This document shows positions 1 through 39,496 of a stretch of DNA of 39,496 nt, piece by piece. Where the stretch lies: the IMG/VR virus record IMGVR_UViG_3300028610_000299, positions 1-39,496 of that record. One strand, given 5' to 3'. The notes below the pieces were generated by a model. That model saw only the letters and a list, made by a program, of their open reading frames with translations. It was not told where the DNA came from and did not search any database. Numbering within the stretch: the stretch's first letter is position 1; every line of letters starts with the position of its first letter. The DNA comes from a virus. Made by a program: the position numbers and the translations under genes.

Positions 1-144
1 AGAGAAGCTATTGGTTACATTCGATGCCGATTCAGGAGGTTGGTTCTAGTGAGTTTGATTAGAGAAGTAGAGGTCACGAACACAGTTTCCGTAGATTCGG
101 TAAACAACGGACTGGAAAGTATTGGCAACTCAACTAGCACCCCG
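1..144. repeat. Terminal direct repeat, left copy
   Basis: Bases 1-144 are identical to bases 39353-39496, so the sequence closes into a 39,352-bp circle. Bases 1-49 hold the 3' end of the tail gene that is complete at 38955-39401, and bases 49-144 start the next gene. Because the repeat cuts through coding sequence, it looks more like the overlap produced when a circularly permuted (headful-packaged) genome is assembled than a dedicated terminal repeat. A true short direct terminal repeat cannot be excluded. Confidence 0.95.
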
Positions 145-1308
145 CTTGGTATCGGGATTGCGTTCCCTGGCGTATATGAAGACTCATTGAACTACAACAC
201 GATTACTGTTGGCATCACCTCCGACCAATCAAGCGCTGCGGATGGGTTAGTTATCGAGTGGAGCGATGACGGTATTACCCTGGTTCAGGACGATAGATTC
301 ACCATCTTTGCTAACGGAGGTAAGGTTTATACCTTCTCCCCTGCCAATCGGTATTTCAGGGTTGTATACACCAATGGAGGTGTCGCTCAGACCACCTTCA
401 GTCTGCAAACGATACTCAGAAAGGGAGGATTCAAAGCTTCTAGTCACAGATTGAAGGATTCTGTTATTGGTGATGATGATGCTGAGCTACAGAAAGCTGT
501 AATAACTGGAGAGAATCCATCTGGTATATTTAAAAACGTTAAGGTGAATAACGAAGATGCGCTATCTACCACCAGTTTCTTATTCGAAGTGGCGAGGGGG
601 AATATCTCAGGGATAAGAATGTTTTCGATTCCTGGCAGAAAGGACGGGCTTAGTAGCGCATTACTAGACGACCTAACGCAGATTCCCGGAACTATAGTTG
701 TTCCAGAGCCAGGAGGTATACAGCTGCAAGTTCTGTCTAGTAGCGCCGCAGACACATCCGCAGGTACTGGAGTGCAGACGCTGGACATTCATTACTTAGA
801 CACCAATGGGGATGAGCAGGAAGAAACCGTAATCATGAATGGGGTAACCCCAGTCAATACTGTGGCTACAAACATCGATTTTGTGCAGTGGATTCACACC
901 AAAACAGTTGGTAGCGGGGGGGTTGCTGCTGGGAATGTAAGTCTTGAGGATACTGGCGGAGCTGTTACTTACGAATATATGGCAGCAGGAGGCAATCAAT
1001 CACTGTCTGCTAAATACAAGGTGCCCAACGCTAAGACCGGATATGTGGTCGGGTGGCAAGTATCAGGAATCACAAAGAAGATTGACCTACGATTGAGGGC
1101 GACTGTTGAGAGATTCGATAGGTCTTTGATACCGGGGGTCTTCTTGTTTCAAGATATTATGGTTTTGAACGACGCAACTAGCGGATGGATACCGTTTGTG
1201 GTTCCACTAAAGATGCCAGCAGGGGCTGTGATCAAGCTGTCCGGCATATCTTCAGCGGCTGGGGGAGATGGGGCCGGGCAATTTGACATAATGGTCGTAG
1301 ACGATTGA
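49..1308 (+). CDS. Virion-associated protein, beta-rich, unknown role (tail region)
   Basis: A 419-residue protein starting at GTG 49. An AGGAGG at 34-39 precedes it, and the start overlaps the TAG of the preceding gene by one base (TAGTG), which implies translational coupling. An upstream TTG at 40 is in frame but sits on the Shine-Dalgarno. The protein lacks a signal peptide and is rich in G, S, T, V and I, typical of beta-structured phage adhesins or tail proteins. A central stretch around residues 245-270 (DIHYLDTNGDEQEETVIMNG) resembles a repeat unit seen in other phage tail and baseplate proteins. It lies between the gp10-like/needle-like genes and the ejection proteins, so a tail-tip or internal virion role is likely. 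No catalytic motif seen. Its first 96 bases are repeated at the window's right end. Confidence 0.85.
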   Translation: MSLIREVEVTNTVSVDSVNNGLESIGNSTSTPLGIGIAFPGVYEDSLNYNTITVGITSDQSSAADGLVIEWSDDGITLVQDDRFTIFANGGKVYTFSPANRYFRVVYTNGGVAQTTFSLQTILRKGGFKASSHRLKDSVIGDDDAELQKAVITGENPSGIFKNVKVNNEDALSTTSFLFEVARGNISGIRMFSIPGRKDGLSSALLDDLTQIPGTIVVPEPGGIQLQVLSSSAADTSAGTGVQTLDIHYLDTNGDEQEETVIMNGVTPVNTVATNIDFVQWIHTKTVGSGGVAAGNVSLEDTGGAVTYEYMAAGGNQSLSAKYKVPNAKTGYVVGWQVSGITKKIDLRLRATVERFDRSLIPGVFLFQDIMVLNDATSGWIPFVVPLKMPAGAVIKLSGISSAAGGDGAGQFDIMVVDD

Positions 1309-1327
1309 TGACGAGCAATGCGGGACA

Positions 1328-1690
1328 ATGATAAAGGAGCTGTCGGACCACGAAGAGGCGATTAAAGCCGGTCTATGCTTTAGCGACAATTATAGAGTCT
1401 ATGAATGGTCTGAAAATGGATACCGGGTGTACTTCTCGGCAACTCGACAAGGCAACGCAATGCCGATCCACATAGCAGCCGAAAGAGACAGCCGAAGGTG
1501 CTTGAGATTGGCTTCTAATGAATTCTGTGAGTACCTTTTCGAAGAGTACGATTGGTGCGATGTGGTGATAGGGGCGATAGTGTCGGCCTCTGTGGTAAAC
1601 TTGGCTAAGAAGTGCGGGTTCACATATTTGACTGATGTAGAGATTCACACAGGCGAGATAGCGGCAGTCTATTCGAGGTCAAGACAATGA
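1328..1690 (+). CDS. GNAT-like internal virion protein (gp14-position)
   Basis: A 120-residue protein with the layout of a degenerate GNAT fold. A strand ending in PIHIAAERDSRR (about residues 45-58) is followed by a long helix, then a hydrophobic strand (VVIGAIVSASVVNLAKKCGF, about 80-99), where acetyltransferases carry their NxxAxxFYxxxGF-like ending. Small GNAT-like proteins occupy this position before the ejection genes in several podoviruses, where they are treated as internal virion proteins rather than enzymes. The Shine-Dalgarno is weak (CGGGA). The end overlaps the next ATG by four bases (ATGA at 1687-1690). The GNAT assignment rests on pattern recognition alone. Confidence 0.7.
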   Translation: MIKELSDHEEAIKAGLCFSDNYRVYEWSENGYRVYFSATRQGNAMPIHIAAERDSRRCLRLASNEFCEYLFEEYDWCDVVIGAIVSASVVNLAKKCGFTYLTDVEIHTGEIAAVYSRSRQ

Positions 1691-2457
1691 CAGGTTTTAT
1701 CAGGAAAACAGTTGGCAGTATTACCGGCTCTACAAAAGCAGGAGAAGCTGCAGAGCGAGGGGCGGCAACGGCTGCGGAATCTCAGCGTGAAGCGCTGGAT
1801 TACCTGAAAGAGCGTGAAGCCCTGCCGCAGCAGTATCGAGAAGCTGGTCTGGGTCAGCTCGCAGGAATCTACGGCCTTGAGGGTGGAGATCCGGATGCGC
1901 TGGCCAGACTTGAGCGCTCGCCTATCTACGAAGCCATTATGTCCAGCGCCGATATCGGAGAAGAGTCTGTTTTGGCAACCGCTAGCCAAAGAGGCATGAC
2001 CCGATCGGGCGACGTTGCCTATGATCTGGCCGACTACAACGCCAGACTGAAGCAGCAAGCACTGATGGGTGGATTGCAGGGAATCCAAGGAATGGCACAG
2101 CTTCCGTCGATGGCTACTCAGATTGCACAAGGTATTAGCGGTGTCGGGCAAACACTAGCCCAAGGCCAGATTGCTAAAGGTCAGGCTGCACAGGCTGGTA
2201 TGGGCATGGTTTTAGGCGCTGCCGCACAAGGCGCTGCTGCTTTCTCAGACTCTCGCCTAAAGATCAACGTGGTGGCTAAAGGCAAGCGTAACGGCCATGA
2301 GTGGTTTTCTTGGGACTGGAACCGCCTAGCCAAGAAGCTTGGGCTTGAAGGCAAAGGAGAGGGCGTTATCGCTGACAAAGTTGAAAAGTACATGCCTGAA
2401 GCCGTTAAAGTTCACCAAGGCTTCAAAACAGTCGATTACGACATGCTGGGGGTTTGA
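1687..2457 (+). CDS. gp7-like DNA ejection protein with C-terminal S74-type chaperone tail
   Basis: A 256-residue protein in the place of P22 gp7 (229 aa), the first of three ejected proteins. Residues 15-60 are Ala/Glu/Gln-rich and helical. Residues 125-185 are Gly/Ala/Gln-rich and weakly hydrophobic, as in other ejection proteins that enter the envelope. Residues 186-256 match the core of intramolecular chaperones (peptidase S74): FSDSRLKINV at 186-195, an aromatic WFSWDW block, GVIADKVEKYMPEAV, and a final TVDYDML. The Ser/Lys pair in SDSRLK is where self-cleaving members cut. The start overlaps the preceding stop (ATGA). Confidence 0.82.
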   Translation: MTGFIRKTVGSITGSTKAGEAAERGAATAAESQREALDYLKEREALPQQYREAGLGQLAGIYGLEGGDPDALARLERSPIYEAIMSSADIGEESVLATASQRGMTRSGDVAYDLADYNARLKQQALMGGLQGIQGMAQLPSMATQIAQGISGVGQTLAQGQIAKGQAAQAGMGMVLGAAAQGAAAFSDSRLKINVVAKGKRNGHEWFSWDWNRLAKKLGLEGKGEGVIADKVEKYMPEAVKVHQGFKTVDYDMLGV

Positions 2458-2459
2458 TC

Positions 2460-2966
2460 ATGGCTCAGAAAGAGCCCAGCCAAGTCCGGATAAAAGAGCT
2501 GTTCTCCTATAAAAACGGAAGCCTGGTCAGGAAAAAGTTGTCGTCTGGGATGAGCAACACAGAGAGTGTCGGTGACATCGTAGGAGGTGAGGACAATCTG
2601 GGGTATCTTGTTTCTGCTGTAGACATGAGGACTTGCAAGGTTTCGCGTCTGGTATGGATATGGCACCACGGCTCAATTGACGGCCTAGAGATTGACCACA
2701 TCAACGGCATCCGGTCTGACAACAGAATAAGGAATCTACGCGCCGTTACTAAGCAAGAGAATTTGAAGAACAAGCGCAAATACGAAAACAATCGCAGCGG
2801 GGTTACAGGGGTGTCTTGGTATAAGTCCAAAAACAAATGGATTGCCAAAATATCCTGTGGGAACAAGTCATTCTCACTCGGCTATCACAGCGACTTCTTC
2901 GAAGCTGTCTGCGCCAGAAAGTCAGCAGAGAGAAAGCACGGATTCCATTATAACCACGGGTTTTAG
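2460..2966 (+). CDS. Free-standing HNH homing endonuclease with AP2-like DNA-binding region
   Basis: A 168-residue protein starting at ATG 2460, just after the upstream TGA (2455-2457). Residues 77-95 (EIDHINGIRSDNRIRNLR) form the HNH core: paired D79-H80, then conserved asparagines. Residues 112-160 (SGVTGVSW...W.AKISCG...LGYHSDFFEA) match the AP2-like domain usually found behind the HNH in phage homing enzymes. It sits between two ejection-protein genes that are adjacent in P22 (gp7, gp20). This points to a selfish insertion that leaves the neighbouring genes intact. It would nick or cut DNA at the cognate site in phages lacking the gene. Confidence 0.9.
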   Translation: MAQKEPSQVRIKELFSYKNGSLVRKKLSSGMSNTESVGDIVGGEDNLGYLVSAVDMRTCKVSRLVWIWHHGSIDGLEIDHINGIRSDNRIRNLRAVTKQENLKNKRKYENNRSGVTGVSWYKSKNKWIAKISCGNKSFSLGYHSDFFEAVCARKSAERKHGFHYNHGF

Positions 2967-2974
2967 GTGAGATT

Positions 2975-4381
2975 ATGGCAGCACAGGTGAGCAACCCCTA
3001 CTTTGTCGATCCGATGGGCGGATACGGCCCGGCTATTATCCAAGGTATCGGAGGTATCGCTAAAGGATACCGGGAACAGCAGGCGGAAGAGCAGGCTGCG
3101 CAGGCCAAACAGGCTATGGCAACAGAGGCGCAATCTGCGTTCGATTCTGGTGATCCCAATCAAGTCGCGAGCCTGATGATGAAGTATCCAGATATGCGCG
3201 ATACCATCACGGCAGCGGTCGGGCATCGTGACGAGGCCACCAAGCAGAACATGTCTTCCACTATCCGCGCTATCCTGGCTAACCCAGACAAGGCTGGACA
3301 GATCATGCAGAGCCGGGTCGATTCTCTGGGCCAGGTTTACGGCGATGACGTTGATATGTACGACACGCTTGGCAGCATCGAGGAGTACAAACAAGATCCT
3401 GAAGGCTTCTTGAATAAAGTTGAAATGATGGCTCCGGCCTATCTGGATGAGCAGGAGTGGAAGGCTTATAGCGAGAAGCGGAAGCCAAAGGAAGGATTTA
3501 CTCTTGGGCCGGGGCAGCAGAGGTTCGATGCACAAGGAAAGCCGATCGCTGGAGTCGCTCCAAAGCCGGTAGCATTCCAGCTAAAGCCAGGAGAGCAAAG
3601 GTATGAAGATGGAAAGCTTGTTGCCACTGGGGCTCCAGTAGCTGCTCCCACCACTCCCCCGGCGCTGCTGGCAGGTCTTGACTCACAGGTCGCATCGCAG
3701 GCAGGCGCAGCATTTGTAGCCGCTGGTGGAGGTAAGGACGGGGTAGCAGCGCTAGGCAAGGTTATCGATTCCGCAGGAGAGCAGCAGCGCCGTATAGCGT
3801 CACCTCAGATTCTAGAACAGAATTTTCCCAAAGCTTCAGGGGCAGAGTTACAACAACTCCAGGCGACTATGGACGCCGCTAAAACAACAGAGTCAGGTCT
3901 TAAAGAAGCTCAGAAGATAAGGACTGACCAGATACGGCTGAAAAAGGGCAAAGAATTCCAATTACGCGCTATAGATCTGCTAACAAGCATTCTTGAAAAC
4001 CCGGAGTTGGCAGATGTTATAGGCGGGCAAGAAGGAACAGGGGAAGGATTCTTTTTTGGCAAGCAGATCTATAGCGACTTTGAAGCAGACGCGGTTTCTG
4101 ACATTGAAGAGGCTACCAGTATCCTAACCAGTGGCAACTTAGACTTACTGAGCGGCGTATTATCAGATACAGACATCGGTCTTTTGAAAGATCTATCATC
4201 CGGCGCTTTGAAACGAGTCAGGAGCGAAAAAAGATTCAGGGCAGACGTTCAAAAACTGATTGAAAAATTATCCTCCAAGCTGGTAGTGACAGTAGACGAT
4301 ACCGAGACAGACAGACAGGGCGGTGATGTAAACCAGAGACGAGAAAGGCTAGAAGAATTGCGTGCAAGAGCGAGGCAATAA
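2975..4381 (+). CDS. gp20-like DNA ejection protein
   Basis: 468 residues, against 471 for P22 gp20. The N-terminus (NPYFVDPMGGYGPAIIQGIG) is Gly-rich. It is followed by a highly charged, Gln/Ala-rich helical region (residues 30-60), an (A/P/G)-rich middle around 185-240, and a helical C-terminus ending in Arg/Glu-rich sequence. This is the composition of P22-type proteins that are ejected with the genome and help form a conduit across the cell envelope. Its place between the gp7-like and gp16-like genes supports the call. AGGTGAGATT precedes ATG 2975. Confidence 0.82.
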   Translation: MAAQVSNPYFVDPMGGYGPAIIQGIGGIAKGYREQQAEEQAAQAKQAMATEAQSAFDSGDPNQVASLMMKYPDMRDTITAAVGHRDEATKQNMSSTIRAILANPDKAGQIMQSRVDSLGQVYGDDVDMYDTLGSIEEYKQDPEGFLNKVEMMAPAYLDEQEWKAYSEKRKPKEGFTLGPGQQRFDAQGKPIAGVAPKPVAFQLKPGEQRYEDGKLVATGAPVAAPTTPPALLAGLDSQVASQAGAAFVAAGGGKDGVAALGKVIDSAGEQQRRIASPQILEQNFPKASGAELQQLQATMDAAKTTESGLKEAQKIRTDQIRLKKGKEFQLRAIDLLTSILENPELADVIGGQEGTGEGFFFGKQIYSDFEADAVSDIEEATSILTSGNLDLLSGVLSDTDIGLLKDLSSGALKRVRSEKRFRADVQKLIEKLSSKLVVTVDDTETDRQGGDVNQRRERLEELRARARQ

Positions 4382-4383
4382 TC

Positions 4384-6348
4384 ATGGCTTTGACTGCCGA
4401 AGAATTACAGGAAATGGCTTCATTAGCTCAAGAGATTGGCGATGAACAGGCAGAGCTAGAAGCCTTGGAGCAGCTAGGTGCTATGGGCGCTCTTGGTCAG
4501 CCTGAACAAGTTGCGCAACAGCCTGATTTCCCTGGTGCTGCCATTATTGAGCCAGCGAGAGCTGTTGGCTCGGCCTTCGCTCGCCAGATCGGGGGAGGCA
4601 TTGCTGGCATAGCTGGTGCGTTAACCCCTGGGCTACCGCAGGGTGCAGGCGCTGAGATTGTAAGGGAGACCCAAGCCGGTGCATTCCAACCCACCACAGC
4701 ATCAGGACAGGCGGGCCTACAGACTCTGGGTGATCTTGTACAGGCAGGAGTAGACATTGTTAGTCTGCCTATTGCCGGTCTTGCTGGGATAGCAGAACTG
4801 GCACGTACAGGAGGCGATATTTCTTCAGCTGTGAACCAGATAAGAGATATCCAACAAAAAGGCATTCCTAGGGTTGCAGGCGAACAAGTATTGAGCGCCA
4901 CAGGAAGCCCTTTGGCTGCCACTGCTGCTGAAACTGCATTGGCCGGTGGTGGTGAATTACTGGCACTTAGAGGGGCGGGAGGCGCAGCAGGCGCGGCAGG
5001 AAGGGCAACTCAGGCAGCACCAGCAGCAGCACAAGCCGGTCGAGAACTAGCAACTCAGGTATTCCAAAGACAATCACCGACTAAGCAGCGTATAGCCAGG
5101 CTCTTACAAGAAGGGTCAAGAGATGTCTCCAGATCAGGGGTGACAGACGTTGAAACAGCAGGGTTCAGGCTTGCGGCTCCAGGACAAGCAGCACCAGCAC
5201 AACCGACAAGACTTCAAGAGTTTCTTAACGTTGGAGGGCCTAGGGTAGAGGCTGTTCCAGCTGCTCAGGACGCAATAAGACAAGGGTTCGATAAAGGCGT
5301 AATTGCCCCCATTCAGGCATCGACGGCATCCGATAAAGCTAAGATGCTGAAAATGGTACAGATCATGGAGCGAGGCAAGCAGAATAAGTTGTTTGCGGCC
5401 AAGAATCGCCCTAGTGATGTCGCAGGGGACACTCTTTTACAGCGGGTGAAGGCAATACGAACAGCAAACAGAAGCGCAGGCACAGATATTGACCGTGTTG
5501 CAAAGAGCTTAGAGGGCCAGGAATTAGACATCTTGCCCGCGATCACAACGTTTGGCGAAAAGCTTGATGATCTGGGAGTATTGCTAAGATCCAATGGAGA
5601 AGGCGGCTTTACTCCTGATTTCAAGCTATCTCAGCTATCACCAGGCGACAGGGGGCCGGTGAAAGAAGTCATCCGCCAGATGAACATTAGAGGCGCTGGC
5701 GGTGTAGACGCGCTTGATGTTCACAAGATGAAACGTATCATTGATAACAACGTAACGTTCGGCAAAGTAAAGACCGGAATTAGTGGTGATGCAGAGAGAG
5801 TTTTAAAAGAGTTCAGAACCAACCTAGACGAAGCGCTTGATACAACCTTTCCCGCTTACAATGCCGCCAATGTTAAATATAGCGAAACCATAGGCGCTTT
5901 AAATGCTATCCAGGACGTTGCAGGCAAGAAGATGGATCTGTCAGGCGGCAATGCTGATAAGGCTCTAGGGACGCTGCTAAGGCGAACCCTGAGCAATGCG
6001 CAGTCTAGGATAAGGCTGGTCGATTCTATTGACGAGATCGAATCGGTTGTTGATAAGCATGGCGGCACCGCGTTTCCTAGAATCGAGGGGCCGGGGCTAG
6101 GTCGTGACGATCTTTTGACTCAGGTTCTGTTTGTGGATGAATTGGATTCTGTCTTTGGCCCAGTGGCTAGGACGTCATTCCAGGGTCAAATAGATCAAGC
6201 CTTAAAACAAGGAGTGAGAGGCGTAACAACTAAAGAAGGGGCTGTTGACATTGCTCTTACAGCCGCAGGGAAAGCCGCAGAAAGAGTAAGAGGCATAGAC
6301 GAGGCTGGAGCATTCAAGGCCATCAAAGAGTTGCTGAAGGGCCAGTAA
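4384..6348 (+). CDS. gp16-like DNA ejection protein
   Basis: 654 residues, against 609 for P22 gp16, and last of the three ejection genes. It has an acidic N-terminus (MALTAEELQEMASLAQEIGDEQAELEALEQ) and Gly/Ala-rich, moderately hydrophobic stretches at about 60-150 and 165-215, which could insert into membranes. Beyond residue 250 there is a long helical domain. No lytic transglycosylase motif was found, so it probably acts in DNA translocation and not wall digestion. It begins two bases after the preceding stop. Confidence 0.8.
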   Translation: MALTAEELQEMASLAQEIGDEQAELEALEQLGAMGALGQPEQVAQQPDFPGAAIIEPARAVGSAFARQIGGGIAGIAGALTPGLPQGAGAEIVRETQAGAFQPTTASGQAGLQTLGDLVQAGVDIVSLPIAGLAGIAELARTGGDISSAVNQIRDIQQKGIPRVAGEQVLSATGSPLAATAAETALAGGGELLALRGAGGAAGAAGRATQAAPAAAQAGRELATQVFQRQSPTKQRIARLLQEGSRDVSRSGVTDVETAGFRLAAPGQAAPAQPTRLQEFLNVGGPRVEAVPAAQDAIRQGFDKGVIAPIQASTASDKAKMLKMVQIMERGKQNKLFAAKNRPSDVAGDTLLQRVKAIRTANRSAGTDIDRVAKSLEGQELDILPAITTFGEKLDDLGVLLRSNGEGGFTPDFKLSQLSPGDRGPVKEVIRQMNIRGAGGVDALDVHKMKRIIDNNVTFGKVKTGISGDAERVLKEFRTNLDEALDTTFPAYNAANVKYSETIGALNAIQDVAGKKMDLSGGNADKALGTLLRRTLSNAQSRIRLVDSIDEIESVVDKHGGTAFPRIEGPGLGRDDLLTQVLFVDELDSVFGPVARTSFQGQIDQALKQGVRGVTTKEGAVDIALTAAGKAAERVRGIDEAGAFKAIKELLKGQ

Positions 6349-6491
6349 TGAAGACACAGACATGGTTGCTATTAATCATCGCGGGATTAGTTTTGTCACC
6401 TTATGCCGGTTCCTTGATGGTGGGTCTATACGTTTTTAATTATACAAGCGCTGTAATGTTAGGGTGGTGGCGCATGCATAAAAGCAATTAA
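6348..6491 (+). CDS. Small two-segment membrane protein
   Basis: A 47-residue ORF read directly from the sequence, sharing one base with the preceding stop (TAATG). It has two hydrophobic segments (WLLLIIAGLVLSPYAG and LMVGLYVFNYTSAVMLGWW), joined closely, and a basic tail (RMHKSN). It is coupled to the gp16-like gene and sits just before the tailspike, a region that in P22 carries superinfection-exclusion and regulatory genes. A function cannot be assigned. A role in excluding other phages at the inner membrane would be speculation. Confidence 0.6.
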   Translation: MKTQTWLLLIIAGLVLSPYAGSLMVGLYVFNYTSAVMLGWWRMHKSN

Positions 6492-6537
6492 TGAAGCAAA
6501 ACCAAAACCCATAAATTAAATCTATAAGGGTATCACC

Positions 6538-8490
6538 ATGGCACTTAACACAGTATCACTACCGTTCGGATATTACCCCGACCCTACTAAGGGCCGGCCT
6601 GTATTCAATGGCTCTATCTTCATTGGCGAGCCTGATCTAGATCCGACAATCCTTGCTAATCAGAAGACGATCACTATCCGACAAGAAGGGGTTGATACAC
6701 CATCCGTTCCGCAGCCAATTTCTACAAGTGCGGGCGGTGTTCCTGTGTTCAACGGGTCGCCTGCAGAGATACTGGTTGGCGGCTCTTATTCGATGGCTGT
6801 GCTTAACGCACAAGACGTTCAGGTTTACTATGTCGCAAATAACTTTGCGGCTGCGTCCGATGAGGTTACGTCTGACTTCGATACTGTTGCTGACATGGTT
6901 GCATCATCACCTTCAGCTGGCGTTTTAGTCAAAACCAAAGGCTACACAACTTCCGGAGATGGCGGCGGTGCGATCTACCTAATACAGACAGCAGCAGAGT
7001 TTGGCGGTACTCCTGACGAGCTCGGAGACCACACACTAGCTAATGGGAACGTAGCTGTATTACAACATTCAGGGACTGTCAATGTAAGGAAATATGGCGC
7101 CCAGCTAGGAGGTAGTGGTGGTAGTGATGATTTGGCATCTTTCGATGCCGCATTAGCTGCTGCAGATATTGTCACATATGATGCATCTTGCTTTGCCTCT
7201 GGGACGATTCAAATACCTAGACAGACAACATTAAAAAGCACAAGTGAAGAAGCTCATCTAATCTTTGGCTCTTTCGTAGGTGCGCCGATTGTTCAGCTTA
7301 TAGGTACTCATAGCAAAGCTGAAACTGTTGGTATTGGTGCTATTGGTGCAAGACTGAATAGTTCGTTCGACAATCTAGCTACAGGGATTTTAGTTGGTGG
7401 GACAGGAGCTGCGTCCATATTAACTTATGCAAGCGTAAACAATTGCGTAGTAAAAGATCAACCAGGGCATGGTATTTATTATGCTACACAAAGCCCAGGT
7501 GGCAAGGTTGCTCAGAATATAGCAACTGAGTGTAGGGGTCATGCTTTCATATTTGATGATGGAACAACTCTAGGCACTGTAACTTCTAGAGTGGGCCTGA
7601 TAAAAATATCTAATAATATTGCTCAAAGTTGTGGAGGCTACGGTCTTGCAACAGCGCCTAATGCGGGTGGTTCGTGTTTCAGATTGAACATTGACAACCA
7701 CGAAGTCACAGACTGTGCATGGAATAATACAGAGATAACTACTTTAGTCCAAGACGCTCTTGTATTTCTAGGTGGGCAAAATATAACTTGGAGGGCAGGG
7801 GCTGTTAATGATGCTTTGTGGGCATCAACAACTTTAAATAATGGACAGACTCGGTTTGCAAAAGCGCAAAAAGGGAATGGCATGGTTATTGGTGGTAGTT
7901 GTGAGTCTATCTCTTTAATTGTACCAAGATGGCTAACTCTAACAGACGCATTAGCTATTAATGTAGGTACTGATGGCCTAACAATTGACCACCATTTCAT
8001 GGGTGCCAGTACTGTAGCAACCGGAATTCATGTTATTTCGGGCACCCATAAAAATACCAATTTAAAGATCAGTAGCGATACCACGACAACACCAGTGCTA
8101 AATTCAACGTCTAATGAATTTGTTGCGACTATTGATGATCGTGAGACTGTGTTTAAGGGCAGCGCGGGAGGCTATTCTATTGGTGATACCTCTGCCGCTA
8201 CTATCGGCGGCGGCGGTTTAAATATAACTTCAACCGTTATAAACATGACCGGCGAGGGTGATGTAGCAGATACTGTTAACTTCCTAAAACCAGGAGGTAA
8301 CGCCTCGGTAATTCGTGACGGAGACATCATTACCTTAGTAAATAGGAATGCATATAACATAACTGTAGCCAGCACAGGAACGGCCCCTGGAGCACTAACA
8401 CCAATCCAAGTTAAATCAGCCAGTGTCGTATTAACAACTGACCAGACTTGGACGGGTAGAGTTATAGACGGGTTTTGCCGGGAGGTTTAA
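6538..8490 (+). CDS. Tailspike with P22-type head-binding domain
   Basis: 650 residues, against 667 for P22 gp9. Residues 1-105 fit the P22 tailspike N-terminal head-binding domain: a short lead, then RPVFNGSIFIGEPDLDP, ANQKTITIRQEG, PISTSAGGVPVFNGSPAEI and SMAVLNAQDVQVYYVANN, matching the order and spacing of that family. Residues 170-540 are Gly/Asn/Val-rich with irregular repeats, as in a right-handed parallel beta-helix that binds and often cleaves surface polysaccharide. The C-terminus (about 560-650) is beta-rich and ends in Cys-Arg-Glu-Val. The receptor is not predictable. Last large gene of the late operon, with AAGGG before ATG. Confidence 0.9.
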   Translation: MALNTVSLPFGYYPDPTKGRPVFNGSIFIGEPDLDPTILANQKTITIRQEGVDTPSVPQPISTSAGGVPVFNGSPAEILVGGSYSMAVLNAQDVQVYYVANNFAAASDEVTSDFDTVADMVASSPSAGVLVKTKGYTTSGDGGGAIYLIQTAAEFGGTPDELGDHTLANGNVAVLQHSGTVNVRKYGAQLGGSGGSDDLASFDAALAAADIVTYDASCFASGTIQIPRQTTLKSTSEEAHLIFGSFVGAPIVQLIGTHSKAETVGIGAIGARLNSSFDNLATGILVGGTGAASILTYASVNNCVVKDQPGHGIYYATQSPGGKVAQNIATECRGHAFIFDDGTTLGTVTSRVGLIKISNNIAQSCGGYGLATAPNAGGSCFRLNIDNHEVTDCAWNNTEITTLVQDALVFLGGQNITWRAGAVNDALWASTTLNNGQTRFAKAQKGNGMVIGGSCESISLIVPRWLTLTDALAINVGTDGLTIDHHFMGASTVATGIHVISGTHKNTNLKISSDTTTTPVLNSTSNEFVATIDDRETVFKGSAGGYSIGDTSAATIGGGGLNITSTVINMTGEGDVADTVNFLKPGGNASVIRDGDIITLVNRNAYNITVASTGTAPGALTPIQVKSASVVLTTDQTWTGRVIDGFCREV

Positions 8491-8491
8491 C

Positions 8492-8548
8492 ATGAATTAT
8501 CCAGATAGCCCAGACGATTATGTCATAGACGATTGGTTGATCGCATAA
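8492..8548 (+). CDS. Possible 18-residue micro-ORF after the tailspike
   Basis: ATG 8492 opens an 18-codon frame (MNYPDSPDDYVIDDWLIA), very acidic. A near-perfect Shine-Dalgarno (GGGAGG at 8480-8485) lies six bases upstream, overlapping the tailspike's last codons. A terminator follows within five bases. Such a strong initiation signal for no visible gene suggests real translation, but chance cannot be excluded. Confidence 0.4.
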   Translation: MNYPDSPDDYVIDDWLIA

Positions 8549-8552
8549 AACG

Positions 8553-8574
8553 AAGGGCCGTTACAGGCCCTTTT
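8553..8574. terminator. Intrinsic terminator between convergent operons
   Basis: A 7-bp stem (AAGGGCC, 8553-8559, with GGCCCTT, 8566-8572) encloses a 6-base loop and continues into TT. It ends the rightward late operon. In the other direction the hairpin is followed by TTCGTTTT, so it may also stop the leftward operon whose last gene ends at 8598. Confidence 0.8.
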
Positions 8575-8597
8575 CTATTGCAGTCCGGTTCAACATA

Positions 8598-8789
8598 TCA
8601 ATCTGCAATAACCTTAAAGCATATGATGTTTTCGTTTTCTATGCGCTCCCAGCAAAACTCGCCCGCAAGAGTCAGGGTCTTTTTTATCCCCTGTCTGGGC
8701 ATCCTCCATACGACTTCCACCCAGTCGCGCCCGTCACAAGGCATCTTGTCACCAATGAATCCTTTGTATCTCGGGTTGTCGTCCATCAT
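8598..8789 (-). CDS. Small protein of unknown function
   Basis: A 63-residue protein, the last gene of the leftward operon. It starts at one of two adjacent ATGs (8789 or 8786), behind AAAGGATGA. It contains VEVVWRMPRQG and ends in CFKVIAD, looking like a compact mixed alpha/beta domain with two Cys. No recognisable family. Confidence 0.55.
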   Translation of the reverse strand: MMDDNPRYKGFIGDKMPCDGRDWVEVVWRMPRQGIKKTLTLAGEFCWERIENENIICFKVIAD

Positions 8790-8830
8790 TCATCCTTTGG
8801 GTATCTATCTGCCGATAGTTGGCGAGGCTG

Positions 8831-9073
8831 TTATATTTCTACGCAGAGGCATGCGCCCATTGCTTCCAGTCGTCTAACCCTACTGACTTTCCATGTGTTG
8901 GTTTCTTCGCAATCCTTCACCGCCTCACAGCAGGCCAGCTTTGTTAGTTCGTGCTGTTCGCCTAGTGCGGCGATAATCAAGCACTGGAGCGCCGCATTTT
9001 GCTGCGTTCCTGTTTCATACCCTACGCTTTCCCATTCTCTTATGAGGTCAAGCGCTCGCTGGTCTAGGTCCAT
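8831..9073 (-). CDS. Small acidic helical protein, unknown function
   Basis: 80 residues, preceded by a strong GAGGGGAG seven bases before the ATG. It appears largely helical, with a Cys-rich second half (two adjacent Cys in ACCEAVKDCEE, and ACLCVEI at the end). No family recognised. It lies between two other small genes near the operon's end. Confidence 0.6.
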   Translation of the reverse strand: MDLDQRALDLIREWESVGYETGTQQNAALQCLIIAALGEQHELTKLACCEAVKDCEETNTWKVSRVRRLEAMGACLCVEI

Positions 9074-9106
9074 GCTTCTCCCCTCTCGTTAACTTTTCGA
9101 CAATAG

Positions 9107-9331
9107 TTAGCGATACAGCCGGCGATCGCCTGGCGCAAATATGGGCATGTGCCCAATTGTTCCCACGTTAACGCCGCCCGAGACCGCCAGGGCGACGGTG
9201 GCTGTTCTGCTGAGCTTGGGTGAAGGTCTGCGGCGCTTAATCTCTGCGCGGGCTTCTGCGAGCTTTCTGTCTCGATCAACCGCCGCGGCTTTGCGTTCTT
9301 CGAAAGTTCCGCGCTGTTTTGCCTGTCCCAT
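9107..9331 (-). CDS. Small basic phage protein with MGQAKQRGTFEER N-terminus
   Basis: A 74-residue protein. The opening MGQAKQRGTFEERKAAAV is a recurrent N-terminus among small phage and prophage proteins of unknown function. The first 40 residues are strongly basic and helical, and the end is neutral. AAAGGAGA lies ten bases upstream of ATG. Another frame overlaps it (9064-9279) but lacks ribosome-binding support. Follows the cytosine methyltransferase gene. Confidence 0.7.
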   Translation of the reverse strand: MGQAKQRGTFEERKAAAVDRDRKLAEARAEIKRRRPSPKLSRTATVALAVSGGVNVGTIGHMPIFAPGDRRLYR

Positions 9332-9378
9332 CTGGTCTATCTCCTTTGGCCATCTATTCCGTATTAGTTGGGGAGCGC

Positions 9379-10110
9379 TTAGGCGGCCATAATGGCCCGC
9401 CCGATCAGCTCTGGGATTGGTGGGAAAACCGAGTTGCCTAGCCCTCTAATTCTGTCCACCCGCTTGGGTATTTCATCTGCAACTCTATCCACGCCGGGTT
9501 GAGTTTCCCGTAGCAGCCGCTTGGCGTCGGAGCAGTAGAAAGTCCGACGATCACTGGCAAGTCGGGCGCTATTTTCACACGCCGCTTGAAATAGCCTAGA
9601 TTCTTCGAGTATTGATCCCCGTCGCTCGCCTTGGGGGTAGGCCACAATCCAGACGCGATCTCTCCTGTGATCTCCACCAACGGCGCAAGCTGGTACGCAG
9701 TGCCATTCCGCGTCATACCCGATTTCGGCCAGGTCTCCGAGAACGGTGTCAATCCCTCGATAAAGCAGCGCTGCGACGTTTTCCACGATTGCGAACCGTG
9801 GTCGTACTTCGCTAATAATTCGTGAGTATTGCGACCACAGGCCAGACCGCGCCCCCTGGATGCCCTCTTTTTTCCCGCTGGAGCTAATGTCTTGGCAGGG
9901 AAACCCCCCGCAAATAACGTCAACTGTTCCTCTATATTGGTTTCCATCCAGCTCCCTCACGTCATCATGGACCGGCACATCGGGCCAGTGTTTAGCCAGC
10001 ACCTGGCGGGCGTATGGCTCTCTTTCGCAAAACGCCACGGTTGTCATCCCGGCCCGCTCCAGCCCCAGGCTAAAACCGCCGATCCCGCTGAACAGGTCCA
10101 AGACTTTCAT
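9379..10110 (-). CDS. DNA (cytosine-5) methyltransferase, short form
   Basis: 243 residues. All key C5-methyltransferase motifs are visible: motif I DLFSGIGGFSLGLE (5-18), motif IV GGFPCQDIS with catalytic Cys72, motif VI ENV (110-112), motif VIII HRRDR (148-152), and motif X GNSVFPPIPELIG (225-237). It would methylate the C5 of cytosine using AdoMet, probably to shield phage DNA from host restriction. It is far shorter than typical stand-alone enzymes (over 300 aa). Only about 60 residues lie between motifs VIII and IX, which leaves little target-recognition domain. AAGGG lies eight bases before ATG. A second conserved frame lies wholly inside it (9438-9947). Confidence 0.93.
   Translation of the reverse strand: MKVLDLFSGIGGFSLGLERAGMTTVAFCEREPYARQVLAKHWPDVPVHDDVRELDGNQYRGTVDVICGGFPCQDISSSGKKEGIQGARSGLWSQYSRIISEVRPRFAIVENVAALLYRGIDTVLGDLAEIGYDAEWHCVPACAVGGDHRRDRVWIVAYPQGERRGSILEESRLFQAACENSARLASDRRTFYCSDAKRLLRETQPGVDRVADEIPKRVDRIRGLGNSVFPPIPELIGRAIMAA
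9438..9947 (-). CDS. Overprinted conserved phage protein inside the cytosine methyltransferase gene
   Basis: A 169-residue frame on the same strand as the methyltransferase but in another frame, covering its residues 55-224. It carries signatures I recognise from a phage protein family usually found beside cytosine methyltransferases: an N-terminal EQLTLFAG, SWKTSQRC, SETWPKSGMTRNGTAYQL (about 82-99), GLWPTPKASDGD, and a C-terminal NPAWIELQM with YPSGWTELEG. The ATG has its own Shine-Dalgarno (AGGGAG, five to six bases upstream). Function is unknown. Two frames that both look conserved argue for real overprinting, although translation is unproven. Confidence 0.62.
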   Translation of the reverse strand: METNIEEQLTLFAGGFPAKTLAPAGKKRASRGRGLACGRNTHELLAKYDHGSQSWKTSQRCFIEGLTPFSETWPKSGMTRNGTAYQLAPLVEITGEIASGLWPTPKASDGDQYSKNLGYFKRRVKIAPDLPVIVGLSTAPTPSGCYGKLNPAWIELQMKYPSGWTELEG

Positions 10111-10154
10111 ATCAAAATCCCTTGTTGTCTCGTCAACTATTTGCCAATAGTTTG

Positions 10155-10493
10155 TTAAAGCAGCAGATCCCGCAGCTTAATACCCTTGAGCTCGTTACCT
10201 ACCTTCTTGACTACCACCCCCCATCCTCTGTCGCTGCATGGCTGTTTGCCACTGATCGCTTCGACAATGCTGTCAACGCTCATGTCAATGTTAGATATTT
10301 GATAACCGCCACCAGGGCCGCGCACAACAGCAACCAAGCCTGCCTTTTTCAGCTTCGAGAATATCTGTTCGTAATACGACCCCGATAGATGTTGGCGCCG
10401 GGCTAAGTCGGCTAGTTTGACTGGCCTATCTTTGCCATGCTCTGCCAAATCCCTCATTGCGACCACAGCACGTTTACATCTTTTATCCATCAT
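10155..10493 (-). CDS. Rrf2-family transcriptional regulator without Fe-S cysteines
   Basis: 112 residues from ATG 10493, chosen because GGAGG lies nine bases upstream. A longer frame to 10589 lacks such a site and overlaps rusA. The winged-helix pattern is clear: KRAVVAMRDLAEHG, VKLADLARRQHLSGSYYEQIFSKLKKAGLV (recognition helix), RGPGGGYQIS (wing), SVDSIVEAI. Family members such as IscR bind an Fe-S cluster through three Cys after this point, but here only Cys86 remains. It may therefore be a cluster-free DNA-binding protein. Position between RusA and the methyltransferase suggests control of phage or host genes. Confidence 0.85.
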   Translation of the reverse strand: MMDKRCKRAVVAMRDLAEHGKDRPVKLADLARRQHLSGSYYEQIFSKLKKAGLVAVVRGPGGGYQISNIDMSVDSIVEAISGKQPCSDRGWGVVVKKVGNELKGIKLRDLLL

Positions 10494-10548
10494 TTCTGCG
10501 CACCTCCTACAGTTGTTAGGGTTATTAAAGCCTACTTTTGAGAGGGTT

Positions 10549-10932
10549 TCAAGCCTGCAGCCTGTAAACATCTCCAGCATCATCAACACGGCTTACAGAT
10601 ATCCCCCCGTCATCTGCCCAGCGTTTCTCGGCCCATATGCTCCATACAGCGCAGTCCTGTTTGTGGATCGCATCAAGAGCAGCTTTCAGAAGGTTGTCGA
10701 CATCAGGTGTCTGCTGGTGGGGCTGCATGTGCATCCCGGCTCGCTTCTTCTTGCTCCAACTCTTCGGCATAGGGATGAAGAACGTAATCTTCTGCCCGCT
10801 CTGCTCGATCTCCAGACCCTTCGCTCTGCATTCGTCAGCAAACGCCCGGTACCGCATCACGCACGGCCTCTGCTTCCATTTGTCGGCGCGAGTCTGCCTC
10901 GGCTTGGTGCATGGAGTTATGTCGTAGTGCAT
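10549..10932 (-). CDS. rusA: RusA-type Holliday junction resolvase
   Basis: A 127-residue protein, close to the usual 120. The active-site signature PDVDNLLKAALDAI sits at 76-89 (Asp77, Asp79, Lys83), and the further acidic pair Asp107/Asp108 in WADDGGIS completes the metal site. RusA resolves four-way junctions by paired nicks, and in phages it debranches DNA before packaging. The start shares one base with the stop of the Ref-like gene (TGATG), implying coupled expression of two DNA-processing nucleases. Confidence 0.92.
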   Translation of the reverse strand: MHYDITPCTKPRQTRADKWKQRPCVMRYRAFADECRAKGLEIEQSGQKITFFIPMPKSWSKKKRAGMHMQPHQQTPDVDNLLKAALDAIHKQDCAVWSIWAEKRWADDGGISVSRVDDAGDVYRLQA

Positions 10933-11240
10933 CAGACTAGATCCTGTGTCATTTCGATCAATGATTGCTGGCTGCCAAACATCTCCTCGAACTCAGCCAA
11001 CCGGCCGTGCACATACCCGCCAGGTTTCTTCTCGGTGCCCTGGTGATGCCCTCCGCACAGCCCGAGTATCTGCTTATGCGGTTCAGGGTTGCTCAGAGTG
11101 CGCACGGAGCCCCTTACATGGTGTATGGCTGCCGGTGTGCCCTGTTGCCCTGAGAGCAAGTAGCAGGCAATACAGCCGAACTCAGCCACCCTTGACATGT
11201 ATTCCCGCTCGCTTGCGTTTGGCTTGCTTGACCGCTTCAT
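10932..11240 (-). CDS. Ref-like (RecA-dependent) HNH-type nuclease
   Basis: A 102-residue protein with the core of the recombination-enhancement nuclease family known from phage P1 Ref (186 aa). It has CIACYLLSG near residues 22-30, paired IHHVRG (47-52), PHKQILGLCGGHHQGTEK and a C-terminal EMFGSQ. The Cys and His residues form the Zn/His metal finger. It is shorter than P1 Ref, lacking the basic N-terminal arm. P1 Ref cuts at RecA-bound displacement loops, so this protein may stimulate recombination together with RusA next door and the Rad52-like protein of the rightward operon. Confidence 0.85.
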   Translation of the reverse strand: MKRSSKPNASEREYMSRVAEFGCIACYLLSGQQGTPAAIHHVRGSVRTLSNPEPHKQILGLCGGHHQGTEKKPGGYVHGRLAEFEEMFGSQQSLIEMTQDLV

Positions 11241-11590
11241 CTAAAAGCCCCCAATGCACCCATACCAAGCATACCTAGAGATGATTGACCTGCTCCGTGA
11301 GCGCTAGCCATGGCCATCTGTTGCTGTTGAGCCGCTGTAAGCCCATACAATGCCTGACGTTGATTAACAGATTTCTCCCGCTCTTTCTCTCTTGCCAGGT
11401 CGAACAACTCCAAAAGTGCGTCGTCGTCATCAACATACATCTTGGCCACGCGGTATTTGAGCTTATAGCCTTTGTATTCTCGCAACTCCGCTTCCATTGA
11501 TGTCATTGCTTCATCGATCTCTTTAAGGCGCTGGTTGAGCCTGTCTATCTTGTCGTGGTTGAACAATCTGTAAAAGAAACCAATCATCAT
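11237..11590 (-). CDS. Coiled-coil protein with Gly/Met-rich tail
   Basis: 117 residues. Residues 12-75 are a charged coiled coil (heptads in IDRLNQRLKEIDEAMTSMEA), followed by a Gln-rich block (AAQQQQMAMA) and a low-complexity tail ending in SSLGMLGMGALGAFR. Two ATGs are adjacent at the start (11590, 11587). The end overlaps the Ref-like gene by four bases. No family recognised. The tail composition resembles ejected virion proteins, but the operon is early. Confidence 0.6.
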   Translation of the reverse strand: MMIGFFYRLFNHDKIDRLNQRLKEIDEAMTSMEAELREYKGYKLKYRVAKMYVDDDDALLELFDLAREKEREKSVNQRQALYGLTAAQQQQMAMASAHGAGQSSLGMLGMGALGAFR

Positions 11591-11613
11591 CCTTCCCTCT
11601 ACGTTATAAGCCG

Positions 11614-11841
11614 CTATTCGCCAAACCAGTCGTTCTTTCTTGCTTCCGCACGCTCCTGGGCGTCCTCAAGAGCCCTGCGCAAAGCCACTGCTTTAGGATC
11701 AACGCCCATGCCCTTGTCCTTACTGGGCACGCATCGAACGCACTTACCCGTTCGGTTGTCATGGTTCGAATCACCGTGAATAGGGCAATATTTAATGTGG
11801 TGATTGTTGTTTATGGAAAATCCTTTGTAGCTGTGTGCCAT
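11614..11841 (-). CDS. Small zinc-finger-like protein
   Basis: 75 residues starting at ATG 11841, behind GAAGGTGACAAC. The longer frame upstream has no ribosome site and overlaps the previous gene. Residues 19-37 hold CPIHG and CVRC, a C-H-C-C arrangement suited to one zinc ion. The C-terminal helix is charged (LRRALEDAQERAEARKNDW). Probably binds nucleic acid or protein; family unknown. Confidence 0.65.
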   Translation of the reverse strand: MAHSYKGFSINNNHHIKYCPIHGDSNHDNRTGKCVRCVPSKDKGMGVDPKAVALRRALEDAQERAEARKNDWFGE

Positions 11842-11854
11842 GTTGTCACCTTCG

Positions 11855-12325
11855 TTATTTGTTTTGGTCGTTGGCAACCTGGTCGTATTCCGAACCCCTG
11901 GGCTTGAACAGCTGGACCCCTTTGCCGGTACACCAATCCTCGTGGCACCGAAGAGCATTAAACCGCTCCCCTTTGGTGGCCGGCCGCATGCCATCCCGGC
12001 CCTTGCGTGACCAACTAAGACGGGTTCCATCGGCATCAACGCCAAGCCAGCGAGTCGTGAACAGCTCATGAGAATCGTCGGAGTTGAACGGCCTGGTGCC
12101 GTAGATGACGCCTTCTGCATTGACCATCAGCGGCATGGTTACCCCGTTTTTCGCCATAAACTCAGCAGTGGTGGCCATCCACATTCTCCAAAGTTTGGCC
12201 ATGCCCCATTTGCCAGTATTCTCCGGCTGGATGCTGATTACCAATATGGGGTCGGCTTCAAGCGCGTCCTGAAGCTTTGACATCAGCTGCGGCAGGCTAT
12301 GCGCCGACAGCCTGAAGTCATCCAT
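11855..12325 (-). CDS. Conserved phage protein, possibly recombination-associated
   Basis: 156 residues. A strand/helix start (ILVISIQPENTGKWGMAKLWRMWM) is followed by MPLMVNAEGVIYGTRPFNSDDSHELF and SRKGRDGMRPATKGERFNAL. The gene order (before Ref and RusA) and the opening ISIQP...LWRMWM loosely recall NinB-type proteins that aid recombination mediators, but the match is weak. Translation appears coupled to a 13-codon leader whose stop overlaps its start. Confidence 0.6.
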   Translation of the reverse strand: MDDFRLSAHSLPQLMSKLQDALEADPILVISIQPENTGKWGMAKLWRMWMATTAEFMAKNGVTMPLMVNAEGVIYGTRPFNSDDSHELFTTRWLGVDADGTRLSWSRKGRDGMRPATKGERFNALRCHEDWCTGKGVQLFKPRGSEYDQVANDQNK

Positions 12326-12359
12326 TGTGAATAACCTCTAGCTGCCCTATAGTTCCCAT
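12318..12359 (-). CDS. 13-codon leader peptide candidate
   Basis: An ATG at 12359 sits behind AAAGGAAAAGCAAC and opens the frame MGTIGQLEVIHNG. Its TGA (12320-12318) overlaps the ATG of the 156-aa gene at 12325 by several bases. The arrangement suggests that translation of the leader feeds ribosomes into the next gene. It follows the terminator-like hairpin at 12389-12413. Confidence 0.35.
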   Translation of the reverse strand: MGTIGQLEVIHNG

Positions 12360-12388
12360 GTTGCTTTTCCTTTCGTTGTTGTTGATTC

Positions 12389-12413
12389 GCCCGGGGCCAC
12401 CGGGCATTTTTTT
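12389..12413 (+). terminator. Intrinsic terminator oriented against the operon
   Basis: GCCCGG (12389-12394) pairs with CCGGGC (12400-12405) around a 5-base loop, followed by A and seven T on the plus strand. The orientation would stop rightward, not leftward, transcription. It lies directly after the stop of a minus-strand gene (12412-12642). It may block antisense transcripts entering from the late operon. Confidence 0.65.
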
Positions 12414-12642
12414 ACACGCTTGAATATGGCCCATCATCGTCGTCGTAATCGTGCCGAACCGGATTGACGATATCCATACCCACAGACCACAACACCAATA
12501 CCGGGACACTCGTTAAGCACGCCGTGGACAACCAGAGAGCGATCCAATCCACTGTGCTAGTCATGTGTGGCGCCACGATGGCAACCAGGCAAACGATAGC
12601 CATCAACGCCAGTATCGCGATGGCGGGCAGGTACTTTCTCAT
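12412..12642 (-). CDS. Small membrane protein, two segments
   Basis: 76 residues from ATG 12642, which overlaps the upstream stop in ATGA. Two hydrophobic stretches (LPAIAILALMAIVCLVAIVA, 4-23; WIALWLSTACLTSVPVLVLWSVG, about 32-54) precede an acidic tail (HDYDDDDGPYSSV). This looks like an inner-membrane hairpin. Function unknown. Confidence 0.7.
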   Translation of the reverse strand: MRKYLPAIAILALMAIVCLVAIVAPHMTSTVDWIALWLSTACLTSVPVLVLWSVGMDIVNPVRHDYDDDDGPYSSV

Positions 12643-12959
12643 TTCGATTCTCCTTTTGTGGTACATCCATCACAGTCGCCACAGTCTGCGCCACACTGCG
12701 ACCATGGTTCTGACTTGCTGCCAACAATAATTGGATTGCCTGCACGCTTCACGGCTTCGGTCAGCGTATAACCCCAGGTGATAACCTTGCCGATGCTCCC
12801 GTTGCTGCGTCGGACCATCAGGGTGTATCTGCGAAGTGGGTCGTCAGTGCGGTGGATGCACCGGAAGTCATCAGGAGCCCCGCATTCATTTGTGGTGCAT
12901 TTCACATGACTGCAGGTGGCGCCCTTAACCGGAACCCCTTTGACTCTACAGGTGGCCAT
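12639..12959 (-). CDS. Cysteine-rich small protein
   Basis: 106 residues. The N-terminus has Cys at 4, 16, 21, 26 and 34, and the C-terminus has the cluster CGADCGDCDGC. The middle (RRYTLMVRRSNGSIGKVITWGYTLTEAVKRAG) looks like a small beta domain. The Cys pairs could bind zinc or an Fe-S cluster. It overlaps the preceding gene by 14 bases. No family recognised. Confidence 0.6.
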   Translation of the reverse strand: MATCRVKGVPVKGATCSHVKCTTNECGAPDDFRCIHRTDDPLRRYTLMVRRSNGSIGKVITWGYTLTEAVKRAGNPIIVGSKSEPWSQCGADCGDCDGCTTKGESK

Positions 12960-13359
12960 TGTTCATCACATCGTAAAGAGCGTCTGAAACCTCGGTTCCT
13001 TCTGTGAAGTCCTGGCCCAACTCCTGAAGCCGGTCTAGCTCGGAATTCAGCTGATGCAGTGCCGGCACCGCAACAGCCCGCAGCTTCTCATGCTGAAGTG
13101 ACAGCCGGTTGAACCGAAGCTCAGATTCCTTGATCAACTCCAGGAAATAGGCGTCACCGGTTATCGACTTGAGCACTTCGTCGTGGTGGATGTGGCTGGC
13201 TATGGTCCCGGTTTCAACGCCTATGGAGTTAGATGCATCGCGGAAGTCTTTCAACATCGCGGCTTGGCTGTCGCGTTTGGACACAAGCATCCGCAAATCT
13301 GAGGGGACCATGCGGTCCAGGCAGTCATCCCGCGTTGCAAATTCAAAAGTGATATTCAT
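12946..13359 (-). CDS. Helical protein of unknown function
   Basis: 137 residues. The start is short and beta-like (MNITFEFATRDDCLDRM), followed by long helices with many Leu and Glu (ELIKESELRFNRLSLQHEKLRAV). GGGAG precedes ATG 13359. A 72-base gap lies upstream, one of the few gaps in this operon, so an internal promoter is possible, but I see no convincing -35/-10 pair. Confidence 0.6.
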   Translation of the reverse strand: MNITFEFATRDDCLDRMVPSDLRMLVSKRDSQAAMLKDFRDASNSIGVETGTIASHIHHDEVLKSITGDAYFLELIKESELRFNRLSLQHEKLRAVAVPALHQLNSELDRLQELGQDFTEGTEVSDALYDVMNNGHL

Positions 13360-13431
13360 TTCGCTCCCTCGTTAAGTGCCTAGTAACTGTATGCCCTTTA
13401 TGGCGCAATGTCCACACGAAAAGTCTTATCT

Positions 13432-13641
13432 TTAGTGCTGGTTCCCCATCTTGCCAGCAGCCACGAGATCGCCGATGGTTTCGAAGCTGAACTCGGCCGG
13501 CGCCTTCACGACTTTTAGCTTGCCGTCATCTGACAGGCCGGCGGCCATCTTCATAAGGATCTGCTTCTTGTCCTCATCAAGAACGACGAAATATGGCTTG
13601 CCGTCGATCTGTACTGCGATGCTGATTACTTCAATTTTCAT
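13432..13641 (-). CDS. Small protein of unknown function
   Basis: 69 residues. It starts with a beta hairpin-like VISIAVQIDGKPYFVVLDEDKKQI, and the rest is mixed. The ATG overlaps the upstream stop (ATGA, 13638-13641), so it is translated together with the preceding gene. Confidence 0.6.
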   Translation of the reverse strand: MKIEVISIAVQIDGKPYFVVLDEDKKQILMKMAAGLSDDGKLKVVKAPAEFSFETIGDLVAAGKMGNQH

Positions 13642-13883
13642 GATTTGGCCATCCTGATTGATTGATCTTTGATGACGTTCAGTCGCCGAGCCATGTCCCG
13701 TCGATACTCCAGGTCACCCAGGTCCGCCAGCCACCCCCTGATCTTCTGAGCCTCCCAGTCCTTAATCATCCAGTGGGCTTTGTACCATCTGGCCTTGTCC
13801 TCTTGGATAGCCTCCCGCTGGTCTGCCGTCATCAGCGCCATGCTCTGGCTGTAGTCGGTAGGCAATCTATCCAGCAGGCTCAT
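13638..13883 (-). CDS. Small helical protein of unknown function
   Basis: 81 residues from ATG 13883, chosen over ATG 13889 because GGAGG lies about eight bases upstream of the former and almost abuts the latter. Sequence is rich in Trp, Arg and Lys (ARWYKAHWMIKDWEAQKIRGWLADL), and looks like a charged helical protein. It overlaps the preceding membrane-protein gene by 17 bases. Confidence 0.6.
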   Translation of the reverse strand: MSLLDRLPTDYSQSMALMTADQREAIQEDKARWYKAHWMIKDWEAQKIRGWLADLGDLEYRRDMARRLNVIKDQSIRMAKS

Positions 13884-14094
13884 TGGCATGCCTCCAGTTA
13901 TAAAACCGGCGCAGGCAATACGAGCGTGCAAGCGATATCATCGTGTACAAGATTCCAAGACCAATGTTTTGCTCTACCGATATCTCCCATCCGAACAGCG
14001 GGAACAGAGTCATGTTTGCTGTGAAGTTGATCAGGAACCCGACAGCTACATTCATCACAGCCTCGATCGCTGATTGTTTTCGTGTTTGGCTCAT
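13867..14094 (-). CDS. DUF7220-like small membrane protein
   Basis: 75 residues with the pattern of a widespread small phage membrane protein: a basic start, then SAIEAVMNVAVGFLINFTANMTLFPLFGW (first segment), LGILYTMISLARSYCLRRFYNW (second segment). The EAVxNVAVGF and SLARSYxLRR blocks are what I recognise. Its biological role is not known. The start overlaps the upstream stop in ATGA. Confidence 0.75.
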   Translation of the reverse strand: MSQTRKQSAIEAVMNVAVGFLINFTANMTLFPLFGWEISVEQNIGLGILYTMISLARSYCLRRFYNWRHANEPAG

Positions 14095-14456
14095 GATTCA
14101 CCCTTGGCTGCTTTGATCATGGCCCGGCGCTGCTTTCTGAGTTCCCCAAGCTGTTTGTGTTTAGAGACAGACATGGCGTCAACATCTCCAAACTGTAACG
14201 CGTCACTTCGACCATCTAGCCAGCCCTGGAGGCTTGCGACATCATGCTCAATATCTAATCGATCCTGAGTGATTGCCACAAGCCCCCTCTCCGCCAGGTA
14301 GGCGTCTACCTCTGCTTGGGTTATAGCTTTGTTTTCTAATTCTTGAATCTCTTTCCACAGACGCGCAATAACAGGCTCATTCCAACCTTCCATGCTTGTG
14401 ATTCGCTTCATGTGAGCCCGCAGCTCTTCCGACGTTTGGTCTGTTATGTATGTCAC
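14091..14456 (-). CDS. Helical accessory protein with YLAERG motif
   Basis: 121 residues, starting at GTG 14456 (GTGA overlap with the preceding stop). Predominantly helical and charged. The segment TQAEVDAYLAERGLVAIT (about 47-64) closely resembles SQVDEYLAEKGMVAVP in the Lar-like protein two genes upstream, so the two share a short domain that may have spread by duplication. The C-terminus is basic (RKQRRAMIKAAKGES). Function unknown. Confidence 0.62.
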   Translation of the reverse strand: MTYITDQTSEELRAHMKRITSMEGWNEPVIARLWKEIQELENKAITQAEVDAYLAERGLVAITQDRLDIEHDVASLQGWLDGRSDALQFGDVDAMSVSKHKQLGELRKQRRAMIKAAKGES

Positions 14457-14668
14457 GACTCATCCCCATAATCCCCATCGAGCATTTTCCTCTTAAACTT
14501 CTCCACCAGCCATAAGCAGTCCTCATGCTCAAGGTTAAGGCTGGCTCTTGCGTCTAACTCACCGTCTTTGCCCCATCCGATTACAAGTACAGATTCATAT
14601 TGCCCGCCCGCTTGCTCCAGAACATTGTCAGGATTCAAAGCAGGTTTGATATGGGATATCTTACTCAT
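14453..14668 (-). CDS. Small protein of unknown function
   Basis: 71 residues from ATG 14668 (ATGA overlap with the Lar-like gene). The middle reads YESVLVIGWGKDGELDARASL, a likely beta sheet, then a charged helix. This pattern is common among small phage proteins, but I cannot name a family. Longer upstream start rejected because it lies inside the upstream gene. Confidence 0.6.
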   Translation of the reverse strand: MSKISHIKPALNPDNVLEQAGGQYESVLVIGWGKDGELDARASLNLEHEDCLWLVEKFKRKMLDGDYGDES

Positions 14669-15069
14669 ACGTCCCCCTGTGTTTGTGCGGCTTGGATCAT
14701 GAGCTTGTAAAAAGAATGCGCCCATTCAGAACATACATATGTTCCTAATTGAGCCTCTGTTTTTCTTTGAATTCCTCGTAATTTACTATCAGTAAGCTCA
14801 ACAGGAACCGCAACCATCCCCTTCTCTGCCAAGTATTCGTCTACTTGGGATTGGGTTGTGTGTCTTGAGTTCCATCTATCGACCGCTGTTTGCCTGATCG
14901 AATCCCAGTCTATGTGCGAGCATTCGTCTTCCGATTCTGGCTCGTGGCTTTTCTCACCCAAAATGATTACGTCACACTCCTTACAAGAGACAGACCATCG
15001 TAAACGGTGATCTTCTATTTCTAACGCCTTTGATCCGCAATGCGCACATGGCTTCAGTTCTTCGCTCAT
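14665..15069 (-). CDS. Lar-like restriction-alleviation protein
   Basis: 134 residues. The first 75 match the Lar family: LKPCAHCGSKALEIE (Cys8, Cys11), SVSCKECDVI (Cys29, Cys32) and the ending AVDRWNSR. Rac-prophage Lar modulates type I restriction-modification so that unmodified DNA survives; the zinc ribbon is the conserved part. The second half (VDEYLAEKGMVAVPVELTDS...) is not part of Lar and recurs in a neighbouring gene. GGGATAGAGAG precedes the ATG. A job in protecting incoming phage DNA fits the two methyltransferases elsewhere in the genome. Confidence 0.8.
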   Translation of the reverse strand: MSEELKPCAHCGSKALEIEDHRLRWSVSCKECDVIILGEKSHEPESEDECSHIDWDSIRQTAVDRWNSRHTTQSQVDEYLAEKGMVAVPVELTDSKLRGIQRKTEAQLGTYVCSEWAHSFYKLMIQAAQTQGDV

Positions 15070-15073
15070 CTCT

Positions 15074-15199
15074 CTATCCCCTCAGTGATTCTTTGATTAG
15101 CTTCTTGCCGTTCCGCAAGCACTTCCCGCAGAACATACCCCCATCACCGAACCGCGTGATAGTCGTGGTTGAACTGCCGCATGTGTCGCAAATTTTCAT
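15074..15199 (-). CDS. 41-residue zinc-ribbon protein
   Basis: MKICDTCGSSTTTITRFG, then GMFCGKCLRNGKK, gives two CxxC knuckles 18 residues apart, a minimal zinc ribbon. The start overlaps the upstream stop in ATGA, and its own stop lies inside the next gene's Shine-Dalgarno. Tiny zinc ribbons of this type are common in phage accessory operons. Confidence 0.7.
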   Translation of the reverse strand: MKICDTCGSSTTTITRFGDGGMFCGKCLRNGKKLIKESLRG

Positions 15200-15561
15200 C
15201 TCGACTCCCCCATCACTTCATCCATCAGCATCTGCAAAGCCTCTTCAAGCTCCTGGTCGTCAGCGCGATACACCAACTCCCGCATGTTGTGCAGCAATGG
15301 CGCCATGTCGCTATAGATCAGATGCTTCAGCTCGTTTTTGAACGAGCGTATAGATTCAGTCATTACTGCGCTTTCTGACAAATCGCCGGGGGCACGTGTG
15401 AATCGCTCAAATTTCAAACTGACCCGGTACTCCTTGTCGTGAGTGATATATTCGGAGGGCGAAATATCGGTTTCCATCACAAACCCGGCCAATGCCGCCG
15501 GGCGGGTCGGCAGGTGGCGCCCGGTGTATTCTGCGGTTACTAAGTCTAAAAATTTGCTCAT
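15196..15561 (-). CDS. Accessory protein of unknown function
   Basis: 121 residues. The first half is beta-like (GFVMETDISPSEYITHDKEYRVSLKFERF), and the second helical and acidic (MRELVYRADDQELEEALQMLMDEVMG). Its ribosome-binding leader is a 17-base exact copy of that before the Lar-like gene (15556-15572 and 15064-15080). No family recognised. Confidence 0.62.
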   Translation of the reverse strand: MSKFLDLVTAEYTGRHLPTRPAALAGFVMETDISPSEYITHDKEYRVSLKFERFTRAPGDLSESAVMTESIRSFKNELKHLIYSDMAPLLHNMRELVYRADDQELEEALQMLMDEVMGESR

Positions 15562-15565
15562 CTCT

Positions 15566-15739
15566 CTATCCCTTCAAAGTTTCTCTCAGATCGGCAAGAG
15601 TCTGCCGGCCGCGCTCTTTGTTCTGCTCAGTATTCCCGCGCTTGTTGGTTATGATTACCCCGGTTGGGTTGTCGTTGCGTTCAATATGGTTCGCTCTCTG
15701 CTTCTGGCCAGGCTCGCAGACGTCAATGTATTTCGTCAT
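15566..15739 (-). CDS. 57-residue basic/polar protein
   Basis: Starts at ATG 15739 (ATGA overlap with the helicase-loader stop). Starts MTKYIDVCEPGQKQ and continues with polar, charged sequence (GVIITNKRGNTEQNKERGRQTLADLRE). Too short to assign. It may assist the loader it is coupled to. Confidence 0.6.
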   Translation of the reverse strand: MTKYIDVCEPGQKQRANHIERNDNPTGVIITNKRGNTEQNKERGRQTLADLRETLKG

Positions 15740-16491
15740 TTTCTCAAGCTCTTCCAGTTGAATGCCAACATCTGACCGCCATCCTGGCGGAGTCGATCAA
15801 TAATCCGCTCGCCCATGATGTCTTTCAGGCCGTTGATATCAAGATTGGTGATCAGGATGGTTGGGCGGCGGTTCTCATACCGGCCGTTGATGATGTCGAA
15901 CATGGCGATCTGTTCTGATTCTGTGCCGTACTGCATGCCGATTTCGTCAATGAAAAGGTAATCAGTGGCCACATAGGCTCCGATTACTTGCTCTTCCGTG
16001 TATTCAGAGTCCCTGGACCATGTGCCTCTGATGTCCCTGACCAACTGTCTAGCTGTTGCGAACCTGAAATCCTTACCCCGCTCTCTGAGGTCCTGTGCGA
16101 GCGCCTGTGCAAGAAACGTCTTCCCCGTCCCTACCGTACCAGCGAGGATCAAAGAGTTGACTGAGCGCGATTCTAGGTAGGAATTCAGGGATGTATAAAC
16201 CTTGGCCTGCTCTGGTGCGGGAGTGATGGTTGATAATGAGGCTCCCATGTATCGTGGAGAGATACCCCGGCGGATCAGGTAATCACGTCTAGCAATCTTC
16301 AGCCGCTCTCGTTTGATTTCTGCTTCTTCAGCCTCCCGCTCTTCTCGCTCTTCTTTCGCGCATTCCATGCAGTGATCAAGCACCATGTGCTTACCGAACA
16401 GCTCATCCATGACTTTTGATTGATAGGCGCCGTGCTTCTCGCAATGCCTGGACAGATCCAGGACCGCAAGTTCTTCTGGTGTGACAGACAT
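15736..16491 (-). CDS. DnaC-like AAA+ helicase loader
   Basis: 251 residues. Walker A GTVGTGKT is at 118-125, Walker B LFIDEIG at 179-185, a sensor-like TILITNLD at 212-219, and an arginine-finger region IIDRLR at 231-236. An N-terminal Cys17/His20/Cys41/Cys44 set may bind zinc. DnaC-type proteins open the host replicative helicase ring and place it at the origin. It shares one base with the initiator gene stop, like the O-P pair in lambdoid phages, which points to a two-protein origin-loading system. Confidence 0.93.
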   Translation of the reverse strand: MSVTPEELAVLDLSRHCEKHGAYQSKVMDELFGKHMVLDHCMECAKEEREEREAEEAEIKRERLKIARRDYLIRRGISPRYMGASLSTITPAPEQAKVYTSLNSYLESRSVNSLILAGTVGTGKTFLAQALAQDLRERGKDFRFATARQLVRDIRGTWSRDSEYTEEQVIGAYVATDYLFIDEIGMQYGTESEQIAMFDIINGRYENRRPTILITNLDINGLKDIMGERIIDRLRQDGGQMLAFNWKSLRK

Positions 16492-17183
16492 TAGAAACTC
16501 CCCGATTCAAAGTTCTGAGCTGGCGGCAACGTCTTGGCTGATGTGTTGCCGAAGTTGTTGCCTAGCCAGGTCCTGGCCGATGCCTTCCAGTCCTTCATCT
16601 TCACTCGTCCCACTATCCAACCCTTGCTTGTGTGGTAATCAACAAAGCGCCGGGCTTCGTTTTCGTGCGATTGCTTAGAGACGAAGTATTCCGTTGCCTG
16701 TTCGTAAGTGGGTGGAACAAAGCGTTTAGCTTTGGGCTTCTCTTTAACTTGGTTTACTGGTTCTTGGTTATTGGTTAATGGTTCTTGGTTAGGGTTACCA
16801 GTGGGTTTTGTTTGGGTTGCCAGTGGGTTCCCAGTGGGTTCCGACTGGGTTTCCTTGGAGCCCAAGTGTTTCCGGGGCCTCCCGCCCTTCTTCCCATTTT
16901 CACGGTTTTTCTTCACCGTTTTTCTGTAACCCTTCAACATTTCTTCGCACTTGTTATGAACCCAGCCTTTGTCAGTTAATTCGAAAAATTCAGCTAATAC
17001 GTGATCAATAACCGACTGGGTTTCTAGTCGCAATCTACGAATAACCCACTGGGTTTCTGATGGTATCGGCTGCTCCGTGTTCAGGTAGTGATTGATCAGC
17101 CTCAGATAGACAGCTTCCTCTTCAAGAGATAGATGCCCGGCCTCTAGCGCCCAATCACCAATATTGAATTGGTAATAGTGCAT
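16491..17183 (-). CDS. DUF1376-type replication initiator
   Basis: 230 residues. Residues 1-90 match DUF1376 (MHYYQFNIGDWALEAGHLSLEEEAVYLRLINHYLNTE, trimmed here to its opening), a domain of phage replication proteins. Residues 90-108 are basic (KKNRENGKKGGRPRK). Residues 110-150 are a polar Pro/Asn/Gln/Thr linker. Residues 155-215 (QATEYFVSKQ...FVDYHTSKGWIVG...MKDWKASARTWL) resemble the C-terminal part of DnaT-like primosome proteins. The linker DNA carries 11-base tandem repeats (16787-16852), so this protein is the likely iteron binder and recruiter of the DnaC-like loader. Confidence 0.87.
   Translation of the reverse strand: MHYYQFNIGDWALEAGHLSLEEEAVYLRLINHYLNTEQPIPSETQWVIRRLRLETQSVIDHVLAEFFELTDKGWVHNKCEEMLKGYRKTVKKNRENGKKGGRPRKHLGSKETQSEPTGNPLATQTKPTGNPNQEPLTNNQEPVNQVKEKPKAKRFVPPTYEQATEYFVSKQSHENEARRFVDYHTSKGWIVGRVKMKDWKASARTWLGNNFGNTSAKTLPPAQNFESGSF
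16741..17055. other. Candidate replication origin: 11-bp iterons inside the initiator gene
   Basis: Six contiguous 11-base units run from 16787 to 16852, all with GGGTT (or AGGGTT) at the same phase. The best copies start at 16798, 16820 and 16831 (CCAGTGGGTT) and 16842 (CGACTGGGTT). Two more copies stand apart at 17013-17022 and 17046-17055. Left of the array lies a T/A-rich stretch (16741-16796) with TGGTTCTTGGTTA repeated at 16758 and 16779. Iterons next to an easily melted region, inside the linker of the initiator gene, is how the lambda origin is built. Confidence 0.68.
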
Positions 17184-17192
17184 ATGCGGGCC

Positions 17193-17339
17193 CTATGACT
17201 TCTCTGCCTTGCAAAGCTGCTCCTGGATAAGGTTGCGCACGATCACGGCAAACGTGTTGCCAGTTCGTTTCTTCTCGACCTCCAGGGCCTTGCGCTGGGC
17301 TTCTGTGATACGGATAGGTGATAGCAGTTCGGTAGACAT
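17193..17339 (-). CDS. Ribbon-helix-helix (Arc/CopG-like) regulator
   Basis: 48 residues starting at ATG 17339, behind AAGGA. A beta strand (LLSPIRIT) is followed by helix A (EAQRKALEVEKKRTG) and helix B (FAVIVRNLIQEQL), the standard RHH layout. Such proteins bind operators as paired dimers through the strand. First gene of the leftward operon, directly beside the divergent control region with a clear dyad, so autoregulation and control of both early operons is the obvious inference. Confidence 0.82.
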   Translation of the reverse strand: MSTELLSPIRITEAQRKALEVEKKRTGNTFAVIVRNLIQEQLCKAEKS

Positions 17340-17370
17340 CTGGCGTTCCTTGTTAGTGAGTATGTGACCA

Positions 17371-17441
17371 AGATTAGTCTTAAAAGAATATCGCGTCAAC
17401 ATCAAAAAGGCATTGACACGATATCTGCGGGGGTCTAAAGT
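17371..17441. promoter_or_regulatory. Divergent early promoters with shared operator dyad
   Basis: Rightward: TTGACA (17413-17418), 17-base spacer, TAAAGT (17436-17441). Leftward on the minus strand: TTGACG (17399-17394), 17-base spacer, TAATCT (17376-17371). The -35 boxes lie in the arms of a 12-base inverted repeat, ATATCGCGTCAA (17388-17399) and TTGACACGATAT (17413-17424), which match at 11 of 12 positions around 13 bases. A protein on this dyad would block both promoters. The adjacent RHH gene is the candidate regulator. Confidence 0.75.
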
Positions 17442-17477
17442 TCCAACACACAACGAAACAACAACGAGGGGAAAGAG

Positions 17478-17792
17478 ATGGACACTAATAAGATTTGCGA
17501 GATGCTAGAGGCCAAGGCGGTCCTAGAAGAGAAGCGCCGTCTTCAAGCAGCAGCGGCTGCGTATAACCGAGCTATAGGACTGGCAGGAACTCAGGAGACG
17601 ATTCTTCTGGTTGATAAGGAGGGTAAAGAGTTCCGAATTTACACAGGGCGCATGTTCGAAGCTATTACGGATGCGTTGCTGAAAAAGAGAGATAAGAGGC
17701 TTAAGTCGGAGGCTGTAACTAAGTTTCTAGAGCAGGTTGAAGGATTTCAATCGAACATCGAATCACTGGCGGAATACTGCGCCAACCAATAA
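17478..17792 (+). CDS. Early protein of unknown function
   Basis: 104 residues, first gene of the rightward early operon. GAGGGGAAAGAG precedes the ATG. It is helical and charged at both ends (AKAVLEEKRRLQAAAAAYNRA; KFLEQVEGFQSNIESLAEY) with a beta-like middle (TILLVDKEGKEFRIYTG). The first position after the early promoter is where phages often place host-takeover or anti-defence proteins, but no motif supports a particular role. Confidence 0.7.
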   Translation: MDTNKICEMLEAKAVLEEKRRLQAAAAAYNRAIGLAGTQETILLVDKEGKEFRIYTGRMFEAITDALLKKRDKRLKSEAVTKFLEQVEGFQSNIESLAEYCANQ

Positions 17793-17833
17793 CCAACCCA
17801 GCCCTTAACCGGGGCTACACAACCGAGGCCAGC

Positions 17834-18055
17834 ATGAACCGGACCCGAATCACAGTAGCAATCCTGATAGTCCTGCTGGCCCTGGCATTTTATGGCGACG
17901 GAGACTACGCGGCGGCCCAGGCAGAGCAGGAGGATTATTGCGCGCGGGTAGCCTCTGGGGTTCACACGCACTGGAACAAAAGAATCGACTGCAACGAAGG
18001 GGAAAATAATGCTTTTAATAGACTTCACAGCTCCAAATACAGGGTTCCCAATTAG
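17834..18055 (+). CDS. Small membrane-anchored early protein
   Basis: 73 residues. One N-terminal membrane segment (ITVAILIVLLALAFYG, about 6-21) is followed by a polar domain with EQEDYCARVASGVHTHWN. This is the pattern of a recurrent small early protein in phages of pseudomonads and relatives. The last 47 bases overlap the next gene in another frame. No function known. Confidence 0.62.
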   Translation: MNRTRITVAILIVLLALAFYGDGDYAAAQAEQEDYCARVASGVHTHWNKRIDCNEGENNAFNRLHSSKYRVPN

Positions 18056-18221
18056 CATCCCTGTATCGGCTATCACGGGTTTTGTTCCCTCTGCCAGCAC
18101 CTACGGGAAGACTTTCATTGCCACTGGTGCAGATGGCGCCGATGGTGGCGAGAATGGCTGGTATGTGGCAGAGACCTTCGAGCAGGTTAAAGAGAAGCTT
18201 GCGGAGGTGTTCGTAAAATGA
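18009..18221 (+). CDS. Small early protein of unknown function
   Basis: 70 residues, with AAGGGGAAAATA before ATG 18009. A beta-rich start (MLLIDFTAPNTGFPISIPVSAITGF) leads into GENGWYVAETFEQVKEKLAEVF, where one helix closes the fold. Shape resembles small ligand- or DNA-mimic domains, but no family recognised. Overlaps the next gene in ATGA. Confidence 0.62.
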   Translation: MLLIDFTAPNTGFPISIPVSAITGFVPSASTYGKTFIATGADGADGGENGWYVAETFEQVKEKLAEVFVK

Positions 18222-18379
18222 ACGACCATGACGGGTTGGTAACACCAGAGGGCCAGGCCTTCTCTGACTACATCGAATCTAAGGAAGACAACCCCTACAC
18301 CAGGGACACAGCAGAGCACGGGCGCTATGAGTCGACTATGCGCCGGCTGTTGAAGTCTCACCAGGAGGCGGAAGGATGA
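18218..18379 (+). CDS. 53-residue acidic early protein
   Basis: Read from the sequence between two overlapping starts and stops: ATGA at 18218-18221 and again at 18376-18379. Begins MNDHDGLVTPEGQAF and contains EDNPYTRDTAEHGRYE, a spacing slightly like ribosome-modulation-factor relatives in phages (NPY followed by a His/Tyr helix), but too weak to call. Tight coupling on both sides supports that it is translated. Confidence 0.6.
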   Translation: MNDHDGLVTPEGQAFSDYIESKEDNPYTRDTAEHGRYESTMRRLLKSHQEAEG

Positions 18380-18816
18380 GCGTTACAGAGCAGCTAAAGC
18401 AGCCGTTCGACCCTAAAGTCATACACTGGCGCACAGGGGCAACTAATGCCAAGAAGCTCAAGTGTAAGCCCTGGGAGGCCACCAAAGGGATAGCGCTGGC
18501 GTACGTTGACGCTCGGGATGTGATGAAGCGGCTCGATGATGTCTGCGGTGATTACTGGCAGGTAGAATACCCCTTCGAGGGATGCTGCCGGATCGGTATC
18601 AAGATCGACAACGAGTGGGTATGGCGTAGCAATGGAGCAGGGGAGACCCAGGTAGAAGGCGAGAAAGGGCGTTACTCGGATGCCTTCAAGAGGGCAGCTG
18701 TTCTGTGGGGTGTCGCAAGATATCTCTATTACTTGCCAAACGTCTGGTGTAACTTGAACAACGGGAATATCAGCAACCCACCAGCATTGCCTAAATGGGC
18801 CCTACCAAAAGGATAA
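18376..18816 (+). CDS. Rad52/22-family single-strand annealing protein
   Basis: 146 residues, with AGGAGG seven bases before ATG. The conserved Rad52-type core reads ALAYVDARDVMKRLDDVCGDYW (about 36-57), a beta hairpin CCRIGIKIDNEWVWRSNGAGE, and SDAFKRAAVLWGVARYLYYLP (about 101-121), as in phage annealases of the Sak type. Such proteins anneal complementary single strands during recombination-dependent replication. No 5'-3' exonuclease partner lies next to it. SSB follows one gene later, and Ref and RusA are in the opposite operon. Confidence 0.9.
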   Translation: MSVTEQLKQPFDPKVIHWRTGATNAKKLKCKPWEATKGIALAYVDARDVMKRLDDVCGDYWQVEYPFEGCCRIGIKIDNEWVWRSNGAGETQVEGEKGRYSDAFKRAAVLWGVARYLYYLPNVWCNLNNGNISNPPALPKWALPKG

Positions 18817-18820
18817 AAGC

Positions 18821-19540
18821 ATGAATATTGTATTGTTTCAGGACATCACGACAGATACGAATCTTGAGATGCTAGAGAGAGCTGGCAAGAAATACACCGG
18901 GCTCTATGTCGATATGGACAACAAAGAAGAGCGCAAATATGTCAAAGATAATGCGCAACTGATCGGCGGCATGATCAAGAAGCTTGACCGGGCCCGGATT
19001 GATAAGGCGCGAGACTATAAGACCAAAGTCGAGAAGGAGGCCGGAGATATCAAGCAACGGCTCGAAGCTGCTAACCTGCCCTTCACCCTGCTGATTGACG
19101 AACACAAGGCGAAGCGGGCGAAGATCCTGGCAGAAGAGAAGGCGAAGGTAGACGCCGCGGCACTTGCCCTACAGATCGAAGCTGATCACGAAAGCGCGAT
19201 CATGATGGACAAGATTCAGACCATTGAGAAGGCAGAGCGTGAACAGGCGCAGAAGGAGCGCGACGATCAGATAGCCAAAGAGGCGCGGGAGCAGGCAGAG
19301 AATCAGGCTGTGATCGACAAGGAGCAGGCTGTTCAGCAGGAGCGGGACCGTGCGGCAGCAGAGAAGCGGGCCGAAGAGGAAGCGCAGAAGCGGCGCAAGG
19401 CTAATAGAGCCCATGTTTCAGAGATCCGGCGACAGGCTAAAGAGTCATTGATGGAATATGGTCTCGATGAAGATCATGCCAAGAGTGTTGTCATGGCTAT
19501 CAATGCCGGCGTTATCCAGAACGTGACCATCAACTACTAA
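18821..19540 (+). CDS. Coiled-coil protein between annealase and SSB
   Basis: 239 residues. The N-terminus (residues 1-70) includes GLYVDMDNKEERKYVKDN, and a long Ala/Glu/Lys/Arg-rich coiled coil covers about 85-205. The end (QAKESLMEYGLDEDHAKSVVMAINAGVIQNVTINY, trimmed to its pattern) is globular. Similar coiled-coil proteins sit beside recombinases and SSB in many phages and are thought to help recombination, but no activity can be read from the sequence. AAAGGATAAAAGC precedes the ATG. Confidence 0.75.
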   Translation: MNIVLFQDITTDTNLEMLERAGKKYTGLYVDMDNKEERKYVKDNAQLIGGMIKKLDRARIDKARDYKTKVEKEAGDIKQRLEAANLPFTLLIDEHKAKRAKILAEEKAKVDAAALALQIEADHESAIMMDKIQTIEKAEREQAQKERDDQIAKEAREQAENQAVIDKEQAVQQERDRAAAEKRAEEEAQKRRKANRAHVSEIRRQAKESLMEYGLDEDHAKSVVMAINAGVIQNVTINY

Positions 19541-19554
19541 CCAAAGGAAAGATC

Positions 19555-20025
19555 ATGGCTACGACTATCACAGGCAAACTCAATAAGGACGCTCACCAGT
19601 TCCAGGCGGGCGAGAGTGTCGGATTCGGTATTCGTCTAGGGGTTCAGTATTATGACCGAGAGACAAAGCAAAAGGAGTGGACTAACTACGAAGCGGCGAT
19701 CTTTGCTAAGGCGCCCGGCCAAGTTCAGTTCTACCAGCAGGCGCTGATCGAGGGGGCGGTTATCGAGGTGACAGCTCAGCAACTCAAGATCAAATCATTC
19801 GACGGGCAGAACGGACAAATCCTGAGTATCGAGATGCTAGATGCGCGTGTGGGTTATGTTCACTCTACACAGCAGCCAATGCAGCAACAGGCACCACAGC
19901 AACAACAACAAAACTACCGGCAGCAACAGCCTCAGCAACCACAGCAGCAGCCCATGCAACAACCACAGCAGCAGCAACCGATGGGATCAGGGGCATACGA
20001 CCCTAACGAGCCACCACCCTTTTAA
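19555..20025 (+). CDS. ssb: Single-stranded DNA-binding protein
   Basis: 156 residues. An OB-fold-like region (1-105) includes GKLNKDAHQF, WTNYEAAIFAKAPGQVQFYQQ and GAVIEVTAQQLKI. Then a Gln/Pro-rich linker (about 106-145) and an acidic, Pro-rich tip DPNEPPPF, like the partner-binding tail of bacterial SSB. It would coat single strands and recruit partners. Place after the annealase fits. The repeated CAG/CAA codons make a low-complexity tract at 19867-19978. Confidence 0.88.
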   Translation: MATTITGKLNKDAHQFQAGESVGFGIRLGVQYYDRETKQKEWTNYEAAIFAKAPGQVQFYQQALIEGAVIEVTAQQLKIKSFDGQNGQILSIEMLDARVGYVHSTQQPMQQQAPQQQQQNYRQQQPQQPQQQPMQQPQQQQPMGSGAYDPNEPPPF

Positions 20026-20034
20026 CTAACCACC

Positions 20035-20057
20035 AGAGCCTGCTAGGCGGGCTCTTT
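20035..20057 (+). terminator. Weak terminator or processing hairpin after ssb
   Basis: AGAGCC (20035-20040) pairs with GGCTCT (20050-20055) around a 9-base loop, followed only by TT. With so short a U tract it may slow or partly stop transcription, or stabilise the 3' end of the ssb message, rather than terminate fully. Confidence 0.4.
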
Positions 20058-20145
20058 GGAAGGCGTCCGGTTACTTCAATCACCTGGACAGTGTTTGCTG
20101 GTATCGAGGCCGGGCGTCTTACCAAAGACAATGGAGGGAATAGAG

Positions 20146-20556
20146 ATGAGCGAGAAGATGGTCAAGATTGAATTTAATTGCCACGGGAACAGCTCGCCAG
20201 CTTACTCGTGCAATAAGCCAGGGGACAACTCTGGTGTTTATGTGCAAGCCACTGACGCAAAAGAGCTCCTTGCCGAGAATGCCAGGCTAAGAGAGAAGGT
20301 CAAGCAACTGGAAGCAGATGTTGCCCACCACAACCAGGGCTGGGACAGGTGTGTGGTTGAGAACAATGGGCTAAGGGAGCAGGTTGAGAATATAACGCTA
20401 CAACGAGATGTGCTCGCATTGAACAGGGACGGCAGAGACAGCCAGGTCATAGTTGTGATGGATGGAAACAAGGTGGCTTGTGTCGCTTGGCCAAAATCCC
20501 AAAGCGCATCAATGCCATTGGTAAGGATGCCACCACAAACCACAGAGGGAGAGTAG
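20146..20556 (+). CDS. Early coiled-coil protein
   Basis: 136 residues from ATG 20146, chosen because GGAGGG lies about eight bases upstream. The longer frame (from 20056) begins in the ssb hairpin. Residues 40-95 are a leucine-rich coiled coil (AKELLAENARLREKVKQLEADV, first part). The C-terminus includes SQVIVVMDGNKVACVAW, a likely beta sheet. Similar coiled-coil proteins are common in phage early operons without known function. Confidence 0.65.
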   Translation: MSEKMVKIEFNCHGNSSPAYSCNKPGDNSGVYVQATDAKELLAENARLREKVKQLEADVAHHNQGWDRCVVENNGLREQVENITLQRDVLALNRDGRDSQVIVVMDGNKVACVAWPKSQSASMPLVRMPPQTTEGE

Positions 20557-20558
20557 AG

Positions 20559-20783
20559 ATGGAAGAGGTTAAAAAAGGAGAGCGATGGTATGTCAGCAGG
20601 GCTGGAGCCCTGTGTCTCATTGAGTGCTTAGTGACAGACATCACAGCTGCAACAGTAGAGATAGTGGAGTGCGGCGCAATTGGAAGCAAGCGTGAACGCT
20701 ATACAAAAAAAGGATTGATGTTCATTGAGAGGACCAGAGAATCAGGATTGTCACCAGCACCAGAACAAGAGGAGGATCTGTGA
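20559..20783 (+). CDS. Small early protein, SH3-like composition
   Basis: 74 residues from ATG 20559, behind GAGGGAGAG. It reads VKKGERWYVSRAGALCLIECLVTDITAATVEIVE, five short strands that resemble an SH3-like barrel. No family name given. Its stop overlaps the start of the lipoprotein gene by four bases. Confidence 0.65.
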   Translation: MEEVKKGERWYVSRAGALCLIECLVTDITAATVEIVECGAIGSKRERYTKKGLMFIERTRESGLSPAPEQEEDL

Positions 20784-21040
20784 AAGCATTCGCATTGGTT
20801 CTATTGGTTCTCCTAGCCGGCTGCTCGCCCACAGGTGACACGCTGTATTCCGTAGGAGATAGGGTCTGCGTCAAGGGAACGCCTGTAGCTGGGTATGTGA
20901 AGAGGATTGTAAACCCATATCTGGACCCGTTCGGGAAGCAAAAGTATGTGCTGGTCTTCAAAACAGGGCGAACACTGTATGTCGCACACAGCGGCCTGGA
21001 AACGTGCAACGATTACTTGGCAGAACAGGAGGAGGGGTGA
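20780..21040 (+). CDS. Early outer-membrane-type lipoprotein
   Basis: 86 residues from GTG 20780, preceded by AGAGGAGGATCT. A short basic start and hydrophobic core end in the lipobox LLAGC; Cys15 would be lipidated. Residue 16 is Ser, which favours transport to the outer membrane. The mature part is a small beta barrel-like domain (DRVCVKGTPVAGYVKRIVN, KYVLVFKTGRTLYVAHSG) with two more Cys. Lipoproteins made early by phages often block receptors against further infection. That role is inference. It is too early in the map to be the Rz1 spanin. Confidence 0.78.
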   Translation: MKAFALVLLVLLAGCSPTGDTLYSVGDRVCVKGTPVAGYVKRIVNPYLDPFGKQKYVLVFKTGRTLYVAHSGLETCNDYLAEQEEG

Positions 21041-21348
21041 TGGAAGAATACATACTTGCATTGAGAGAGCCTGTGACAATTGAGGATATGAAGCCGCTCA
21101 TAGGTGAGAAAATTGACGTTCTCAAAACTTGTACGGAGTGGGGGCAAAAAGTCGTTTCAACCGACGAACTGTTGATCACAAGTGTAACATTTCCTGTGGA
21201 TGTCGTGAGCGGTGAATCTGTCGGCGTGATACAGGTATACAGCGACTATAAACTCAAAGGGGAAACAATCTATAACGCATGGAATAGCCTTGAAGGGGTG
21301 AAGAAGTTCATCCAGGCACATCTAGACAGCACCACCCGAATAGACTAA
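21040..21348 (+). CDS. Last gene of first early operon, unknown function
   Basis: 102 residues from ATG 21040, which shares one base with the lipoprotein stop (TGATG). AGGAGGAGGGG upstream is a strong binding site. Mixed alpha/beta protein (REPVTIEDMKPLIGEKIDVLKT; TSVTFPVDVVSGESVGVIQVYSDYKL; final helix SLEGVKKFIQAHLD). No signal peptide or known motif. A structured terminator follows. Confidence 0.7.
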   Translation: MEEYILALREPVTIEDMKPLIGEKIDVLKTCTEWGQKVVSTDELLITSVTFPVDVVSGESVGVIQVYSDYKLKGETIYNAWNSLEGVKKFIQAHLDSTTRID

Positions 21349-21402
21349 TATGAACACGTGCCAGTTAAGTAGTAGGCACCGCTCTTGGGGAAGGGCGATA
21401 AA

Positions 21403-21504
21403 GGTAGACGGTAGAGGGTTTAGATTTGAGGTTTCGGTATTTTGGGTATTCCCCGACATACCGTCTCCACCCACTACCGGGGCTTCAATTCTAAGCCCTT
21501 TTTT
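21403..21504 (+). terminator. Structured leader plus strong intrinsic terminator
   Basis: The final hairpin is GGGCTT (21480-21485) with AAGCCC (21493-21498), a 7-base loop, and T6 (21499-21504). Directly upstream, GGTA (21403-21406) can pair with TACC (21475-21478) and GACGGTA (21407-21413) with TACCGTC (21459-21465), with a smaller TCGG/CCGA stem inside. The whole 100-base unit would be a stable 3' end of the early transcript, or a small RNA released by processing. Confidence 0.85.
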
Positions 21505-22268
21505 GTGTCTGGAGTTCTTAGGTCGGCGATAAGCTGTAATATCCTAAGCTAAGCGCGCAGTCAGCAACGGCTACCAGACACATCCCTCCTCCCTCCCTCT
21601 GAGCGTTGTAGTCTGTATTGATGAGAGTAAAGAGTTTGTTTGATAGGGATATTGCCCCGACCCAAACGGCTTGCTGTAGCAGGTGAACGTGAGTGGTGAT
21701 AACTCAACGTCTGCTAATCACCCAGCACTCTCTTCAATACGGACTGCAGTAGTCTGTATATGTGGTGGTGTTATCAGCGGCGCTGGTAGAAGTAAGCGCA
21801 AAACAGTAGAAATGGCCGAGATAACGACGGCGGAAGATAGTTTTTGCGAGTGAACTGTAACCATTAGTGCTCGTGTTAAGTTCTAGGCTGATGAACACAA
21901 ACAGTATGTAGGGCTAGCATCCTACCTGATAGCACCCCTTCATATACAGATTACCGGGTTCACTTATACCGGCAGCTCGACACCCGACTAAAACGCGAAC
22001 GCCTCTAACCCGTAAGTTCAGCCAGGCATTTGAGCCAACGTACAATCAAAAGCTCCAGATCCAGGAAGGAACAGCAAAACGGATTATTGTGTTAGAGGGG
22101 GTGTTCTGGTGATCTACACTGTTTCGGATCACGCAGACTAAACAGCATTAGGTTGACATGAGATAGGCGACCGGCAAGTCGATAAAAGGTGTGCTGATAA
22201 GTTTTGATTGCATGACCAAGCAGTAATGAAGTGTAAGGAAGTAGGGTAGGTCAACAACCCCCTCTAAA
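21505..22268 (+). ncRNA. Large structured non-coding RNA candidate
   Basis: About 760 bases with no supported gene, in a genome where genes otherwise overlap. No frame of 60 codons lies within 21533-22147 on either strand. Pairings seen: 21610-21628 with 21727-21745 (18 of 19, one U-G, one mismatch); nested TAGCAG/CTGCTA (21677-21682, 21711-21716) and ACGTGAGT/ACTCAACGT; GTAGG/CCTAC (21908-21912, 21921-21925); GGCTGA/TCAGCC (21886-21891, 22018-22023); CGGGTT/AACCCG (21955-21960, 22007-22012); GTGATC/GATCAC (22109-22114, 22127-22132); CGAC/GTCG (22168, 22178); and a perfect 11-bp helix, 22092-22102 with 22257-22267, closing the 3' domain. G-U pairs favour the plus strand. GOLLD and ROOL are large phage RNAs of similar size, but membership is untested. 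Confidence 0.72.
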
Positions 22269-22292
22269 ATGACTTTATTGGAGAATGGTGGG

Positions 22293-22547
22293 ATGAGATT
22301 ACCAAAGCTATATGCGCCAGTGAGAATCAAGTTTTGGAGCCTTAGAGACGGATTAGGATCAAATTATGGTGTGGTGTTTGATGTCGATACACAGGTCGAA
22401 AGGAAGTGCAGGCGCGTGAAGTTCGAAGGCGGCTGGAAATGGCAAATTGTTGACTTCATGAACCTGGCCGAATGGGACTACATGGCCGAGCAAGACAAAG
22501 AGATTTTGGACGAGTACGGAAGTGATCTTGAATTCGAGTATCAATGA
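22293..22547 (+). CDS. Small protein downstream of the structured RNA
   Basis: 84 residues from ATG 22293, behind GGAG (22280-22283) and GGTGGG. An ATG at 22269 is in frame but lies at the end of the RNA's closing helix without a ribosome site. The sequence begins MRLPKLYAPVRIKFWSLR and ends acidic. A beta-rich core (NYGVVFDVDTQVERKCRRVKFEGGWKW) looks like a small OB or SH3 fold. Family unknown. Confidence 0.62.
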   Translation: MRLPKLYAPVRIKFWSLRDGLGSNYGVVFDVDTQVERKCRRVKFEGGWKWQIVDFMNLAEWDYMAEQDKEILDEYGSDLEFEYQ

Positions 22548-22589
22548 TAGTGGCCTAGGGTCTCATTAGACAGACTATTGGAGAATGAT

Positions 22590-22748
22590 ATGAGCGAATC
22601 GCACACCAGAAAGACAGATGAACAATTGCTAATCCAGTTTGTTATGGACCAAGGATTCGATGAGCCTGACCTTGTTGAGGCTGCTGTTCGCCTGGAAGAA
22701 GGGATTAAAGAAGGGCTACAGGATTATTCCATACCTGCTATTGATTAA
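22590..22748 (+). CDS. 52-residue acidic helical protein
   Basis: Starts ATG 22590 after TTGGAGAATGAT, a leader also present before the previous gene. Sequence begins MSESHTRKTDEQLLIQF and ends KEGLQDYSIPAID: one or two charged helices. A longer frame overlapping in another phase lacks support. Function unknown. Confidence 0.6.
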   Translation: MSESHTRKTDEQLLIQFVMDQGFDEPDLVEAAVRLEEGIKEGLQDYSIPAID

Positions 22749-22779
22749 TGACAACTATATCCTGAAGGGAAGAGATACG

Positions 22780-22968
22780 ATGAGATCACCTGGAATCGTA
22801 ACACTCAAGAACGCGCTTGAAGGAGCGAACAGCAATCACACGGAGATTAATGGCCGGTGGGTTCCTGCTCGCCCCCTCGGCTATCGTTCATGGCGCTATC
22901 GGCTAAAAGCAACATGGCTCGTCTTTACTGGCCGCTGTGATGCGCTTAAGTGGCCAGAAGACCAATAA
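22780..22968 (+). CDS. 62-residue basic protein with WLVFTGRCDAL motif
   Basis: Starts at ATG 22780 behind AAGGGAAGAG. Contains NGRWVPARPLGY, RSWRYRLKATWLVFTGR and CDALKWPEDQ. This pattern of a short basic/aromatic protein recurs in many phages of Gammaproteobacteria, with no known function. The amphipathic middle could associate with the membrane. Confidence 0.7.
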   Translation: MRSPGIVTLKNALEGANSNHTEINGRWVPARPLGYRSWRYRLKATWLVFTGRCDALKWPEDQ

Positions 22969-22999
22969 CCAACCAAAGAGCACATACAGGGGAAGAGAG

Positions 23000-23221
23000 A
23001 TGAAGATAACCGAGACAGTTACCATCAGCCTAGAGTGCGGCAATTATGAAGACATCAACTCGATAATGTCATCCATCTACCAAGCAGGGACCATAAACGC
23101 ACCAAGACAGGAAGGAGACAGCTTTGATCAGTGCCTAAAAGGGATGCACGAAGTAGTCGAGGAGCTTATCCAGTCAGCTTTTGACTATGGCCGAAATTAT
23201 GAAAAAGAAATAAGCCGTTAA
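23000..23221 (+). CDS. Small protein of unknown function
   Basis: 73 residues from ATG 23000, after CAGGGGAAGAGAG. The leader from the previous stop to this ATG is 37 bases long and matches the leader at 23431-23467 at 31 positions. A beta-like start (ITETVTISLECGNYEDINS) is followed by helices (LKGMHEVVEELIQSAFDYGRN). Family unknown. Confidence 0.65.
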   Translation: MKITETVTISLECGNYEDINSIMSSIYQAGTINAPRQEGDSFDQCLKGMHEVVEELIQSAFDYGRNYEKEISR

Positions 23222-23247
23222 CCCATCAGACCAATAGGGGAAAGAAG

Positions 23248-23433
23248 ATGGAAAAGCTAAGAATTGTGAACGGACTGATGGCGTTATTCGTGACGCTGCC
23301 AATCTGGTTTTATCTGCTGTATCAACTTTTGTCTGCCGTGGGGGCTTCAGAGCTTTCATGGTTCCTGTATTGGATTTATGTGCCGGTAACGATGCTGGTC
23401 ACATTCATAGCAAAACTGCTCACTGACGACTAA
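23248..23433 (+). CDS. Small two-segment membrane protein
   Basis: 61 residues. Membrane segments are LMALFVTLPIWFYLLYQLLSAVG (about 10-32) and WFLYWIYVPVTMLVTFIAKLL (38-58), with a short acidic end. AGGGGAAAG precedes ATG. Its place shortly before the lysis cassette would suit a holin-like or antiholin protein, but also a simple membrane accessory; not decidable here. Confidence 0.6.
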   Translation: MEKLRIVNGLMALFVTLPIWFYLLYQLLSAVGASELSWFLYWIYVPVTMLVTFIAKLLTDD

Positions 23434-23464
23434 CCAACCCAAGAACGCATACAGGGGAAAGAAG

Positions 23465-24028
23465 ATGATAGACAGACTCAAGAAGCTGTTTAGTCCAAGC
23501 ACAAACGAAGAAGTAAACTTAAGCCGTAGAAAATTTATAAAGACAGCCAGTGCATTGGCTGCGCTGACTGTCGCTGCGGTTAATGTGCCGTCATTACTGA
23601 AGATTCGAGAGATTGAGGAGCAGATAGCAAGCGGTCGAGTATTCGGCCAGACTTTCTACATAAGTGAAACCATCGTGATTGATATACCTGATGTCGTTAT
23701 CGATCAATGTGAATTCATCGCAGTAGCGCCGATGGAATACATGATGGAGTTTGGTTCCAATGCAAGAAATTGCAGAGTACAAAACAGCAAGTTTGAGGCA
23801 AAAGGATTAGTCGGTACGGTTGTGAAAGTTAATCCGCAGTCTGTGTCACAGGATATGACTGTGACCTTTCAATCTGCAATCGATGCCGCACAAGGAGGCG
23901 GAACTATCAAAGTTGCAGAAGGGACTTATTATACAAACAGAGCAATTAAAATGCCAAATAATGGAAAACTCCTAGGAGAGCGGCCTAAACACATTCCGAA
24001 GGTAAATCTATATGGCGTATATTCATAA
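23465..24028 (+). CDS. Tat-signal protein with truncated pectate-lyase-like beta-helix
   Basis: 187 residues. S-R-R-K-F-I-K at 20-26, then a hydrophobic stretch to about residue 40, is a textbook twin-arginine export signal; no lipobox or clear AxA site follows. Residues 60-125 are beta-rich (FYISETIVIDIPDVVIDQCEF, first strands). Residues 137-180 read TFQSAIDAAQGGGTIKVAEGTYYTNRAIKMPNNGKLLGE, trimmed here: the opening turn of pectate-lyase_3-type helices, after which the protein stops. It may be a remnant of a longer enzyme or an exported mini-adhesin. Confidence 0.72.
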   Translation: MIDRLKKLFSPSTNEEVNLSRRKFIKTASALAALTVAAVNVPSLLKIREIEEQIASGRVFGQTFYISETIVIDIPDVVIDQCEFIAVAPMEYMMEFGSNARNCRVQNSKFEAKGLVGTVVKVNPQSVSQDMTVTFQSAIDAAQGGGTIKVAEGTYYTNRAIKMPNNGKLLGERPKHIPKVNLYGVYS

Positions 24029-24078
24029 GGAATTGGCGGCTTTTAACCACCACTAAGCTAGTTATGTAGGAGAGGGAT

Positions 24079-24471
24079 ATGATATACGTAAAGGCGCAGG
24101 CCAAGAAGCGGGGCAAAGATCAGCAGGGGGCGGGGCACTACGGCGCCCCCCGGGGCAACCGAAAGCACCGGGGCATCGATTATGCCTGTGAGCCTGGCTC
24201 GTTGGTGTTCTCTCCTATCGCCGGTCTGGTAACAAAGCTGGGGTATCCGTATAGCCATGATCTAAGCTTTCGCTATGTGGAGATCTCCGATTCCAATGGC
24301 ATCCGGCACCGGGTGTTCTACGTCTACCCGACTGTCATTGTGGGCGACTTCGTAACCAAGTCGGATACGATCGGCGCATCTCAGAAGCTGCCCTATGAGG
24401 GGATCACTCAGCACTGTCATTATGAGGTGAAGGACAAAGAGGGCAATTATCTCAACCCGGAGGGAAAGTGA
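24079..24471 (+). CDS. M23-family endopeptidase (likely lysis enzyme)
   Basis: 130 residues. The zinc site of lysostaphin-type metallopeptidases is complete: HRGID (His30, Asp34), and HCHYEV (His112, His114). Around it are the family's beta strands (GSLVFSPIAGLVTKLG, FRYVEISDSNG, GDFVTKSDTIG). It would cut peptide cross-bridges of the cell wall. There is no signal peptide, so it needs a holin to reach the wall, and the following genes provide candidates. AGGAGAGG lies seven bases upstream. The stop shares a base with the next start. Confidence 0.88.
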   Translation: MIYVKAQAKKRGKDQQGAGHYGAPRGNRKHRGIDYACEPGSLVFSPIAGLVTKLGYPYSHDLSFRYVEISDSNGIRHRVFYVYPTVIVGDFVTKSDTIGASQKLPYEGITQHCHYEVKDKEGNYLNPEGK

Positions 24472-24815
24472 TGGGATTGCTCGGAAAGCTATTCGGATCT
24501 GAAAAGGCGATCGAAGCCGGAATTGATGGTATTGACGCAATGGTTTTCACGGACGAAGAAAAGTCATCGGCGAAGATGAAATTCTTGAAGCTGTATGAAC
24601 CCTTCAAGCTGGCCCAAAGATACATCGCTCTGGTGTTCTGTGTTCCATATTCGTTGGCTTGGTTCATTACGTTCCTAGCTTCGTTCTGGGTTGAGACGGT
24701 CCAACAGGAGAAGCTTTTAACCGGTGATATCGGGAACATCGTGCTAGCTATCGTCGGGTTTTACTTCTTTGGCGGTGCTGCTGAAGGGGTGGTAAACCGA
24801 TTCACCAAAAAGTGA
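24471..24815 (+). CDS. Holin-like protein, GTA_holin_3TM type
   Basis: 114 residues from ATG 24471 (GTG 24468 also possible), behind GGAGGG. N-terminal amphipathic part (LLGKLFGSEKAIEAGIDGIDAMVFTDEEK) and FLKLYEPFKLAQRYIALVFCVP match the three-segment holins known from gene-transfer agents and many prophages. Hydrophobic segments lie at about 51-75 and 88-106. It would open the inner membrane at lysis time for the M23 enzyme encoded just before it. Confidence 0.8.
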   Translation: MGLLGKLFGSEKAIEAGIDGIDAMVFTDEEKSSAKMKFLKLYEPFKLAQRYIALVFCVPYSLAWFITFLASFWVETVQQEKLLTGDIGNIVLAIVGFYFFGGAAEGVVNRFTKK

Positions 24816-24851
24816 TACACTTACCGAACAACCAATCATCGAGGCGAGATC

Positions 24852-24944
24852 ATGGCAGGCGGACGCGGACCAACAAAAAAGAAGCGCAGGGACCCAACCA
24901 AGAGCAAGAGCAAGAGCAAGAGCCGTAAAGGCAAGCGCTATTGA
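24852..24944 (+). CDS. 30-residue very basic microprotein
   Basis: MAGGRGPTKKKRRDP followed by four Lys-Ser repeats and RKGKRY. GAGGCGAG lies just before the ATG. More than a third of the residues are Lys or Arg. The repeated AAGAGC codons also make a short DNA repeat (24901-24922). Its stop overlaps the TTG start of the next gene. Could bind nucleic acid or membrane; unknown. Confidence 0.6.
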   Translation: MAGGRGPTKKKRRDPTKSKSKSKSRKGKRY

Positions 24945-25366
24945 TCACATACGCGCTGTTAGCGTTGATTGCCCTGGTTTGCTTCGGAACCAACAAGAGG
25001 TCAGCCAGGGCGATCACGATCTTCATCGTCCCGGCTATCTTGTTCCAGCTTGCCAGCGTTGCCGGAATTATCCCGGGTGATTACTTCCACCTGACTGCCG
25101 GGGTCTTGGACTGGTCGGTTATCGGCCTTCTTGGCTGGCTTACCCGAGAATGTATCATCGCCTTTTTCCTTGGGCTCGTTTCCCTTTTTTCGATCTTTTC
25201 AAACGTTTTGGGATGGGTAGCCTATGAGCATGGTGAAGGGCCGGCCGCATATGACTACACCTTCATAGCAATATACGCTCTGGTATTGGCGGTTGCACTA
25301 ATGGAATGGTGGACACATGCTAGAGCAGGTCGCAACCATCTGCGCTTTCGCCGCGCTTCTCACTAG
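24941..25366 (+). CDS. Four-segment membrane protein in lysis region
   Basis: 141 residues from TTG 24941, which overlaps the previous stop. AAAGG lies nine bases upstream. Hydrophobic segments at about 2-15, 24-48, 55-95 (two) and 106-121 are separated by short charged loops. The C-terminus is basic (HARAGRNHLRFRRASH). Its position between two holin-like genes suggests a lysis-regulating membrane protein, but no family is recognised. Confidence 0.65.
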   Translation: MITYALLALIALVCFGTNKRSARAITIFIVPAILFQLASVAGIIPGDYFHLTAGVLDWSVIGLLGWLTRECIIAFFLGLVSLFSIFSNVLGWVAYEHGEGPAAYDYTFIAIYALVLAVALMEWWTHARAGRNHLRFRRASH

Positions 25367-25490
25367 CGCACTGAATGGATTATGGATTCTGTATGAAAGA
25401 TCAATTAATCGAAAGCGTCCAACATGCGGCAAGCGGCAAAGCTGCGCTGACTGTAGTGATAGGGACTGCGACAGCTCCGACCTGGATTGA
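25317..25490 (+). CDS. Nested 57-residue Cys-rich membrane protein candidate
   Basis: ATG 25317 opens a frame inside the end of the four-segment protein gene and runs 98 bases into the next holin-like gene. MLEQVATICAFAALLTSALNG is a membrane segment. The remainder is basic, then Cys-rich (CGKRQSC, CADCSDRDCDSS). The nested layout resembles overlapped spanin genes, but there is no lipobox. GGTGG upstream is a modest ribosome site. Possibly real. Confidence 0.42.
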   Translation: MLEQVATICAFAALLTSALNGLWILYERSINRKRPTCGKRQSCADCSDRDCDSSDLD

Positions 25491-25695
25491 GTGGGCTATT
25501 GCTCAAGTACAAAGCGAGTTGTTCGTTGCTATCGGTATTATCCTGGGAATCTTTGTATCCATCAGCATCTTCGTGATCAACATCCAGACTTTCCTGAGCA
25601 GACGACAACGCACCAAAGAGACGCAACGCCAAGAGCGAATCCGAACCGCGCTTCTGGAATCACAAGCCAAAGAAAAAAACATCAAGGTTGATTAG
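25393..25695 (+). CDS. Holin-like protein (HP1/P2-type composition)
   Basis: 100 residues from ATG 25393; an earlier in-frame ATG at 25375 also lacks a good ribosome site. Two hydrophobic segments at about 17-34 and 43-68 (LFVAIGIILGIFVSISIFVI) are followed by a highly charged tail (RRQRTKETQRQERIRTALLES). This layout matches small two-segment phage holins. It might be the second holin, an antiholin, or an i-spanin-like protein. It ends two bases before the adhesin gene. Confidence 0.7.
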   Translation: MKDQLIESVQHAASGKAALTVVIGTATAPTWIEWAIAQVQSELFVAIGIILGIFVSISIFVINIQTFLSRRQRTKETQRQERIRTALLESQAKEKNIKVD

Positions 25696-25697
25696 CG

Positions 25698-26942
25698 ATG
25701 ACCAGTATATTCCGCAGCATCGTACACTCAAGCTTTCGCCGGTCTATTCAGATCGGTTCGTTCGTTCAGCAGACATTAAACAATATCTGGGTATTCCTGA
25801 CCAGCGTTGCAGATTTCACGTTCACACGCGCAGGTGATCAGTTCGGCATAAACTCAAGCGGTGTGCTGGTTAAATCAACGGCGAACGTGGCGGCGTTTAT
25901 CGATGGTGAGGGCGTACTGTTAGAGGGGGCAAGGACTAATCTACTGCTGAGGAGCGAAGAGCTTGATAATGCTGCATGGTCGGAGGTTAACGGGGCGATA
26001 GTAACACCGAATGCGGAAACCGCACCAGATGGGACCATGACAGCAGATACAATAGATAACACAGCGGCAACAAACGCGATAGTTAGACAGTCGATAAATA
26101 AAGCAGACACCGGAGAGGTTATAACTAAAGTTGTATTCGTAAAGAAGGGTTCCTCTAATGTGTATAGATTACGCTGGGTAAGCGCAACGGGCGGAACAGC
26201 ACAGGATATACAAGCTCTTTTTGATTTTACGACTAAGGCGTTTACTGCAAACGCGCATGAATCGGCCACAATAAAGGAATTGGGGAACGGGTGGTTTAAA
26301 TTGAGTTGCACTAATACGAGGAACAATACAGGCAATACGCAGTTACGGTTTGATGTAGCACCTCATAGCGCGAACCAGGGGACCGTCCACGCCTGGGGGT
26401 TGGGGATTGCAGCGGCCTCGTTCCCTTCCTCCTACACCCCAACAACCTCAGCAGCAGACACACGCTCAGCAACAAGCATGACACGCGATTGGCCTTTCCC
26501 TGCTAATGGGATCACAGCACAGATTAAGCCGACGGTTAACTTTGATGAAGCAGATGACAAGGGATCAGATGTTATACTGTTGGAATTCTCAGACGGAACA
26601 GCAGACAACTATCTGCGGGTTACATTTGACCAGACAAACGATCAGATCCACCTAACCAAGAAAGTATCAGGCGGTGCAGAGGTAGTAGCATCGACAATAG
26701 CGACCAATCTAAACTATACAGACGGCGATCAGCTCAACATCAGATTCAGGGCTAACGATACAGACGGCATATCATTAGAGGTGGATGGAGAGACTAGAGT
26801 TGATGTGGCGACTGGTGACGCTAAAACGGACTGGTCAACGCTAATGGATCAGATTGAATTGCACCCGGCTTTTGTGGCTGTTGAGTCGCATCTGGTCTGG
26901 AACGAGAGCAAGTCAAACTCATTCATTAACGCACTAACATGA
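25698..26942 (+). CDS. Head-spike/fibre-like adhesin with carbohydrate-binding-type domains
   Basis: 414 residues. Residues 38-85 (DFTFTRAGDQFGINSSGVL..GVLLEGARTNLLLRSEEL, trimmed) carry the EGARTNLL signature of phage head-spike or fibre proteins. Then AAWSEVNGAIVTPNAETAPDGTMTADTI begins a jelly-roll-like carbohydrate-binding domain (about 95-250). The C-terminal half (residues 260-410) is another lectin-like sandwich (VILLEFSDGTADNYLRVTF, ISLEVDGETRVDV). Probably a virion surface protein. It opens the late block, directly after the lysis genes, with only weak ribosome-binding support. Confidence 0.75.
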   Translation: MTSIFRSIVHSSFRRSIQIGSFVQQTLNNIWVFLTSVADFTFTRAGDQFGINSSGVLVKSTANVAAFIDGEGVLLEGARTNLLLRSEELDNAAWSEVNGAIVTPNAETAPDGTMTADTIDNTAATNAIVRQSINKADTGEVITKVVFVKKGSSNVYRLRWVSATGGTAQDIQALFDFTTKAFTANAHESATIKELGNGWFKLSCTNTRNNTGNTQLRFDVAPHSANQGTVHAWGLGIAAASFPSSYTPTTSAADTRSATSMTRDWPFPANGITAQIKPTVNFDEADDKGSDVILLEFSDGTADNYLRVTFDQTNDQIHLTKKVSGGAEVVASTIATNLNYTDGDQLNIRFRANDTDGISLEVDGETRVDVATGDAKTDWSTLMDQIELHPAFVAVESHLVWNESKSNSFINALT

Positions 26943-26971
26943 TAAACTATTAATATACAGAGGATGTAAGG

Positions 26972-27223
26972 ATGGCTGAATTTAGAAACGGGGAAGCGCA
27001 GCCCTTAGCTCCAGGCTTGTACACTTTTACCGTGCTGTTCGCTACCGGCCCGATAGTGCTTAGCAAGAGCGTAAACGGGAAGGCATTCCAAGCGATGACC
27101 GATGGCACATTTACTGCAACTGGAGACGGAGCGATTCAGGTTGGAAGAAACGAGCGATTCTCGGTAACACTAGGCGCTGGAGACTCTTTTGATATGGAGA
27201 TTTCAGATTCTAGTGCGATCTAG
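26972..27223 (+). CDS. Small beta-rich structural protein
   Basis: 83 residues, with AGGATGTAAGG before ATG. Alternating beta pattern (GLYTFTVLFATGPIVLSKSVNGKAF; GAIQVGRNERFSVTLGAGDSF) with no charged helices. It may be a small decoration or fibre-associated protein since it sits between the adhesin gene and the packaging genes. Family unknown. Confidence 0.65.
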   Translation: MAEFRNGEAQPLAPGLYTFTVLFATGPIVLSKSVNGKAFQAMTDGTFTATGDGAIQVGRNERFSVTLGAGDSFDMEISDSSAI

Positions 27224-27233
27224 GGTTTAACAT

Positions 27234-28484
27234 ATGCCACGTAAGCTCACATCAAAGCAGGAAGCTTATAAGAACAATCACTACTCTTATGTAGTGAGGC
27301 CGATTTGTGATTTAATCCCATACGCGAACAACTCGCGCACTCACTCTGACGATCAGATTAACCAAGTAGCCAGCTCGATCAAAGAGTTCGGATTTACTAA
27401 CCCCATCCTGATAGATGAGCAAGGCGGCATAATCGCAGGTCATGGTCGTGTAATGGCTGCAAAGAAACTCGGCCTAGATGACGCGCCGTGTATTGTGCTG
27501 GAAGGATTGACCGAAGCGCAGAAGAAAGCATATGTGATCGCTGACAACCAACTGGCCATGAATGCTGGCTGGGATCTGGATGTGTTAAAGCTCGAAGTCG
27601 AAACATTGCAAGAGTTGGAGTTCGATACTGACCTGCTAGGGTTTGACGATGAGTTTATGGATGGGTTGCTTGAGGAAGAACCAGGGGAAGGACTAACAGA
27701 CGAGGATGCCTGCCCAGAGCCACCTGAAACCCCTGTAAGCGTGTTAGGTGATATCTGGACGCTAGGCAACCATCGGTTGATGTGTGGGGATAGCACGAGC
27801 ATCGACGCGGTTGATGGGCTTATGGATGGCAGCAAGGCGGATTTGTTGTTTACGGACCCACCTTACGGGATCAACTTCAAGCCGCAGCGCGGTACACACG
27901 ACATTATAAAAAACGATAATCTATCCGGTGCTGAGTTTGGTGATTTCTTGGACGGCGTTTTTTCTTGTGCTCTATCAGTAATGAAGCCTGACACCTATGC
28001 TTTTGTTTGGACAGGATGGTCCGAGCTTGGAGCCTTTGAGAGATCGCTGAAGAAGTGCTTCAAGATACAAGCGTTCCATTTTTGGCTAAAGAATAATTTT
28101 GGTATCGGATACTACTCAAGGCCGAAGCACGAACCGTTTTATTTATGTCTTAATGGAGAGCCTGTCCGGCCACAAACAGCGCCTGCAGATGTATGGGAGG
28201 CAAAGAAGGTATACAAAACGGTCCATTCATGCGAAAAGCCAGTCGATTTAATCATCAATATTCTGGATACCTACCACAAAAACAGCGTCACTCTTGATCT
28301 GTTCGGCGGCTCAGGCTCAACGCTAATCGCCTGCGAGAAAACAAACCGCAACGCATACCTGATGGAACTAGACGAGAAATACGTCGATGTAATCATAACC
28401 CGGTGGCAGGACTTCACCGGAAAGCAGGCTGTACACGCTGGAACAGGGCAGACATATAACGAAATGAAAGCGGAGCGTTTGTGA
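27234..28484 (+). CDS. ParB-domain/DNA methyltransferase fusion
   Basis: 416 residues. The ParB/sulfiredoxin-like N-terminal domain (residues 25-135) includes YANNSRTHSDDQINQVASSI, GFTNPILIDEQGGIIAGHGR (66-72) and AYVIADNQLA. The methyltransferase domain follows: motif IV TDPPYG (207-212) precedes motif I LDLFGGSGST (354-363), the beta-class order typical of N6-adenine or N4-cytosine enzymes. It would modify adenine (DPPY) or cytosine in its site, to protect phage DNA or mark it for packaging. Such fusions are common beside terminase genes, as here (next gene overlaps its stop). Confidence 0.92.
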   Translation: MPRKLTSKQEAYKNNHYSYVVRPICDLIPYANNSRTHSDDQINQVASSIKEFGFTNPILIDEQGGIIAGHGRVMAAKKLGLDDAPCIVLEGLTEAQKKAYVIADNQLAMNAGWDLDVLKLEVETLQELEFDTDLLGFDDEFMDGLLEEEPGEGLTDEDACPEPPETPVSVLGDIWTLGNHRLMCGDSTSIDAVDGLMDGSKADLLFTDPPYGINFKPQRGTHDIIKNDNLSGAEFGDFLDGVFSCALSVMKPDTYAFVWTGWSELGAFERSLKKCFKIQAFHFWLKNNFGIGYYSRPKHEPFYLCLNGEPVRPQTAPADVWEAKKVYKTVHSCEKPVDLIINILDTYHKNSVTLDLFGGSGSTLIACEKTNRNAYLMELDEKYVDVIITRWQDFTGKQAVHAGTGQTYNEMKAERL

Positions 28485-28861
28485 TGGCTGGGGCTCCTAG
28501 AATAGAGATAGATGACGAGATTTTGAAAAAGACTGAGGCGCTTGCTGCACAAGGTTTGTCACAAGAACAGATCGCATCAGTGCTTGGGTTTTCAAGGGAC
28601 ACATTGGCAAGGCGCAAGAAAGATAATGCTGCTTTTGCTGCTGCATTAAAAAGAGGACAGCACAAAGGAATCGCCAAGGTAGCCAATGCTCTGTTTCAAA
28701 GTGCGACCGGTGGCAATCTAGGGGCGCAGGTGTTCTACCTAAAGAACCGTGATCGTGACAACTGGAAGGACAGGCAAGAGCTTGAGCATTCTGGCGCTAT
28801 CGATCTATCCGGAAAGACAGACGCCGAACTTGCCGCCATTATAGCCAATGAACAGGGCTAG
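28484..28861 (+). CDS. terS: Terminase small subunit
   Basis: 125 residues from ATG 28484 (a GTG lies one codon earlier). Residues 10-45 form a helix-turn-helix-like DNA-binding unit (ALAAQGLSQEQIASVLGFSRDTLARRK). The middle (ALKRGQHKGIAKVANALFQSAT, then GAQVFYLKNRDRDNW) is the oligomerisation region seen in many small terminases, and the acidic C-terminal tail (SGKTDAELAAIIANEQG) would contact the large subunit. Shorter than P22 gp3 (162 aa). Overlaps terL by 14 bases and recognises the packaging start. Confidence 0.88.
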   Translation: MAGAPRIEIDDEILKKTEALAAQGLSQEQIASVLGFSRDTLARRKKDNAAFAAALKRGQHKGIAKVANALFQSATGGNLGAQVFYLKNRDRDNWKDRQELEHSGAIDLSGKTDAELAAIIANEQG

Positions 28862-30509
28862 CCTGGAGGTTAAAGCTGCAGCGGTGCTTGAGCTGCAGAA
28901 GCGCAAAGCCGACAGGAAGAAGGGCCAAGCCACAGTTGTCGGCATTGTCTGCCCGAAAGAGGGTCATACCCACTCACTGAAGAAGGTGGGCGGCGAATGG
29001 GCAGAGACCACCGAAGAGGTTGACATCTACTTGGCGGCAAAGCTAGAGCCCGTCCTGAAGTCAACCAAGCGGTTTATCATAGTGATCGGCGGACGAGGGT
29101 CGGGCAAGTCGGTTGGTATCTCTGATATCTGCCTAATAGACGCCAAAGACTCAGGGGCAAAGACTTACTGTCTTCGTGAATTCCAATCAAGTATTAAAAA
29201 CTCCGTTCACTCCCTGATTAAAGAAGAGATCACCAGGCTGCAAATGGCTGGCTTTGAAGCTCAGTCGCAATCCATTCTGTTCGGTGACAAGGACGCGTTT
29301 CAATTCGCCGGCCTATCTCGTAACGTGGACTCGATCAAGTCAGCCCATGGTTTCAAACGGTTCTGGGCGGAAGAGTCACAGTTCATCAGTCAGGATTCGT
29401 TGACAGCTCTAACACCGACAGCGCGGAAGAAGCCAAAGCGAGGGCTTCCGAACGAGGCCGATCAGTATGAGGATGATTTGAACAACGTTTCTATGATCTT
29501 CGTGGCTAACCCCGGGTCAAGTGAAGACCCTCTGTCCAAGAGATTCATCACGCCGTTTCAGGACGCCTTAGACCGCGATGGGATATACGAGGACGATCTT
29601 CACCTCATCGTGATGATGAACTTCACGGACAACCCTTGGTATGAAGATTCAGGGCTTGAAGACGAGAGATCATGGGATAAAGAGAATAGGGCGGGTGCTG
29701 AGTACGATCATATTTGGCTTGGCGCTTATAATGACAGCGTAGAGAACTCGCTGATAATGTCAGAGTGGTTCGACGCATGTATCGACGCACATTTAAAACT
29801 AGGATTCAAACCAACAGGCGTAAAGCTTGCGTCGCACGACCCATCAGACACCGGGCCCGACTCTAAGGGCTATGCTATGCGACATGGCTCTGTCGTATTG
29901 GATGCGCAGGAGAAAGATACGGGGAGCGTTAACGAGGGCGGTCACTGGGCGGTGGGCCAGGCTATACAGCAAGGTGTTGATCAGTACACATGGGACTGTG
30001 ACGGAATGGGAGTGGCTCTGGCTGAGCAGACATCAACAGACTTTGAAGGCAAGCGCGCAAAGATTGTTTCGTTTCGAGGGTCGGAGACTCCAGATAATCC
30101 AGAAGCCATCTACAAGCCGGCAATGAAGTCGCCGGTCGATAGCCAAAAAACCATAGGGGACTCGTTCAAGAACAAGCGAGCTCAGTATTATTTTGAACTC
30201 AGGGATAGGTGCTATCGGACATACAGAGCGGTTACGACTGGGGAGTATCACGACCCTGACACGCTAATCAGCTTCAGCTCTGACATTTCGGTGCTAAAGA
30301 AAGTCAGGGCTGAATTGTGTAGAATGCCTATTAAACCTAACGGTAATGGGCTGTTTCAGCTTTACACGAAGGAAGAAATGAAGACCAAATTTAAGATCAA
30401 GTCTCCGAACCTTGGTGATTCGATCATGATGCTGATGCGGTATATGCCATCGTTTGACCGCTCGAAAGTGAAGATGCCCAAAACAAACAGACCAATGAGG
30501 CTCCGATAA
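28848..30509 (+). CDS. terL: Terminase large subunit (packaging ATPase/nuclease)
   Basis: 553 residues, against 499 for P22 gp2, the extra length mostly at the N-terminus (residues 1-50). Walker A GGRGSGKS is at 81-88, Walker B RFWAEESQ at 171-178 with catalytic Glu, and a coupling motif-like FVANPGSS at 218-225. The nuclease domain has the acidic LASHDPSDTG (Asp331 among the metal ligands), an acidic WDCDG near 378-383, and further acidic residues near the end. It pumps DNA into the procapsid through the portal and cuts it by headful. Confidence 0.95.
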   Translation: MNRASLEVKAAAVLELQKRKADRKKGQATVVGIVCPKEGHTHSLKKVGGEWAETTEEVDIYLAAKLEPVLKSTKRFIIVIGGRGSGKSVGISDICLIDAKDSGAKTYCLREFQSSIKNSVHSLIKEEITRLQMAGFEAQSQSILFGDKDAFQFAGLSRNVDSIKSAHGFKRFWAEESQFISQDSLTALTPTARKKPKRGLPNEADQYEDDLNNVSMIFVANPGSSEDPLSKRFITPFQDALDRDGIYEDDLHLIVMMNFTDNPWYEDSGLEDERSWDKENRAGAEYDHIWLGAYNDSVENSLIMSEWFDACIDAHLKLGFKPTGVKLASHDPSDTGPDSKGYAMRHGSVVLDAQEKDTGSVNEGGHWAVGQAIQQGVDQYTWDCDGMGVALAEQTSTDFEGKRAKIVSFRGSETPDNPEAIYKPAMKSPVDSQKTIGDSFKNKRAQYYFELRDRCYRTYRAVTTGEYHDPDTLISFSSDISVLKKVRAELCRMPIKPNGNGLFQLYTKEEMKTKFKIKSPNLGDSIMMLMRYMPSFDRSKVKMPKTNRPMRLR

Positions 30510-32611
30510 TGTCGCTGGAACTACACCAGATCAAGAGGAAGGTAGACAAGGGGTACCAGTCTGGGCAGACGGGCCGACAGCAAGCCTCTGATGATTTGGT
30601 ATTCGCCCGGGTGACGCAGTGGGATGACAACCTGCTTGAGGATACCAATCTGGCATTCCGCGGCGAGTTCAATATTCTGAAGAAGGCACACCGGCAGATC
30701 ATGGGCGACCTGGCCGCCAATCCTGTTCAGGTTGATTTCGAGCCCAAAGACGAAGACAGGAACGACGGCGCCGATCTGCTTGACGGAATGTATAGGGCCG
30801 ATGACCGTATGAACACCTCACAGGAGGCCTACACCTATGCCAGCGCGGACGCTGTTGATGGTGGTTTTGGTGCTTGGGAGTTGTTTACGGAGTATTCATC
30901 AAGCCGGATGGGCGATCTAAACCAAGTAATCCGGCGAAAGTTCATCCCCGAGGCTGTCAACTGTGTGTTCTGGGATCCGAATGCAAAGCGCCAAGACAAG
31001 TCAGATGCAAAATATTGCTGCATTATCGAGCCATTTTCAGAGGAAGGATACACTGATCTGGTGAAAGAGTTGACCGGTGAGGACGATAAGGGCCCTACCA
31101 ATTTCAAGGCACCGGAGCATTCATATACGTTCCCGTGGTCAGGTAGCGGCGAGGGTAAAAAGTTCTACGTTGGCCGGTTCTACCATGTAGAGAAGATCAA
31201 AGACACCGCGCTGACCTTTGTGGATCCGATGGGAACCGAGACAATCCTGCTGCAGTCACAGCTTGATGATGTGATGGATGACATGATCGATTCAGGTTAC
31301 GAGATCGTTGCCGAGAAAGACCTTGAGCGCAACCAAGTGACTCGCTATATCGTATCTGGCTACGAGATCCTGAAAGAGGAAGTCATTGCCGGCGAATACA
31401 TCCCCATAATTCCAATGTACGGCGAGCGGTATATTGTAGAGGGCGAGGAGTATTACACCGGAATCACGCGCCTGGCTAAAGACCCTCAGCGGCTCCGCAA
31501 CTTCCAGATGAGCTACCTGGCTGACATCGTCTCTCGTTCGCCCCGTCCTAAGCCGATTTTCTGGGCTGAGCAGATTCAGGGCTTTGAAGATATGTATGAT
31601 ATCGCGGGTGTCGATAACGATTACCCGTACTTGCTGCAGAATAGGAAGTCAGCGGCAGGGGAAGACTTGCCGCTCGGCCCTGTTGCAGCAATGCCAGACC
31701 AGCCTATCCCTCAAGCGCTGGCCGCAAGCATCGATCTAACCAGGCAAGCCGTAGAGGACGTTGCTAACCCTGGCATACCCCAAGACATTTCCGATCCTGA
31801 TCTGTCAGGCAAGGCAGTGATGGCACTCCAGGCGCGAATGGACAAGCAGTCCTACATCTTCCAGCACAATCTGAAGTTCGCCAAGCGACGCGACGGAGAG
31901 GTCTATGCCTCAATGGCCGTTGAGATCATGGATTCCCCCCGCAAGGTCACTGTTGCCAAGCCGGACGGAACGACCATGCAGGTGGAGACGATGACGCATG
32001 TGATCGACGCCGAGACCGGCGAAGTCAAAACGCTGAACGATCTGAATAACATGGAATTCGATGTTTACTCTGATATCGGACCATCCTACGACAGCCAAAA
32101 GGATCAGACTATTGAGCGCCTGTTAACCATGGCCGACTCAGTAGCTGCGACCGATCCAGCATTGCACAAGGCCTTGATGCTGAAAGTTCTTGTATTAACC
32201 GATGGAGTTGATACCAACGACATCAGAGAATACGCACGGAAACAGCTTGTACTAACTGGGTTCAAAGAGCCGGAGACTGACGAAGAGAAGCAGATGCTTG
32301 CCGAGGCTCAGCAGGGACAGCAGCCGGATGCCAACATGGTTCTGGCAATGGCAGAGGATAAGAAGGGCCAGGCGCAGCAGATGGAGGCTCAGACCAAGCT
32401 ACTGGTCGCCCAGTCCAACGCAGCAAACGAGCAGGCTAAACGCCAGATAGACGGCTTCAACGCTGAGACCAAGAGAATGGATACCCAGGTGGATGCACAG
32501 GAGGCGGGCGCGAACATCGACTTCAAGCGCATCGACTCCATGGGCAAGCAGTTAGACAACGTGCAGAAGCAGCAGGAGATAGCGAACAGCGCTTATCGAG
32601 GGGTCGCTTAG
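30509..32611 (+). CDS. P22-type portal protein
   Basis: 700 residues, against 725 for P22 gp1. The N-terminus (VTQWDDNLLEDTNLAFRGEFNILKKAHRQIMGDL, trimmed) and the block VDGGFGAWELFTEY are family features. The extended Gln/Ala-rich C-terminus (about 595-690; QQMEAQTKLLVAQSNAANEQAKRQ) corresponds to the long helical barrel of P22-type portals. Twelve copies make the packaging ring at one vertex. It shares one base with the terL stop. The gene is followed by a gap with its own promoter. Confidence 0.95.
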   Translation: MSLELHQIKRKVDKGYQSGQTGRQQASDDLVFARVTQWDDNLLEDTNLAFRGEFNILKKAHRQIMGDLAANPVQVDFEPKDEDRNDGADLLDGMYRADDRMNTSQEAYTYASADAVDGGFGAWELFTEYSSSRMGDLNQVIRRKFIPEAVNCVFWDPNAKRQDKSDAKYCCIIEPFSEEGYTDLVKELTGEDDKGPTNFKAPEHSYTFPWSGSGEGKKFYVGRFYHVEKIKDTALTFVDPMGTETILLQSQLDDVMDDMIDSGYEIVAEKDLERNQVTRYIVSGYEILKEEVIAGEYIPIIPMYGERYIVEGEEYYTGITRLAKDPQRLRNFQMSYLADIVSRSPRPKPIFWAEQIQGFEDMYDIAGVDNDYPYLLQNRKSAAGEDLPLGPVAAMPDQPIPQALAASIDLTRQAVEDVANPGIPQDISDPDLSGKAVMALQARMDKQSYIFQHNLKFAKRRDGEVYASMAVEIMDSPRKVTVAKPDGTTMQVETMTHVIDAETGEVKTLNDLNNMEFDVYSDIGPSYDSQKDQTIERLLTMADSVAATDPALHKALMLKVLVLTDGVDTNDIREYARKQLVLTGFKEPETDEEKQMLAEAQQGQQPDANMVLAMAEDKKGQAQQMEAQTKLLVAQSNAANEQAKRQIDGFNAETKRMDTQVDAQEAGANIDFKRIDSMGKQLDNVQKQQEIANSAYRGVA

Positions 32612-32630
32612 ACTCAGCTTCCTTGCTGCT

Positions 32631-32659
32631 TTGCAAACACGCTAAACGGCGAATATAAT
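32631..32659 (+). promoter_or_regulatory. Sigma70-type promoter before scaffold/coat genes
   Basis: TTGCAA (32631-32636), an exact 17-base spacer, and a perfect TATAAT (32654-32659) lie in the 130-base gap after the portal gene. A hairpin CCTATC/GATAGG lies downstream at 32696-32713 in the leader. The promoter would let scaffold and coat, needed in the highest amounts, be made independently of the long late transcript. Confidence 0.65.
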
Positions 32660-32740
32660 CAAAATACTGAAGCCGACAGGTAAACGGCAAACGTACCTAT
32701 CCGAATTGATAGGGTTACTCGCAATCGGAGCACTGATTGG

Positions 32741-33772
32741 ATGGCAAAAACTCTGGAAATGCTGAAAGCTGAAAACGCGAAAGCCGAGGAAGAGACTAAT
32801 GAAAGCGTACCCCAAGCCGAAGAAGTCGAAGCCGAAGGCCAAGCGGTTGAAGAAGAATCGGAAGAAGTAGCTGACCCTGGGGAGGGTGAGCAAACAGAAA
32901 CCGGTGACACTGAAACAGAAGCGTGGATGCAAACTGAGGAACAGACCTCAGAAGGCGATGATGATGGAACCGTGGTTCCTTTGTCTGCACACACAAAGAT
33001 GCGGGGCAAGTTGAAAGGCCGCATTGGTGAGCAGAACGAGGAGCTGGAACAGCTGAGAGCTGAGAACGCATCGTTAAAGTCAGGACGACCGGCACCGGCA
33101 CAGCAACCCACCCAGGTGGGAGCAAGGCCGAAGCGGGAGGACTTCGATTTTGATGATGACCGTTATGACGCAGCGCTGGATGATTGGCATGACAAGCGGA
33201 CCGATGCAAAGATCGCTTCTAGCCAGTCAGGGGCGGCCCAAACAGCCGCACAGACCCAGGCAGCGAAACAGCTAGACCAGGCGGTAGATGATCATTACCA
33301 AAGGGCAGCAAAGCTAGCAGAAGGGTCAGGAATTACGCCGGAACTTTACCAGAACGCTGACACGGTAGTCAGACAGACAATTGAGTCTGTATTGCCAAAG
33401 ATGGGCGATGTAGTTACCGACAACATGATTGCTCGGTTGGGTGAAGGGTCGGAGAAGGTGATGTATTTCTTGGGCCGGAATAAAACGGCGCAGGATAAGC
33501 TTCGAAGCAGCTTAGTGACAGATCCATCGGGCATCAGCGCAGCGCTGTATCTCGGTGAGTTGAAGTCAACCGTTGCGGCCCCGCAGAAAAGAGTTAGTCG
33601 AGCTCGAAAGCCAGCGACGCAGATTCAGGGCGACGAGGGAGGCTCAGCCAAAGGAGCCGCTAAGAAGCTGAAGGAAACATATCGTTCAGCTCACAAAGCG
33701 GGCCGGGGCCAAGCCGCCTACAACGCCAAGAAGCAAGCCAAGGCCGAGGGTGTCGACGTATCCGATTGGTAA
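32741..33772 (+). CDS. Scaffolding protein
   Basis: 343 residues, against 303 for P22 gp8. Residues 10-80 are strongly acidic (Glu/Thr-rich). The middle is helical, with EEVEAEGQAVEEESEE giving way to heptad-like sequence around 95-115 (NEELEQLRAENASLK). The C-terminus (residues 285-335) is basic with many Lys/Arg/Ala (RVSRARKPA; AAYNAKKQAKAEG), as needed for coat binding in P22. It directs shell assembly and leaves before DNA enters. Lies between portal and coat, as expected. Confidence 0.9.
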   Translation: MAKTLEMLKAENAKAEEETNESVPQAEEVEAEGQAVEEESEEVADPGEGEQTETGDTETEAWMQTEEQTSEGDDDGTVVPLSAHTKMRGKLKGRIGEQNEELEQLRAENASLKSGRPAPAQQPTQVGARPKREDFDFDDDRYDAALDDWHDKRTDAKIASSQSGAAQTAAQTQAAKQLDQAVDDHYQRAAKLAEGSGITPELYQNADTVVRQTIESVLPKMGDVVTDNMIARLGEGSEKVMYFLGRNKTAQDKLRSSLVTDPSGISAALYLGELKSTVAAPQKRVSRARKPATQIQGDEGGSAKGAAKKLKETYRSAHKAGRGQAAYNAKKQAKAEGVDVSDW

Positions 33773-33789
33773 TTTAAGGAGTAGCCCAA

Positions 33790-35055
33790 ATGGCACTTTC
33801 TACAGGCAAGACGGTCGAGGTCTTATTTGAGAAGACCAAAGAGACCTATGAACACCAGATGCAGCTGGTCGATCTGGTTATGCGAATGGAGCCGGACGGC
33901 GCATCCCTGCAAAACGCAGGCAACGTTATCTGGCAACCTGTTCAGCAGCACCGCCCGATCCTAGACGGATGGGATCTTTCCGGTCAAGAGCAAGACATCA
34001 TCGAAGAAACCTTCCCCTCTATTCTCGGAGAGCCCAAGAACGACTTTATCAAGCAGCGTGCTGATAATATGCGTGACTTGCGCTTCTGGGAGCGGGCCGG
34101 TGAGCAGTCAGGAAAGCAGCAGGCAACTGAGCTTAACAAGCAGATTGCCAGCGTTGTAGCCCTCCAGGGATCGAAGTTCTATCGCTCGAACGCAACAAGC
34201 GGCTATGACTTCATCGCTGAAGGACAGGCCATTCAGAACGAAACTCAGCAGGCACATGATCAACGCTGCTATATCCTTAACGACCGGGATAACCTGAAGT
34301 TCGGCAAAGACCTGGCGGCGCGTCAGACCTTGCAGGGGCGGCCTGAGGAAGTTTGGTCGATGGGTCAGATCGGCAAGAACATCGCTGAGTATGATGTTTA
34401 CACCGGGTCATACCTTCCCAACTTGGTCGGCGGTGCAAACCCTGCAACTACGGTAACGGGTAATCAGTCGTTCGCACCTGAAGCTGGCTCGGTCGATACG
34501 GCAACCGGCATCGTTACCAACGTGGACTACCGTTCTGCGGTTGTCCCTGTGGCGGCTTCGGCTTCCTACAACGTTGGCGACAAGGTGACTATTGGCGCTA
34601 TTGAGTCTGTCGGCCTGGCTGACAAAAACTCTACCGGCCAGCTGATGACGTTCACCGTTGTTGCGAAGCCTACCGGCACATCAATCACCATTTATCCTAA
34701 GCCAATCGCGGCTGACGATGCGGCGCTGAGCGATCTGGAGAAGGCTTACGCAAACGTTGATACCACACTAGCCAACGCTGACACCGTTGACCGGTTGAAC
34801 ATCGACGCATCGGCCAAGACAAACCTGTTCTGGGACAAGTCCGCTATCGAAGTGATCGGCGGCACCATCCCGGCCGAGTTGTTCACCGAGTTCGACGGCA
34901 TGAAGGTGATTTCCGACACCATGAGCAACGGCCAGGTGATGTATCTGGTTTATGATGGAAACGTTGCGGACATGTCCTTCCGATACCGCTTGTTTACCTG
35001 GTACGGTATCACGATGTGTAACCCGCAGAACGCTGGCGTTGCAGTAACCTTCTGA
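33790..35055 (+). CDS. P22-type major coat protein
   Basis: 421 residues, against 430 for P22 gp5. Shared landmarks: MALSTG start, VIWQPVQQHRP..GWDLS, GEPKNDFIKQRADNMRD, QTLQGRPEEVW and the C-terminal AYANVDTTLANADTVDRLN, which lines up with AYANVNTSLADAMAVN in P22. Residues about 220-335 make the inserted I-domain, with beta-strand pattern (VVPVAASASYNVGDKVTIGA). HK97-fold shell protein, several hundred copies. AAGGAG at 33777-33782 lies seven bases before ATG. A terminator follows. Confidence 0.95.
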   Translation: MALSTGKTVEVLFEKTKETYEHQMQLVDLVMRMEPDGASLQNAGNVIWQPVQQHRPILDGWDLSGQEQDIIEETFPSILGEPKNDFIKQRADNMRDLRFWERAGEQSGKQQATELNKQIASVVALQGSKFYRSNATSGYDFIAEGQAIQNETQQAHDQRCYILNDRDNLKFGKDLAARQTLQGRPEEVWSMGQIGKNIAEYDVYTGSYLPNLVGGANPATTVTGNQSFAPEAGSVDTATGIVTNVDYRSAVVPVAASASYNVGDKVTIGAIESVGLADKNSTGQLMTFTVVAKPTGTSITIYPKPIAADDAALSDLEKAYANVDTTLANADTVDRLNIDASAKTNLFWDKSAIEVIGGTIPAELFTEFDGMKVISDTMSNGQVMYLVYDGNVADMSFRYRLFTWYGITMCNPQNAGVAVTF

Positions 35056-35070
35056 TAACTGGTAAAAGAT

Positions 35071-35090
35071 AAGGGGCTTCGGCCCCTTTT
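35071..35090 (+). terminator. UUCG-capped terminator after coat gene
   Basis: AAGGGGC (35071-35077) pairs with GCCCCTT (35082-35088) around a TTCG tetraloop, followed by two more T. The next gene's AGGAG begins at 35091, so the terminator abuts its ribosome site. Partial stopping here would make coat more abundant than the genes after it. Confidence 0.8.
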
Positions 35091-35102
35091 AGGAGAATCA
35101 AA

Positions 35103-35471
35103 ATGTCCAGAATCTTTCAAATCGGAGAGTTGTATCATCGTCGGGATGATGATGCTACCAGTGATCTTACGACCACTTCCATTGCAGACGCACTAGCTAT
35201 CCCAGTAAGTCATGGGTACGTTGCTAAGACAACTGGTGCCGACGCTGAAGCGCTAACCTTGGCGAACGGATACCCAGGGCAAGTTCTGATTATCAACCTG
35301 ACCACTGATGGAGGTGGCGACGGTACATTGACACCAGCAACATCTACCGGATGGGCGACCATCGTCTTTGCCGACGCACTCGACCAGGCCACCCTGCTCT
35401 ATGTTGACGATAGCATCGGGTGGATTATCTTAGGCGCCAAGGGTGCAGCCGCTCCTCCAGTAACAACTTAA
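35103..35471 (+). CDS. Head decoration-like protein
   Basis: 122 residues. Starts MSRIFQIGELYHRRDDDATSD; the rest is beta-rich and Gly/Thr/Ala-rich (VAKTTGADAEALTLANGYPGQVLIIN, STGWATIVFADALDQATLLYVDD, GWIILGAKGAAAPP). Composition and position just after coat fit a capsid-surface decoration protein. P22 itself has none at this point, but relatives do. No catalytic motif. Confidence 0.72.
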   Translation: MSRIFQIGELYHRRDDDATSDLTTTSIADALAIPVSHGYVAKTTGADAEALTLANGYPGQVLIINLTTDGGGDGTLTPATSTGWATIVFADALDQATLLYVDDSIGWIILGAKGAAAPPVTT

Positions 35472-35485
35472 TGAATACTTTCCTT

Positions 35486-35505
35486 GGGGTCTTTAATTAG
35501 ACCCC
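35486..35505 (+). promoter_or_regulatory. Intergenic hairpin between decoration and beta-helix genes
   Basis: GGGGTCT (35486-35492) pairs with AGACCCC (35499-35505) around TTAATT. It lacks a T tract, so it is more likely to protect or process mRNA ends, or adjust translation of the gene starting at 35526, than to terminate. Confidence 0.5.
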
Positions 35506-35525
35506 CTTGAACAAAGGTGAATAAA

Positions 35526-36452
35526 ATGGCTAAACGAGACTTTTTCCACACAGGACTGCAGGTTGGGCGAAGCGAAATGCAATCACTGAAAGACGGTGCA
35601 AAGTCTTTTGGTGAATCGTATTACGTTTCCCGAAATGTAGGCACATCAGGCGATGGCCTGTCCCGTGTCGATGCTTTCAAAACCATCGGAGAGGCAATCG
35701 CAGCCGTCAATCTCGCATTTTCAACTGCTGCCTTCCCTACCAGGGGTCGAAATACACGAATCATCATTGATGAAGGGTTTTATTCAGAAGTTCCACTTAC
35801 ACTGACTGCAAGTGATTGCCACATCATCGCGCAAGCCCCGGGGAATCATGATTCCACTGTGCTTTATGGCAGTGCAACTGCTGGAGGCTTTGATATCGGG
35901 GCAGGTGGCCCTGCGTTGACTGTAACCGGTAGCAACTGCACGATCGAGGGCCTTGGTGGCTTTACGCATGATGTTCTTTTCGCGGCATTCCAGAACGGCG
36001 TCGTGAGTGGAGCAACAACTGGCAACGCATTCATCAACTGCGGTGCCATTCGCGACGTTGCTGATGGGTGTTTGGGTGGTATTCTTGACTATGGAGCAGA
36101 CGGAACACTGATCGATAACTTCTTTGCTTCGACCTCATGTAAGGACTTTGGGGTAAGGAGCAAGACGGACGGAGTTATTAACCCTGTCAATCTGGAAGTA
36201 AGGGGCGGTAATTTTGTCGGCACCCCCATTGGCGTCGATATCGAAGATGGCCATAATGCTCAGATCACCGGAAACGATTTTGTTGATGATACCAGTGACC
36301 GTCCAGATGTTGTTGACTTCCCCATCGTAGTAGCCGCAGGGGCAAGCGCATTTTGTTCACGCAACACATCAGCATTGACTAAAGCCGCCATCGTAACCGG
36401 TGCTGGTACTATCGTTGATGTTAATAACTGGGGTTCTGACTCTTCTACCTAA
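35526..36452 (+). CDS. Parallel beta-helix virion protein
   Basis: 308 residues from ATG 35526, six bases after AAAGGTG; a GTG at 35517 is inside the ribosome site. Residues 35-70 (YYVSRNVGTSGDGLSRVDAFKTIGEAIAAVN, trimmed) match the start of pectate-lyase-like helices, where a GTDG-type loop precedes a FxTIxxAIxA strand. Later turns are visible (TLTASDCHIIAQAPGNH, LTVTGSNCTIEGLGG, GNDFVDDTS). It sits between decoration protein and gp4-like gene, where P22 has nothing equivalent. Probably a capsid-attached fibre or polysaccharide binder. Confidence 0.75.
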   Translation: MAKRDFFHTGLQVGRSEMQSLKDGAKSFGESYYVSRNVGTSGDGLSRVDAFKTIGEAIAAVNLAFSTAAFPTRGRNTRIIIDEGFYSEVPLTLTASDCHIIAQAPGNHDSTVLYGSATAGGFDIGAGGPALTVTGSNCTIEGLGGFTHDVLFAAFQNGVVSGATTGNAFINCGAIRDVADGCLGGILDYGADGTLIDNFFASTSCKDFGVRSKTDGVINPVNLEVRGGNFVGTPIGVDIEDGHNAQITGNDFVDDTSDRPDVVDFPIVVAAGASAFCSRNTSALTKAAIVTGAGTIVDVNNWGSDSST

Positions 36453-36480
36453 CCTAAAGACGGCTTTGAGCCTATGAACT

Positions 36481-36505
36481 AAGGGGCTAATGTAGCCCCT
36501 TTTTT
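36481..36505 (+). terminator. Intrinsic terminator after beta-helix gene
   Basis: AAGGGGCT (36481-36488) pairs with AGCCCCTT (36494-36501) around AATGT, and is followed by further T to 36505. A strong terminator inside the late block, dividing head genes from tail genes. Confidence 0.85.
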
Positions 36506-36512
36506 ATTGGTG

Positions 36513-36518
36513 TATAAT
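36513..36518 (+). promoter_or_regulatory. Possible promoter -10 element before tail genes
   Basis: A perfect TATAAT lies directly behind the terminator at 36481-36505, with TG just before it. No good -35 is seen at 16-18 bases. Because the terminator separates the tail genes from upstream transcription, a promoter is expected here, but the site is only half supported. Confidence 0.4.
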
Positions 36519-36547
36519 CAGGCGTAACAGTTACCGGAGAATGTAAA

Positions 36548-36802
36548 ATGTCTGTATTCGTTTATAAAGACGGGAGCAAGTTGCTAATCCCGCCGCAGCA
36601 GTTGCAAGAGCATCTAGGTGCTGGCTGGTCGGTGACGGAAGAGCCGGTAGCCCCAACCAAGGAAGAGGCTGATACCAACGATACAGGCAAGCTATCCAAC
36701 AAAGAAGTCCGCGCCGCTGCTGAAAAGTCAGGCATTGCTGGCTTCGATACCAAACGCATCAAGGCGCTGAAGGTGGAGCTTGGTTATGAGGCATCGGAGT
36801 AA
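36548..36802 (+). CDS. Small protein with HeH/LEM-like C-terminus
   Basis: 84 residues. Beta-like start (MSVFVYKDGSKLLIPPQQLQEHLGAGW), acidic linker, then KLSNKEVRAAAEKSGIAGFDTKRIKALKVELGY, where the helix-extension-helix pattern resembles HeH/LEM-type phage domains. Such small proteins often lie between coat and connector genes and may help join head and tail. Overlaps the gp4-like gene by 17 bases. Confidence 0.68.
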   Translation: MSVFVYKDGSKLLIPPQQLQEHLGAGWSVTEEPVAPTKEEADTNDTGKLSNKEVRAAAEKSGIAGFDTKRIKALKVELGYEASE

Positions 36803-37553
36803 TCAAATAGGTGGCACGTTCGACAAGATTGATGCCATCACGGACGCATACAGCCAACTTAGAATCTCAGGAATAACGCGAATACCAACCCCTGGAGATC
36901 TTGAGTTAGCTTTGGGCCGCTTGGAAGGAATGGCGTCAGAATGGGCGACTCGCAACATCTGCTCAGGGTACAACTTCGAGGATATACCAGATCCAAACAG
37001 CGCCACCAATGTTCCTCTCGCGTATAAGCAAGCATATGCAACCAATCTAGCTATCAGGCTTGTTGACTTCGGCAAGCAATTGGCCCCTATGCTTGTGGCA
37101 CAGGCTAGCCAGTCGCTGAGCAACCTATCAGGCCGTAGTGCTATGGATCGCATCAATATGGTTCCATACCCCTCCAGACAGCCTAGAGGATCTGGTAACA
37201 CACTGAGATACAATCGGTGGAATAGGTTTTACCGCAACCAGTCTGTTGCGCCTAATGATTGCTCGACTGCTGAGATGTTCATCGGTGATGTGAATGATTA
37301 CGTTGAGCACTTCGACGCTTATCTCAACTCTGGTGAAACTATCTCGGCGGTTGAGTTCTCTGCTGACACTGGAATAACTATTACCTCATCCAGCTTCACA
37401 GATAACGATGTTAGCTACAAGATCACAGCAACAGGATCTAACGACACCACACCGCAAGACCTACAGCTAACCATCATTGCCACCACCAGCAGCGGCAGGA
37501 TTGAAACAAGGGTGATCATCTTCGCCTTTACACCTCGTCCAAGGGATCACTAA
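36786..37553 (+). CDS. gp4-like tail adaptor with extra C-terminal adaptor-type domain
   Basis: 255 residues from ATG 36786 (GGAG seven bases upstream; a TTG lies two codons earlier). Residues 1-150 match P22 gp4 (166 aa), the first tail factor to bind the portal: LEGMASEWATRNICSGYNFED and MVPYPSRQPRGSGNTLRYNRWNRFY align with LEAMMAEWYQDGIITGYVF and PYPSRMPTGSGN of gp4. Residues 165-255 are additional: SGETISAVEFSADTGITITSSSFTDNDVSYKI, then LTIIATTSSGRIETRVIIFAF, a beta-sandwich pattern like phage fibre-tail adaptor proteins. P22 gp4 lacks this part. Confidence 0.88.
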   Translation: MRHRSNQIGGTFDKIDAITDAYSQLRISGITRIPTPGDLELALGRLEGMASEWATRNICSGYNFEDIPDPNSATNVPLAYKQAYATNLAIRLVDFGKQLAPMLVAQASQSLSNLSGRSAMDRINMVPYPSRQPRGSGNTLRYNRWNRFYRNQSVAPNDCSTAEMFIGDVNDYVEHFDAYLNSGETISAVEFSADTGITITSSSFTDNDVSYKITATGSNDTTPQDLQLTIIATTSSGRIETRVIIFAFTPRPRDH

Positions 37554-38962
37554 TGCCTGAGTTAGTCTTAAACCTGATCAAAGGCGACAAGGTAGGATCT
37601 GAGACAGACTATCGAGACAGCTTGCCGGTCAACATGGTTGCTGTCATAAAGCCCATTCTTGGCGTAGCTGGGTACATGCTGCAGTCGGCTGGGTTGACTC
37701 AGTACGGTACAGGCATAGGGGTTGACAGGGGGGCGCTATGGAACGAGCGATTCCTTAATCATTACCGGGTATCTGGTGGTAGCTTCGTTTCTGTAGCAGC
37801 CAATGGCACAGTGGCCACTCTTGGCGCTATATCTGGGTCTGATACTGCTAGCCTGCCCTATTCATTCAACACCCAGGCCATCATAGCTGATGGTCGAATG
37901 TGGCTCTATGACACAACGGCAGGATTTAGAGAGGTGACGGATTCAGACCTTGGAAGCCCTATCGATGGCGTTTGGGTGGATGGGTTTTACTTCCTCACTG
38001 ATGGAGAATTCATATTCCACACCGACATCACCGACGAATCAAGCATTGATCCGCTGAAGTTTGCGACAGCAGAATTCATGCCGGATAAATCGCTAGGCCT
38101 AGGCAAGACGCAAGACAACAAGGTCTTAGTGTTCGGCCGATATACATGCGAATTCTTTGTTAACGATGCCTCTGAGCAGTTTTCATTCGCCAGGGTCGCA
38201 TCAAGGGCAATCAAGATCGGAATTGTTGGTACTCATGCAAAGGCAGAGCTAGGCGACAAGTGGTATTTGCTAGGCAGCCGCAAAGAAGAGTCAATATCAG
38301 TCCATGTGTTGGGCGTAGGGGCGGCTCAGAAGGTCGCCACACGAGAAGTAGACAAGATCATAGGGCTTTACACCGAGAACCAGTTACAGAGCGCTGTGGT
38401 AGAGCCAAGGACGGAGGATGGCTATAGCTTCCTGATCGTTCATCTTCCTAACCATGTTTTACAGTTCAACGAGACGATAGCAAAGAAGGCTGGTATTGAG
38501 CAGGCGTGGACGATTCTTAAGACTGACGTTACCGGTGAGCTTCCTTGGAGGGCTAAGCATGGATTGTTTGAGCCACGAAAAGGACAATGGGTTTATGGAG
38601 ACAAGCGCGATTCCAAGATAGGCGTTCTGGATGAGACCGTAGCTACGCATTACGGCGACATCTCGGAGTGGATACTGGACACGCCGTTTACATTCCTTGA
38701 ATCGATGTCCATTAACGAGTTGGAAATTGAAACGCTGCCAGGGCACACAACAACGCTGGACGCTACTGTCTTTGTCTCAATAACCTATGACGGGGTTATT
38801 CACGGATCAGAGTTTATCGAGCTGTACGGTGAGCCCTCGCAATACGGCCAACGCTTTATCCTTCGCAGGCTTGGCGATGTAGAAGACTGGTTCAGCTTTA
38901 GATTCAGAGGCGCCTCACGGTCGCGCATGGCCTTCGCTAAGGCGGACATAGATTATGGCTGA
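37553..38962 (+). CDS. gp10-like packaged-DNA stabilisation/tail hub protein
   Basis: 469 residues, against 472 for P22 gp10. Matches in order: DSLPVNMVAVIKPILGVAGYM, RGALWNERFLNHYRVSGG, VFGRYTCEFFVNDAS, IGIVGTHAKAELGDKWYLLG, LYTENQLQSAV, SFLIVHLPNHVLQFN. It is mainly beta, a propeller-like fold. In P22 six copies sit below gp4, close the channel and hold the tailspikes. The start shares one base with the gp4-like stop (TAATG). Confidence 0.93.
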   Translation: MPELVLNLIKGDKVGSETDYRDSLPVNMVAVIKPILGVAGYMLQSAGLTQYGTGIGVDRGALWNERFLNHYRVSGGSFVSVAANGTVATLGAISGSDTASLPYSFNTQAIIADGRMWLYDTTAGFREVTDSDLGSPIDGVWVDGFYFLTDGEFIFHTDITDESSIDPLKFATAEFMPDKSLGLGKTQDNKVLVFGRYTCEFFVNDASEQFSFARVASRAIKIGIVGTHAKAELGDKWYLLGSRKEESISVHVLGVGAAQKVATREVDKIIGLYTENQLQSAVVEPRTEDGYSFLIVHLPNHVLQFNETIAKKAGIEQAWTILKTDVTGELPWRAKHGLFEPRKGQWVYGDKRDSKIGVLDETVATHYGDISEWILDTPFTFLESMSINELEIETLPGHTTTLDATVFVSITYDGVIHGSEFIELYGEPSQYGQRFILRRLGDVEDWFSFRFRGASRSRMAFAKADIDYG

Positions 38963-39401
38963 GCCGACGACAAAGCTACTTCAAAGCTTAGTTTTATCTG
39001 CTGCCGATCTTCAGGCGCTGACTGATTGGGATGATGCGATAATTGAGGAATGGCTTAATCTATTCCGAAACCTTATAGCTCTGGCCGATCAGATAGACAC
39101 CAAGAACGACATAATAAAGAACACCACTCATATCATCACATCGCCCTACGAGATTGCAGTAGACGACGAAGATGTTTTCTTTGATACCGATGCGTTTGGT
39201 GGTCCTATGGTTGCCAATCTCAGAGCAGGTATCGACGGGACTAATTACCGGCTGATAAATACCGGCGTGACAGGCGGTCACAGGGTTACGCTGAACCCAT
39301 TCGGGACAGAGAAGCTATTCGGGGTTAACGCTTCAGAGTTCATGGCTATGCAAGAGAAGCTATTGGTTACATTCGATGCCGATTCAGGAGGTTGGTTCTA
39401 G
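38955..39401 (+). CDS. Tail tip/needle-like protein (gp26 position)
   Basis: 148 residues, starting eight bases before the gp10-like stop. Residues 1-50 are helical (LVLSAADLQALTDWDDAIIEEWLNLFRNLI, trimmed), and residues 60-148 beta-rich (EIAVDDEDVFFDTDAFGG; NYRLINTGVTGGHRVTLNPFG; LLVTFDADSGGWF), a helix plus knob layout. P22 has the plug/needle gp26 (233 aa) at this place. Shorter, so the needle would be short or replaced by another plug. Its last 49 bases are repeated at window positions 1-49. Confidence 0.7.
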   Translation: MAEPTTKLLQSLVLSAADLQALTDWDDAIIEEWLNLFRNLIALADQIDTKNDIIKNTTHIITSPYEIAVDDEDVFFDTDAFGGPMVANLRAGIDGTNYRLINTGVTGGHRVTLNPFGTEKLFGVNASEFMAMQEKLLVTFDADSGGWF

Positions 39402-39496
39402 TGAGTTTGATTAGAGAAGTAGAGGTCACGAACACAGTTTCCGTAGATTCGGTAAACAACGGACTGGAAAGTATTGGCAACTCAACTAGCACCCCG
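39353..39496. repeat. Terminal direct repeat, right copy
   Basis: Identical to bases 1-144. It joins the two ends of the window: the gene at 38955-39401 continues without a break into the gene that begins at 39401 here and at 49 at the left end. Annotate only once on the circular map. Confidence 0.95.
39401..39496 (+). CDS. Partial copy of the 419-aa tail-region gene
   Basis: First 32 codons of the gene that is complete at 49-1308, cut by the window end. It begins at GTG 39401, one base inside the preceding TAG, with AGGAGG at 39386-39391. Not a separate gene. Confidence 0.9.
   Translation, partial: MSLIREVEVTNTVSVDSVNNGLESIGNSTSTP

Follow-up and report, generated by a model that had tools for sequence, protein, structure and literature searches.

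A gene nested within a phage cytosine methyltransferase gene may encode the second chain of the enzyme

Introduction

In a viral genome, the gene of a C5-cytosine methyltransferase (MT) chain, hereafter alpha, contains on the same strand, in another reading frame, an open frame of 169 codons whose putative product is called beta. The question raised by this locus is whether the same bases encode two conserved proteins and, if they do, how the second is related to the first. The DNA analyzed, referred to as the window, is a virus record from IMG/VR, taken at its full length of 39,496 bases. Both open reading frames, first pointed out in an earlier note on this DNA, were confirmed, beta being read in the +1 frame relative to alpha and lying entirely within the alpha ORF (Table 1).

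The nested locus and its surroundings

Table 1. Positions in the window of the two nested frames and of the segments discussed in the text.
Feature	Positions	Strand	Evidence
alpha: C5-cytosine methyltransferase (MT) chain, 243 aa, motifs I–VIII and X	9379..10110	-	PF00145 match, AlphaFold model, M.HhaI alignment
beta (OV): nested ORF, 169 aa, motif-IX-like C-terminus	9438..9947	-	phrog_1008, +1 stop depletion, constraint on MT-synonymous sites
GAGGGAG, candidate ribosome-binding site of the nested ORF, upstream of the beta start	9952..9958	-	sequence only
alpha motif IV GGFPCQ, catalytic Cys	9892..9909	-	G68, G69, P71, C72, Q73 invariant in 56 rows of the alpha alignment
beta WPTP signature, opposite the end of alpha motif VIII	9633..9644	-	P103, T104, P105 in at least 90% of 88 beta rows
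beta motif-IX-like segment, residues 149–168	9444..9503	-	E155, M158 invariant in 88 rows; opposite MT-frame fourfold sites 0–0.31 bits
alpha VIII–X spacer, overprinted on beta	9442..9630	-	mean top-residue frequency 0.26 in MT 159–200; low pLDDT
alpha motif X (GLGNSVFPP)	9415..9441	-	G225, N226 invariant in 56 rows of the alpha alignment

The alignments underlying Table 1 comprise 55 of 149 non-redundant alphas (56 rows) and 87 of 188 non-redundant betas (88 rows), the window's own sequence being added to each. The position of the beta start is not conserved among relatives. At 86 loci (e.g. L012, positions 1320–1324), the alpha start and a candidate beta start are found 4 nt apart, so that one ribosome site could open both frames; beta then covers nearly the entire alpha gene.

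Immediately upstream of the MT gene lies a gene for an Rrf2-family regulator (PF02082, 1.3e-18; 10155–10589, minus strand), an odd neighbour for a phage modification gene. Also upstream and on the same strand are genes for a RusA resolvase (10549–10932) and a RecA-dependent nuclease (PF16786; 10932–11240). A tail-spike-like gene on the plus strand (6538–8490) contains a head-binding domain (PF09008, 9.4e-15) and a weak beta-helix match. A scan of nine neighbouring ORFs showed no restriction enzyme.

The nested frame is kept open

Eighty viral loci were retrieved using only the MT protein as query; their choice was thus independent of the nested frame. All 80 contain a beta match (tblastn) at offset +1. 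Stop codons were counted in a core extending from motif IV (GGFPC) to motif X (GN) and compared with the expectation from synonymous-codon shuffles; 25 of the 296 loci collected in all were left unparsed in this count. Frequent stops in the nested frame of related MT genes, named in the earlier note as a result that would speak against two proteins, were looked for among the 80 loci and the opposite was seen: 72 have no stop in the core, with a mean of 0.10 observed vs. 4.40 expected. The +2 frame of the same loci has 8.59 stops observed vs. 8.67 expected. After removal of near copies, 54 of 58 loci are stop-free in the +1 frame (0.07 observed vs. 3.97 expected). In five of the eight loci with a stop, it lies 4–9 codons ahead of motif X, a place at which beta ends in any case; the remaining three (L223, L231, L234) have it 16 codons after GGFPC. 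Loci fetched with the beta protein have an open +1 frame in 45/51, 60/65 and 69/74 of those parsed, as is expected given how they were chosen. Taken by itself, the window's frame is no more than suggestive, since an open +1 run of at least 172 codons occurs in 3.4% of 5000 synonymous shuffles (p = 0.034), and it is the comparative evidence that decides.

Selection acts on both frames

Fourfold-degenerate sites were analyzed in an alignment of 79 rows including the window (2 of 81 rows were left out). At conserved fourfold alpha codons, the mean third-position entropy falls from 1.84 bits ahead of the overlap (15 columns) to 1.10 bits within it (28 columns) and rises again to 1.75 bits beyond it (7 columns), the difference between inside and outside being significant (p = 6.8e-7). 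Opposite the C-terminal motif of beta, alpha-frame sites fall to 0–0.31 bits. The fourfold sites of the beta frame are mostly frozen over alpha motifs IV–VIII, a few being free, and are freer (0.65–1.66 bits) over the spacer and the C-terminal motif. T is rare at these latter sites, where it would often create a stop in the outer frame. A different group, of 54 distinct genes, has a nested-frame ATG 4 nt downstream of the outer start; here the N-terminal part shows constraint as well (1.11 bits, 19 columns), as expected if beta starts at this ATG. Both frames are under protein-level selection. The central claim of the earlier note, namely that two conserved proteins are read from the same bases, is borne out in this respect, both the depletion of stops and the constraint on MT-synonymous sites revealing selection on the second.

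Motif IX is missing from the outer frame

Alpha matches PF00145 (2.1e-44) over profile positions 1–167 of 324 only. Its AlphaFold model (pLDDT 84.6) is confident at residues 1–160 and about 231–243 and poor at about 161–230; aligned to M.HhaI, the best Z is 25.3 over 211 residues. Alpha can be assigned to the PF00145 family by the presence of motifs I–VIII and X, including the catalytic PCQ, and by its M.HhaI fold. The early impression that this 243-residue chain carries every catalytic motif in one frame has to be corrected, since motif IX is absent from the alpha frame. That alpha has neither motif IX nor a recognition domain in its own chain is apparent from the end of the Pfam match at position 167 and from the low confidence of the segment between motifs VIII and X.

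Of 58 PF00145 loci from bacterial genomes, 37 could be parsed. The 20 loci with an in-frame motif IX have 9.9 stops in the +1 frame, vs. 10.2 expected, and none is stop-free. Fifteen of the 17 loci lacking a match to the motif IX pattern are stop-free in +1. The two exceptions are L314, in which motif IX does occur in frame (MTPREYANLMGA) and was missed by the pattern, and L348, with a single stop at the end of a nested frame that reads LTPEDGEELMGYPQEWTKID. Viral single-chain genes, of which 4 were parsed among 16 loci, have 4.0 stops vs. 4.7 expected. An open +1 frame goes with the absence of motif IX in alpha. At one locus (L033, 2082–2165), a motif-IX segment is found in the alpha frame and motif X is out of frame, a pattern that a small indel or an error in sequencing could produce.

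These single-chain genes also bear on the reading that the nested frame is not translated and is conserved only through the conservation of alpha. Whatever frame is read over a conserved gene, relatives will look similar in it, and the probability obtained for the window alone would leave room for such an effect; stop depletion against synonymous shuffles with the +2 frame at expectation, constraint of alpha-synonymous sites inside the overlap only, and the 20 bacterial and 4 viral single-chain genes at expectation make it very improbable, short of some nucleotide-level constraint that imitates codon structure. Chance or shadow conservation was accordingly rejected as a candidate on the basis of the shuffles, the +2 frame and the single-chain controls.

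The nested product and its C-terminal motif

Beta of the window matches phrog_1008, annotated as 'DNA methyltransferase', with 5.7e-23 (residues 7–116 on profile positions 36–149 of 329), and has no match in Pfam or NCBIfam; the beta alignment has none among PDB sequences or Pfam. Modelled by itself in AlphaFold, beta gives a poor structure (pLDDT 61.1, pTM 0.29), and no fold was found by structure comparison with this model. The C-terminal consensus LNPxWVEWLMGFPxGWTDL is located in the DNA between alpha motifs VIII and X, and motif IX of single-chain enzymes, e.g. LTPRECARLMGFPD and LTPLECERLQGLPDNWTDI, lies likewise between VIII and X. A profile of the single-chain motif IX scores above 0 bits in 94 of 189 betas, always at the LMGF site, the single scores being low; above 0 among the controls were 23 alpha-frame, 7 shuffled and 2 reversed sequences. 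The motif in the window is degenerate (QMKYPSGW vs. LMGFPxGW) and has no positive motif IX score at that site. In a profile–profile comparison (hhalign), motif IX falls on motif IX over 5 columns only, with an E of 0.016 for one comparison. The most plausible reading of the second product is that it is the part of the enzyme which alpha lacks, comprising motif IX and probably target recognition.

Among 188 non-redundant betas, between 0 and 7 xPTP units occur per protein, and their number rises with length (mean of 190 aa with one unit, 341 aa with seven). These units are possibly recognition modules.

Overlapping genes, split relatives and descent

The second family had been described as lying beside cytosine methyltransferases, which would make it an adjoining, separate protein. 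Such a picture does not agree with the 296 loci, in 293 of which the beta match overlaps the MT match at +1, the other three being within the same MT ORF. No free-standing beta was found among 215 distinct viral and genome loci from the beta searches, for which the best 80 of 246 matches in the genome scan and the best 80 of 449 in the second viral scan were taken, and a free-standing family was discarded as a candidate on this ground. Two archaeal metagenome bins (L067, L116) also have a beta match at +1. By DNA similarity, a partial match was found in 2 of 5426 E. coli genomes. The one that was opened (L327, 3824–4585, strain PCP07014) is a prophage copy beside an integrase, marked as a pseudogene with an internal stop, in which both frames are interrupted. 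One viral contig (L042, 1146–1856 and 2566–3210) carries two nested MT pairs in tandem.

Split relatives are found in four actinophages, Mycobacterium phage Backyardigan, Streptomyces phage Samy, Gordonia phage Camerico and Arthrobacter phage Andrew (L328–L331). In these phages the catalytic chain ends a short way past motif VIII, and motifs IX and X are both on the +1 chain, a layout in which the first chain has no space for a recognition region. The records annotate two genes. All four +1 chains have matches in two families, namely phrog_1008 (7.5e-95 to 1.7e-29) and, in its C-terminal part, the single-chain family phrog_116 (2.4e-13 to 6.4e-5). The single-chain protein L307 matches phrog_116 over residues 1–441 of 443; the nested protein is thereby linked to the IX–X part of single-chain enzymes.

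Were the nested product an independent protein that arose by overprinting, e.g. a regulator or an anti-restriction factor, it would not serve the enzyme at all. In favour of such a protein is the N-terminal half of beta (SWKTSQ, FSETWPKSGM, WPTP), for which neither solved structures nor Pfam offer a known counterpart and which remains recognizable in the split relatives. We consider it improbable in view of the lack of a free-standing copy among the 215 beta-search loci, of the open frame tracking the absence of motif IX in alpha, and of the match of the split-phage betas to the C-terminal part of phrog_116. Another reading, in which programmed frameshifting joins alpha and the +1 frame into a fusion in place of two chains, draws on the order in the DNA of the beta end and alpha motif X, which is that of a single-chain enzyme, and on the run GGGGGGTTTCCC located at motif IV. 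Two shifts would be needed for the fusion to regain motif X, beta has in the window a start codon of its own preceded by a plausible ribosome site, its N-terminal half is conserved although upstream of any shift into the spacer, and the actinophage records have two genes; frameshifting is therefore hardly to be expected.

In a tree of 58 catalytic domains, a single branch with support 99/95 sets the 35 nested and 2 split forms apart from the 21 single-chain ones. This branch was found in 200 of 200 bootstrap trees; most nested rows had been picked for their resemblance to the window, a choice that favours clustering, and two of the four split phages were left out as they gave no pattern match. 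L305 and L348, which come from Pfam searches, also fall inside the nested and split clade. The nested forms in the tree stem from Pseudomonadota, Actinomycetota, Bacillota, Verrucomicrobiota, Calditrichota and others.

Concerning the proposal that the second family arose by overprinting, this can account for parts of each frame only, given that the second product is read as a missing part of the same enzyme. The parts that were probably overprinted are the N-terminal half of beta, over MT motifs IV–VIII, and the VIII–X segment of the MT, over beta.

Proposed enzyme

On the basis of the sequence comparisons above, the locus most probably encodes, as one nested gene pair, a phage-borne heterodimeric C5-cytosine DNA methyltransferase of the M.EcoHK31I kind. 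The outer frame would yield alpha, with the S-adenosylmethionine-binding and catalytic domain (motifs I–VIII) and motif X. From an internal start on the same mRNA, the +1 frame would be translated into beta, which is predicted to bind alpha and to complete the small domain by supplying motif IX; the target-recognition region would probably also lie in beta. Each chain by itself would be unable to methylate DNA, and the two together would rebuild an ordinary two-domain enzyme. It would act as an orphan modification enzyme, and its methylation of a short site in the DNA of the phage or the host would most likely serve to escape restriction.

A broader scenario, to which we give an even chance, is that a large clade of C5-methyltransferases in phages, bacteria and archaea descends from one split of the reading frame. 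The N-terminal half of beta would then have been overprinted on the alpha catalytic domain and the alpha spacer on the beta recognition region, the variable WPTP units being target-recognition modules, with specificity residing in the hidden frame.

With these results, what appeared as a single curiosity (M.EcoHK31I) becomes a widespread gene architecture, a long same-strand overlap under selection in phages and prokaryotes. In most annotated records of the searched collections, a single feature is named under the match; for many methyltransferases, one half has therefore probably gone unannotated, and no Pfam or NCBIfam model finds beta. If the heterodimer reading is true, alpha cloned alone would yield an inactive enzyme. 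The family also offers a natural, replicated system for studying the co-evolution of two frames in one sequence. A naturally split enzyme of this kind has already been used for targeted methylation (PMC3439449).

Comparison with known systems

The closest known system is M.EcoHK31I (YGGCCR), a two-polypeptide C5-methyltransferase, with which the likeness is drawn from its description and not from its sequence. Lee, Kam and Shaw (1995) reportedly described an alpha chain of 309 aa and a beta chain of 176 aa, both needed for activity, and the beta ORF is said to be nested in alpha in another frame. The window pair is so arranged, the small-chain ORF lying inside the large-chain gene. It differs from M.EcoHK31I in being phage-borne, in that no restriction enzyme was seen beside it, and in having an alpha that is shorter than the reported 309 aa. 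According to PMC3404938, motifs I–VIII and X of M.EcoHK31I are in its large subunit and IX in the small one; the window alpha has the same content. The same source assigns the predicted recognition domain to the large subunit, which conflicts with placing recognition in beta, and the split relatives point to the second chain.

M.AquI (CYCGRG) is split, as outlined in that source (PMC3404938), into a chain with motifs I–VIII and a later chain with motif IX. Its small chain also carries motif X, whereas in the window X is in alpha; the actinophage relatives resemble M.AquI in having motif X in the second chain. The label of phrog_1008, of which the window beta is a member, is silent on a nested partner without catalytic motifs. 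The ShiLan domain (PMC11855218) is an out-of-frame protein inside a phage methylase gene. There, an HNH endonuclease is inserted as extra DNA, whereas the overlap in the window is the methylase's own coding sequence and would supply a part of the enzyme. No description of a family-wide nested arrangement was found in the open-licence PMC literature. The kind of enzyme is already known from M.EcoHK31I, and what may be new here is the scale of the arrangement, its single origin and its link to the AquI-like split forms.

Follow-up and report, generated by a model that had tools for sequence, protein, structure and literature searches.

What does the one long stretch without genes in this phage genome do? 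The window, by which we mean the whole stretch of DNA analysed (39,496 nucleotides), is an entire 39.5-kb viral contig, and a crude ORF-coverage scan finds a single gap of more than 300 bp in it, at 21349-22268. This non-coding region separates an early part, with genes for methyltransferases, RusA, a DnaC-like loader and Erf, from a lysis/terminase part, where an M23 peptidase that is likely the endolysin (24079) lies ahead of the terminase (28848). The terminase shares 68% identity with its counterpart in Pseudomonas phage AH02 and 92-94% with those of contigs from one metagenome sample. An earlier note on this DNA had described about 760 bp without a supported ORF, which is correct: 21533-22147 contains no ORF of at least 60 aa on either strand. 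Two 60-aa ORFs reach into the edges, at 21350-21532 (plus strand) and 22148-22330 (minus strand); the first is not coding, because non-triplet indels break it in the homologous contigs L061 and L062. The next real gene probably begins at the ATG at 22293, since a 75%-identical homologue in L003 begins there; it is the first gene downstream of the region (22293-22547, plus strand) and encodes an 84-aa protein of unknown family. Just ahead of a start codon, window positions 22554-22593 match L061 7416-7455 exactly over 40 nt with otherwise dissimilar flanks, possibly marking a conserved regulatory or recombination site. Readings of the region as an attP-type site were dropped, as no integrase (PF00589) was found.

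Homologues were reached through contig G010 (L052/L039), which matches the window exactly over 25 nt. This led to four further contigs, L061, L063, L062 and L064, that carry the ends of a module that we call B; L063 has the same sequence as L061 at this locus. Window positions 21327-21618 align with L061 at 69%, and 21376-21618 align with L062 at 86%. Other searches added nothing: the neighbouring protein (22269-22547) retrieved only L003, which does not have the RNA; 21040-21348 retrieved no homologue; the region had no match in INPHARED phage DNA; the conserved linker and the 3' end gave no additional homologues; and the terminase relatives (92-94% identity; L004-L008 and G004), several of them short fragments, contained no RNA match. 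A 20-nt match in the Acidobacteriota contig L060 and the matches in L065-L070 were rejected as chance, being located in apparently coding sequence.

The region had been proposed to be a large, multidomain, structured RNA on the plus strand. Two helices drawn by eye in the earlier note were recomputed. The long one (21610-21628 with 21727-21745, said to pair at 18 of 19 positions) has 17 Watson-Crick pairs and one G-U pair in its 19 positions and extends to 21608-21628/21727-21747, and none of 12 mononucleotide shuffles gave a helix as good; the second, 22092-22102 with 22257-22267, pairs at 11 of 11 positions as described. The folding z-score of the whole region is -2.7 on the plus strand and -1.8 on the minus strand, and it is strongest in two blocks, modules A (-6.4) and B (-4.5), with -2.4 for a 3' domain, C. 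The plus-strand preference that the note had read from U-G pairs is borne out by 28 G-U pairs against 3 A-C mismatches on that strand (p 5e-6), and therefore the plus strand is the functional RNA. Covariation in related phages had been named beforehand as the test, and compensatory base changes were found in the homologues, counted over few sequences (four independent leaders and six or seven modules). We are highly confident that 21357-21954 is a real structured RNA.

The 5' part of this RNA is a leader spanning 21357-21505, built mainly from two hairpins, E and T, and followed by a further hairpin and a linker. Its features are as follows.

21323-21351, plus strand: sigma70-like promoter (TAGACA-17-TAATAT), predicted start near 21357
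21358-21379, plus strand: hairpin P0, with one compensatory pair (C-G to U-A)
21380-21397, plus strand: hairpin P0b, kept in the window, L062 and L052 and imperfect in L061
21406-21466, plus strand: early hairpin E, in which 21406-21413 pairs with 21459-21466
21414-21504, plus strand: long hairpin T, in which 21414-21424 pairs with 21490-21500 and 21426-21439 with 21475-21488 (25 bp), then T6 (U6)
21504-21582, plus strand: hairpin H2, TGTGTCTGG...CCAGACACA, from folding and homologues
21585-21605, plus strand: conserved linker CCTCCTCCCTCCCTCTGAGCG, identical in the window, L061, L062 and L063

The predicted promoter is the sole promoter-like site in 20500-22700, where 2.6 are expected by chance, and by itself it is weak evidence; by eye, the aligned positions read TTGCCA-17-GATACT in L061 and TTGCAA-17-GATACT in L062. 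P0 and P0b abut at the predicted 5' end (21358-21397). In a structure-blind MAFFT alignment of the window, L061 and L062, 96.9% of leader cells are paired, versus 42-46% with the partners slid, and 15 pairs show two-sided changes, versus 0-3 when slid. Across these three phages, such changes occur at 5 of the 8 pairs of E and 9 of the 25 pairs of T. Both hairpins are present in all four homologues, L052 included; the T duplex has an energy of -33 to -36 kcal/mol in each of the four, and the chance of an E-like pairing run is 0.2-5% per phage. L052 was reserved as an independent test because MAFFT misaligned it against the other leaders. A covariance model of the three other leaders (R2) finds the L052 leader with 22 bits (E 0.0012), its top non-training match in 564 kb. 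The stem of H2 is preserved in L061 through one-sided (G-U) changes and reads TGCCCGG/CCGGGCA in L052.

These boundaries differ from those first drawn. The RNA had been taken to begin at 21505 after a strong terminator outside it; the supposed terminator makes up the 3' side of a hairpin that is conserved in the RNA and lies inside the element, and the element's true start is near 21357. A simple terminator reading of GGGGCTTCAATTCTAAGCCC was rejected: in each of the four homologues its 3' arm finds its partner further upstream, and L061 has only a weak local hairpin. In simulated co-transcriptional elongation, E is the fold obtained until the transcript reaches about 21474, and T the one obtained once it reaches 21500. 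Because E's partner sits in the apical loop of T, above a 25-bp stem, the two probably are not both fully formed, and this geometry makes their mutual exclusion probable. The layout thus resembles an attenuator, with E early, T terminator-like and termination putative. That E and T form a transcription switch has, in our judgement, just short of an even chance; T could be a processing or other structure, because it is unusually long for an intrinsic terminator.

Downstream of the linker, the region consists of long-stem modules and the 3' domain.

21608-21747, plus strand: long-stem module A, with a 21-position stem and a variable interior (z -6.4)
21749-21954, plus strand: long-stem module B, with ends TAGTCTGTATATGTGGTG / CCCTTCATATACAGATTAC and a variable interior
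21955-21969, plus strand: conserved flank CGGGTTCACTTAT, 3' of module B
22092-22267, plus strand: 3' domain C, closed by the perfect 11-bp helix and assigned from folding alone

Modules are 140-206 nt long, with conserved ends and interiors that vary in length and sequence, and the stems of A and B both begin with GTAGTCTGTAT. Over seven modules, 85.7% of cells are paired, versus 26-43% when slid, and 9 pairs show two-sided changes. The ends of B are shared with L061/L063, L062 and L064, its 5' end also with L052, and 21935-21969 matches L061/L063 exactly over 35 nt. Their order differs between phages: the window has linker-A-B, L062 has linker-B-A, with the 5' end of A directly following the B module, and L061 has linker-B. 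In L064, a B module lies among different flanking genes. L052 has one module downstream of the leader, enclosing a T-arm, an acceptor stem and CCA, and one upstream, indicating that modules need not share the leader's transcript. The outermost 18-19 nt of B modules are nearly invariant even at unpaired positions, which suggests recognition by a protein. We rather doubt that the module ends serve as sites of processing or binding. No homologue of the 3' domain (22092-22267) was found.

Several genes and tRNA-like sequences lie beside these RNAs. Where the window has its 3' domain, L061 has an HNH endonuclease gene after module B; an RlmN/Cfr-like radical SAM protein, scoring below the equivalog cut-offs, also adjoins the RNA there (RlmN/Cfr-like and HNH loci, L061 5422-6213 and L061 6859-7371). 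A SpoU methylase adjoins the RNA in G010 (L039 2308-2751). The tRNA-like module of L052 lies at L039 1950-2120 (equal to L052 7250-7420) and surrounds a T-arm, an acceptor stem and a CCA end; L039 1967-2106 gives a weak tmRNA match (E 0.1). About 6 nt after the B-type module of L064, 8872-8996 is a tRNA match of 45 bits with a 53-nt D-loop insert, missed by ARAGORN. Elsewhere, L053 7600-7901 contains three tRNA-like 3' ends with CCA, one of them called by ARAGORN, which are probably degenerate or unusual phage tRNAs.

What role could such an RNA have? The earlier note had pictured a large ornate RNA and allowed that it could be a new class. The structured, multidomain character is supported, but the region resembles an operon leader, with a promoter-like site upstream, more than an RNA that stands by itself. 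Between 22200 and 29000, a stretch that includes the likely endolysin gene, the plus strand showed no terminator, which makes the region the probable leader of the late operon. At the level of sequence, a promoter-like site and then a terminator-like hairpin lie upstream of the lysis genes, as in a PR'-tR' late leader, and the slot matches the pR'/qut...tQ...holin slot of HK620. tRNA genes occupy the equivalent slot in relatives, and in lambdoid phages it holds PR'-tR', tRNAs and sRNAs. We consider it fairly probable that the region is a late-operon leader. The fuller reading, that 21357-22292 is an untranslated 5' leader to the lysis/late operon, works as RNA and includes both a switch and module processing, is our preferred one, and we hold it tentatively.

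Under this reading, E would form first on the emerging RNA. Once the last arm of T is complete, T would displace E and RNA polymerase would be released, so that early infection would yield a terminated small RNA of about 150 nt. Late in infection, polymerase would be let through by stabilisation of E, by the abutting hairpins at the 5' end or by a phage protein yet to be recognised, and read-through would express the late genes with no need for a lambda-type Q. The conserved A/B duplex ends of the read-through RNA would be targets for cleavage or binding by a protein that recognises double-stranded RNA, for which RNase III or a phage protein is a candidate; cutting would release stable RNAs whose interiors could evolve fast. 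The antitermination-Q family PF06530 had no match in the window, L061, L052 or L062 (the control matched), and PHROG scans of 30 window proteins revealed no Q. A PF06323 search carries no weight on Q, its control being unmatched anywhere. The Q of the window phage may be an unrecognised protein.

Two known systems are close to this layout. In Stx phages, the StxS sRNA derives from PR'-tR', and sRNA pairs lie between the late promoter and the lysis genes (PMC7873438). Compared by layout, the lambdoid PR'-tR' (lambda 6S RNA, StxS) likewise precedes the lysis genes and has about 150 nt between its promoter and a terminator-like hairpin, from which a short terminated RNA and read-through are expected; unlike it, the window has no recognised Q or qut site, and its leader has two covarying, competing folds. 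The put RNA of HK022 is a cis-acting RNA antiterminator of about 70 nt with two long stems in the early operons (PMC9378689). By description, the window shares with put the adjacent hairpins straight after the promoter, and it would likewise do without an antitermination protein from the phage, whereas P0 and P0b total 40 nt.

A stand-alone large ornate phage RNA like GOLLD or ROOL, with many helices serving as a scaffold or cage and the leader as its promoter-proximal domain, is unlikely. Its size, multidomain layout, phage setting and very stable modules would suit such an RNA, and GOLLD and ROOL are large structured phage RNAs of unknown function that often lie near tRNA islands (PMC12286853), much as the relatives have tRNA genes at this slot. 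The kinship with GOLLD, ROOL, HEARO or raiA that the earlier note had raised finds no Rfam match at gathering thresholds over the whole window, and at E<=10 across 21300-22400 only two chance-level matches to unrelated families appear. The window RNA also differs from a GOLLD/ROOL core in being modular, with interiors unconserved in length and sequence and with module number and order shuffled among phages, and no 3' end signal was found. Bacterial Y RNA (YrlA) had no Rfam match in the region; a Y RNA with a phage-encoded Ro was rejected, as TROVE (PF05731) is absent from the window and homologue records while its control matched; a partner Ro could come from the host.

Could A and B instead be small mobile or recombining elements, MITE-like, in non-coding slots, whose pairing reflects inverted DNA termini and not RNA function? 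Near-invariant inverted ends of 18-19 nt around unrelated interiors, the B module among different flanking genes in L064 and the variable order (B precedes A in L062 and follows it in the window, and L061 has B alone) would all be expected of such elements. However, the wobbles fit the plus strand only (28:3), the inner stems covary, the copies beside leaders are all oriented alike with respect to the leader, inspection by eye shows no target-site duplication, and the leader is left unexplained. We regard this reading as quite unlikely.

Very unlikely is a family of tRNA-like or decoy RNAs, in which long stems clamp degenerate tRNA(-like) domains against host translation control or tRNA-cutting defences. 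The T-arm/acceptor/CCA module of L052 with its weak tmRNA match, the tRNA with a D-loop insert past the B module of L064, and the SpoU methylase (L052) and RlmN-like protein (L061) beside the RNA point this way. Those tRNA-like parts belong to the L052 and L064 relatives, whereas the window gives no match to a tRNA/tmRNA cloverleaf or tRNA-like domain, and by eye there is no T-loop in the interiors of A and B. That an unused spacer or pseudogene folds this way by chance would suit the modest whole-region z (-2.7) and a 3' domain without homologues, but is next to negligible as an account of the locus: for 21357-21954 it is contradicted by the compensatory changes between independent phages and by the model's hit on a sequence outside its training set, and it may still apply to 21970-22292.

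Another RNA occurs in the same slot. AH02 and other phages have there a long stem block with a variable interior, then two hairpins with complementary loops. This unannotated and widespread K RNA (L002 33648-33786) consists of P1 and two hairpins, GCGC-AGGCUGAU-GCGC and GCCGG-AGAUCAGCA-CCGGC, whose loops are perfectly complementary (kissing). It shows two-sided changes at 12 pairs and matches no Rfam family. It is also present in L016, L017, L028, L046, L047, L055, L071-L073, L075, L077, L078 and L081-L083, and turns up in the late leaders of lambdoid phages, in tRNA arrays, in a P1-like phage and in prophages of E. coli. Its place in HK620 is upstream of the holin, with pR'/qut on one side and tQ on the other; in ZC03 it sits within a tRNA array. 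With AH02 as the blastn query, 175 INPHARED records matched, many over short lengths, and these are explained by K RNA; 107 of 5426 complete E. coli genomes have it, and none of the 12 matches listed coincides with an annotated feature. Like the window RNA, it has a long-stem block before it and is often beside tRNAs. Membership, which we define by P1 and two hairpins with kissing loops AGGCUGAU / AGAUCAGC, was rejected for the window RNA: model R1 gives no match at E<=10 (9.3 bits in an unfiltered local search), and window 21882-21898 offers one hairpin, GUUC-UAGGCUGAU-GAAC, its partner in order being absent.

To return to the late-operon leader, in the broadest reading it would define a new class of phage RNA, large and modular, in which a co-transcriptional late-gene switch is joined to a series of interchangeable long-stem cassettes. 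These would pass from phage to unrelated phage and take the place of tRNA islands, giving late control by RNA alone together with swappable RNA effectors; we think this doubtful, if conceivable. If the switch works, the late-gene decision would be taken through RNA folding in phages without a recognised Q. The long-stem modules, with their conserved ends, would represent a novel type of RNA cassette that phages exchange, at a location where tRNAs and regulatory sRNAs are known to gather, and K RNA, found in common lambdoid phages and E. coli prophages, offers an experimentally easy entry to the same question.
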